Source: Candidatus Methanomethylophilaceae archaeon
GTDB taxonomy: Archaea; Thermoplasmatota; Thermoplasmata; Methanomassiliicoccales; Methanomethylophilaceae
Reading direction: 5' to 3'
Assembly (NCBI GenBank): GCA_017519045.1
Contig: JAFWTC010000066.1
Span: forward strand, 1-33,264
Length of the DNA: 33,264 nt
The notes beneath the pieces are model-generated. The model did no database searches. It was not told where the DNA came from and was given only the letters and a program-made list of their open reading frames with translations. Made by a program: the position numbers and the translations under genes. Positions 1-33,264 of the stretch are shown here, piece by piece (the first letter of the stretch is position 1; the number at the start of each line of letters is the position of its first letter).

Positions 1-1
1 C

Positions 2-1267
2 CAAGGCGTGATACTCGATTTCGGAAACTACGATATCTATTACCAAGGGGTGGACGACCCCGTCAGGGACCCGGTGGACTCGCTGACCGAGCTGTGCGAC
101 TACTACTCCATGACCGCGATCTGGGACGGCGACATCCTGAAGTCCGTGACCAAGGACCAGGAGACCTATCCCAGAGAAGAAAGCGGGATGAGATGGGGCC
201 TGTACCTGAACGAGAAGGGCTCCGTCGGCTGGAAGGCGTGCACGAAGGAGCCGAAGGACGTCCGCATCGGCGATTACGCGGCGGTATGCTGGGGCCTCTG
301 CGGGAGCGACGAGGTCCCAACCCCGGGCGTGGACGCCACCGGAGTCTGCTACTACGGATACGGGCAGAGCTATCGCATAGTGTCCCTGGCCCCCTCATGC
401 ACGGAGACCATCTGCGCGACCGGCGCGGGGAACGTCATCGTGGGGGCCGACGAGTTCAGCAACTACCCGGACTACATCAGGAAGGAGATGGCCACGGGGG
501 AGATAGTCTCGGTGGGAGGATACACCAACCCCAGCTACGAGACCGTCGCGAAGCTGAACCCCGACATAGTGATAGGCGTAGGGGACCAGTCCGTGCATCG
601 CTCCGTAATAGAGAAGCTCAGGGCGCACGGGGTCAACTGCCTGGCGACCTTCCCCGGAGACAGCATCGACACGATCCTGGACAACACGTACATGGTCGGC
701 GCGGCGATGAACTACCAGCTGAAGTCCACTCAGACCATAGAACAGATCGAGAACGCCTTGGAGACGCTGGACGCCGCCCTCGCATCGGGACAGGCCAGGT
801 CCTCAAAGGTCATGATATCCCTTTCCACATCCAAATCGCCCTGGGTGGCCGGAGGCACGACCTACGCCTCGGACGTCATATCCAGGGTGCTCTGCGAGAA
901 CATCTATTCCAAGGAAACGGGGTGGGCGATGGTGAACAGCGAGACCGTCCCCTCCCGCGACCCCGACTACATCATCGTGGTCTCGTCCGACTACGGGAAC
1001 ACCGACCAGGACTACGAGAACATGATCTCATCGCTGTCTGCGGAGTGGAGGAGCACCTCCGCGTTCAGCAACGGAAACATCTATCTCCTCACCGAGGGGG
1101 CGACGGACCTGGCCTCGCGCCCTTCGACGCGCATAGCGCAATTCACCGAGCTCATGTGCAGGATGACGCAGCACGGCGTCTTGGACGATACCAAGCTGCC
1201 GATGCACATAGGCGACGACTACACGAACTATCTTACGATCACAAAGGAGCTGGGGTTCGATACATGA
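2..1267 (+). CDS. ABC importer substrate-binding protein, BtuF/TroA type, with N-terminal DUF4430-like module (5' partial)
   Basis: This is the extracytoplasmic binding protein of a corrinoid- or siderophore-type ABC importer. The frame is open to the window edge, so the start and signal peptide lie outside. The first codon that could act as a start (GTG at 8) is inside a domain that aligns with residues about 36-50 of the next gene (QGVILDFGNYDIYY against KQVLIDMGDGDTYW). Residues 1-110 form a small module resembling DUF4430, the transcobalamin C-terminal-like fold. From about residue 120 a BtuF-like domain begins with the hallmark YRIVSLAPSCTET, followed by NPDIVIG and a C-terminal lobe ending near RIAQFTELM. 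The stop overlaps the next start (ATGA), so the genes are translationally coupled. A corrinoid ligand is suggested by the DUF4430-like module and the tetrapyrrole context, but a siderophore or haem cannot be excluded. Confidence 0.85.
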   Translation, partial: QGVILDFGNYDIYYQGVDDPVRDPVDSLTELCDYYSMTAIWDGDILKSVTKDQETYPREESGMRWGLYLNEKGSVGWKACTKEPKDVRIGDYAAVCWGLCGSDEVPTPGVDATGVCYYGYGQSYRIVSLAPSCTETICATGAGNVIVGADEFSNYPDYIRKEMATGEIVSVGGYTNPSYETVAKLNPDIVIGVGDQSVHRSVIEKLRAHGVNCLATFPGDSIDTILDNTYMVGAAMNYQLKSTQTIEQIENALETLDAALASGQARSSKVMISLSTSKSPWVAGGTTYASDVISRVLCENIYSKETGWAMVNSETVPSRDPDYIIVVSSDYGNTDQDYENMISSLSAEWRSTSAFSNGNIYLLTEGATDLASRPSTRIAQFTELMCRMTQHGVLDDTKLPMHIGDDYTNYLTITKELGFDT

Positions 1268-4200
1268 ACGGCCTCAAGGGAGCATTATGCACGTCCGTCC
1301 TGTTGGCGACCCTGGTCGTCGCGGCATCCTTCGCGATGCTGTCATCGGAAGCGGACGACGTCGGGAAGCAGGTTCTGATAGACATGGGCGACGGCGACAC
1401 CTATTGGTCGCCCGCCTCCTCGGGGAGCATCGCGAGCGCCCTTTCCGAGGCCGCCGAAAAGGCTGGGCTCGAATTGAAGATGGACGGAGGAAACGTATCC
1501 GTCGACGGGATCTCCAGTATAACCGTCGGGGAGCAGACCGTCGGATGGAGGCTCTACGTATGGGAGGACGCCTGGAAGGACGTGACCGGCTCGGTCTCCA
1601 TGGACTCCCCGCTTTCATCCTCTATGGCCCTCGGCCTCTACCCTGCCGGGACCGTGCCGACCGAGACCCCCGTCCACAAGGAGTCGTGGAGCCAGGTCAG
1701 AGGAAACGCCTCGATGGACAGGATGATGGTCGCGGACCTGGACTCGGACGAGGAGATGAAGACGGTCTACGCATGGTCTAGAGGCTCCAACGACTACGTC
1801 ACCGGCACCGTGCTCGTCGCCCGCGGCAACGCCTACGCGTTCTTCAACGGCGGATACATGAACACCCAGAGCACTCCCGCGCTCTACTGCGCGGACCGCT
1901 TCACCGGGGAGACCAAGTGGATAGCGGAGGTCCCTGCCGGAGTGGGCTACGAGACCATGACAGGCTGCATCGTCGGCGACTACTACTACCTGCCGACGAG
2001 CTACGGCTACATCTACAAGATCCCCCTGGAGGGGCCCGGCGAGGACTCCCTCTACGTGCAGCTGTCGTCGAGGCTGCTGACCGATTCGAAGAAGGCGCCG
2101 GCGGTCACCTACGTGGGATACAAAAACCCCGGGGATGAATCCTATTCCGCGGCCGCCGTGGAAGCCATGGACACGACCGCCTTCGACGTCCCTGTCGAGG
2201 TCGGACGCTCCTACGACATCGTCATATCCGACGGGGAGAGGACCTACAAGGGAAGGATGGACGTCAACGCCGCAGGAGCGCTGGGCGTGAAGATCGTCGG
2301 ATCCACCGCCGAGGACAAGGCCCTCATAGCCGACTTCTCCACGCGCGTGACCCACTCCTATTCGGACGTCTCCAAGGTGTTCGTCTCCAAGACGAAATCC
2401 CCGACCCTCGAGGGCCGCAACATCTACAACACCGGCCCGGCGTCCCTGACGTTCTACGGAGGGGCGATCTTCTTCGGGACCAGCGCCGGCTACGCCTACG
2501 CCATGGACCTCGACCTGAACGTCCTCTGGAAATCGGACCTGTCCGGCCAGAACTATTACGACGCGGTCATGGTGGACGACGGAAGGGTGTTCGTCGGGAC
2601 CTACAGCGGGAAGCTCTTCGCGCTGGACGCCTCCACCGGGGAGATCGTGTCCTACGTGGAGGCCGCCTCGTTCCCGTCCACCGTCTACGGCGACGGAGGC
2701 AGGGTGTGCACCCCCGTGAAGATCGACGACATCCTGTTCTTCTCCACCTCGGACGGCCTCGGGATGAACAGCACGCAGGGAGGGTTCTGCGCATACGCCT
2801 TCAAGAACGACGCCTTCGTCAAAGTGTACTCCGAGACGTCGTACGGGCAGGGGTCCACCTTCATGACGCCTGTGGCCTCCGACAAGTTCAAGGGAGTCTA
2901 CTTCGCGACCGACTACGGCCTGATGAGGCTCTCGACCGACATGAAGCTGGAGGTCCTCAACGAGGCCATAAGCGGCATCCGCGCCTCCCCGTTCCTGGTC
3001 AACGGCACCGACCTCCTCATGCAGGACTACGCTTACGCGAAGAACGGGGTCGGCGGGAACATGTACAGGGTCGGCCTCGACGGGAAGATACTCGCGCAGT
3101 TCCAGAGGCCCGCGGAGGTCGACCAGTGGACCATGAGCCCCATGATAGCCGTGGGGGACCGCATCTACTCCGGGACGGACAACGGTTTCTTCATCGTCGA
3201 AGGGAAGATGCCCTCCGTCGGCCAGGAGGAGAAGGACGCCGGGATCAACCCCCTCTGGATAGCCATCGGGATTCTCGCCGCGGCGATTGCGGCGCTGCTG
3301 GCCGTATCCTACCTTCTAGCCAGGCGCAAGAACATGTCGGTCGGGAAGTACCTGGGATCGAAGTTCTCGGCCGTCAGCGGCTTCCGCAACGACTCCATGT
3401 CCAAGACGAAGGCTAACAAGCGCAGGCTGGCTTTCGTCCTCGTCACCGGGATCCTGGCCATGCTGGCGATGTTCATATGCTGCCTCGCCTACGGGCCTTC
3501 GATGAACATGTCCCCATGGGAGGCCATGTCCAACCTCTTCTCCGCCGTGGAGAAGGGAGGAAACGGCCTGACGCTGCCCGAGCTGGTCGTGTACGAGTCC
3601 CGCCTCCCCCGCGCGATCGCGGCGATCGGGGTGGGGGTGGGCCTGGCGATAGCCGGATGCGTCTACCAGGCGGTCATCCGCAACCCGATGGTGGACCCGT
3701 ACATCATGGGAGTGTCCTCCGGAGCGGGAACGTTCGCCGTCGCGGGGATAGCCAGCGGATTCACCTTCTTCGGGATCCTGGAGAACTCTGACTACATGGT
3801 CCCGGTCCTCGCCATCGTCGGCGGGCTCATCGCGTTCGGCCTGACCATGCTCCTGGCGTCCAAGGCCGGGAACACCGCCACGGGATACGTGCTCGCGGGA
3901 GTGGTCATCGGGCTGGCGTTCACATCGGTGCAGACCGTGATACTGACCACCTCCGACTCCGACAAGCTCCACAACGCGATATCCTGGCTGTACGGAAGCT
4001 TCACCAGCGTGGACTGGGGGACCGTGTGGCTGATATTCTTCCCGGCCCTGTTCATATCGTTCGCGTTCTTCATCTGGGCCAAGGAGCTCAACCTGGTGCT
4101 GCTGGGGGACGACAACGCCCAGCAGATGGGGCTCAACGTGAAGAGGTTCGACGCGATCATGCTGATCATGGCGTCCGTGCTGACGTCGGTGTGCGTCGCG

Positions 4201-4449
4201 TTCGTCGGAATCATCGGATTCGTAGGATTGGTGGTGCCGCACGTGTGCCGCATGATACTCGGCGGGGACCACAGGCTGGTCCTTCCGGCCTCGATGGTCC
4301 TGGGGGCGGCCCTGATGCTGCTGGCGGACCTCCTGGCGAGGATGATCATGATACCTTTGGAGCTGCCCGTGGGGGCCATCACCACCGTGGTGGGCGTGCC
4401 GCTGTTCGCCTACCTTCTGGTCAAGAGGGGGAAGATGTACAATGGATGA
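1264..4449 (+). CDS. Fusion of secreted DUF4430-like/beta-propeller region with a BtuC/FecCD permease
   Basis: One uninterrupted frame of 1061 residues starts at the ATG that overlaps the preceding stop. In order: a signal peptide or anchor (1-30, hydrophobic LLATLVVAASFAML); a DUF4430-like module (about 36-135) related to the one in the upstream binding protein; a PQQ-type beta-propeller (about 155-650) with recurring blades such as VFVGTYSGKLFALDASTGE; a transmembrane helix (about 661-683) followed by the basic LARRKN; a linker; and a full ten-helix FecCD permease (about 719-1061) with RLPRAIAAIGVGVGLAIAG, NPMVDPYIMG and GFVGLVVPHVCRM. The extra helix returns the chain to the cytoplasm, so the permease keeps its usual N-in topology, which supports a real fusion. 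An internal ATG at 3334 could start a separate permease, but it has no clear ribosome site. Usual BtuC proteins have about 330 residues. Confidence 0.85.
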   Translation: MNGLKGALCTSVLLATLVVAASFAMLSSEADDVGKQVLIDMGDGDTYWSPASSGSIASALSEAAEKAGLELKMDGGNVSVDGISSITVGEQTVGWRLYVWEDAWKDVTGSVSMDSPLSSSMALGLYPAGTVPTETPVHKESWSQVRGNASMDRMMVADLDSDEEMKTVYAWSRGSNDYVTGTVLVARGNAYAFFNGGYMNTQSTPALYCADRFTGETKWIAEVPAGVGYETMTGCIVGDYYYLPTSYGYIYKIPLEGPGEDSLYVQLSSRLLTDSKKAPAVTYVGYKNPGDESYSAAAVEAMDTTAFDVPVEVGRSYDIVISDGERTYKGRMDVNAAGALGVKIVGSTAEDKALIADFSTRVTHSYSDVSKVFVSKTKSPTLEGRNIYNTGPASLTFYGGAIFFGTSAGYAYAMDLDLNVLWKSDLSGQNYYDAVMVDDGRVFVGTYSGKLFALDASTGEIVSYVEAASFPSTVYGDGGRVCTPVKIDDILFFSTSDGLGMNSTQGGFCAYAFKNDAFVKVYSETSYGQGSTFMTPVASDKFKGVYFATDYGLMRLSTDMKLEVLNEAISGIRASPFLVNGTDLLMQDYAYAKNGVGGNMYRVGLDGKILAQFQRPAEVDQWTMSPMIAVGDRIYSGTDNGFFIVEGKMPSVGQEEKDAGINPLWIAIGILAAAIAALLAVSYLLARRKNMSVGKYLGSKFSAVSGFRNDSMSKTKANKRRLAFVLVTGILAMLAMFICCLAYGPSMNMSPWEAMSNLFSAVEKGGNGLTLPELVVYESRLPRAIAAIGVGVGLAIAGCVYQAVIRNPMVDPYIMGVSSGAGTFAVAGIASGFTFFGILENSDYMVPVLAIVGGLIAFGLTMLLASKAGNTATGYVLAGVVIGLAFTSVQTVILTTSDSDKLHNAISWLYGSFTSVDWGTVWLIFFPALFISFAFFIWAKELNLVLLGDDNAQQMGLNVKRFDAIMLIMASVLTSVCVAFVGIIGFVGLVVPHVCRMILGGDHRLVLPASMVLGAALMLLADLLARMIMIPLELPVGAITTVVGVPLFAYLLVKRGKMYNG

Positions 4450-5347
4450 GCAGCCGCTTCTGGAGATAAGGGGCCTGAACAAGATCTACGACAACGGGTT
4501 CCACGCGGTGCGCGACGTGTCGTTCAGCCTCCCCGCCGGGAAGCTGGTGGGGCTGATCGGCCCCAACGGATGCGGGAAGTCGACGATGATGAGATGCATC
4601 AACAAGATGCACTCCATAACGTCCGGGGACGTCCTCATCGACGGGAGGTCGGTCCTGGACCAGAGCGTCACGGAGATAGCCAAGCAGGTAGCGAACGTCC
4701 CCGCCGAGCTGAAGAACAGCTTCGGGCTGACCGTGTACGAGACCGTCATGCTAGGCCGCTACCCCCATCTCAGGAACCTGTGGTGGGAGACCGACGAGGA
4801 CGAGACCGAGGTCATCGACGCGATGGAGAAGTTCGGCATCAAGCACCTGCAGGACCGCCCCATAAACATGCTCTCCTCCGGGGAGATGCAGAGGGTGCTG
4901 ATCGCCAAGGCCTACGTGCAGGAGCCCAGGCTGATGCTGGTGGACGAGCCGACGTCCCATCTGGACATGAAGTACAAGCTGAACGTCATGGAGTACCTCC
5001 GCGCCATGGTCAAGCAGAACATGACCGCGCTGGTCGCCGAGCACGACATCTCGCTGATGGCCAGGTACTGCGACCTGTGCGTCATCATGAAGAAGGGGCA
5101 GCTGGTGGCCGTCGGGAACCCGAAGGAGGTCATCACCGAGGACCTGGTGCGCGACGTGTACGACGTGATAGCCAACGTCGGCGTCGACAAGGACGGGGAG
5201 ATATACGTCCTGCCGAAGAAGTTCGCCGGCGACTACAGGCTCCGACGGCTTCGCAACTGCTCCGCGCCTCTGCGGTTCGACGGATCCAGCGGTCATGCCG
5301 GCGGTGGCGGCAAGACGCCGTCCATGATTTACTATGTCTTAGACTAG
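4442..5347 (+). CDS. ABC importer ATPase, BtuD/FecE type
   Basis: Cytoplasmic ATPase that powers the permease encoded just upstream; the genes overlap by 8 nt. It has Walker A GPNGCGKST (near residue 40), signature LSSGEMQ, Walker B LMLVDEPTS and switch histidine AEHD. Length is 301 residues, somewhat longer than usual because of a basic, glycine-rich tail after GDYRLRRLRN that is not a recognised domain. This is the only gene in the window that ends with TAG. A TAA follows one codon later (TAG ACA TAA), so readthrough would add only two residues. The last codons lie inside an inverted repeat (5333-5352). Family assignment is firm; the substrate is inferred only from its partners. Confidence 0.93.
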   Translation: MDEQPLLEIRGLNKIYDNGFHAVRDVSFSLPAGKLVGLIGPNGCGKSTMMRCINKMHSITSGDVLIDGRSVLDQSVTEIAKQVANVPAELKNSFGLTVYETVMLGRYPHLRNLWWETDEDETEVIDAMEKFGIKHLQDRPINMLSSGEMQRVLIAKAYVQEPRLMLVDEPTSHLDMKYKLNVMEYLRAMVKQNMTALVAEHDISLMARYCDLCVIMKKGQLVAVGNPKEVITEDLVRDVYDVIANVGVDKDGEIYVLPKKFAGDYRLRRLRNCSAPLRFDGSSGHAGGGGKTPSMIYYVLD

Positions 5348-5352
5348 ACATA
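5333..5352. repeat. Inverted repeat across the end of the ABC ATPase gene
   Basis: Perfect 7-bp arms TATGTCT and AGACATA are separated by TAGACT. The repeat spans the TAG stop at 5345-5347 and lies 36-55 nt upstream of the TATA-like box of the MFS gene. It could be an operator for that gene or a weak RNA hairpin; no T-run follows directly. Confidence 0.4.
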
Positions 5353-5387
5353 ATGTTTCATATAACACTATTAGTTGTCGAATCAAA

Positions 5388-5400
5388 CTTTAATAAAAGG
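5388..5400 (+). promoter_or_regulatory. TATA-like box for the MFS-Usp gene
   Basis: CTTTAATAAAAGG is centred about 25 nt before the ATG at 5419. With archaeal TATA-to-start spacing, transcription would begin at or next to the start codon, giving a leaderless mRNA. This also argues against the in-frame upstream ATG at 5353. Confidence 0.6.
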
Positions 5401-5418
5401 ACGAAATGGGCGTCTGGC

Positions 5419-7125
5419 ATGGACAATAGCAGAAAACCGTTCATTCCGAACGCTATCACGCTCGCGACCATCCTCCTGTCATCCATGGTCATCCTGATGG
5501 GGGCGGCCGCCGTCGCCCCTGCCCTGAGGGGGATCGGCGAGCACTTCGGACAGACGGAATCCATGACCGCCCTGGTCATAGGGCTTCCCGCCCTCTCGGT
5601 GGCGGTCTTCGGGTTCGCGGTAGGATATCTGGCGGACCGCTTCGGCAAGGTCAAGGTGCTCTTCGCCTGCCTGGCGGTCTTCACCGTCATGGGAACCCTC
5701 CCCTACTTCTTGAACGACTACACGGCGATCCTCGCCTGCCGCTTCCTGCTCGGGATCGGGCTCACCGGAATCTCGTCGGCCAGCACCGCGTTGATCGGCG
5801 AATACTGGAACGGCCCCCAGCGCATGAAGGTCATTGGGTACCAGTCGGCCGCCATAGGCGTCGGGGGGTTCGTGCTGGAGACCCTGGGAGGCACCCTCGC
5901 AGACATCGGATGGAACTACCCGTTCCTGATCTACCTCGTCGGCGTCCCGATCGTCCTTCTCGGAATCGTCTCCGTCAGAGAGCCGGAGAGGCGCTCCATT
6001 TCGGCGGGGTCCGAAGAGGCCGACATCCCCAACAGGAAGGGGAGGATCGCGATCTGCTACATCGCGGTGTTCTGCGAGATGTTCATCATGTTCTCCATGC
6101 CGACGAACTTCTCGTATTACGTGCCGTCCATCGGCCTTGAAGCCAACGCCGGCCTCCTGTGCGGACTCCTTCTGGGGCTCATGGGCGTGTCCCAGGCGGT
6201 GTTCAGTCTGTTCTACAGCCGCAGCGCGGCGAAGCTCAGCGAGAGGACGTCCTACGGGTGCGCCTATCTCCTGATGGCCGTCGGCATGGGATTGCTGTTC
6301 GTCCCCGAGCTCGTCCACGGCGAGGCCGCCCTCATAGCCATCCTGTTCGTCGCGGAGGTCCTTATAGGCTGCTCCCTCGGCCTCCTGATGCCGACGGTCG
6401 TGGGGTCCCTCTCCAGGCTGTCCACGGCGAACACGTCCGGGAAGATCATGGGAGGGTACGCCATGGCCCTCAACCTCTCCACTTTCCTCTCCGGAATGCT
6501 GGTGCCCCTGATATTCGAGATCCTGGGGGCCCACACCCTCGTGTTCGCCGCCCTGGCCTGCTTCGCCGTGATCATGGCCGTCACCTTCCTCGTGCTCAGC
6601 GCCTCGTCCAGACGCTCCGCCGAAGAGGGCGCCAGCGTCTCCACCAGGAAGATAGGCGCGTCGAAGCCCATGTCCACCGACTTCAGCATGTACAGCGTCG
6701 TGCTGGTCCCCACGGACGGCTCCGAGAACAGCAGGTTCGCCGTCGACAACGCGATAGACGTCGCCAAGAAGAACCGCTCCTCCATCATCGCCCTGTTCGT
6801 GATAGACACGGAGAAGTACGCCGGCCTCGGAGACGGGAAATCCACAGGGGAGATCATGAGGGAGGCCGGGAAGGAGGAATCCGAGACGGCCATCGGATAC
6901 GTGGTGGAGAAGGCGGAGGAGAACGGGATCGACGTCACCGCGAAGGTGGTGATCGGACGTCCTGCCGAGGAGATCGTCAAGGAATCCAGGAACGCCGACC
7001 TGGTCGTCTGCGGCTCCCTGGGACGCACGAACCTCAAGAGGGCCATGATGGGCTCCGTCGCCGAAGCCGTGGTGAGGATGGCCCACTGCCCCGTGCTGGT
7101 CTGCCGCAGGACCGCCAAGAAATGA
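5419..7125 (+). CDS. MFS transporter fused to a C-terminal universal stress protein (UspA) domain
   Basis: 568-residue membrane protein. Residues 1-400 form a 12-helix major facilitator with the motif-A loop GYLADRFGKVKVL between helices 2 and 3; the substrate cannot be told from sequence, though the layout resembles cyanate/nitrate-type or drug-type carriers. Residues about 425-568 are a complete Usp domain: it begins YSVVLVPTDGSENS and carries the ATP-binding signature G-x2-G-x9-GS as GSLGRTNLKRAMMGS. The domain would sit on the cytoplasmic face, where nucleotide binding could gate or report on transport (inference). The start at 5419 was chosen because a TATA-like box lies about 25 nt before it. 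The gene stands alone between that promoter and a terminator at 7131. Confidence 0.88.
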   Translation: MDNSRKPFIPNAITLATILLSSMVILMGAAAVAPALRGIGEHFGQTESMTALVIGLPALSVAVFGFAVGYLADRFGKVKVLFACLAVFTVMGTLPYFLNDYTAILACRFLLGIGLTGISSASTALIGEYWNGPQRMKVIGYQSAAIGVGGFVLETLGGTLADIGWNYPFLIYLVGVPIVLLGIVSVREPERRSISAGSEEADIPNRKGRIAICYIAVFCEMFIMFSMPTNFSYYVPSIGLEANAGLLCGLLLGLMGVSQAVFSLFYSRSAAKLSERTSYGCAYLLMAVGMGLLFVPELVHGEAALIAILFVAEVLIGCSLGLLMPTVVGSLSRLSTANTSGKIMGGYAMALNLSTFLSGMLVPLIFEILGAHTLVFAALACFAVIMAVTFLVLSASSRRSAEEGASVSTRKIGASKPMSTDFSMYSVVLVPTDGSENSRFAVDNAIDVAKKNRSSIIALFVIDTEKYAGLGDGKSTGEIMREAGKEESETAIGYVVEKAEENGIDVTAKVVIGRPAEEIVKESRNADLVVCGSLGRTNLKRAMMGSVAEAVVRMAHCPVLVCRRTAKK

Positions 7126-7130
7126 AACTC

Positions 7131-7153
7131 GGGGGCATGGCCCCCTCTTTTTC
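7131..7153 (+). terminator. Intrinsic-type terminator after the MFS-Usp gene
   Basis: GGGGGC-ATG-GCCCCC hairpin (6-bp stem, 3-nt loop) followed by a T-rich run CTCTTTTTCCT, beginning 5 nt after the TGA stop. Confidence 0.7.
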
Positions 7154-7160
7154 CTAACCG

Positions 7161-7170
7161 AAAATAATAA
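7161..7170 (+). promoter_or_regulatory. TATA-like box for the two-helix membrane protein gene
   Basis: AAAATAATAA is centred about 29 nt before the ATG at 7195, directly after the preceding terminator. The predicted transcription start falls within a few nucleotides of the start codon. Confidence 0.5.
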
Positions 7171-7194
7171 CTGTTCTCACAATGATTTCCATCC

Positions 7195-7800
7195 ATGGAC
7201 GAATCGCCGGGCGACCGCGTCACGATGTGTCAGGACGGGAAGTACCGCTGGGTGTACGAGATGAGCCTGTTCCGCAACCCGACCATCCTGTACACCCTCA
7301 TCGGAGTCTTCCTCCTGGTGATCGCCATCATGTGGCTCCTGATGTTCTTCATCGGACTCGGCGACGGAGTCTCCGAAGCTGCCGAAGGAGCGACGATGGT
7401 AGCGGGCATAGGCCTCGCGATCATCATTCCGCTGTGCCTCATCGGATACGCGATCTATGCGCTTATCTTGAAAGGGAAGTACTGCGTCGTATTCGAGATG
7501 GACGATGACGGGGTCCTCCACGCCCAGCAGGAGCGGCAGGCCGAGAAGGCGGGACTCCTCGCGGACATAGGCATCCTCGCAGGAATCCTGGCCGGGAACC
7601 CGACCCTCGCGGGATCGTCGCTGCTGGCGAAGACCAACGACAGCATGTACACGGAATTCTCCGACGTGAGGTTCATAAGGCCCGCCCGCGGAAGGAACAC
7701 CATCTACGTGAACAACAACCAGGTCTACGTCCCGGACGAGGACTTCGACATGGTCCTGGACTTCATCAGGGGCCGTTGCCCGAACGCCCGCAAGTCCTGA
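7195..7800 (+). CDS. Two-helix membrane protein of unknown function
   Basis: 201 residues with no family I recognise. A short polar N-terminus with two cysteine-region charged patches leads to a hydrophobic helix at about 30-54 (YTLIGVFLLVIAIMWLLMF). A second lies at about 70-92 (GLAIIIPLCLIGYAIYALIL). A mostly soluble C-terminal region of about 108 residues follows, with an alanine/glycine-rich stretch near 115-145. Ending the protein is a patterned segment, TIYVNNNQVYVPDEDFDMVL, that looks like a small beta-rich or PH-like cytoplasmic domain (inference from pattern only). It has its own TATA-like box and is monocistronic, with the next promoter 45 nt beyond its stop. Coding is well supported by the GC-rich third positions. 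Confidence 0.75.
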   Translation: MDESPGDRVTMCQDGKYRWVYEMSLFRNPTILYTLIGVFLLVIAIMWLLMFFIGLGDGVSEAAEGATMVAGIGLAIIIPLCLIGYAIYALILKGKYCVVFEMDDDGVLHAQQERQAEKAGLLADIGILAGILAGNPTLAGSSLLAKTNDSMYTEFSDVRFIRPARGRNTIYVNNNQVYVPDEDFDMVLDFIRGRCPNARKS

Positions 7801-7843
7801 CGGCGCCTGAGCCAGCGGAACCGCAAAGCATAGCCGTAACAGC

Positions 7844-7853
7844 ATTTTATAGC
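7844..7853 (+). promoter_or_regulatory. TATA-like box for the XRE-cupin / acyl-CoA synthetase operon
   Basis: ATTTTATAGC lies about 35 nt before the ATG at 7884, predicting a transcription start near 7875 and a very short leader. Confidence 0.5.
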
Positions 7854-7883
7854 AAAAGCCTGTTGCTCCGCTCAGTGACGGTC

Positions 7884-8459
7884 ATGGAGCCTAACATAGC
7901 GGAAGTGGCGGAGCGCATAGCGGCGATGAGGGATCTTTGCGGAGTGTCCGCAGAGGAAATGGCGTCCATCGTGGGGAAGCCCGTGGACGAGTACCTGGAA
8001 TACGAGACCGGGAAGAGGGACTTCTCGTTCACCTTCCTGTACAAGTGCGCCGAGAGGTTCGGGATCGACATGGTCGAGCTCCTCACCGGAGACAACCCCC
8101 ACCTGTCCGGCTTCACCCTCGTGAGGAGCGGGCACGGTCTTCCCATGAAGAGGCGCATCGGATTCGAGTACCAGCATCTCGCGGCGACCTTCAAGAACAA
8201 GATCTCGGAGCCGTTCGTGGTCATAGCCCCCTACATCGAGGAGGACCAGGACGCGCCGATCCGCGTCTCCACCCACGTCGGGCAGGAGTTCGACTACGTC
8301 CTGGAGGGGACAATGAGGTTCTCCCACGACGGCCGCGTGATGGACCTGGGCCCCGGGGACTCGGTATATTACGACTCCGGCAAGCCCCATGGCATGTATG
8401 CGACTTCCAAGGACGGCTGCAGGTTCATAGCCGTAGTGATGAGAGGTGCGGAGCAGTGA
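7884..8459 (+). CDS. XRE-family helix-turn-helix regulator with C-terminal cupin domain
   Basis: 191-residue DNA-binding regulator. An XRE-type helix-turn-helix occupies about residues 8-65 (AERIAAMRDLCGVSAEEMAS then a recognition helix ending YETGKRDFS). A single cupin barrel follows at about 115-190 with HVGQEFDYVLEG and GDSVYYDSGKPHGMYA, which supply the usual metal or ligand positions. The cupin probably senses a small molecule, plausibly the acid or acyl-CoA handled by the synthetase encoded next. The stop overlaps that gene's GTG start by 4 nt. An in-frame GTG at 7875 could add three residues, but the ATG is favoured. A second XRE-cupin beside an acyl-CoA ligase lies at 16350-16904. Confidence 0.85.
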   Translation: MEPNIAEVAERIAAMRDLCGVSAEEMASIVGKPVDEYLEYETGKRDFSFTFLYKCAERFGIDMVELLTGDNPHLSGFTLVRSGHGLPMKRRIGFEYQHLAATFKNKISEPFVVIAPYIEEDQDAPIRVSTHVGQEFDYVLEGTMRFSHDGRVMDLGPGDSVYYDSGKPHGMYATSKDGCRFIAVVMRGAEQ

Positions 8460-10102
8460 GAAACATAAACATGCGCTACCTGGAGGAGGAGTACGGCGAC
8501 GACGGCATCCTGAAGTCCTTCAGAATCAAGTATCCGGAGAACTACAACTTCGGATACGACGTCGTCGACGACATCGCCGTCAACGACCCCGGCCGCACGG
8601 CCATGGTGTGGGACAGCTGCTCCGGAGAGGAGAGGACCTTCACGTTCGCCGACATCAAGAGGATGAGCGACAAGACCGCCAACTGCCTCGCGTCGCTGGG
8701 AATAGGGAAGGGGGACGTGGTCATGCTGATCCTGAAGCAGAAGTACCAGTTCTGGTACTCCATCGTGGCCCTCCACAAGCTCGGCGCCATCGTGGCCCCC
8801 GCCACCCACATGCTCACCAAGCACGACATCGAGTACAGGATAAGGTCCGCCGACGTCAAGGCCGTCATATGCACCGACCAGTCCAACATCAGCGGCGCCG
8901 TCGAGTCCACGGAGGACATCCCGTCCCTGAAGGTCAGGATGCTTTCCGGCGCCCCCAGGGAGGGATGGCTGGACTTCGACGCGGAGGTCGAGAAGGCCTC
9001 CGAGAAGTTCGAGAGAAGGGATACGAAGGCCTCGGAGCCCATGATCATGTACTTCACGTCAGGGACGTCCAGCAACCCCAAAATGGTCCTCCACGACCAC
9101 ACCTACTCCCTCGGTCACATAATGACCGCGAAGCACTGGCACCAGGTCGACCCGGAGGGGATCCATTGGACGGTGGCGGACACCGGATGGGGGAAGGCCG
9201 TCTGGGGATCCCTGTACGGACAGTGGATAATGGAATCCGCGGTCTTCGTGTACGAATACGACAAGTTCGACCCCAGCGCGGTCCTCGACATGATCGAGAA
9301 GCACAGGATCACCACGTTCTGCTGCCCTCCGACGATGTTCAGGCTGTACCTGAACGCCGGGCTGGAAGGCCACGACCTCTCGTCCCTGAAGAACTGCTGC
9401 ATCGCGGGCGAGGCCCTGAACCCCGACACGTTCTACAAGTGGGAGGAGGCCACCGGCCTCAGGCTGATGGAAGGCTACGGCCAGACCGAGACCACCATGA
9501 CCATAGGGACCATAAGGGGCATGGAGCCCAGGCCCGGGTCCATGGGCAAGCCGTCCCCCCAGTTCAAGGTGGACATCGTCGACGAGGACGGAAATCCCTG
9601 CCCTCCCGGAGCGACCGGCGAGATCGTCGTGGGCATAGAGCCCAGGGTCCCCGGGGTCATGATAGGGTACTACAGGAACCCGGAGAAGACCGCGGAGATC
9701 CTGTACGACGGATGGCACCACACCGGCGACATAGCATGGAAGGACGAGGACGGGTACTACTGGTACTCCGGGAGGAACGACGACATAATCAAGTCCTCAG
9801 GGTACAGGATCAGCCCGTTCGAGGTCGAGAGCTGCGCCCTGGAGCATCCGGCGGTCCTGGAGTGCGCCGTCACCGGGGTCCCGGATCCGGTCAGAGGACA
9901 GCTGGTCAAGGCGACGATAGTCCTCCGCGAGGGCTACGAGCCCACCGACGAGCTGAAGAAGGAGATCCAGGACTACGTCAAGCACAACACCGCCCCCTAC
10001 AAGTACCCCCGCGCGGTCGAGTTCGTGAAGGAGCTCCCGAAGACCATAAGCGGGAAAATACGCAGGGTCGAGATCCGGAAGAAGGACGAAAACCGCCAAT
10101 GA
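8456..10102 (+). CDS. AMP-forming acyl-CoA synthetase, medium-chain (ACSM/MacS-like), copy 1
   Basis: Activates a carboxylic acid to an acyl-adenylate and then to the CoA thioester. 548 residues, normal for the family. The GTG start at 8456 is chosen because VRNINMRYLEEEYGDDG then aligns from the first residue with the paralog's MRDINLRYIRETFDEKG. That GTG overlaps the regulator's stop (GTGA), with GAGAGGTG upstream as ribosome site. Motifs: phosphate loop MYFTSGTSSNPKM (the usual TSGTTG glycine is a serine), EGYGQTETTM, WHHTGDIAWKDEDGYYWYSG and the C-terminal catalytic lysine in TISGKIRR. The acid is unknown; acetate, a branched-chain or an aromatic acid are all possible. Its C-terminal third is almost identical at DNA level to the next gene. 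Confidence 0.9.
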   Translation: MRNINMRYLEEEYGDDGILKSFRIKYPENYNFGYDVVDDIAVNDPGRTAMVWDSCSGEERTFTFADIKRMSDKTANCLASLGIGKGDVVMLILKQKYQFWYSIVALHKLGAIVAPATHMLTKHDIEYRIRSADVKAVICTDQSNISGAVESTEDIPSLKVRMLSGAPREGWLDFDAEVEKASEKFERRDTKASEPMIMYFTSGTSSNPKMVLHDHTYSLGHIMTAKHWHQVDPEGIHWTVADTGWGKAVWGSLYGQWIMESAVFVYEYDKFDPSAVLDMIEKHRITTFCCPPTMFRLYLNAGLEGHDLSSLKNCCIAGEALNPDTFYKWEEATGLRLMEGYGQTETTMTIGTIRGMEPRPGSMGKPSPQFKVDIVDEDGNPCPPGATGEIVVGIEPRVPGVMIGYYRNPEKTAEILYDGWHHTGDIAWKDEDGYYWYSGRNDDIIKSSGYRISPFEVESCALEHPAVLECAVTGVPDPVRGQLVKATIVLREGYEPTDELKKEIQDYVKHNTAPYKYPRAVEFVKELPKTISGKIRRVEIRKKDENRQ

Positions 10103-10142
10103 CTCCGATTTTCAAAAAACCTTTTTAAACTCCTTTTCGAAC

Positions 10143-10173
10143 TTCGTAGATAAATTGAACCTTTATTTACGAA
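10143..10173. promoter_or_regulatory. Imperfect 12-bp inverted repeat, candidate operator before the second acyl-CoA synthetase gene
   Basis: Arms TTCGTAGATAAA (10143-10154) and TTTATTTACGAA (10162-10173) match at 11 of 12 positions across a 7-nt spacer. The right arm also overlaps a shorter palindrome, TACGAAAATCGTA (10168-10180). The sites lie just upstream of TATA-like sequences, a usual place for archaeal regulators. The XRE-cupin encoded at 7884 is an obvious candidate ligand, by proximity only. Confidence 0.6.
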
Positions 10174-10190
10174 AATCGTATTTAATGGCT

Positions 10191-10214
10191 TTTTTATGCA
10201 TTGCTATTAAATAT
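10191..10214 (+). promoter_or_regulatory. TATA-like promoter region for the second acyl-CoA synthetase gene
   Basis: Two AT-rich candidates, TTTTTATGC (10191-10199) and TATTAAATATG (10204-10214), lie 40-63 nt before the ATG at 10254. They predict transcription starts at about 10221 or 10236 and a short leader that holds the purine-rich GGGACAAGGG ribosome site. Confidence 0.45.
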
Positions 10215-10253
10215 GACGACCTAATCCCAGTCACGCAACCGGGACAAGGGACC

Positions 10254-11906
10254 ATGAGGGACATCAACCTAAGATACATCAGGGAGACCTTCGACGAGAA
10301 GGGGAACCTAAAGCATCTGGACATAGACTGCCCTGACAGTTTCAACTTCGCCTACGACATAGTGGACGACATCGCGATCAACGACCCTGGCAGGAGGGCG
10401 CTGATCTGGACCGACGAGAGCGGGGCGGAGAAGATATTCACGTTCGCCGACATCAAGAGGATGAGCGACAAGACCTGCAACTACTTCGCGTCCAAGGGCA
10501 TCGCCAAGGGAGACTTCGTGATGCTCGTTCTGAAGAACAACTACCAGTTCTGGTACGTAATCACCGCTCTGCACAAGATGGGCGCCGTCCCGGTCCCTGC
10601 GACGTTCATGCTCAAGCCGCACGACATCGACTACCGCATAAGGGCCGCGAGCATCAAGGCGGCCGTGGTGACCTCCCTGACCGATGCGGCGGACTCCTTC
10701 GACGCCGCCGAGTCCACGAAGGAGCTGTCCTGCAAGTTCATCGTCGGCGGGAAGCGGGACGGATGGCTCGATTTCGACTCGGAGGTCGAGAAGTTCTCGG
10801 ATAAGTGGGAGAGGGTCCCCACGCACAAGACGGACCGCTTCCTGATGTACTTCACGTCCGGGACGTCCGACAACCCCAAGATGGCCGTCCACGACCAGAC
10901 CTACCCGCTGGGGCACATACTCCTCGCCAAATACTGGCATCAGGTCGACCCCGACGGCATCCACTGGACGGTGGCGGACACCGGATGGGCCAAGACGGCC
11001 TGGGGACGCCTCTACTCGGTCTGGCTGATGGAGGGGGCATCGTTCGTCTTCGAGTTCGACAGGTTCGACCCGCACAAGATCCTGGCCATGATAGAGAAGT
11101 ACAGGATAACCACGTTCTGCTGCCCTCCGACGATGTTCAGGCTGTATCTGAACGCCGGGGTCGAAGGATACGACCTCTCGTCCCTGAAGAACTGCTGCAT
11201 CGCGGGCGAGGCGCTCAACCCGGACACTTTCAACAAGTGGGAGGAGGCCACCGGCCTCAAGCTGATGGAGGCGTTCGGCCAGACCGAATCCTCGGTCATC
11301 GTCGGCACCATAAAGGGCATGACCCCCAAGCCCGGGTCCATGGGCAGGCCCTCCCCGCAGTACCGCGTCGAGATCGTCGACGAGGACGGGGAGCCCTGCG
11401 AGGTCGGAGAGGAGGGCGAGATAGTCGTCAGCATCGAGCCCAGGGTCCCCGGGATCTTCGTGGAATACTACCGCGACCCGGAGAAGACCGCCTTCACCCT
11501 GCGCGACGGATGGCACCACACCGGGGACGTCGCCTGGAAGGACGAGGACGGGTACTACTGGTACTCCGGGAGGAACGACGACATAATCAAGTCCTCCGGG
11601 TACAGGATCAGCCCGTTCGAGGTCGAGAGCTGCGCCCTGGAGCATCCCGCGGTGCTCGAATGCGCCGTCACCGGGGTCCCGGACCCGGTCAGGGGACAGC
11701 TGGTCAAGGCGACGATAGTCCTCCGCGAGGGCTACGAGCCCACCGACGAGCTGAAGAAGGAGATCCAGGACTACGTCAAGCACAACACCGCCCCCTACAA
11801 GTACCCGAGGGCGATGGAGTTCGTCAAGGAGCTCCCCAAATCCATCAGCGGGAAGGTCAAGAGGGTGGACATAAGAAGGAAGGACTCCGAGAGGAGGAAG
11901 GATTGA
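10254..11906 (+). CDS. AMP-forming acyl-CoA synthetase, medium-chain (ACSM/MacS-like), copy 2
   Basis: 550-residue paralog of the preceding synthetase, with its own promoter. It carries MYFTSGTSDNPKM (again without the usual TSGTTG glycine), EAFGQTESSV, WHHTGDVAWKDEDGYYWYSG and the lysine in SISGKVKR. The start ATG at 10254 follows GGGACAAGGG; in-frame codons further upstream lie in AT-rich non-coding sequence. The N-terminal two thirds differ clearly from copy 1, including the pocket-forming region around WLMEGASFVFEF against WIMESAVFVYEY. The C-terminal domain is virtually the same protein. Different acid specificities with a shared, homogenised CoA-handling domain is a reasonable inference. 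Confidence 0.9.
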   Translation: MRDINLRYIRETFDEKGNLKHLDIDCPDSFNFAYDIVDDIAINDPGRRALIWTDESGAEKIFTFADIKRMSDKTCNYFASKGIAKGDFVMLVLKNNYQFWYVITALHKMGAVPVPATFMLKPHDIDYRIRAASIKAAVVTSLTDAADSFDAAESTKELSCKFIVGGKRDGWLDFDSEVEKFSDKWERVPTHKTDRFLMYFTSGTSDNPKMAVHDQTYPLGHILLAKYWHQVDPDGIHWTVADTGWAKTAWGRLYSVWLMEGASFVFEFDRFDPHKILAMIEKYRITTFCCPPTMFRLYLNAGVEGYDLSSLKNCCIAGEALNPDTFNKWEEATGLKLMEAFGQTESSVIVGTIKGMTPKPGSMGRPSPQYRVEIVDEDGEPCEVGEEGEIVVSIEPRVPGIFVEYYRDPEKTAFTLRDGWHHTGDVAWKDEDGYYWYSGRNDDIIKSSGYRISPFEVESCALEHPAVLECAVTGVPDPVRGQLVKATIVLREGYEPTDELKKEIQDYVKHNTAPYKYPRAMEFVKELPKSISGKVKRVDIRRKDSERRKD

Positions 11907-11921
11907 GGCATCCTTTGCATA

Positions 11922-11930
11922 CCTATAAAA
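11922..11930 (+). promoter_or_regulatory. TATA box for the TerB/split-barrel fusion gene
   Basis: CCTATAAAA is a near-consensus archaeal TATA box centred about 28 nt before the ATG at 11955, predicting a leaderless or almost leaderless transcript. Confidence 0.65.
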
Positions 11931-11954
11931 TCCCCTCTCGGCGATACCGCCCCC

Positions 11955-12818
11955 ATGAGCAGCTTCGAAGAGCTTTGCCAGAAACTCGAGAACCTCGACA
12001 GCGAATCCTTCACCAAGACCTTCAACGCCCTTTCCGCGGACGTCCTGAACTCCCTCTTGGCCATCACCGACGGAGACAGCGCGGTCTCCTCCTACCTCAA
12101 CTTCATCCTCGCATCGGTCTCCGCCGACGGAGTCCTCACCAAGGAGGAGTTCAACCTCATCAAGCCCATCTTCGACCAGAGCGCCGGACACGACGTGACC
12201 TATGACGAAGCGGTCAAGATGTTCAACGAGATGGGCCTCGACGACCCCTCCGCCATCCAGGACGTCGTCGACGCCATGGTAGACATCATCGGGCTGGTCT
12301 CTCCCGAGATCAAGGACGACATCGTGCTCCTCTGCCTCATGGTGTGCGCCATCGACGGCAAGGTCTCCGACGAGGAGAAGGAGTGGATCGCCCAGCTCGT
12401 GGAGCCCCTCACCATCGAGCTCGAGCCCATGGAGTACATCGACAGGGCCCTGGAGACCGCCCAGGTGTTCACCCTGGCCACCGTCTGCCGCGACCAGCCC
12501 AAGATGAGGCTCCTCGGATTCAAGACCATCCTCGACGGCGAGATCTACTTCGGCGTCGGAACCCACAAGGACGTCTACAAGCAGCTCCAGCACAACCCCA
12601 AGTGCGAGCTCCTCGTCGCCGACGGCGACGGATTCATCCGCTGGGACGGGAAGGCCGTCTTCAACGACGACCAGAGGCTCGCCATGGCCCTCGGAGCCGC
12701 CCACCCCGAGATCGCCAGCTTCTACATCGACAACGGCCTGAAGTTCGCCTTCTTCACCATCGCCGAGGGAACCGCGGAGATCGTGAGCGGCGACGGAAGC
12801 AAGACCCAGCTGTTCTGA
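11955..12818 (+). CDS. Fusion of TerB-like helical domain with a pyridoxamine-phosphate-oxidase-like split-barrel domain
   Basis: 287 residues. The N-terminal half (about 1-150) is acidic and helical, with two TerB-like repeats, SADGVLTKEEF and AIDGKVSDEEKEW, whose acidic pairs resemble the metal-binding positions of tellurite-resistance TerB. The C-terminal half (about 155-285) is a PNPOx-like FMN-binding split barrel beginning ETAQVFTLATV and continuing GEIYFGVGTHKDVYKQLQHN. The substrate of the flavin-type domain is unknown. A strong TATA box almost on the start and heavy use of C-ending codons (GCC, CTC, GTC, AAC) suggest high expression. It is monocistronic and converges with glnK. Domain calls are from pattern; each half is plausible, the joint function is not known to me. 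Confidence 0.8.
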   Translation: MSSFEELCQKLENLDSESFTKTFNALSADVLNSLLAITDGDSAVSSYLNFILASVSADGVLTKEEFNLIKPIFDQSAGHDVTYDEAVKMFNEMGLDDPSAIQDVVDAMVDIIGLVSPEIKDDIVLLCLMVCAIDGKVSDEEKEWIAQLVEPLTIELEPMEYIDRALETAQVFTLATVCRDQPKMRLLGFKTILDGEIYFGVGTHKDVYKQLQHNPKCELLVADGDGFIRWDGKAVFNDDQRLAMALGAAHPEIASFYIDNGLKFAFFTIAEGTAEIVSGDGSKTQLF

Positions 12819-12822
12819 AACC

Positions 12823-12842
12823 GGAGGGGGAGACCCCCCTCC
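12823..12842. terminator. Hairpin between convergent genes
   Basis: GGAGGGGG and CCCCCTCC form an 8-bp stem around AGAC, between the stop of the TerB-fusion gene and the stop of glnK on the other strand. There is no good T-run on either side, so termination by this element is less certain than for the others. Confidence 0.45.
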
Positions 12843-12843
12843 A

Positions 12844-13158
12844 TCAATCACGGATGCGGATGGACTGCTCCACGGGGAGCACGAATATCCTCCCGTCCCC
12901 CATCCTTCCGGTGCGAGCGCCGCTCTTCACCGCTTCTATGCAGGCCTTCAGCTGCGAGTCCTCCACGACCATCTCGACCTTGGTCTTCTCTATCTCGTCG
13001 ACCTTGATCGTCCCGACCCTGTTGGAGAACGTCAGCCCGCGCTGCTGCCCCCTTCCCCTGACGTCCGTGATCGTCATCGCGTCTATGCCGGCTTCCTCCA
13101 GCGCATCCTTCACGGCCTGAAGCCTCTCCGGCCGTATCACCGCCACTACCATCTTCAT
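12844..13158 (-). CDS. glnK: PII nitrogen-regulatory protein GlnK with atypical T-loop
   Basis: 104-residue trimeric signal protein that reads ATP/ADP and 2-oxoglutarate and plugs the ammonium channel encoded 9 nt upstream. It keeps the PII frame: MKMVVAVIRPERLQAVKDAL, the GRGQQRG turn whose glutamine contacts 2-oxoglutarate, and the C-terminal GRMGDGRIFVLPVEQSIRIR nucleotide loop. The T-loop reads RGLTFSNRVGTIKVDEIEKT, so the tyrosine that is uridylylated in enterobacterial GlnB/GlnK (Tyr51, in EYMVD) is an isoleucine. Control by uridylylation is therefore not expected; ligand binding alone should govern the Amt interaction. It is the second gene of the amt-glnK operon. Confidence 0.93.
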   Translation of the reverse strand: MKMVVAVIRPERLQAVKDALEEAGIDAMTITDVRGRGQQRGLTFSNRVGTIKVDEIEKTKVEMVVEDSQLKACIEAVKSGARTGRMGDGRIFVLPVEQSIRIRD

Positions 13159-13167
13159 TCCATCGCC

Positions 13168-14472
13168 TCAGATGATGTACGAAGGCTCCCCGTGCTCGGA
13201 CACGTCGGCTCCCACAGCCTCCTCCTCCTCGCTCAGACGCACCCTCATGAACCTCGATATCACGAATATTATCGCATAGGACATGGCCGCGCAGAATGCG
13301 ATCGTCGCAGCCACCGCGACCAGCTGTCCTACGAAGAGGCCGGTCCCGCCGTAGATCAGGCCATCGTATCCCTCCGCCGTCATAGACGGATTCGCGAAGA
13401 GACCAGTCGCTATGGCCCCCCATATCGCGCCGATCCCATGGACGCCGAACACGTCCAGAGCATCGTCCACGCCGGACCTGGAACGCATCAGGAGCACGCC
13501 CAGGTAGCAGACGACGCCTCCGACAGCGCCTATGGCCATCGCAGGCCCGGGACCGACGTATCCTGCCGCCGGGGTTATCGCCACGAGGCCGGAAAGGGCG
13601 CCGGTTATCAATCCCAACGAGCCGGTATGGCCGGCATGGAGGTATTGGACGACCGCCCACGACAGCATCCCCGCGGCCGACGCGGCCATCGTTACCACCA
13701 CGGCGTTGACGGCCACCATGTCCGCGGACAGCCCCGACCCTCCGTTGAATCCCAGCCATCCGAACCACAGCATGGCGAACCCGATGAAGACCATCGGCAT
13801 GCTGTGGCCCCTCCTGATCACCCTGCTGCTCCTGGCGCCGACGAACAACGCCAGGACCAGCCCGGTCGTCGCCGCGCAGAGATGGACCACCGTCCCGCCT
13901 GCGAAGTCCAGCACTATGAGATTCTGGTCGAACAGCCCTCCTCCCCATACCCAATGGGCCATAGGGGCGTAGACGAGGACCGACCAGACCGCAATGAACA
14001 GGGCGATCGCATTGAACCTGACCCTCTCCATGCAAGCCCCCAATACGATGGAGGCCGTGATCAGCGAGAATATCATCTGGAACAGGACGAACTCCATCTC
14101 CGGTATCGAGGATCCGGAGGAGCCGTAGCCTACGCCTTCCAGAAGCACCTTGTCCAGATTGCCGATCAGCCCGCCCACGTCGCCGCTGAACGCCAGGGTG
14201 TACCCAACTGCAATCCAGGATACGGTCATGATCCCCATCACGACGGCCGTCTGGGCCATCACCGACGTCATGCTCTGCTTCCTGATCATGCCTCCATAGA
14301 ACAGCGCCACCCCGGGCGACATGATAAACACCCTGGCGCTGCAGACGAGGATCCACCCTATGTCTCCAGAGCTTACCTCGGCCTCGGACTCGGCGCAGAC
14401 CTCCGGGAGCATCATCAAAAGGGCCACAGACACGGCCAGCGAAATCAAAACGATCGGCATCGTCCTCCTCAT
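13168..14472 (-). CDS. amt: Ammonium transporter Amt
   Basis: 434-residue trimeric ammonium channel, with a cleavable signal-like N-terminus (IVLISLAVSVALLMMLPEVCA) and eleven further helices. Hallmarks are SPGVALFYGGMIR, the phenylalanine-gate region FQMIFSLITASIVLGACMER, and the two pore histidines in MAHWVWGGG and FGVHGIGAIWG. The C-terminus is short and acidic (RLSEEEEAVGADVSEHG), the part that contacts PII proteins in the family. The start is set at the ATG ending at 14472 because AGGTGG sits 5 nt upstream on this strand; an in-frame GTG three codons earlier overlaps that ribosome site. The upstream region carries a TATA-like box and several palindromes. Confidence 0.93.
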   Translation of the reverse strand: MRRTMPIVLISLAVSVALLMMLPEVCAESEAEVSSGDIGWILVCSARVFIMSPGVALFYGGMIRKQSMTSVMAQTAVVMGIMTVSWIAVGYTLAFSGDVGGLIGNLDKVLLEGVGYGSSGSSIPEMEFVLFQMIFSLITASIVLGACMERVRFNAIALFIAVWSVLVYAPMAHWVWGGGLFDQNLIVLDFAGGTVVHLCAATTGLVLALFVGARSSRVIRRGHSMPMVFIGFAMLWFGWLGFNGGSGLSADMVAVNAVVVTMAASAAGMLSWAVVQYLHAGHTGSLGLITGALSGLVAITPAAGYVGPGPAMAIGAVGGVVCYLGVLLMRSRSGVDDALDVFGVHGIGAIWGAIATGLFANPSMTAEGYDGLIYGGTGLFVGQLVAVAATIAFCAAMSYAIIFVISRFMRVRLSEEEEAVGADVSEHGEPSYII

Positions 14473-14503
14473 TTCATCCACCTGTACGCTATGCGTATTT
14501 GTG

Positions 14504-14521
14504 ATTAGACAAATGTCTAAT
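14504..14521. promoter_or_regulatory. Perfect palindrome in the amt-glnK promoter (candidate operator)
   Basis: ATTAGACA-AA-TGTCTAAT: two perfect 8-bp arms around a 2-nt spacer. On the minus strand it lies directly downstream of the TATA-like box and over the expected transcription start, the position of a repressor site. It does not match GGAA-N6-TTCC, the operator I know for the methanogen nitrogen repressor NrpR. Confidence 0.65.
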
Positions 14522-14533
14522 GATATTTTAATC
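14521..14533 (-). promoter_or_regulatory. TATA-like box for amt-glnK
   Basis: Read on the minus strand the sequence is GATTAAAATATCA. About 26 nt downstream of it is position 14501, giving a leader of roughly 30 nt that contains the AGGTGG ribosome site of amt. Confidence 0.5.
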
Positions 14534-14545
14534 TGATGATTAAAA
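14526..14545. repeat. Second perfect palindrome upstream of amt
   Basis: TTTTAATC-TGAT-GATTAAAA has perfect 8-bp arms. It overlaps the TATA-like box, so a bound protein could block or position the basal factors. Being AT-rich, it could also be a by-product of promoter composition. Confidence 0.45.
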
Positions 14546-14599
14546 CGATTATTAATCTACCAAATAGACGCAATAATCATAGATATAACGACACTGACC

Positions 14600-14611
14600 G
14601 TACAAATGTAC
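14600..14611. repeat. Third short palindrome upstream of amt
   Basis: GTACA-AA-TGTAC shares the centre ACA-AA-TGT with the palindrome at 14504-14521, about 96 nt away. This suggests a related, weaker second site. Confidence 0.35.
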
Positions 14612-14639
14612 AGACGGATAGTAAAAATATAGACGAATG

Positions 14640-14670
14640 AAAAAGGAGAGAACGGACGGAATCCGTCCGT
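14640..14670 (-). terminator. Intrinsic terminator of the XRE-cupin / acyl-CoA ligase operon
   Basis: Perfect 9-bp arms ACGGACGGA (14652-14660) and TCCGTCCGT (14662-14670) flank a single base. On the minus strand they begin 8 nt after the stop of the ligase gene and are followed by CTCTCCTTTTTC. Confidence 0.75.
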
Positions 14671-14678
14671 AAGAAGGT

Positions 14679-16340
14679 TCAAGCGTCGGGCCAGATCTCG
14701 TGCGCCATGTCGCGGAGCACGAACTTCTTGATCTTCCCCGCGGCGTTCATCGGGAACTCGTCCACGAAATGCACGAACTTGGGGGACTTGTACCAGGCGA
14801 TCTGCCCCTTGCAGTAGTCGAATATGTCCTCCTCCGTGATGTCGGACCCCGGCTCCTTGATGACGAAGGCGGCGACCTGCTCCCCGTACTTCTGGCTGGG
14901 GACTCCGACGACCTGCACGTCCCTTATTCCGGGGCAGTGGTAGAGGAAGTCCTCGACCTCCTTGGGGTACACGTTCTCGCCCCCGCGGATGATCATGTCC
15001 TTGATCCTGCCGGTGACGTAGAAGTAGCCGTCCGCGTCCCTGTATCCGAGATCCCCGGAGTGGAGGTAACCGTTGGAGTCTATGACCTTCGCGGTCTCCT
15101 CGGGCATCTTGTAATAGCCCTTCATCACGTTGTATCCCTTGCAGCAGAACTCTCCGATCACGCCGTCCGGGCAGGGCTCGTTAGTCTCCGGATCGAGGAT
15201 GACGGTGTCGATCCCCTGAAGCTTCTTCCCGACGGAGGAGCATTTCTTCTCCAGGGAAGGCTCGTCGTAGGTCGTCTGGGTCATTCCAGGGGAAGCCTCG
15301 GTGAGTCCGTAGACGATGGTTATCTCCCTCATGTTCATCTTCTCGACGACCTCCTCCATCGCCTTGATCGGACAGGGGGATCCGGCCATGATGCCGGTCC
15401 TGAGGGACGAGAAGTCGAACTTGTTGAACAGCTTGTGGTTCAGGATGCTGATGTACATCGTGGGGACACCGTAGACCGAGGTGCACCTCTCCGTCTCTAT
15501 CGAGGTCATCACCTTGACGGGATCGAAGACCTCGCAGAACACCATGGTGACGCAATGGTTTATGCACGCCATCACACCGAGGACGCATCCGAAGCAGTGG
15601 AACAGCGGGACGTTGATACACAGGCGGTCCTCCGCCCCGTAGTTCATGTTGGCTCCGAGCCAGTACCCGTCGTTTCCGATGTTGTAATGGGTGAGCATGA
15701 CCCCTTTCGGGAACCCTGTCGTCCCGGATGTGTACTGCATCATGGTCACGTCGTGGACGTCCACGGAGTCCTTCCTCTCCTTGTACTCCTCCTCGGTGAC
15801 GTTGCAGGCCAGGGACTTGACCTCGTTCATGGAGTACATCCCGCGGTGCTTCTGGGGACCGAGGAACACGACCCTCCTCAGATGCGGGTACTTCTCGCTG
15901 TGGAAGTTCTCCCTGGGCTGCAGCTTCAGCTCGGGGACGAGGTCGTACACCGTCTGGACGTAGTCCACGTCGCGGACGCCGTCTATGAGGAACAGGTACT
16001 CCATGTCGGACTGCTTGAGCACGTAGTCGAGCTCGGCCCGCCTGTAGTTGGTGTTGATCGTGAGCAGGATGGCGCCGATCTTGGCGGTGGCGAACATCAG
16101 GGTGATCCAGTCCGGGACGTTGGTCGCCCATATCGCGACCTTGTCTCCCCTGTTGACGCCCATCGCCATCAGGCCTTTGGCGACCAGGTCCACCTCCGCC
16201 CCCCATTCCCTCCAAGACAGGCGGAGGTCCCTGTCGACGTAGACGATGGCGTCGTTGTCGGGATGCTCCCTGATGCACTTGTCCAGCAGGTCCCCCAGCC
16301 TCTCGTCGCTGGTTATGTTCTTCCTAGGCACGCAAGGCAT
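14679..16340 (-). CDS. AMP-forming acyl-CoA ligase, FadD-like family
   Basis: 553-residue ligase that activates a fatty or other carboxylic acid as the CoA thioester. Motifs: phosphate loop YTSGTTGFPKGVMLTH (canonical, unlike the two ACSM-like paralogs), VYGLTEASPG, GYLHSGDLGYRDADGYFYV with GRIKDMIIRGGENVYPKE, and the C-terminal catalytic lysine in NAAGKIKKF. It belongs to a different branch from the genes at 8456 and 10254. The start ATG at 16340 is 9 nt after the stop of the XRE-cupin gene, so the two form an operon ending at the strong hairpin at 14652-14670. The acid is not known; a role in lipid or short-chain acid metabolism is inference. Confidence 0.9.
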   Translation of the reverse strand: MPCVPRKNITSDERLGDLLDKCIREHPDNDAIVYVDRDLRLSWREWGAEVDLVAKGLMAMGVNRGDKVAIWATNVPDWITLMFATAKIGAILLTINTNYRRAELDYVLKQSDMEYLFLIDGVRDVDYVQTVYDLVPELKLQPRENFHSEKYPHLRRVVFLGPQKHRGMYSMNEVKSLACNVTEEEYKERKDSVDVHDVTMMQYTSGTTGFPKGVMLTHYNIGNDGYWLGANMNYGAEDRLCINVPLFHCFGCVLGVMACINHCVTMVFCEVFDPVKVMTSIETERCTSVYGVPTMYISILNHKLFNKFDFSSLRTGIMAGSPCPIKAMEEVVEKMNMREITIVYGLTEASPGMTQTTYDEPSLEKKCSSVGKKLQGIDTVILDPETNEPCPDGVIGEFCCKGYNVMKGYYKMPEETAKVIDSNGYLHSGDLGYRDADGYFYVTGRIKDMIIRGGENVYPKEVEDFLYHCPGIRDVQVVGVPSQKYGEQVAAFVIKEPGSDITEEDIFDYCKGQIAWYKSPKFVHFVDEFPMNAAGKIKKFVLRDMAHEIWPDA

Positions 16341-16349
16341 GCTATCGCC

Positions 16350-16904
16350 TCAGATGGGGGCGTACAGGACGGCGTATATCTCCGCCGGCCCGTCGACGCA
16401 TCCTACGTAGTGGGGGACGACGGAGTTGTAGTAGGCGCTGTCGCCTTCCTCCAGGACGGTCTCCTGCTTCCCGTACTTGACGACGACCTTCCCCGACACG
16501 ACGATTATGAACTCCTCGCCCTCGTGGATCGAGAACTCCTGGACGTCGTTCTTCTCCATCCTGATGAAGAGGGGCTCCATGTGCCTGTCGGTCTTCCCCT
16601 TTCCGAGGGGGAAGTACTGGTAGTTCCCGAAGTCTCCCTTGGAGGAGGCCTCCTCCTTCCTGGAGGATCTGCGGACCACGACGGGGTCGGGCTGGAACTG
16701 GTCGTCCATGAACGTGCCGAGCCTCTGCCCGAGGGCGCGGGAGACCTTTATGAGCAAGCCGACGGGAGGATATGTGCGCCCTTCTTCGACGTCCTTGATG
16801 AGCTCAAGGTCAAGTCCGGAGTTTACCGCGAGCTGCTCCTGGGTCAGCCCGAGCTGTTCTCTGTACTTGCACACTCTTCTACCAAGCTTGTTCGCTTCGG
16901 CCAT
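16350..16904 (-). CDS. XRE-family regulator with C-terminal cupin domain, second copy
   Basis: 184-residue regulator. Residues about 8-65 are a canonical XRE helix-turn-helix (KYREQLGLTQEQLAVNSGLD, then DVEEGRTYPPVGLLIKVSR). Residues about 105-182 form a cupin with FSIHEGEEFIIVVSGKVVV and EEGDSAYYNSVVPHYVGC. It heads the operon with the FadD-like ligase and probably senses its substrate or product. Similarity to the regulator at 7884 is in architecture and in the cupin motifs; the DNA-recognition helices differ, so they should bind different sites. The ATG ending at 16904 is preceded on its strand by a TATA-like box about 39 nt upstream. Confidence 0.9.
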   Translation of the reverse strand: MAEANKLGRRVCKYREQLGLTQEQLAVNSGLDLELIKDVEEGRTYPPVGLLIKVSRALGQRLGTFMDDQFQPDPVVVRRSSRKEEASSKGDFGNYQYFPLGKGKTDRHMEPLFIRMEKNDVQEFSIHEGEEFIIVVSGKVVVKYGKQETVLEEGDSAYYNSVVPHYVGCVDGPAEIYAVLYAPI

Positions 16905-16935
16905 TAAAATAACCTCGACGCTGCGATGTTTACTT

Positions 16936-16951
16936 GATAAATATAATTATC
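16936..16951. promoter_or_regulatory. TATA-like element in the divergent promoter between the XRE-cupin and permease genes
   Basis: GATAAATATAATTATC is AT-rich and roughly palindromic (GATAA/TTATC ends). On the minus strand it is well placed for the XRE-cupin gene, with a predicted start near 16917. On the plus strand it could also serve the permease operon, with a start near 16968. No other clear TATA box was seen in 16905-17010. Confidence 0.5.
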
Positions 16952-17010
16952 CAACCTGCGCTCACTCGATTTACATGGAACAATAATCCCATGAGCGTCG
17001 GCAATATGTC

Positions 17011-18162
17011 ATGTTTAAGAACCCGTACGAGATTGCGGATTCATCCATCAAGGATTCCGGTACAGGACCTTGGAGAATGACGAGAGGAGATGAGTTGTCG
17101 TCCGAGGGCGAAGCCATAGAGGACTACCGCAGGCATACGATGAGGAAGACCGCGTTCCTCGTCGCCGGGGCCGTCGCGCTGATAGCGGTCGCTGGATACT
17201 CCCTGACCATCGGGGCCCACCAGATAGGGTTCTCCGAGGTCTTCGGGATCATCTGGGACGGGATCTGCGGGAACTCGTACGAGCAGGGCTCCGACCTGTG
17301 GTGGGACAGCTACGTCGTGTGGGAGGAGAGGGTTCCCCGCATGGCCGCCGCGGTGCTGGCGGGGATGGCCCTTTCCGTCGCCGGGGCCGCGATGCAGTCC
17401 ATGCTCCGGAACCCGCTGGCCGACCCGTACACCACCGGGATATCCTCTGGTGCCATGGTGGGAATCTCCGCCGGGATCTCCCTGGGCCTCCTCGTGCCCA
17501 TGTTCACGGACGAGCTCAGCCTGATGATGAACGCCTTCTTAACCGGCCTGATCCCGGCGCTGGTCATCGTCGGCATAACAAAGCTGAGGACCACGTCCTC
17601 CGCGACGCTCATCCTGGCGGGGATTGCGATGTCGTTCATGTTCGGGGCCGTCACCCAGCTTATAATGATGGGCACCGACGCAGACAAGTCCCAGGAGATC
17701 TACAAATGGATGGTCGGGACGCTGAACTACGTCGTATCTGACAAGATCCCCCTGATGGCGGTCGTGACCGCGGCTGGATCCGTGTTCTTCCTGGCCGTGT
17801 CCAAGCAGCTCAACATAATCTCCCTGGGCGACGAGGGGGCCAAGGGACTCGGACTGGACGCGGAGAGGTTCAGGAACCTGTGCCTCCTGGTCATGTCGTT
17901 CATGATAGCGGAGCAAGTCTCGGTCACCGGGGTGCTCGGATTCGTCGGGCTGGTCGTCCCGCACATGGCCAGGATGGTCATCGGGCCGGACAGCAGGTTC
18001 CTGATCCCCGGGTCGATGATCCTCGGGGCGGCCATGGTGGTGGTCTCCGACATCATAGCCAGGACCGTCCTGGACGGGATCTCAGTGGGGGTCGTGCTGT
18101 CGTTCATAGGCGGCCCCGTCTTCCTAGCGCTTCTGGTGAGGCAGAGGAGGGAGATATGGTGA
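17011..18162 (+). CDS. ABC importer permease, FecCD/BtuC family (first of a pair)
   Basis: 383 residues, membrane. After a polar N-terminus of about 45 residues come ten helices with the family marks RVPRMAAAVLAGMALSVAGA, NPLADPYTTGISSGAM and GFVGLVVPHMARMVIGPD, whose coupling helix contacts the ATPase. It overlaps the second permease gene by 7 nt and probably forms a heterodimer with it, as in FecC/FecD. The start is uncertain: ATG 17011 gives the full length, while ATG 17077, preceded by TTGGAG, would remove 22 polar residues without touching the helices. The operon continues through an ATPase, a CobN-like chelatase and a binding protein. Confidence 0.88.
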   Translation: MFKNPYEIADSSIKDSGTGPWRMTRGDELSSEGEAIEDYRRHTMRKTAFLVAGAVALIAVAGYSLTIGAHQIGFSEVFGIIWDGICGNSYEQGSDLWWDSYVVWEERVPRMAAAVLAGMALSVAGAAMQSMLRNPLADPYTTGISSGAMVGISAGISLGLLVPMFTDELSLMMNAFLTGLIPALVIVGITKLRTTSSATLILAGIAMSFMFGAVTQLIMMGTDADKSQEIYKWMVGTLNYVVSDKIPLMAVVTAAGSVFFLAVSKQLNIISLGDEGAKGLGLDAERFRNLCLLVMSFMIAEQVSVTGVLGFVGLVVPHMARMVIGPDSRFLIPGSMILGAAMVVVSDIIARTVLDGISVGVVLSFIGGPVFLALLVRQRREIW

Positions 18163-19250
18163 GCCGCTTCGACGGGATGTTCGACAACTCCGCCGAGATC
18201 CGCGGATATAACCTGAAGGTCTCGAAGAAGGTGCTCTTCGCCGTCGCCTGCATACTGCTGGCGTTCATCGCGCTCGGGCTGGAGGTCACCCTCGGCAAGG
18301 CGGACATAGGGTTCTTCGAGTCGTACGAGATAATCTGGAACCACATCGCCGGAAACATCCCGACCGACCCGGAAGGGATCCAGAAGGACGAGATCGTCTG
18401 GGACCTCCGCATACCCAGGGCGCTCGGCGCGTTCCTGATAGGATGCGTCCTGGCCGTCTGCGGGGCCGCCATGCAGAGCATCATGAAGAACCCGCTGGCC
18501 GACCCGTACACCACCGGGATATCCTCGGGAGCCGGCTTCGGAGCCATACTGGCCATCTCTGTCGGCTTCTGCATAATACCCGGGGTCACCGGATACAACG
18601 CGATAGTGATAGACGCTTTCGTCTTCTCGCTCATCCCCATGCTGGCCATCGTGGCCATATCCAGGCTGAAGAACGCCAGCCCCACGTCCATGATCCTGGC
18701 CGGGCTGGGGGTGATGTACACCTTCAGCGCCATGACCTCCATGATGATGCTGGTGGCCGACCCCCAGGACCACAAGACCGCCTACGTGTGGAACATCGGG
18801 ACGGTCGGCGCGGTCACGTGGGACAACCTGGTCTTCATAGTCGCCGCGGCGCTGATCGCCGTCGCGTTCATGCAGGCGATGGCCAAGAACATCAACATAC
18901 TGGCCATGAGCGATTCCGATGCCAGGGCCCTCGGCCTGGACGCGAACAGGATCAGGATAGCCATACTGGCGGTGACCGCGGTGACCGTGGCGATGGCCGT
19001 CAGCTTCACCGGGAGCATAGGCTTCATCGGGCTCCTGGCGCCGCACATAGTCAGGATATTCATCGGCTCGGACAACCGCTATCTGATCCCCGCCTCCGCG
19101 GCGTTCGGGGGGATGCTCCTGCTTTACTCGGACTGCATAGCCAAATCCGTGGGCGTCACCGGCGTCCCGGTGGGAGTGATCACCGCGGCTCTCGGAGGGC
19201 CGCTCTTCATGTACATCCTGTTCAGACACAGGAAGAGAATCTGGGGTTGA
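18156..19250 (+). CDS. ABC importer permease, FecCD/BtuC family (second of a pair)
   Basis: 364-residue permease with RIPRALGAFLIGCVLAVCGA, NPLADPYTTGISSGAGFG and GSIGFIGLLAPHIVRIFIGS. It is clearly homologous to the gene before it but diverged, which suits a heterodimeric channel. The ATG at 18156 lies inside the end of the upstream gene with GGAGGGAG as ribosome site. Ten helices are expected, with both ends in the cytoplasm. The conserved NPLADPYTTGISSG stretch is shared between the pair, while the substrate-lining helices differ. Confidence 0.92.
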   Translation: MVSRFDGMFDNSAEIRGYNLKVSKKVLFAVACILLAFIALGLEVTLGKADIGFFESYEIIWNHIAGNIPTDPEGIQKDEIVWDLRIPRALGAFLIGCVLAVCGAAMQSIMKNPLADPYTTGISSGAGFGAILAISVGFCIIPGVTGYNAIVIDAFVFSLIPMLAIVAISRLKNASPTSMILAGLGVMYTFSAMTSMMMLVADPQDHKTAYVWNIGTVGAVTWDNLVFIVAAALIAVAFMQAMAKNINILAMSDSDARALGLDANRIRIAILAVTAVTVAMAVSFTGSIGFIGLLAPHIVRIFIGSDNRYLIPASAAFGGMLLLYSDCIAKSVGVTGVPVGVITAALGGPLFMYILFRHRKRIWG

Positions 19251-19254
19251 CCTT

Positions 19255-20076
19255 ATGCGCGTTAAGATAGACGGAATGGAATTCGGATACTCCAGCGTCC
19301 CGGTGCTTCACGACGTCACGCTGGACCTGGACGGCCCCCAGTTCGTGACCGTCATAGGGCCGAACGGGGTCGGCAAGTCCACGCTAATCCACTGCATCAA
19401 CAAGATCCTGAAGCCAAGAGGCGGAACGGTGATGATCAACGACGTCGACGTGTCCGAGATGAAGCTCAAGGACGTGGCCAAGACCGTCGGATACGTCCCA
19501 TACACTTCCACGGACACCTTCCCCCTGTCGGTCGTGGACACGGTCCTGATGGGACGCAGCCCCCACACCGGATGGAGGCCGAAGGAATCCGACCTGGAGA
19601 TAGTGTACAACATCCTGAAGATGCTGGGGATCGACCATCTGGCCGACCGGCCGTTCAACGAGCTGTCCGCCGGCCAGCACCAGAAGGTCATGCTCGCGAG
19701 GGGCCTGGCCCAGGACCCGGAGATCCTCCTCCTGGACGAGCCTACCTCCAATCTCGACATAAGGCATCAGCTGGAGGTCACCAGCATACTGCGGGAGCTT
19801 TCGAGGCACAAGGACCTGCTGGTGATAATGATCAGCCACGACATCAACATCTCCGCCAAGTTCTCGGACAAGGTCATACTGCTCAAGGACGGCACGATCT
19901 ACGCGGCGGGGACCCCGGAGGAGGTCGTGACGTCGGAGAACATCAGGGCGGCCTACGGCGTGGACTCCCAGGTGGTCCCGGACGAGGGCAGGCCCCACGT
20001 GATCCTCAAGTCCCCGCTCGGATGGGAGGAGCAGCTGGCGAGGCTCATCCCTCATGGAAAGGAGAGCGGTGAATGA
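19255..20076 (+). CDS. ABC importer ATPase, FecE/BtuD type
   Basis: 273-residue ATPase with Walker A GPNGVGKST, a signature written LSAGQHQK, Walker B ILLLDEPTSNLD and switch histidine ISHD. It starts 4 nt after the second permease gene and overlaps the CobN-like gene by ATGA, so importer and chelatase are translated in a coupled way. It should form the nucleotide-binding dimer beneath the permease pair. The C-terminal tail after RAAYGVDSQVV resembles the regulatory tail of haem/siderophore ATPases in length only. Confidence 0.93.
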   Translation: MRVKIDGMEFGYSSVPVLHDVTLDLDGPQFVTVIGPNGVGKSTLIHCINKILKPRGGTVMINDVDVSEMKLKDVAKTVGYVPYTSTDTFPLSVVDTVLMGRSPHTGWRPKESDLEIVYNILKMLGIDHLADRPFNELSAGQHQKVMLARGLAQDPEILLLDEPTSNLDIRHQLEVTSILRELSRHKDLLVIMISHDINISAKFSDKVILLKDGTIYAAGTPEEVVTSENIRAAYGVDSQVVPDEGRPHVILKSPLGWEEQLARLIPHGKESGE

Positions 20077-23000
20077 CCAGGGTCCTCCTAGTCTCCGTCT
20101 CGACCCCCGCGGTGAAGCAGGCGGTCGAATACGCCAGAAGGATGAGGGACAGGGACGTCGACTTCCGCATCCACTACATATGCGGGACGATCGGGTCCTC
20201 CATGGCCGACGCCGGACGCCTGAGGAGGGACGTGGCCGGCGCGGACCTGATCGTCCTCGACCTCATGGGGGCCGACGGGGGATTCATGATGGCGGCCGCC
20301 CCGGCGCTGAAGTCCAGTCCGGCGCAGCGCATCGTCATAGGCAGGATGGGGCCGGTCTCCAGCAGGCTGGGCGGATTCGACCCGGAAGCGTCCAAGGCCG
20401 ACGCCGAGGACGCCGCTGTCGTGGAAACGTTCTCCGAGTTGTACCGCAGATGCGCCCCGGGCGACTTCGGGCACGCCATGGACATGGTGCTCAGACGCTG
20501 CTTCGGACGTGCCGACATCCCCGAGCCGCCGCCGTTCGGAAAGGAGCCGGACGTTCGCATAAAGGAGCCTGCGGGCTCGGAATACTGGCTGGACGCCGAC
20601 GAATACGCCGGATCCTCCGAGGACTGGGTTCCGGGAAGGATGAAGGTCGCGCTGCTGTACAACGGCAACAGCTATCCGTCCGACCCCTCCGAGGCCTTGG
20701 AACGCGTCGCCCGGGGAATAAGGGAGTTCGCAAACGTCCTGCCGATAGCCTTCGACCGCTACGGATACGACGACACCAAGGACCTGAGGAGGCTCATGGG
20801 CGGGAAGCCCGACCTGATAGTGGCGTTCATGGGGTTCCGCTTCATCTCCGGCCCGATGGGGGGCAGCAGCAGGGCCGCCATGGAGTTCATAGAGGACATG
20901 GACGCGCCCTTCCTCAGGCCGTGCTTCATGACCCGCTCCTCCAGGGAGGAATGGGAGCAGAGGACGTCCGGATTCCAAGTCATGGAGTTCATGATCAACG
21001 GGTTCATGCCAGAGCTGGACGGCGGGACCTGCATATTCCCTGTGGGGGCGAACGAAGACACGGAGAGCTTCCCGGAATGGGGCGTCACCCTCTCCGAGGT
21101 CAGGATAATCGAGGACCGCCTCTCCCGCCTGATCGGAAAGGTCAGAGGGCTGCTGAGGCTCAGGAGCCTTAAGAATGAAGACAAGCGCGTCGCGATAATA
21201 GGGTACAACTATCCTCCGGGGGAGGGGAGCCTGTTCGGAGGCTCTTTCCTGGACACGTTCGGATCGCTTTCCAACATACTGGACGCCTTGGCGTCTTCCG
21301 GATACGAGACCGCTCCGATGAGGCCTTCGGAGATCCGCGACAGGTTCGTCAAAGGCGGAATACTGAACGATTCCAAATGGGTGAGAAGGAGCGACGAAGC
21401 AATAAGATACCGCGGAGGCTCCAGACATCCGGACGCCGTCAGGCGCGAATGGGGAGAGGAGCCCGGTTCCATCCTGGCCGACGGAGACGGATACGTCATC
21501 CCCGGGATCAGGAACGGAAACGTCTTCATAGGGATACAGCCGCCCCGCGGGAACGTCTCGGATCCCAAGTCGTACCATGACCCCTACATGCCTCCCCAGC
21601 ACCAGTACCTCGCGTTCTATGAATGGCTTAGGGACGTCTTCAAGGCCGACGCGGTCGTCCACATAGGCACCCACGGGACCTTGGAGTTCCTTCCAGGCAA
21701 GGAGAACGCGATGTCCGGGGAATGCTACCCCGACATGGTCCTCGGCGACGTCCCGCACTTCTACCTGTACTACTCCGGCAACCCGTCGGAGGCGATGATC
21801 GCCAAGCGCCGCTCCCATGCCGTCCACGTGAGCTACATGCCCCCGCCGTTCGTCAGGAGCGGCCTGTACGGCGACCTGTCGGACCTGAGCGCGCTGATCG
21901 CCGAGTATCGCGAGAGCCTCACGGCCGACAAGGGGCGCAGCGGCAACGTCCTGGAAACGCTGAGAGCGAAGGCGGAGTCCATGCGCCTCCCTACGGACGT
22001 GGACGAGCTGGAGCACGAGCTGGACGACATCAGGGAGTCCCTTATCCCGGACGGGTTCCACGTGTTCGGCAAGGGATTCGAAGAGAAGGAGGCGGAGGAG
22101 TTCGCGTTCCAGTCCATGAGGTTCCCCCACGGGAAGGCCGTGCCGCTGGAGGAGGCCCTCGGCCAGGACGCCGAGAGGATCTGCCGCGAATACAACAGGA
22201 GCCGCGAGGTCCCCGACGGCGCAGGGCCGGAGGCGGCCATATCGCTGGAAACCGAGGGGAGGATACTGGACGACGCCAGGAGGTGCGACGAGATCCCCGG
22301 CCTACTGAAAGCCCTTGAAGGCGGATACTCCAAGGTCAAGCTCGGAGGTGACGCCAGGAGGTGCGACGAGATCCTGCCTTCCGGATACAACATCGTCCAA
22401 TTCGATCCGAACGCGGTTCCCAGCGACGCGGCCATGGCCAGAGGGGCGGAGGCCGCGGACGGGACCATAGAGCTGTACCGCAGGGAGCACAACGGCGAAT
22501 ACCCCCGCTCCGTGGCCGTCGTGATGTGGGGCCTGGAGACCTCGCGCACCCAAGGCGCGACCGTAGGGCAGATTCTCAGATACCTCGGATTCCGCCGCGG
22601 AAGAGGGGGAAGGGACTTCGCCTCCCGCTTCGAGCCCGTACCGCCGGAGGAGCTGGGCCGTCCCAGGATCGACGTGACAGTGACCATATGCGGGTTCTTC
22701 CGCGACATGTTCTCGAACATCGTCACCGGCCTGAACGCGCTGTTCGCGAGGCTGGACTCGATGGACGAGGACGACGAGGTCAGCAACTTCGCCAGGAACA
22801 CCCGCGAGAACTATTCCCGTCTCATCTCCGAAGGATACTCGGAGGAGGACGCCAGGGACCTCTCCAGATGCAGGCTCTTCGGTCCCGGGGAGGGGCTCTA
22901 CGGGACCGGCGGCATAACGGACGCCGTGAACTCGTCCTCCTGGAAGGACGAGAAGGACCTTGCCGACATATTCGTCAGGAACATGGGCCACGCGTACTCG

Positions 23001-23606
23001 ATGAGGCATCGCGGGCTGGACGTCCCCGGGCTGATGACCATGAACCATGGAAGGGTGGACGTGGTGACCCAGACCAGGGACATGGAGGAGCGGGAGCTCA
23101 TCGACCTGGACCATTATTACGAGTTCTTCGGAGGCCTCGGCAAGACCGTGAGCCTGGCCAGAGGGTCTGGGGCGGCCATGTACATCACCGACTCCGCCGG
23201 CCCCCGCCTGCGCACGCTGGACGTCAGGAGGTCCATAGAACACGGGGTCCGCACCCGCCTTCTCAACCCGAAATGGATAGACGGGATGCTGAGGACGGAC
23301 TACCACGGGGCCCAGCACATAAACGACCGCTTCGAGAACGTCCTGGGGCTGGCCGCGACCACGGGAGCGGTGGATTCCGGAGTTTTCAGCGACATGGAGG
23401 CCGTCTACATCGCCGACAAGAAGATGAGGGACAGGCTCCGGAAGAACAACAACTGGGCCCTCATGGCGATGATCGACAGGCTCGCCGAGGCCAACTCCCG
23501 CGGATACTGGAAGGCGACCCGGGAGGAGCTCGAGACCCTGAGGGAAGCCTACGACGAGTGCGAGGAGCTTGCAGAAGACGAATCCGACTCAGACTGTGAC
23601 AATTAA
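20073..23606 (+). CDS. cobN: CobN/ChlH-family large chelatase subunit inside an ABC importer operon
   Basis: 1177-residue cytoplasmic protein of the family that holds a tetrapyrrole while a metal is inserted or removed (cobaltochelatase CobN, Mg-chelatase H; Bacteroides HmuS, described as acting on haem, is a relative). The hallmark VVHIGTHGTLEFLPGKENAM is followed by GDVPHFYLYYSGNPSEAMIA and, near the end, NPKWIDGMLRTDYHGAQHI. Length is slightly below typical CobN, and the tail is acidic (ELAEDESDSDCDN). The CobS/CobT or ChlI/ChlD ATPase partners are absent from the window. Coupling to an importer suggests a job on imported tetrapyrrole or metal rather than only in de novo synthesis (inference). 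It uses a TAA stop and is followed 15 nt later by the binding-protein gene. Confidence 0.85.
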   Translation: MTRVLLVSVSTPAVKQAVEYARRMRDRDVDFRIHYICGTIGSSMADAGRLRRDVAGADLIVLDLMGADGGFMMAAAPALKSSPAQRIVIGRMGPVSSRLGGFDPEASKADAEDAAVVETFSELYRRCAPGDFGHAMDMVLRRCFGRADIPEPPPFGKEPDVRIKEPAGSEYWLDADEYAGSSEDWVPGRMKVALLYNGNSYPSDPSEALERVARGIREFANVLPIAFDRYGYDDTKDLRRLMGGKPDLIVAFMGFRFISGPMGGSSRAAMEFIEDMDAPFLRPCFMTRSSREEWEQRTSGFQVMEFMINGFMPELDGGTCIFPVGANEDTESFPEWGVTLSEVRIIEDRLSRLIGKVRGLLRLRSLKNEDKRVAIIGYNYPPGEGSLFGGSFLDTFGSLSNILDALASSGYETAPMRPSEIRDRFVKGGILNDSKWVRRSDEAIRYRGGSRHPDAVRREWGEEPGSILADGDGYVIPGIRNGNVFIGIQPPRGNVSDPKSYHDPYMPPQHQYLAFYEWLRDVFKADAVVHIGTHGTLEFLPGKENAMSGECYPDMVLGDVPHFYLYYSGNPSEAMIAKRRSHAVHVSYMPPPFVRSGLYGDLSDLSALIAEYRESLTADKGRSGNVLETLRAKAESMRLPTDVDELEHELDDIRESLIPDGFHVFGKGFEEKEAEEFAFQSMRFPHGKAVPLEEALGQDAERICREYNRSREVPDGAGPEAAISLETEGRILDDARRCDEIPGLLKALEGGYSKVKLGGDARRCDEILPSGYNIVQFDPNAVPSDAAMARGAEAADGTIELYRREHNGEYPRSVAVVMWGLETSRTQGATVGQILRYLGFRRGRGGRDFASRFEPVPPEELGRPRIDVTVTICGFFRDMFSNIVTGLNALFARLDSMDEDDEVSNFARNTRENYSRLISEGYSEEDARDLSRCRLFGPGEGLYGTGGITDAVNSSSWKDEKDLADIFVRNMGHAYSMRHRGLDVPGLMTMNHGRVDVVTQTRDMEERELIDLDHYYEFFGGLGKTVSLARGSGAAMYITDSAGPRLRTLDVRRSIEHGVRTRLLNPKWIDGMLRTDYHGAQHINDRFENVLGLAATTGAVDSGVFSDMEAVYIADKKMRDRLRKNNNWALMAMIDRLAEANSRGYWKATREELETLREAYDECEELAEDESDSDCDN
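22272..22373 (+). repeat. In-frame 24-nt direct repeat inside the CobN-like gene
   Basis: A perfect 24-nt sequence starting GACGCCAGGAGG occurs at 22272-22295 and 22350-22373, 78 nt (26 codons) apart, encoding DARRCDEI twice. The second copy sits where other CobN proteins have GGDP-R...LPTG, so it looks native; the first may have arisen by local copying. Confidence 0.55.
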
Positions 23607-23621
23607 GAAAAAGGTGAAAGA

Positions 23622-25001
23622 ATGAACAAGAACGTCATTATCGCGATAGTCGCGGTGGCGCTGGTCGCCGTCGTGGCCATAGCCGCATTCGCCATGATGA
23701 ACGGCGGCGGAAACTCCGGCAACGATAAAACGCCGGAGATTCCGGATAATCCTGGGGGAGACACGCCTGGGGGAGACACGCCTGGGGGAGACACCCCGAG
23801 CGTGATAGATCCCGTCATCGCCGACTCCTTCGACCCTGCGTCCGGAGTGCTGATGGTGTTCGGAAACGCCAACGCCGACCGCGTCCTGGATTCCAAGGAC
23901 GTCGACATGGTCAACGCATTGATCAAAAGCGGAAAGTACTCGGCGATCGCCGATGCGAACATGGACAAGATGATCGACTCGAAGGACGTAAGCGTCATCA
24001 ACGCTCTCATCAACAAGAGGAGCACGAGGATGTATTACCAGGATCTTTCGGACGGCCCCACGGGCATATCGTACCCGGTCACGTCCTTCATGGGGATCCA
24101 CCAGTTCGTCTTGATCCCCATGGTGGCCATAGGCGGAATGGAATACATGAACGGATACACGCTCTCGCCGTCGGGAGAAGAAGCGGCGACCATGCTCAAG
24201 ACCCTCTACGACGTCGAGAAAAACGTCAACACCAGCTACAACATCGTGGACGTAGAGAAGTTCTCCAGCCTCAAGGTGAAGCCGAAGGTCATATTGACCT
24301 ACAGCAAATCCCTCAGCAACGAGGCCAAGCTCGAGAAGAGCGGGGTCCAGATAGTGCACCTGGACTTCAACGGGTTCAAGGAGTCCGTGTCCGCCATAAG
24401 GACCGCGGGATTCATGATCGGCCTTGCCGAGAACGCCAACAATTACGTCAAATTCTACGAGGACGTGATCGCCGACATCAACGAGAAGGTCACGTCGAAG
24501 CTCACCGATTCACAGAGGAAGACGGTGATGTGCGGATACATGACCAACTGCATAGACAACCTCAACGGCTCCTACACCCCCATGGCCATCGCCGCCGGAG
24601 GAAAGGGGGTTCTCGAGGAGGGCGACACGACCTACAAGGAGTTCAACAGAGGAGACGAATGGATCCTCTCGTACAACGAAGACTTCTTCATGTATCTGAC
24701 GTCCTGGGAGTACACCGGCAAGATCAACCCTGCAGAGATGTACAAGAAGTCCGCGGATTACTTCACATCCCTGAAGTCCTACAAGTCGGGCAACTTCGTG
24801 GTATTCAACTCGATAATGCCCCCGGCGCTGACCGTCTCCTACATGGCCGAGGCGATGTATCCGGAGCTCGTGGGAGAAGGTTACGGAGACTCCGTCAACC
24901 AGAAGTACATAGAGACCTACTTCCCGGACTTCGACAAGACGTTCAAGGCGTCCGACCACACCTACATGATAACCTACGACATGGTCGAGGGCTCGCTCTG
25001 A
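23622..25001 (+). CDS. Membrane-anchored ABC binding protein with dockerin-like domain
   Basis: 459-residue extracytoplasmic protein. Residues 6-28 are a hydrophobic anchor or signal (IIAIVAVALVAVVAIAAFAM). A flexible linker follows, with three PGGDT repeats. At about 78-132 are two dockerin-type calcium loops, GNANADRVLDSKDVDMVNAL and ADANMDKMIDSKDVSVINAL. From about 140 to the end is a TroA/BtuF-like binding domain (KPKVILTYSKSLSNEAKLEK, YFPDFDKTF). It is the last gene of the importer operon, 15 nt after the chelatase gene, with AAAGGTGA as ribosome site, and is followed by a terminator. The dockerin could tether the receptor to a cohesin-bearing surface protein. The ligand is not evident; haem, corrinoid or metal chelate are likely from the neighbours. 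Confidence 0.85.
   Translation: MNKNVIIAIVAVALVAVVAIAAFAMMNGGGNSGNDKTPEIPDNPGGDTPGGDTPGGDTPSVIDPVIADSFDPASGVLMVFGNANADRVLDSKDVDMVNALIKSGKYSAIADANMDKMIDSKDVSVINALINKRSTRMYYQDLSDGPTGISYPVTSFMGIHQFVLIPMVAIGGMEYMNGYTLSPSGEEAATMLKTLYDVEKNVNTSYNIVDVEKFSSLKVKPKVILTYSKSLSNEAKLEKSGVQIVHLDFNGFKESVSAIRTAGFMIGLAENANNYVKFYEDVIADINEKVTSKLTDSQRKTVMCGYMTNCIDNLNGSYTPMAIAAGGKGVLEEGDTTYKEFNRGDEWILSYNEDFFMYLTSWEYTGKINPAEMYKKSADYFTSLKSYKSGNFVVFNSIMPPALTVSYMAEAMYPELVGEGYGDSVNQKYIETYFPDFDKTFKASDHTYMITYDMVEGSL
23751..23795 (+). repeat. Three tandem 15-nt repeats coding the linker of the binding protein
   Basis: CCTGGGGGAGACACG is present three times (23751, 23766, 23781; the last ends ACC), coding PGGDT each time. 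Such a repeat can change copy number without shifting frame, altering linker length. Confidence 0.85.
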
Positions 25002-25010
25002 CCGGAAACA

Positions 25011-25036
25011 GGGGGTCTCCCCCGCCTTTCTTTTTA
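25011..25036 (+). terminator. Terminator of the importer/chelatase operon
   Basis: GGGGG-TCT-CCCCC hairpin, followed after GCC by TTTCTTTTTAT, 10 nt past the stop of the binding-protein gene. It lies between convergent operons. Confidence 0.65.
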
Positions 25037-25052
25037 TACAGAATAAAAACCG

Positions 25053-25832
25053 TCACTCTTCGAGAACGTCCAGGCACGCCTGGAGCATGTCCTTGAACGT
25101 GGTCTTCTCGGGAACTATGCGGGGAGGATGGCCCAGCTCCTTCAGCCTCATGGACGTGGGCCTGCCTATCGCCGCGACGGCCGTCGAATCCAGCATGGAA
25201 TCGGCGCGGTCGCCGAACCTCTCGCGCAGCCTCCCGATGAAGACGGACGCGGACATTGGACTGGTGAACGCCACCGCATCCAGGCATCCGGCCTCCAGCG
25301 CATCGAATATCCTCGACAACTCCGGGGTCTCCCCCGCCTCCTCGAGACGGTACGACTGGAACAACACGACCTCGGCCCCGGCCTCCTCCAATCCCTGCAC
25401 CAGGACGTCAGAGCCGGAATCCGACCTCACCAGCATGACCTTGCGACCGGAAACCAGTCCGGAGAGCATGTCCACCACTCCATATGAGCTGTAGTCGTCC
25501 TGAGGCATCATCCCGGCGACGACCCCGTGAAGACGGAGGACGTCGGACGTGTGAGGCCCTATGGACACCACGCGGCAGCCTGAGAACAGGGAGGCGAGCC
25601 TCTCGTCCCCCCATCTCCGGGCGCACGCCTCGACGGCAGTCCCGGACCCGAACACGGCGAAGTCGACCAGATTCCGACTCAAGAGGCCCTCGGCGGCGTC
25701 GAACTGCTCCTGGACGCCCTCGATTATGCGGAGGGAAGGGGCGGCCATCGCCGTCATCCCCAGGGACTCCGCAAGCCTCAGCGACTCTGGAATCTTGTCC
25801 TCCGGGCGGGTGAATGCCACCCTCAGGCTCAT
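25053..25832 (-). CDS. hemD: Uroporphyrinogen-III synthase
   Basis: 259 residues, normal length. It closes hydroxymethylbilane with inversion of ring D to give uroporphyrinogen III. The family is poorly conserved; support comes from MSLRVAFTRPEDKIPES at the start, FAVFGSGTAVEA, the YR(L/V)EE turn in FQSYRLEEAGETPE, DAVAFTSPMSASVF (matching the usual FTS...V motif) and AAIGRPTSMRLKELG near the end. It is the last gene of the tetrapyrrole operon; its ATG overlaps the cobA stop. The placement with hemC and cobA makes the call strong. Confidence 0.92.
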   Translation of the reverse strand: MSLRVAFTRPEDKIPESLRLAESLGMTAMAAPSLRIIEGVQEQFDAAEGLLSRNLVDFAVFGSGTAVEACARRWGDERLASLFSGCRVVSIGPHTSDVLRLHGVVAGMMPQDDYSSYGVVDMLSGLVSGRKVMLVRSDSGSDVLVQGLEEAGAEVVLFQSYRLEEAGETPELSRIFDALEAGCLDAVAFTSPMSASVFIGRLRERFGDRADSMLDSTAVAAIGRPTSMRLKELGHPPRIVPEKTTFKDMLQACLDVLEE

Positions 25833-26572
25833 CTCAGGTCACCGAGGACGTCGTGCAGCGTGGCCACGGTCCCTATCACCATGATGCCGGGCGCCTTCAG
25901 CCCTTTGGACGATATGGTCTCCTCCAGGCGGGAAACAGTGGTGCGCTCTATCCTCTGCCTGGGGGTGGACCCTTCGGTGATGATGGCCGCGGGGGTGTCG
26001 GGATCCATTCCTCCTGCCACGAGCTCCGACGAGATGTGCCCGGCGTTGCCCATGCCCATGAGGATCACCAGGGTGCCATGGCCTCCGACGAGCGCGCGCC
26101 AGTCGATGCGGTCCTCGTCCCTGTCGGACTTCTCATGGCCCGTCAGGAACGTGACCAGCGGGGTGTGGTCCCTGTGTGTCACGGGTATCCCGCACAGCTC
26201 CGGGACGGAGATGGTGGACGAGATCCCGGGGACCACGTGCACCTCCATTCCCGCCTTCCTGAGCTCCTCGGCCTCCTCTGCGCCGCGGCCGAACATGAAC
26301 GGATCCCCGCCTTTCAGACGGACGACTAGCTTTCCGGCCTCGGCCAGCTCCACGAGCTTGGCGTTGGTCTGGTCCTGGGTCATGGTGTGGTTCCCGCCCC
26401 TCTTCCCCGCGTCTATGAGGAGGGCCCCCTCCTTGCATTCCTTCAATATGTCGTGGTTGGCCAGCGCGTCGTACACGACCGCGTCCGCCTGCTTGATGAG
26501 TTCCGACGCCCTTACGGTGAGCAGCCCCGGATCGCCCGGGCCGGCGCCTACTAGATAGACCTTTCCTGCCAT
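25829..26572 (-). CDS. cobA: Uroporphyrinogen-III C-methyltransferase (SUMT)
   Basis: 247-residue SAM-dependent enzyme that methylates uroporphyrinogen III at C-2 and C-7 to give precorrin-2, the entry to sirohaem, F430 and corrinoids. Motifs: VYLVGAGPGDPGLLTVRA at the N-terminus, VRLKGGDPFMFGRGAEEAEE, VVPGISSTISVPELCGIPVT and THRDHTPLVTFLTGHE. The long open frame continues upstream of the true start into hemC; the ATG ending at 26572 is chosen because MAGKVYLVGAG is the expected N-terminus. It begins 5 nt after the hemC stop and overlaps hemD by ATGA. It is the stand-alone form, without fused dehydrogenase. Confidence 0.96.
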   Translation of the reverse strand: MAGKVYLVGAGPGDPGLLTVRASELIKQADAVVYDALANHDILKECKEGALLIDAGKRGGNHTMTQDQTNAKLVELAEAGKLVVRLKGGDPFMFGRGAEEAEELRKAGMEVHVVPGISSTISVPELCGIPVTHRDHTPLVTFLTGHEKSDRDEDRIDWRALVGGHGTLVILMGMGNAGHISSELVAGGMDPDTPAAIITEGSTPRQRIERTTVSRLEETISSKGLKAPGIMVIGTVATLHDVLGDLR

Positions 26573-26577
26573 TTTCC

Positions 26578-27438
26578 TCACTCTCCCCTGAGCCTTCCGG
26601 CTATGTTCGCTATGTCCTCTTCCTTGTAATCGTGAGGGATTACGACGTACTCGTGCACCGGCATTCCGGTCATGTAGGAGGCGGCCCTGACGCCGAACCC
26701 TCCGACCAGCTTCCTCACGTTGATCCCCACGGGCGAGGAGCACCCCGCCCCCAGGGCCTTCATTATGAGACGCTCGATGGTCACGCACTCCCTGGTGACC
26801 TTGTCGTCGATGGCGGAGAGGATGGCCAGCGTCTCCTCGTCGTCCGACCTGCACTCGATGGCGACCGCCCCCTGGGCAGGAGCCGGCACGAACGCCGAGG
26901 GGTCGAGGACGTAGGCCTCCCTTCCGATTCCCATACGATGGAGCCCGGCCTTGGCGAGGACGATGGCGTCGTACTCCCCCTTGTCGAGCTTGTCCATCCT
27001 GGTGTGGATGTTCCCCCTCAGAGGGACGCACTCCACGTCCGGCCTGGCCTCCTTGATCATGGATATGCGCCTGATCGAGGAGGTCCCTATCCTGGCCCCC
27101 GCCTTCAGGCTCTCCAGAGGGCATGGGAGGATGACGTCCTCCACGGGGTCCCTCCTCATTATCGCCCCGATGGCGAGCCCGGGGGCCATGTCTATCGGGA
27201 TGTCCTTGAGCGAGTTGACGGAGACGTCTATCCTCCCTTGGAGCAGGGCCTCGTCCAGCTCCCTGACGAACGCTCCGACGGCGCCCATCTTGTCCAGGGA
27301 CGAGGTGAGGTCGATGTCCCCCATGGCCTTCATCCCGGTCACGTCCAGGGCCCCCTTGAACCCGGAGGCGCGCATGGCGTCGACGAACATCTCCGTCTGC
27401 CTCATGGCGAGGGCGCTCTCCCTGGTCCCGACCTTCAT
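26578..27438 (-). CDS. hemC: Hydroxymethylbilane synthase (porphobilinogen deaminase)
   Basis: 286-residue enzyme that polymerises four porphobilinogens into hydroxymethylbilane. It begins MKVGTRESALAMRQTEMFVD (canonical KIGTRxSxLALxQ) and carries DIDLTSSLDKMGAVGAFVRE, VNSLKDIPIDMAPG, IGTSSIRRISMIKEARPDV and PAPAQGAVAIECRSDD. The dipyrromethane cofactor would attach to the cysteine of ALGAGCSSPVGI. The start at 27438 overlaps the hemL stop by 4 nt. All expected catalytic segments are present and the length is typical. Confidence 0.96.
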   Translation of the reverse strand: MKVGTRESALAMRQTEMFVDAMRASGFKGALDVTGMKAMGDIDLTSSLDKMGAVGAFVRELDEALLQGRIDVSVNSLKDIPIDMAPGLAIGAIMRRDPVEDVILPCPLESLKAGARIGTSSIRRISMIKEARPDVECVPLRGNIHTRMDKLDKGEYDAIVLAKAGLHRMGIGREAYVLDPSAFVPAPAQGAVAIECRSDDEETLAILSAIDDKVTRECVTIERLIMKALGAGCSSPVGINVRKLVGGFGVRAASYMTGMPVHEYVVIPHDYKEEDIANIAGRLRGE

Positions 27439-28697
27439 GCCTTCACCTTCTTCAGGAACGACTCGAACGCGGACGTGATCCTTCCGACGTCCTCCTGCGT
27501 GTGCGCGGAAGACATGAACTCCACCTCCAGCGCCGAAGGCGGAAGGTAGATCCCCTGGTCCAGCATATGGCGGAACAACGCGGAGAAAACCGTCCTGTCC
27601 ACGCCCTGGGCCTCCGTCCCGTTGGAGATGGAGCCGCATCCCAGGCCTATGGAGAACATGGACCCGACGCACTGGATGCATCCCTCGGTACCGGAATCCT
27701 CCAGATGGTCCCTGAGGGCGGACACGAGGTCGGCGGTGGACCTGTTGAGGTCGTCGTACCTCCCGTCCATGTGCTTCAGCAGCGCGTAGCCGGCGGCGGC
27801 GCTGATCGGGTTCCCGGCGAACGTGCCTGCCGCGTAGACCTTCCCGGCGGGAGCCACGTTCTCCATGATCTCCCTCCTTCCTCCGAAGGCGCCGGCGGGG
27901 AATCCTCCGCCTATGATCTTCCCCATGGTGGTCATGTCGGGGGTCACGCCGTACAGCTTCTGCGCCCCTCCCTCCGAGAGCCTCATCCCGGTTATGACCT
28001 CGTCGAATATCAGCAGGACCCCGTACTCCCGGGTTATCCTGCGCATTTCCTCCAGATACCCCTTCTTCGGCGGGACGACCCCGACGTTCCCCATGACGGG
28101 CTCCATTATGACGGCCGCGATGTCCTCGTTCCTGTCCAGGAGCGACTCGAAGGCGCCGGCGTCGTTGTACTCCACGGAATACGTGTTCCTGACCGCGTCC
28201 GCAGGCACTCCCGCAGACCCGGGGACCCCGCGGGCCGATCCCGATCCGGCGGCCACCAGGACGGCGTCATGGGCGCCGTGGAACCCTCCGTTCATCTTGA
28301 CTATGCCGTTCTTCCCGGTGTAGCCCCTGGCCAGCCTTATGGCATGCATGGTGGCCTCCGTGCCCGAGCAGGCCAGGCGGACCATGTCGCATGACGGCAT
28401 GCGCCTGGTTATCTCCTCTATGAGCCTGAGCTCCGGCTCCGAGGGGGCGCCGTAGACCGTGCCCAGGGCGACGGCGTCCTTGACGGCGTCGATTACGTCG
28501 GGACAAGCGTGCCCGGCGATCAAGGGGCCGTACGCCATGCACAGGTCGACGTATTCCTTCCCGTCGACGTCGAAGATGCGGGAACCCTGGCCCTTGCTCA
28601 TGAAGAGGGGGTTCGGGGAGAAGGCGCGCACCGGGCTGGAGACGCCTCCGGGAGTGAGCGCCTTGGAGCATGAATACAGCTCGGAGGACCTGCTCAT
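27435..28697 (-). CDS. hemL: Glutamate-1-semialdehyde 2,1-aminomutase
   Basis: 420-residue PLP enzyme, second step of the C5 route, turning glutamate-1-semialdehyde into 5-aminolevulinate. Landmarks: SRSSELYSCSKALTPGGVSS, the substrate loop PLIAGHACPDVIDAV, ACSGTEATMHAIRLARGYTG, GGFHGAHDAVLV, LIFDEVITGMRLSEGG and the PLP lysine in TMGKIIGGGFPAGAFGG. The start ATG at 28697 overlaps the hemB stop (ATGA). This is the typical enzyme of organisms that make tetrapyrroles from glutamyl-tRNA. Confidence 0.96.
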   Translation of the reverse strand: MSRSSELYSCSKALTPGGVSSPVRAFSPNPLFMSKGQGSRIFDVDGKEYVDLCMAYGPLIAGHACPDVIDAVKDAVALGTVYGAPSEPELRLIEEITRRMPSCDMVRLACSGTEATMHAIRLARGYTGKNGIVKMNGGFHGAHDAVLVAAGSGSARGVPGSAGVPADAVRNTYSVEYNDAGAFESLLDRNEDIAAVIMEPVMGNVGVVPPKKGYLEEMRRITREYGVLLIFDEVITGMRLSEGGAQKLYGVTPDMTTMGKIIGGGFPAGAFGGRREIMENVAPAGKVYAAGTFAGNPISAAAGYALLKHMDGRYDDLNRSTADLVSALRDHLEDSGTEGCIQCVGSMFSIGLGCGSISNGTEAQGVDRTVFSALFRHMLDQGIYLPPSALEVEFMSSAHTQEDVGRITSAFESFLKKVKA

Positions 28698-29674
28698 CTC
28701 CTCTCCCTCAGCTTGCGCGCCGCCTCTTTGGCGTAATAGGTTATTATGATGTCCGCGCCGGCCCTCTTGATGGCCAGCAGCGATTCCATCATGACCCTGT
28801 CCTCGTCTATCCATCCGTTGGCGGCCGCCGCCTTCATCATGGCGTACTCGCCTGAGACCTGGTAGGCCGCGATCGGGAGGTTGTAGGAGTCCGCCGCCTC
28901 GCGGATTATGTCCAGATAGGGGCCGGCGGGCTTCACCATGATTATGTCGCAGCCCTCGGCCACGTCCATGTCGATCTCCCTCATCGCCTCGCGCCTGTTT
29001 CCGCAGGGCATCTGGTATCCGGCGCGGTCGCCTTTGCCGGGCGCGGAGCAGGCCACGTCCCTGAACGGCCCGTAATAGGCGCTGTAGAACTTGGCGCTGT
29101 ACGCCATGATCGGGACGTCCTGGAACCCGGCCTCGTCCAGAGCGAAGCGGATGTAGGCGATCTGCCCGTCCATCATCCCGCTGGGCGCTATCATGTCGGC
29201 CCCGGCCTTCGCCTGGGACACGGCGATCCTGCCGTACAGCTCGATGGTGGCGTCGTTCACCACGTTCCCGCATCCGTCCAGAACGCCGCAATGGCCGTGG
29301 TCGGTGTACTCGCACATGCATAGGTCGGCGATGACCAACAGGTCCGAGGCCGCCTTCAATCCCCTGATTGCTTCCTGGACGACGCCGGTGTCCGAATACG
29401 CGTCCTACCCAAGAGGGTCCTTGGACGCCGGTATCCCGAAGACGAGCACCGCGCCCACCCCCGCGTCCTCCAGCTCCTTGGCGATCCCGTCGTATCCGGA
29501 GAGCGGATACGTGATCACCCCGGGCATGGAGTCCGTGGTGCGGGGGGAGTCTATGTTCGCATCGAAGAACAGCGGCAGGACCAGCTCCGACGGGTCCAGC
29601 CTGGTCTCGGCGACCATGTCCCTGATCTTCCGGCTCGATCTGAGCCTCCTCATGCGTACCTGTGGATAATACAT
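28694..29674 (-). CDS. hemB: Porphobilinogen synthase with an in-frame TAG codon at position 90
   Basis: Joins two 5-aminolevulinates to porphobilinogen. 326 residues if the TAG at 29405-29407 is decoded, the normal family length. Both sides are in the same frame and conserved. Before it come MVAETRLDPSELVLPLFFD and VLVFGIPASKDPLG; after it DAYSDTGVVQEAIRGLK and LCMCEYTDHGHCGVL with zinc-ligand cysteines. The Schiff-base lysines are K195 (MAYSAKFYSAYYGPFR) and K248 (IMVKPAGPYLDI). The TAG falls where relatives have serine in KD-x2-GS-x-AY. No frameshift or decay is visible elsewhere. In a pyrrolysine-using archaeon the codon would be read as pyrrolysine; a TCG-to-TAG mutation or sequencing error is the alternative. 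Both ends couple normally to hemA and hemL. Confidence 0.85.
29405..29407 (-). other. In-frame TAG codon within hemB (candidate pyrrolysine codon)
   Basis: The codons on the minus strand read CTT GGG TAG GAC GCG TAT, giving L-G-[TAG]-D-A-Y. Frame and homology continue on both sides. TAG is used as a gene end only once among the 28 genes here. Confidence 0.75.
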
Positions 29675-29675
29675 T

Positions 29676-30920
29676 TCAACGATCCTCCAATCCGAACAGC
29701 CTCCTGACGGCGGCGCAGGTCTCCCAGTCGCCTTCCCTTGAGGCTTTCCTCATGTTCATGTAAAGCTCCGAAGTGAGATTGTTCACGAGCGACCTGGTCA
29801 GGTCCTCTATGACGGATTCCGGGTCCGCCGATTTCAAGCGGGTCCTGGCCATGGAGAGCTCGCGGTCCTTGATCGACGTGAACTTCAGGCTGAGGTCGCG
29901 GATGATCGCGTTGGCCTCAGACTCCGACATCTCCTTCTCTATCTTGGCCAGCTCCTCCCTGATTATGTGCTCCGCGTCCTTTATCTCGGCGGTCCTGCGG
30001 GCCACGTTCTCCATCGCTATGTTCTGCAGGGAGTCCATGGTCTCCAGGGAAACGTTCGGGACGTTCCCGACCTCCGGCTCGATGTTCCTGGGGACAGACA
30101 CGTCTATCATCAGCAGGGGGCGGTCCTTCCTGAACTCCATCGCGCGGACGGCGTTGTCCACATGGACCACGGGATGCGGGGCGGACGTTGCCACCAATAC
30201 GAGGTCGCTGTTCTCCAGCGTCTCGTCCATGCGGTCCCAGGTGACGGCGGTCCCGTTCAGCTGCTCGGCCAGGATGGTGGCGTTCTGGAACGTGCGGTTG
30301 GAGACGAAGACCGCATCCGGGCCCTTGCCTGCGAGGTTCTTGGCTATGACCGCGGCCATGTCTCCGGCTCCGAATATGGCCACCGTCCTGCCCTCCAGGG
30401 ACCCGAGCCTGCGTTCCGCCAGCTCCACGGCGGCGGAACCCACCGACACGGCGCCCTTGTTGAGCGACGTCTCCGACCTGACCCTCTTTCCGACGGTTAG
30501 CGCGTGGTCGAAGAGGAATGAGAGCCTCTTGCCTATGTGCCCGTCGGCGCGCGACTTGATGTACGAATCCCTTATCTGATGCTGGATCTGGTCTTCGCCC
30601 ACTATCAGCGACTCCAGGCCGCATATCACCCTGAAAAGGTGCTTGACACTGGAGTAGTCGTCCAGGATGAACGAGACCTCCCCGTCGCCGGCCGGTATGA
30701 AGTCGCGGGTCAGGCCTTCGAACATCGCCTTCACCGAATCGCCGTCGTCGGTGGCCGTGTAGGCCTCGAAGCGGTTGCAGGTCCTGACTATCAGGTATTC
30801 CTGAACCTTTCCGCATTCGGATATCCTTCCCTCGGCGTTCTTCTCCAGGGCCGTGATGACCTCGTTCAGCCCGGCCACTCCTCCCGCAGACACGTGCGTG
30901 ACGTGATAACTGACTATCAT
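29676..30920 (-). CDS. hemA: Glutamyl-tRNA reductase
   Basis: 414-residue NADPH enzyme that reduces glutamyl-tRNA to glutamate-1-semialdehyde, the first committed step of the C5 pathway. The catalytic cysteine is in LIVRTCNRFEAY; GLESLIVGEDQIQHQIRDSY and GKRVRSETSLNKGAVSVGSA are the substrate-site signatures; TVAIFGAGDMAAVIAKNL is the NADPH Rossmann loop; a long spinal helix with IREELAKIEKEMSESEANAI leads to the dimerisation domain. The start ATG at 30920 overlaps the end of the upstream dehydrogenase gene. It is separated from hemB by one base. Confidence 0.96.
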   Translation of the reverse strand: MIVSYHVTHVSAGGVAGLNEVITALEKNAEGRISECGKVQEYLIVRTCNRFEAYTATDDGDSVKAMFEGLTRDFIPAGDGEVSFILDDYSSVKHLFRVICGLESLIVGEDQIQHQIRDSYIKSRADGHIGKRLSFLFDHALTVGKRVRSETSLNKGAVSVGSAAVELAERRLGSLEGRTVAIFGAGDMAAVIAKNLAGKGPDAVFVSNRTFQNATILAEQLNGTAVTWDRMDETLENSDLVLVATSAPHPVVHVDNAVRAMEFRKDRPLLMIDVSVPRNIEPEVGNVPNVSLETMDSLQNIAMENVARRTAEIKDAEHIIREELAKIEKEMSESEANAIIRDLSLKFTSIKDRELSMARTRLKSADPESVIEDLTRSLVNNLTSELYMNMRKASREGDWETCAAVRRLFGLEDR

Positions 30921-31540
30921 TCCTTCACCATCCCTTCGGCCATGGCCTTCGCCGACTCGACGTCGCCCGCCCTGAGCCTCTCCCAGATCCTGTCGTCATG
31001 GAGTATCCTGCGAAGTACCTCGGCGCGGTCCCTCTGCTCGGGTATGCTCCCCATCACCAGGGGCCTGACATATGACATGACGTCCATCATCGAGTCGAAG
31101 GACTCGTCCAGCACTGGGTCCAGGACCTCCGCCACGTAAGGCGGGAAGGCGGGGACCCTGCCTTCGGATGAGATGCACACGGAGTAGTTGCGCCTTCTTA
31201 TCACCGAGGGTATGAGGACGTCTCCCCCTCCGTGGGCGGAATTAACCAGCACGCCCTGCTCCATGGCGGTGTCGCGGATCATCGCGTTGATCTGCTTGCT
31301 GTCCGTGGCGGCGACCGCGATGAACGCTCCCTCCAGGTACTTCCTCACCGTCGCAGGCGCGATTTCGCACAGGATCACCTCGTCTGCCTCCTCCTCGACC
31401 TCGGGAAGCACCTTCAAAGATACGACGCGTATGCGGAAGCCGTCGAAGTGCCTGATCTTCCTAAGGGCGACGTTCCCGCCGCCGAACACGGTGACTAGAC
31501 GGTCCCCTGCCGAGACGTACAGCGGCGCCATCGCCGGCAT
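30917..31540 (-). CDS. sirC: Precorrin-2 dehydrogenase (sirohydrochlorin-forming)
   Basis: 207-residue NAD-dependent enzyme of the CysG N-domain/SirC/Met8p family that oxidises precorrin-2 to sirohydrochlorin. It has the Rossmann segment LVTVFGGGNVALRKIRHFDG, AFIAVAATDSKQINAMIRD, and the family core VNSAHGGGDVLIPSVIRR then ISSEGRVPAFPPYVAEVLD. The start at 31540 gives the expected short N-terminus and overlaps the cbiL stop; an earlier in-frame start would run deep into cbiL. No methyltransferase domain is fused. It supplies the branch point for F430, sirohaem and corrinoids. Confidence 0.93.
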   Translation of the reverse strand: MPAMAPLYVSAGDRLVTVFGGGNVALRKIRHFDGFRIRVVSLKVLPEVEEEADEVILCEIAPATVRKYLEGAFIAVAATDSKQINAMIRDTAMEQGVLVNSAHGGGDVLIPSVIRRRNYSVCISSEGRVPAFPPYVAEVLDPVLDESFDSMMDVMSYVRPLVMGSIPEQRDRAEVLRRILHDDRIWERLRAGDVESAKAMAEGMVKE

Positions 31541-32253
31541 CAGCAGCCCTTCTCGAAGTTCTTCTTGACTATCAGGGTGGTGAAATACCCGTAGGTCCTG
31601 CCGGTATCGGCGGGGCCGACGTACTCGTCCGGCATTCCCACGTTGCTGACGACGGTCACGCACCCGGGGCCGTATCCCTTGGATTCGAGGATGTCCAGGA
31701 CCTTCTCGACGCTCTTTCCCGCCTTCATGACGACGACGTTGTCGAACTTTTCCAGGGCCTCTTCCAGCATCGGGTTGTCCTTGGCCGACGGAACCACGGC
31801 CAGGCACTGGTCCCCCAGCGTGAGCGGGACGCGGGCCTTGGCGGCGCCTCCGCAGAACGCCGGGATCCCTGGTATTATCTCGGTCTCGTATCCCTTCGAG
31901 CGGACGTACTGCTCCAGATACATGAACGTGCTGTAGATGGAGACGTCGCCGAGGGTGATCAGCGTCACGTCCTTCCCTTGGGAAAGATGCTCTATCACCT
32001 GGTCGCCCGCCTTCCTGCCGAACTCCCAGTAGTCGGCGTTGTCCCCGGTCATCCCGAAGAGGAGGTCGATGACCTCCACCTTGGAGAGGTCCACGACGGG
32101 CTTGATTATGGTGAACGCCGTGCTCTCCTCGCCGGGCTTCTTGACGGGCTTCGCCAGCACGGGCGAGGATTCTATAATCCTTTTCGCCTTCAGGGTCAGC
32201 AGCTCCGGATCCCCGGGGCCGACGCCTATCCCGTAGAGCTTTCCTCTGCTCAT
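31540..32253 (-). CDS. cbiL: Cobalt-factor II / precorrin-2 C20-methyltransferase
   Basis: 237-residue SAM-dependent enzyme that methylates cobalt-factor II at C-20. Motifs: KLYGIGVGPGDPELLTLKA at the N-terminus, VTLITLGDVSIYSTFMYL, IIPGIPAFCGGAAKARVPL and the YGPGCVTVVSNVGMPDE region typical of CbiL/CobI. Sequence alone does not settle the anaerobic (cobalt-early) role, but no oxygen-dependent cobalamin gene is nearby and the likely host is an anaerobe. The ATG overlaps the cbiH stop by 4 nt and its own stop overlaps the next start. Confidence 0.94.
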   Translation of the reverse strand: MSRGKLYGIGVGPGDPELLTLKAKRIIESSPVLAKPVKKPGEESTAFTIIKPVVDLSKVEVIDLLFGMTGDNADYWEFGRKAGDQVIEHLSQGKDVTLITLGDVSIYSTFMYLEQYVRSKGYETEIIPGIPAFCGGAAKARVPLTLGDQCLAVVPSAKDNPMLEEALEKFDNVVVMKAGKSVEKVLDILESKGYGPGCVTVVSNVGMPDEYVGPADTGRTYGYFTTLIVKKNFEKGC

Positions 32254-33011
32254 AGTATACCGTCCATGCGTCCTTTCTCGCGGTACCCCCTGGGCGTTAT
32301 CATTAGGCCGTCGCGCACGTACGTGTTGCTGTTCCCTATGATCACGATGGAGAACATGTCGACGTCGGCGTCCTTGAGCTTCCCGAGGGTGGTAAGCTGC
32401 TTGTGCTCGCCGTCCCTGCCCGCGTTCCTGACTACTCCGACCGGGGTGTCCGGGGAGCGGTATCTCATCAGTATCTCGGCTGCCCTCTCGAGGTAATCGG
32501 TCCTCTTCTTGCTCTTGGGGTTGTACAGCGCGACGATGAAATCGCCCTGCCCGGCGCAGTCGACCCTCTTCATGATCAGGTCTATGGGGGTCATGAGGTC
32601 GGAGAGGCTTATGATCGTCAGATCGTGCATCAGGGGCGCTCCGAGGACGGAGGCGGCCGTGGATGCGGCGGTCATGCCCGGAACGACGTCTATGTCTATG
32701 TCAGCCTTCATCTCGGCGGCGACCTCGTAGACTATCCCGGCCATGCCGTATATTCCCGAGTCCCCGCTGCTGACCATGGCGACCTTCTGGCCCTTCATCG
32801 CCTCCTCGTCGGCCATCTTGCAGCGCTCCACCTCCCTCATCATGCCTGTGGAGATGTACTGGGTGTCCTCCGGAAAATAGCCCTTTATCATGTCGATGTA
32901 GGCCGTGTAGCCGATCACCTTGTCCGCCTCGCGGATGGTCCTCTCGGCGCGGATGGTCATGTTCTCGAGGGCGCCGGGGCCGAACCCGACCACCGAGAGC
33001 TTCCCTTTCAT
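32250..33011 (-). CDS. cbiH: Cobalt-factor III / precorrin-3B C17-methyltransferase
   Basis: 253-residue SAM-dependent, ring-contracting methyltransferase. Motifs: KLSVVGFGPGALENMTIRA, the family mark DKVIGYTAYIDMIKGYFP, VAMVSSGDSGIYGMAGIVYE, DVVPGMTAASTAASVLGAPL and IVALYNPKSKKRTDYLERA. It is the first gene of the nine-gene operon, with a likely promoter about 95 nt upstream. CbiG and the later corrin methyltransferases are not in the window, so the rest of the pathway must be elsewhere. Confidence 0.95.
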   Translation of the reverse strand: MKGKLSVVGFGPGALENMTIRAERTIREADKVIGYTAYIDMIKGYFPEDTQYISTGMMREVERCKMADEEAMKGQKVAMVSSGDSGIYGMAGIVYEVAAEMKADIDIDVVPGMTAASTAASVLGAPLMHDLTIISLSDLMTPIDLIMKRVDCAGQGDFIVALYNPKSKKRTDYLERAAEILMRYRSPDTPVGVVRNAGRDGEHKQLTTLGKLKDADVDMFSIVIIGNSNTYVRDGLMITPRGYREKGRMDGIL

Positions 33012-33101
33012 TCGGGAACCCCCCTATAGGCGGTGATGGAAAAGTCGGATGCTATGGTTGTCATTCCCGATTGAGAGAGCATGCCCTAGCATAGCCTCAC
33101 C

Positions 33102-33114
33102 GTTTATTAGTATT
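33102..33114 (-). promoter_or_regulatory. TATA-like box for the tetrapyrrole operon
   Basis: Read on the minus strand, TACTAATAAACGG lies about 97 nt upstream of the cbiH start. It predicts transcription from about 33080 and a leader of some 70 nt. The leader contains short inverted pieces (GCTATG near 33052 and CATAGC near 33090), but no arrangement I recognise as a cobalamin riboswitch. Confidence 0.4.
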
Positions 33115-33117
33115 ACT

Positions 33118-33264
33118 TTAACCAACGGAAGCGCATACCGAATACTTCCCGAAAGCAGGATTCGAGCGTCGCCTGCCGGCTTGGAGGGAGGCTCGCTGAA
33201 CGTCGTGGGACGCCACGTGCTCCAGGAACTCCTTCTGATAGAGCGCCGGCTTGATTATGTGCCC
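33118..33264 (-). CDS. 3' end of a gene of unknown function (partial)
   Basis: An open frame of 48 codons enters from the window edge and ends with TAA at 33118-33120. The visible residues begin GHIIKPALYQKEFLEHVASH and end AFGKYSVCASVG. Codons near the window edge favour G or C at the third position, as in the real genes here, and the other strand has stops in the frames I checked. I do not recognise the family from this fragment. It could belong to the same set of corrinoid genes, but nothing visible shows this. Confidence 0.5.
   Translation of the reverse strand, partial: GHIIKPALYQKEFLEHVASHDVQRASLQAGRRRSNPAFGKYSVCASVG

Follow-up and report, generated by a model that had tools for sequence, protein, structure and literature searches.

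An in-frame TAG in the hemB gene of a Candidatus Methanomethylophilaceae archaeon, probably decoded as pyrrolysine

The hemB gene of a gut methanogen, a Candidatus Methanomethylophilaceae archaeon (GenBank assembly GCA_017519045.1), carries an in-frame TAG at codon 90, and we estimate a probability of roughly 80%, from sequence evidence, that this organism uses UAG mostly to specify pyrrolysine and that the hemB TAG is read through to give a full-length, pyrrolysine-containing HemB. HemB is most likely one of many TAG-bearing genes decoded in this way, and the hemB TAG adds one more case to a type of code change already described, as opposed to a special switch in cofactor synthesis. The gene lies on contig JAFWTC010000066.1, of which positions 1–33,264 are referred to below as the window, within an assembly of 1,906,234 bases in 86 contigs that is 91.24% complete. 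Pyrrolysine decoding of this codon, proposed in an earlier note on the window, is well supported by the pyl genes, the single hemB, the lack of any sign of decay and the use of TAG as a sense codon in a sample of the genome.

The hemB frame and its neighborhood

The codon 90 TAG is the single stop in the hemB frame ahead of the terminal TGA, confirming that the gene is otherwise uninterrupted, and family profiles run across it (Table 1). The match to the curated profile NF006762 spans residues 3–324 (cut-off 297 bits) and the Pfam ALAD match residues 6–320. K195 and K248, which we take to be the catalytic lysines of the active site, both lie downstream of the TAG and are identical in all 104 distinct homologs (from 109 loci supplied), so they are intact as the earlier note had held, and together with the full-length family match they place the product in the HemB family. 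The same note had described the TAG as replacing a serine in a conserved KD-x2-GS motif; K85 and D86 are indeed invariant and G89 is present in 103 of the 104 homologs, but residue 90 is serine in only 83, and in that respect the claim was a little strong. A split hemB with a downstream restart was rejected, as the next in-frame start codons are a TTG 16 codons on and an ATG 30 codons on. Only one ALAD match was found in the whole assembly, and hence no second intact hemB at 91.24% completeness.

The genes around hemB, namely hemA, hemL, hemC, the hemD-like gene, the methyltransferase, the precorrin-2 dehydrogenase-like gene, cbiL and cbiH, are open frames throughout. A one-base gap separates the end of hemA from the start of hemB, and the end of hemB shares an ATGA with the start of hemL (28697–28694), the operon overlap described earlier. 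Against a second profile, TIGR00713, HemL scores 517.3 bits, slightly below the cut-off of 527.3.

Table 1 Features of the hemB region in the window
Feature	Position	Strand	Evidence
hemD-like (uroporphyrinogen-III synthase)	25053..25832	-	NF004587 163 bits, under cut-off 246
uroporphyrinogen-III methyltransferase	25829..26575	-	TIGR01469 286 bits, residues 187-424 of ORF 25829-27124; start approximate
hemC (hydroxymethylbilane synthase)	26578..27438	-	TIGR00212 273.5 bits; no stop within PF01379 match
hemL (glutamate-1-semialdehyde aminomutase)	27435..28697	-	NF000818 537.6 bits; start at 28697
hemB (porphobilinogen synthase)	28694..29674	-	326 codons with TAG as a residue; NF006762 457.9 bits; PF00490 E 3.2e-137
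in-frame TAG, hemB codon 90	29405..29407	-	Ser/Thr/Cys in 29/29 other family loci read
hemA (glutamyl-tRNA reductase)	29676..30920	-	open frame; TIGR01035 344.2 bits
precorrin-2 dehydrogenase-like (CysG N-terminal domain)	30917..31540	-	TIGR01470 74.5 bits, cut-off 62.3
cbiL	31540..32253	-	TIGR01467 204.4 bits
cbiH/cobJ	32250..33011	-	TIGR01466 320.9 bits

The statement that TAG ends only one of 28 genes in the window holds roughly, but a crude gene caller ended 4 of its 24 calls there in TAG; one of these is a fragment of hemB, two are low-scoring and one is clear (4442–5347, plus strand). In this last gene the TAG is followed by one codon and then a TAA, so that readthrough would add two residues.

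Codon 90 among HemB homologs

A hemB match is present in 62 of 102 family genomes, and a TAG inside that match occurs in the window's genome and in none of the other 61. Alignment at codon 90, which the earlier note had proposed, gave Ser in 22, Thr in 6 and Cys in 1 of the 29 other family loci read, so the TAG is private to the window's genome; a role as a conserved signal was accordingly rejected (1 of 62 hemB-bearing genomes). The codon is TCA in the nearest relative (G070) and TCG in a genome of another genus (G008), and TCG is converted to TAG by a one-base change. The UAG in hemB probably arose from a serine codon.

Residue 90 is S in 83, T in 10, Q in 4, E in 2, R in 2, and C, K and L in 1 each of the 104 distinct homologs, a degree of conservation equal to the median of HemB positions. 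Because long side chains (Q, E, R, K or L) occur there in 10 of the 104, it is plausible that pyrrolysine is tolerated at this position and that full-length porphobilinogen synthase would still be made. In another family genome, G081, the hemB frame has a TAG at its C-terminal end, five codons ahead of the TGA.

Pyrrolysine machinery and the use of TAG across the genome

The genome holds the full set of pyl genes that had been named as a check on the proposal: PylS, PylB, PylC and PylD each score above their curated cut-offs in one region of contig 8, and a tRNA-Pyl with the anticodon CTA is present. The Pfam matches of MtmB, MtbB and MttB each cross an in-frame TAG. HemB likewise has an in-frame TAG with homology on both sides in a genome with pyl genes, as expected of a pyrrolysine protein. 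PylBCD would make the pyrrolysine and PylS would load it onto tRNA-Pyl(CUA), which would decode the UAG; we infer both the insertion of pyrrolysine at codon 90 and a functional enzyme.

The use of TAG was assessed in a sample of 59 stretches covering 760,788 of the 1,906,234 bases (40%, not random), by asking for every stop codon whether codon use was coding-like over 40 codons on each side; sites were classed as internal when both sides were coding and no in-frame ATG lay within nine codons. TAG had coding sequence upstream at 32 sites, on both sides at 22 and qualified as internal at 18, compared with 449, 29 and 3 sites for TAA and TGA together (internal 18/32 versus 3/449, Fisher's test, 2.7e-21). 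Taken singly, TAA had 34 sites with coding sequence upstream and 6 two-sided sites, and TGA 415 and 23. An ATG lay within nine codons of 26 of the 29 two-sided TAA and TGA sites versus 4 of the 22 two-sided TAG sites, and most of the former look like neighboring genes that share one frame. Outside the window and a stretch that had been picked for its pyl genes, there were 18 two-sided TAG sites, 15 of them lacking a near ATG. With stricter thresholds, the two-sided fractions over the first 274,203 bases were 8/11 for TAG, 1/12 for TAA and 11/166 for TGA, and a differently retrained, less sensitive coding model gave 3/11 internal TAG and 0/231 internal TAA or TGA.

For the other ten of the 32 TAG sites the two-sided test was negative; four of them have a TAA or TGA within 40 codons. 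One of the ten (L093:14999) lies inside the profile match of Nnr and is therefore not a stop, while some of the others may be real stops. Of the 430 one-sided stops, which resemble gene ends, no more than 10 are thus TAG, and within this non-random 40% sample TAG in a coding context is found mainly inside genes (two-sided 22/32 versus 29/449 for TAA and TGA). An archaeal "Pyl code", in which all TAG codons genome-wide stand for pyrrolysine, has reportedly been described with proteomic backing by Kivenson and colleagues in Science in 2025. Scaled up, the sample suggests some tens of TAG-bearing genes in the whole genome.

Sense use of TAG extends beyond the window's genome to its relatives. Self-trained models placed 3 of 12 TAG sites inside genes in G057 (384,559 bases), 1 of 3 in G062 (183,806 bases) and 3 of 7 in G053 (400,000 bases), versus 1/242, 0/103 and 2/329 for TAA and TGA; among the genomes compared, the window's genome had the most internal TAG sites (19/34). 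The crude caller ended 53 of 503 calls in TAG in the window's genome, 19 of 273 in G057 and 5 of 289 in G053, counts that include interrupted genes and antisense frames. A homology-based count of stops from such crude calls is weak. With G057 and G053 as the source of queries, the sample of the window's genome showed 4 distinct TAG sites and 1 TGA, but in the other directions the stops were mixed and several, judged by eye, come from antisense open frames: queries from the window's genome gave 2 TAA and 1 TGA in G057 and 5 TAG, 5 TGA and 1 TAA in G053, and G053 against G057 gave 1 TAG and the reverse 1 TGA.

Other genes with internal stops

Profile matches cross TAG in nine proteins besides HemB: UMP kinase (PyrH), a prenyl-diphosphate synthase, Nnr, dihydroneopterin aldolase (DHNA), MtmB, MtbB, MttB and two ABC transporters. 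Nnr has two TAGs within its match, and in DHNA, which has no NCBIfam match, the TAG is crossed by the Pfam match. The TAG of PyrH is also private: none of the 25 other genus genomes in which nearly the whole protein was matched has a TAG at that place (G070 had no match). For a PHP protein (L065), an LRR protein (L062) and a large repeat protein (L054), no above-cut-off match was seen crossing the TAG, and five further TAG frames that were scanned (L044, L099, two in L072, and L084) had no profile match. Two similar large proteins each carry two TAGs at matching places (L054:18657 and 19191; L063:18784 and 19321).

All three internal TGA sites were also scanned for domains, and only one fell within a domain match, in hdrC (L057:11552–12043). 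This TGA, at 11744, occupies a Trp codon, no stop is present in 28 other genus genomes with a close match, and no second close copy of hdrC was found in the window's genome. It may be an error, a true nonsense change or a case of TGA readthrough, and its presence indicates that single-base errors or true nonsense changes do occur in this assembly. The hemB TAG could be such a sequencing or assembly error, the true codon 90 being a sense codon (e.g., TCG) and HemB lacking pyrrolysine, and its restriction to this one genome is in keeping with that. This reading is possible but unlikely. The 40% sample has about one error-type stop (hdrC) as a baseline and 18 internal TAGs, which makes a random error at hemB roughly a 1-in-18 event, and random errors would not favor TAG.

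Selection on hemB and the loss of the gene in relatives

Purifying selection, as judged from substitution rates, acts on both sides of the hemB TAG. Compared with G070, hemB has a dN of 0.041 and a dS of 0.733 (dN/dS 0.056), with a dN/dS of 0.078 upstream and 0.048 downstream of the TAG. A single stop together with a dN/dS of 0.056 is not the pattern of a pseudogene, although a very recent break would not show in these values.

The gene can be lost within the family. No hemB match was found in 40 of the 102 family genomes and no hemC match in 42, near-complete genomes included (hemB is lacking in, e.g., G050, G054, G055 and G064), which is odd for methanogens, since these need F430. In G093 the hemB frame is interrupted by a TAA, and a PylD match was not found in that genome. 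Such cases lend some weight to the reading that the TAG is a true nonsense mutation, with hemB freshly broken in a lineage that is beginning to lose tetrapyrrole synthesis. We regard this as improbable. The adjoining hemA, hemL, hemC and corrin genes are uninterrupted and fit their family profiles, amino-acid changes are not in excess on the window's branch (9 non-synonymous and 15 synonymous changes versus 13 and 8 on the sister branch, with 90 not assigned), and with a tRNA-Pyl present the UAG would probably be read anyway.

Cofactor feedback and comparison with known systems

The earlier note had gone on to propose a feedback between methylamine growth and cofactor supply. MtmB, MtbB and MttB require corrinoid, and HemB lies upstream of both corrinoid and F430, so that, if release factor and tRNA-Pyl compete for codon 90, pyrrolysine supply could set the level of HemB and link methylamine growth to corrinoid and F430. 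The pathway logic stands, and the single hemB agrees with it. Such a switch is nevertheless highly improbable: none of the relatives has TAG at codon 90 (0 of 29 read) or elsewhere inside the hemB profile match (0 of 61), in-frame TAGs are also found in unrelated genes, and the scarcity of TAG among one-sided stops fits constitutive decoding, as argued for Candidatus Methanomethylophilus alvus in passages of PMC4153887. The proposed feedback is unsupported, with the TAG in 1 of 62 hemB-bearing family genomes; the methylamine-corrinoid loop is logically possible, without evidence of its own. Drift in an organism whose code has changed fits this rarity, and the scatter of in-frame TAGs among unrelated genes, better than a regulatory design does. 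With the hemB TAG simply decoded as pyrrolysine, the dependence of tetrapyrrole synthesis on this amino acid would be a by-product, common to UMP kinase, RNA polymerase A'' and others, and no regulatory role would be needed.

Ca. M. alvus is similar as a relative with pyl genes, TAG-bearing proteins and few TAG stops. Passages of Borrel 2014 (PMC4153887) give 16 predicted TAG proteins, some of them from conserved genes, in addition to the methylamine methyltransferases, and a TAG share of 1.6% among stops; HemB, PyrH and RpoA2 are absent from Table 7 of that paper, in contrast to the genome described here. The same passages argue that the pyl genes could become essential if a major gene contained a TAG, so the dependency argument of the earlier note was, in general form, already known. 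In methanogenic archaeon ISO4-H5, 46 genes with in-frame amber codons, including adenylate kinase and geranylgeranyl reductases, are described in passages of PMC5011839, and hemB is not among the amber genes named there. The estimated tens of TAG genes here are of the order of those 46 and exceed the 16 extra proteins of Ca. M. alvus (PMC4153887). A term search of PMC10804542 found neither hemB nor porphobilinogen as a whole word.

Taken by itself, the hemB case is ordinary in a setting where TAG is sense. It brings HemB into the group of products that apparently need pyrrolysine, along with RNA polymerase A'' and UMP kinase, and if so, pyrrolysine synthesis would be essential for growth beyond methylamine use. 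It is also a warning that standard gene calling splits TAG-bearing genes in two.

RNA polymerase A'' and the release factor

It is possible, and we suggest it only tentatively, that central functions have come to require pyrrolysine in a subgroup of the genus, with a TAG in RNA polymerase A'' in seven species and here in HemB, UMP kinase, DHNA and prenyl-diphosphate synthase too, and that the code change may still be deepening, as an NIRS motif in the release factor aRF1 of two genomes could weaken UAG termination. For the question of how an archaeon turns a stop into a sense codon, the shared RNA polymerase TAG and the release factor with NIRS offer a better starting point than hemB.

RpoA2 (L069:2173–3657; TAG at 2473) was found in 26 of 31 genus genomes and carries one in-frame TAG in 7 of the 26, namely the window's genome (G000), G070, G057, G062, G069, G061 and G068 (relatives' loci L101–L106), leaving 19 without it. 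The TAG is at the identical codon in all seven, followed in each by Phe two and Gly five codons later, and since the same codon is affected in seven genomes, this TAG is old and shared. RpoA2 of the TAG-less relatives is continuous through the site, where G053 aligns a Lys. The TAG lies just ahead of the curated A'' domain (residues 111–485), and a split gene with a restart is a less likely alternative; an ATG follows six codons on in G000 and G070 and a GTG twelve codons on in G057, G062, G061 and G068, while G069 has neither within thirteen codons. With no restart codon common to the TAG genomes, that reading is weakened.

The NIKS motif of aRF1 contacts the first base of stop codons. Among 28 genus aRF1 sequences examined (the G070 assembly has no aRF1), 26 cover the motif, which reads NIKS in 24 and NIRS in 2, the latter from the window's genome and G062 (loci L254 and L266). 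Passages of PMC12440015 and PMC4482090 contain nothing on the effect of exchanging the Lys of NIKS for Arg. The NIRS motif did not correlate with TAG load, as G062 (NIRS) has 1 internal TAG in 183,806 bases and G057 (NIKS) 3 in 384,559, and of the six TAG-clade genomes in which the motif could be read, four retain NIKS.
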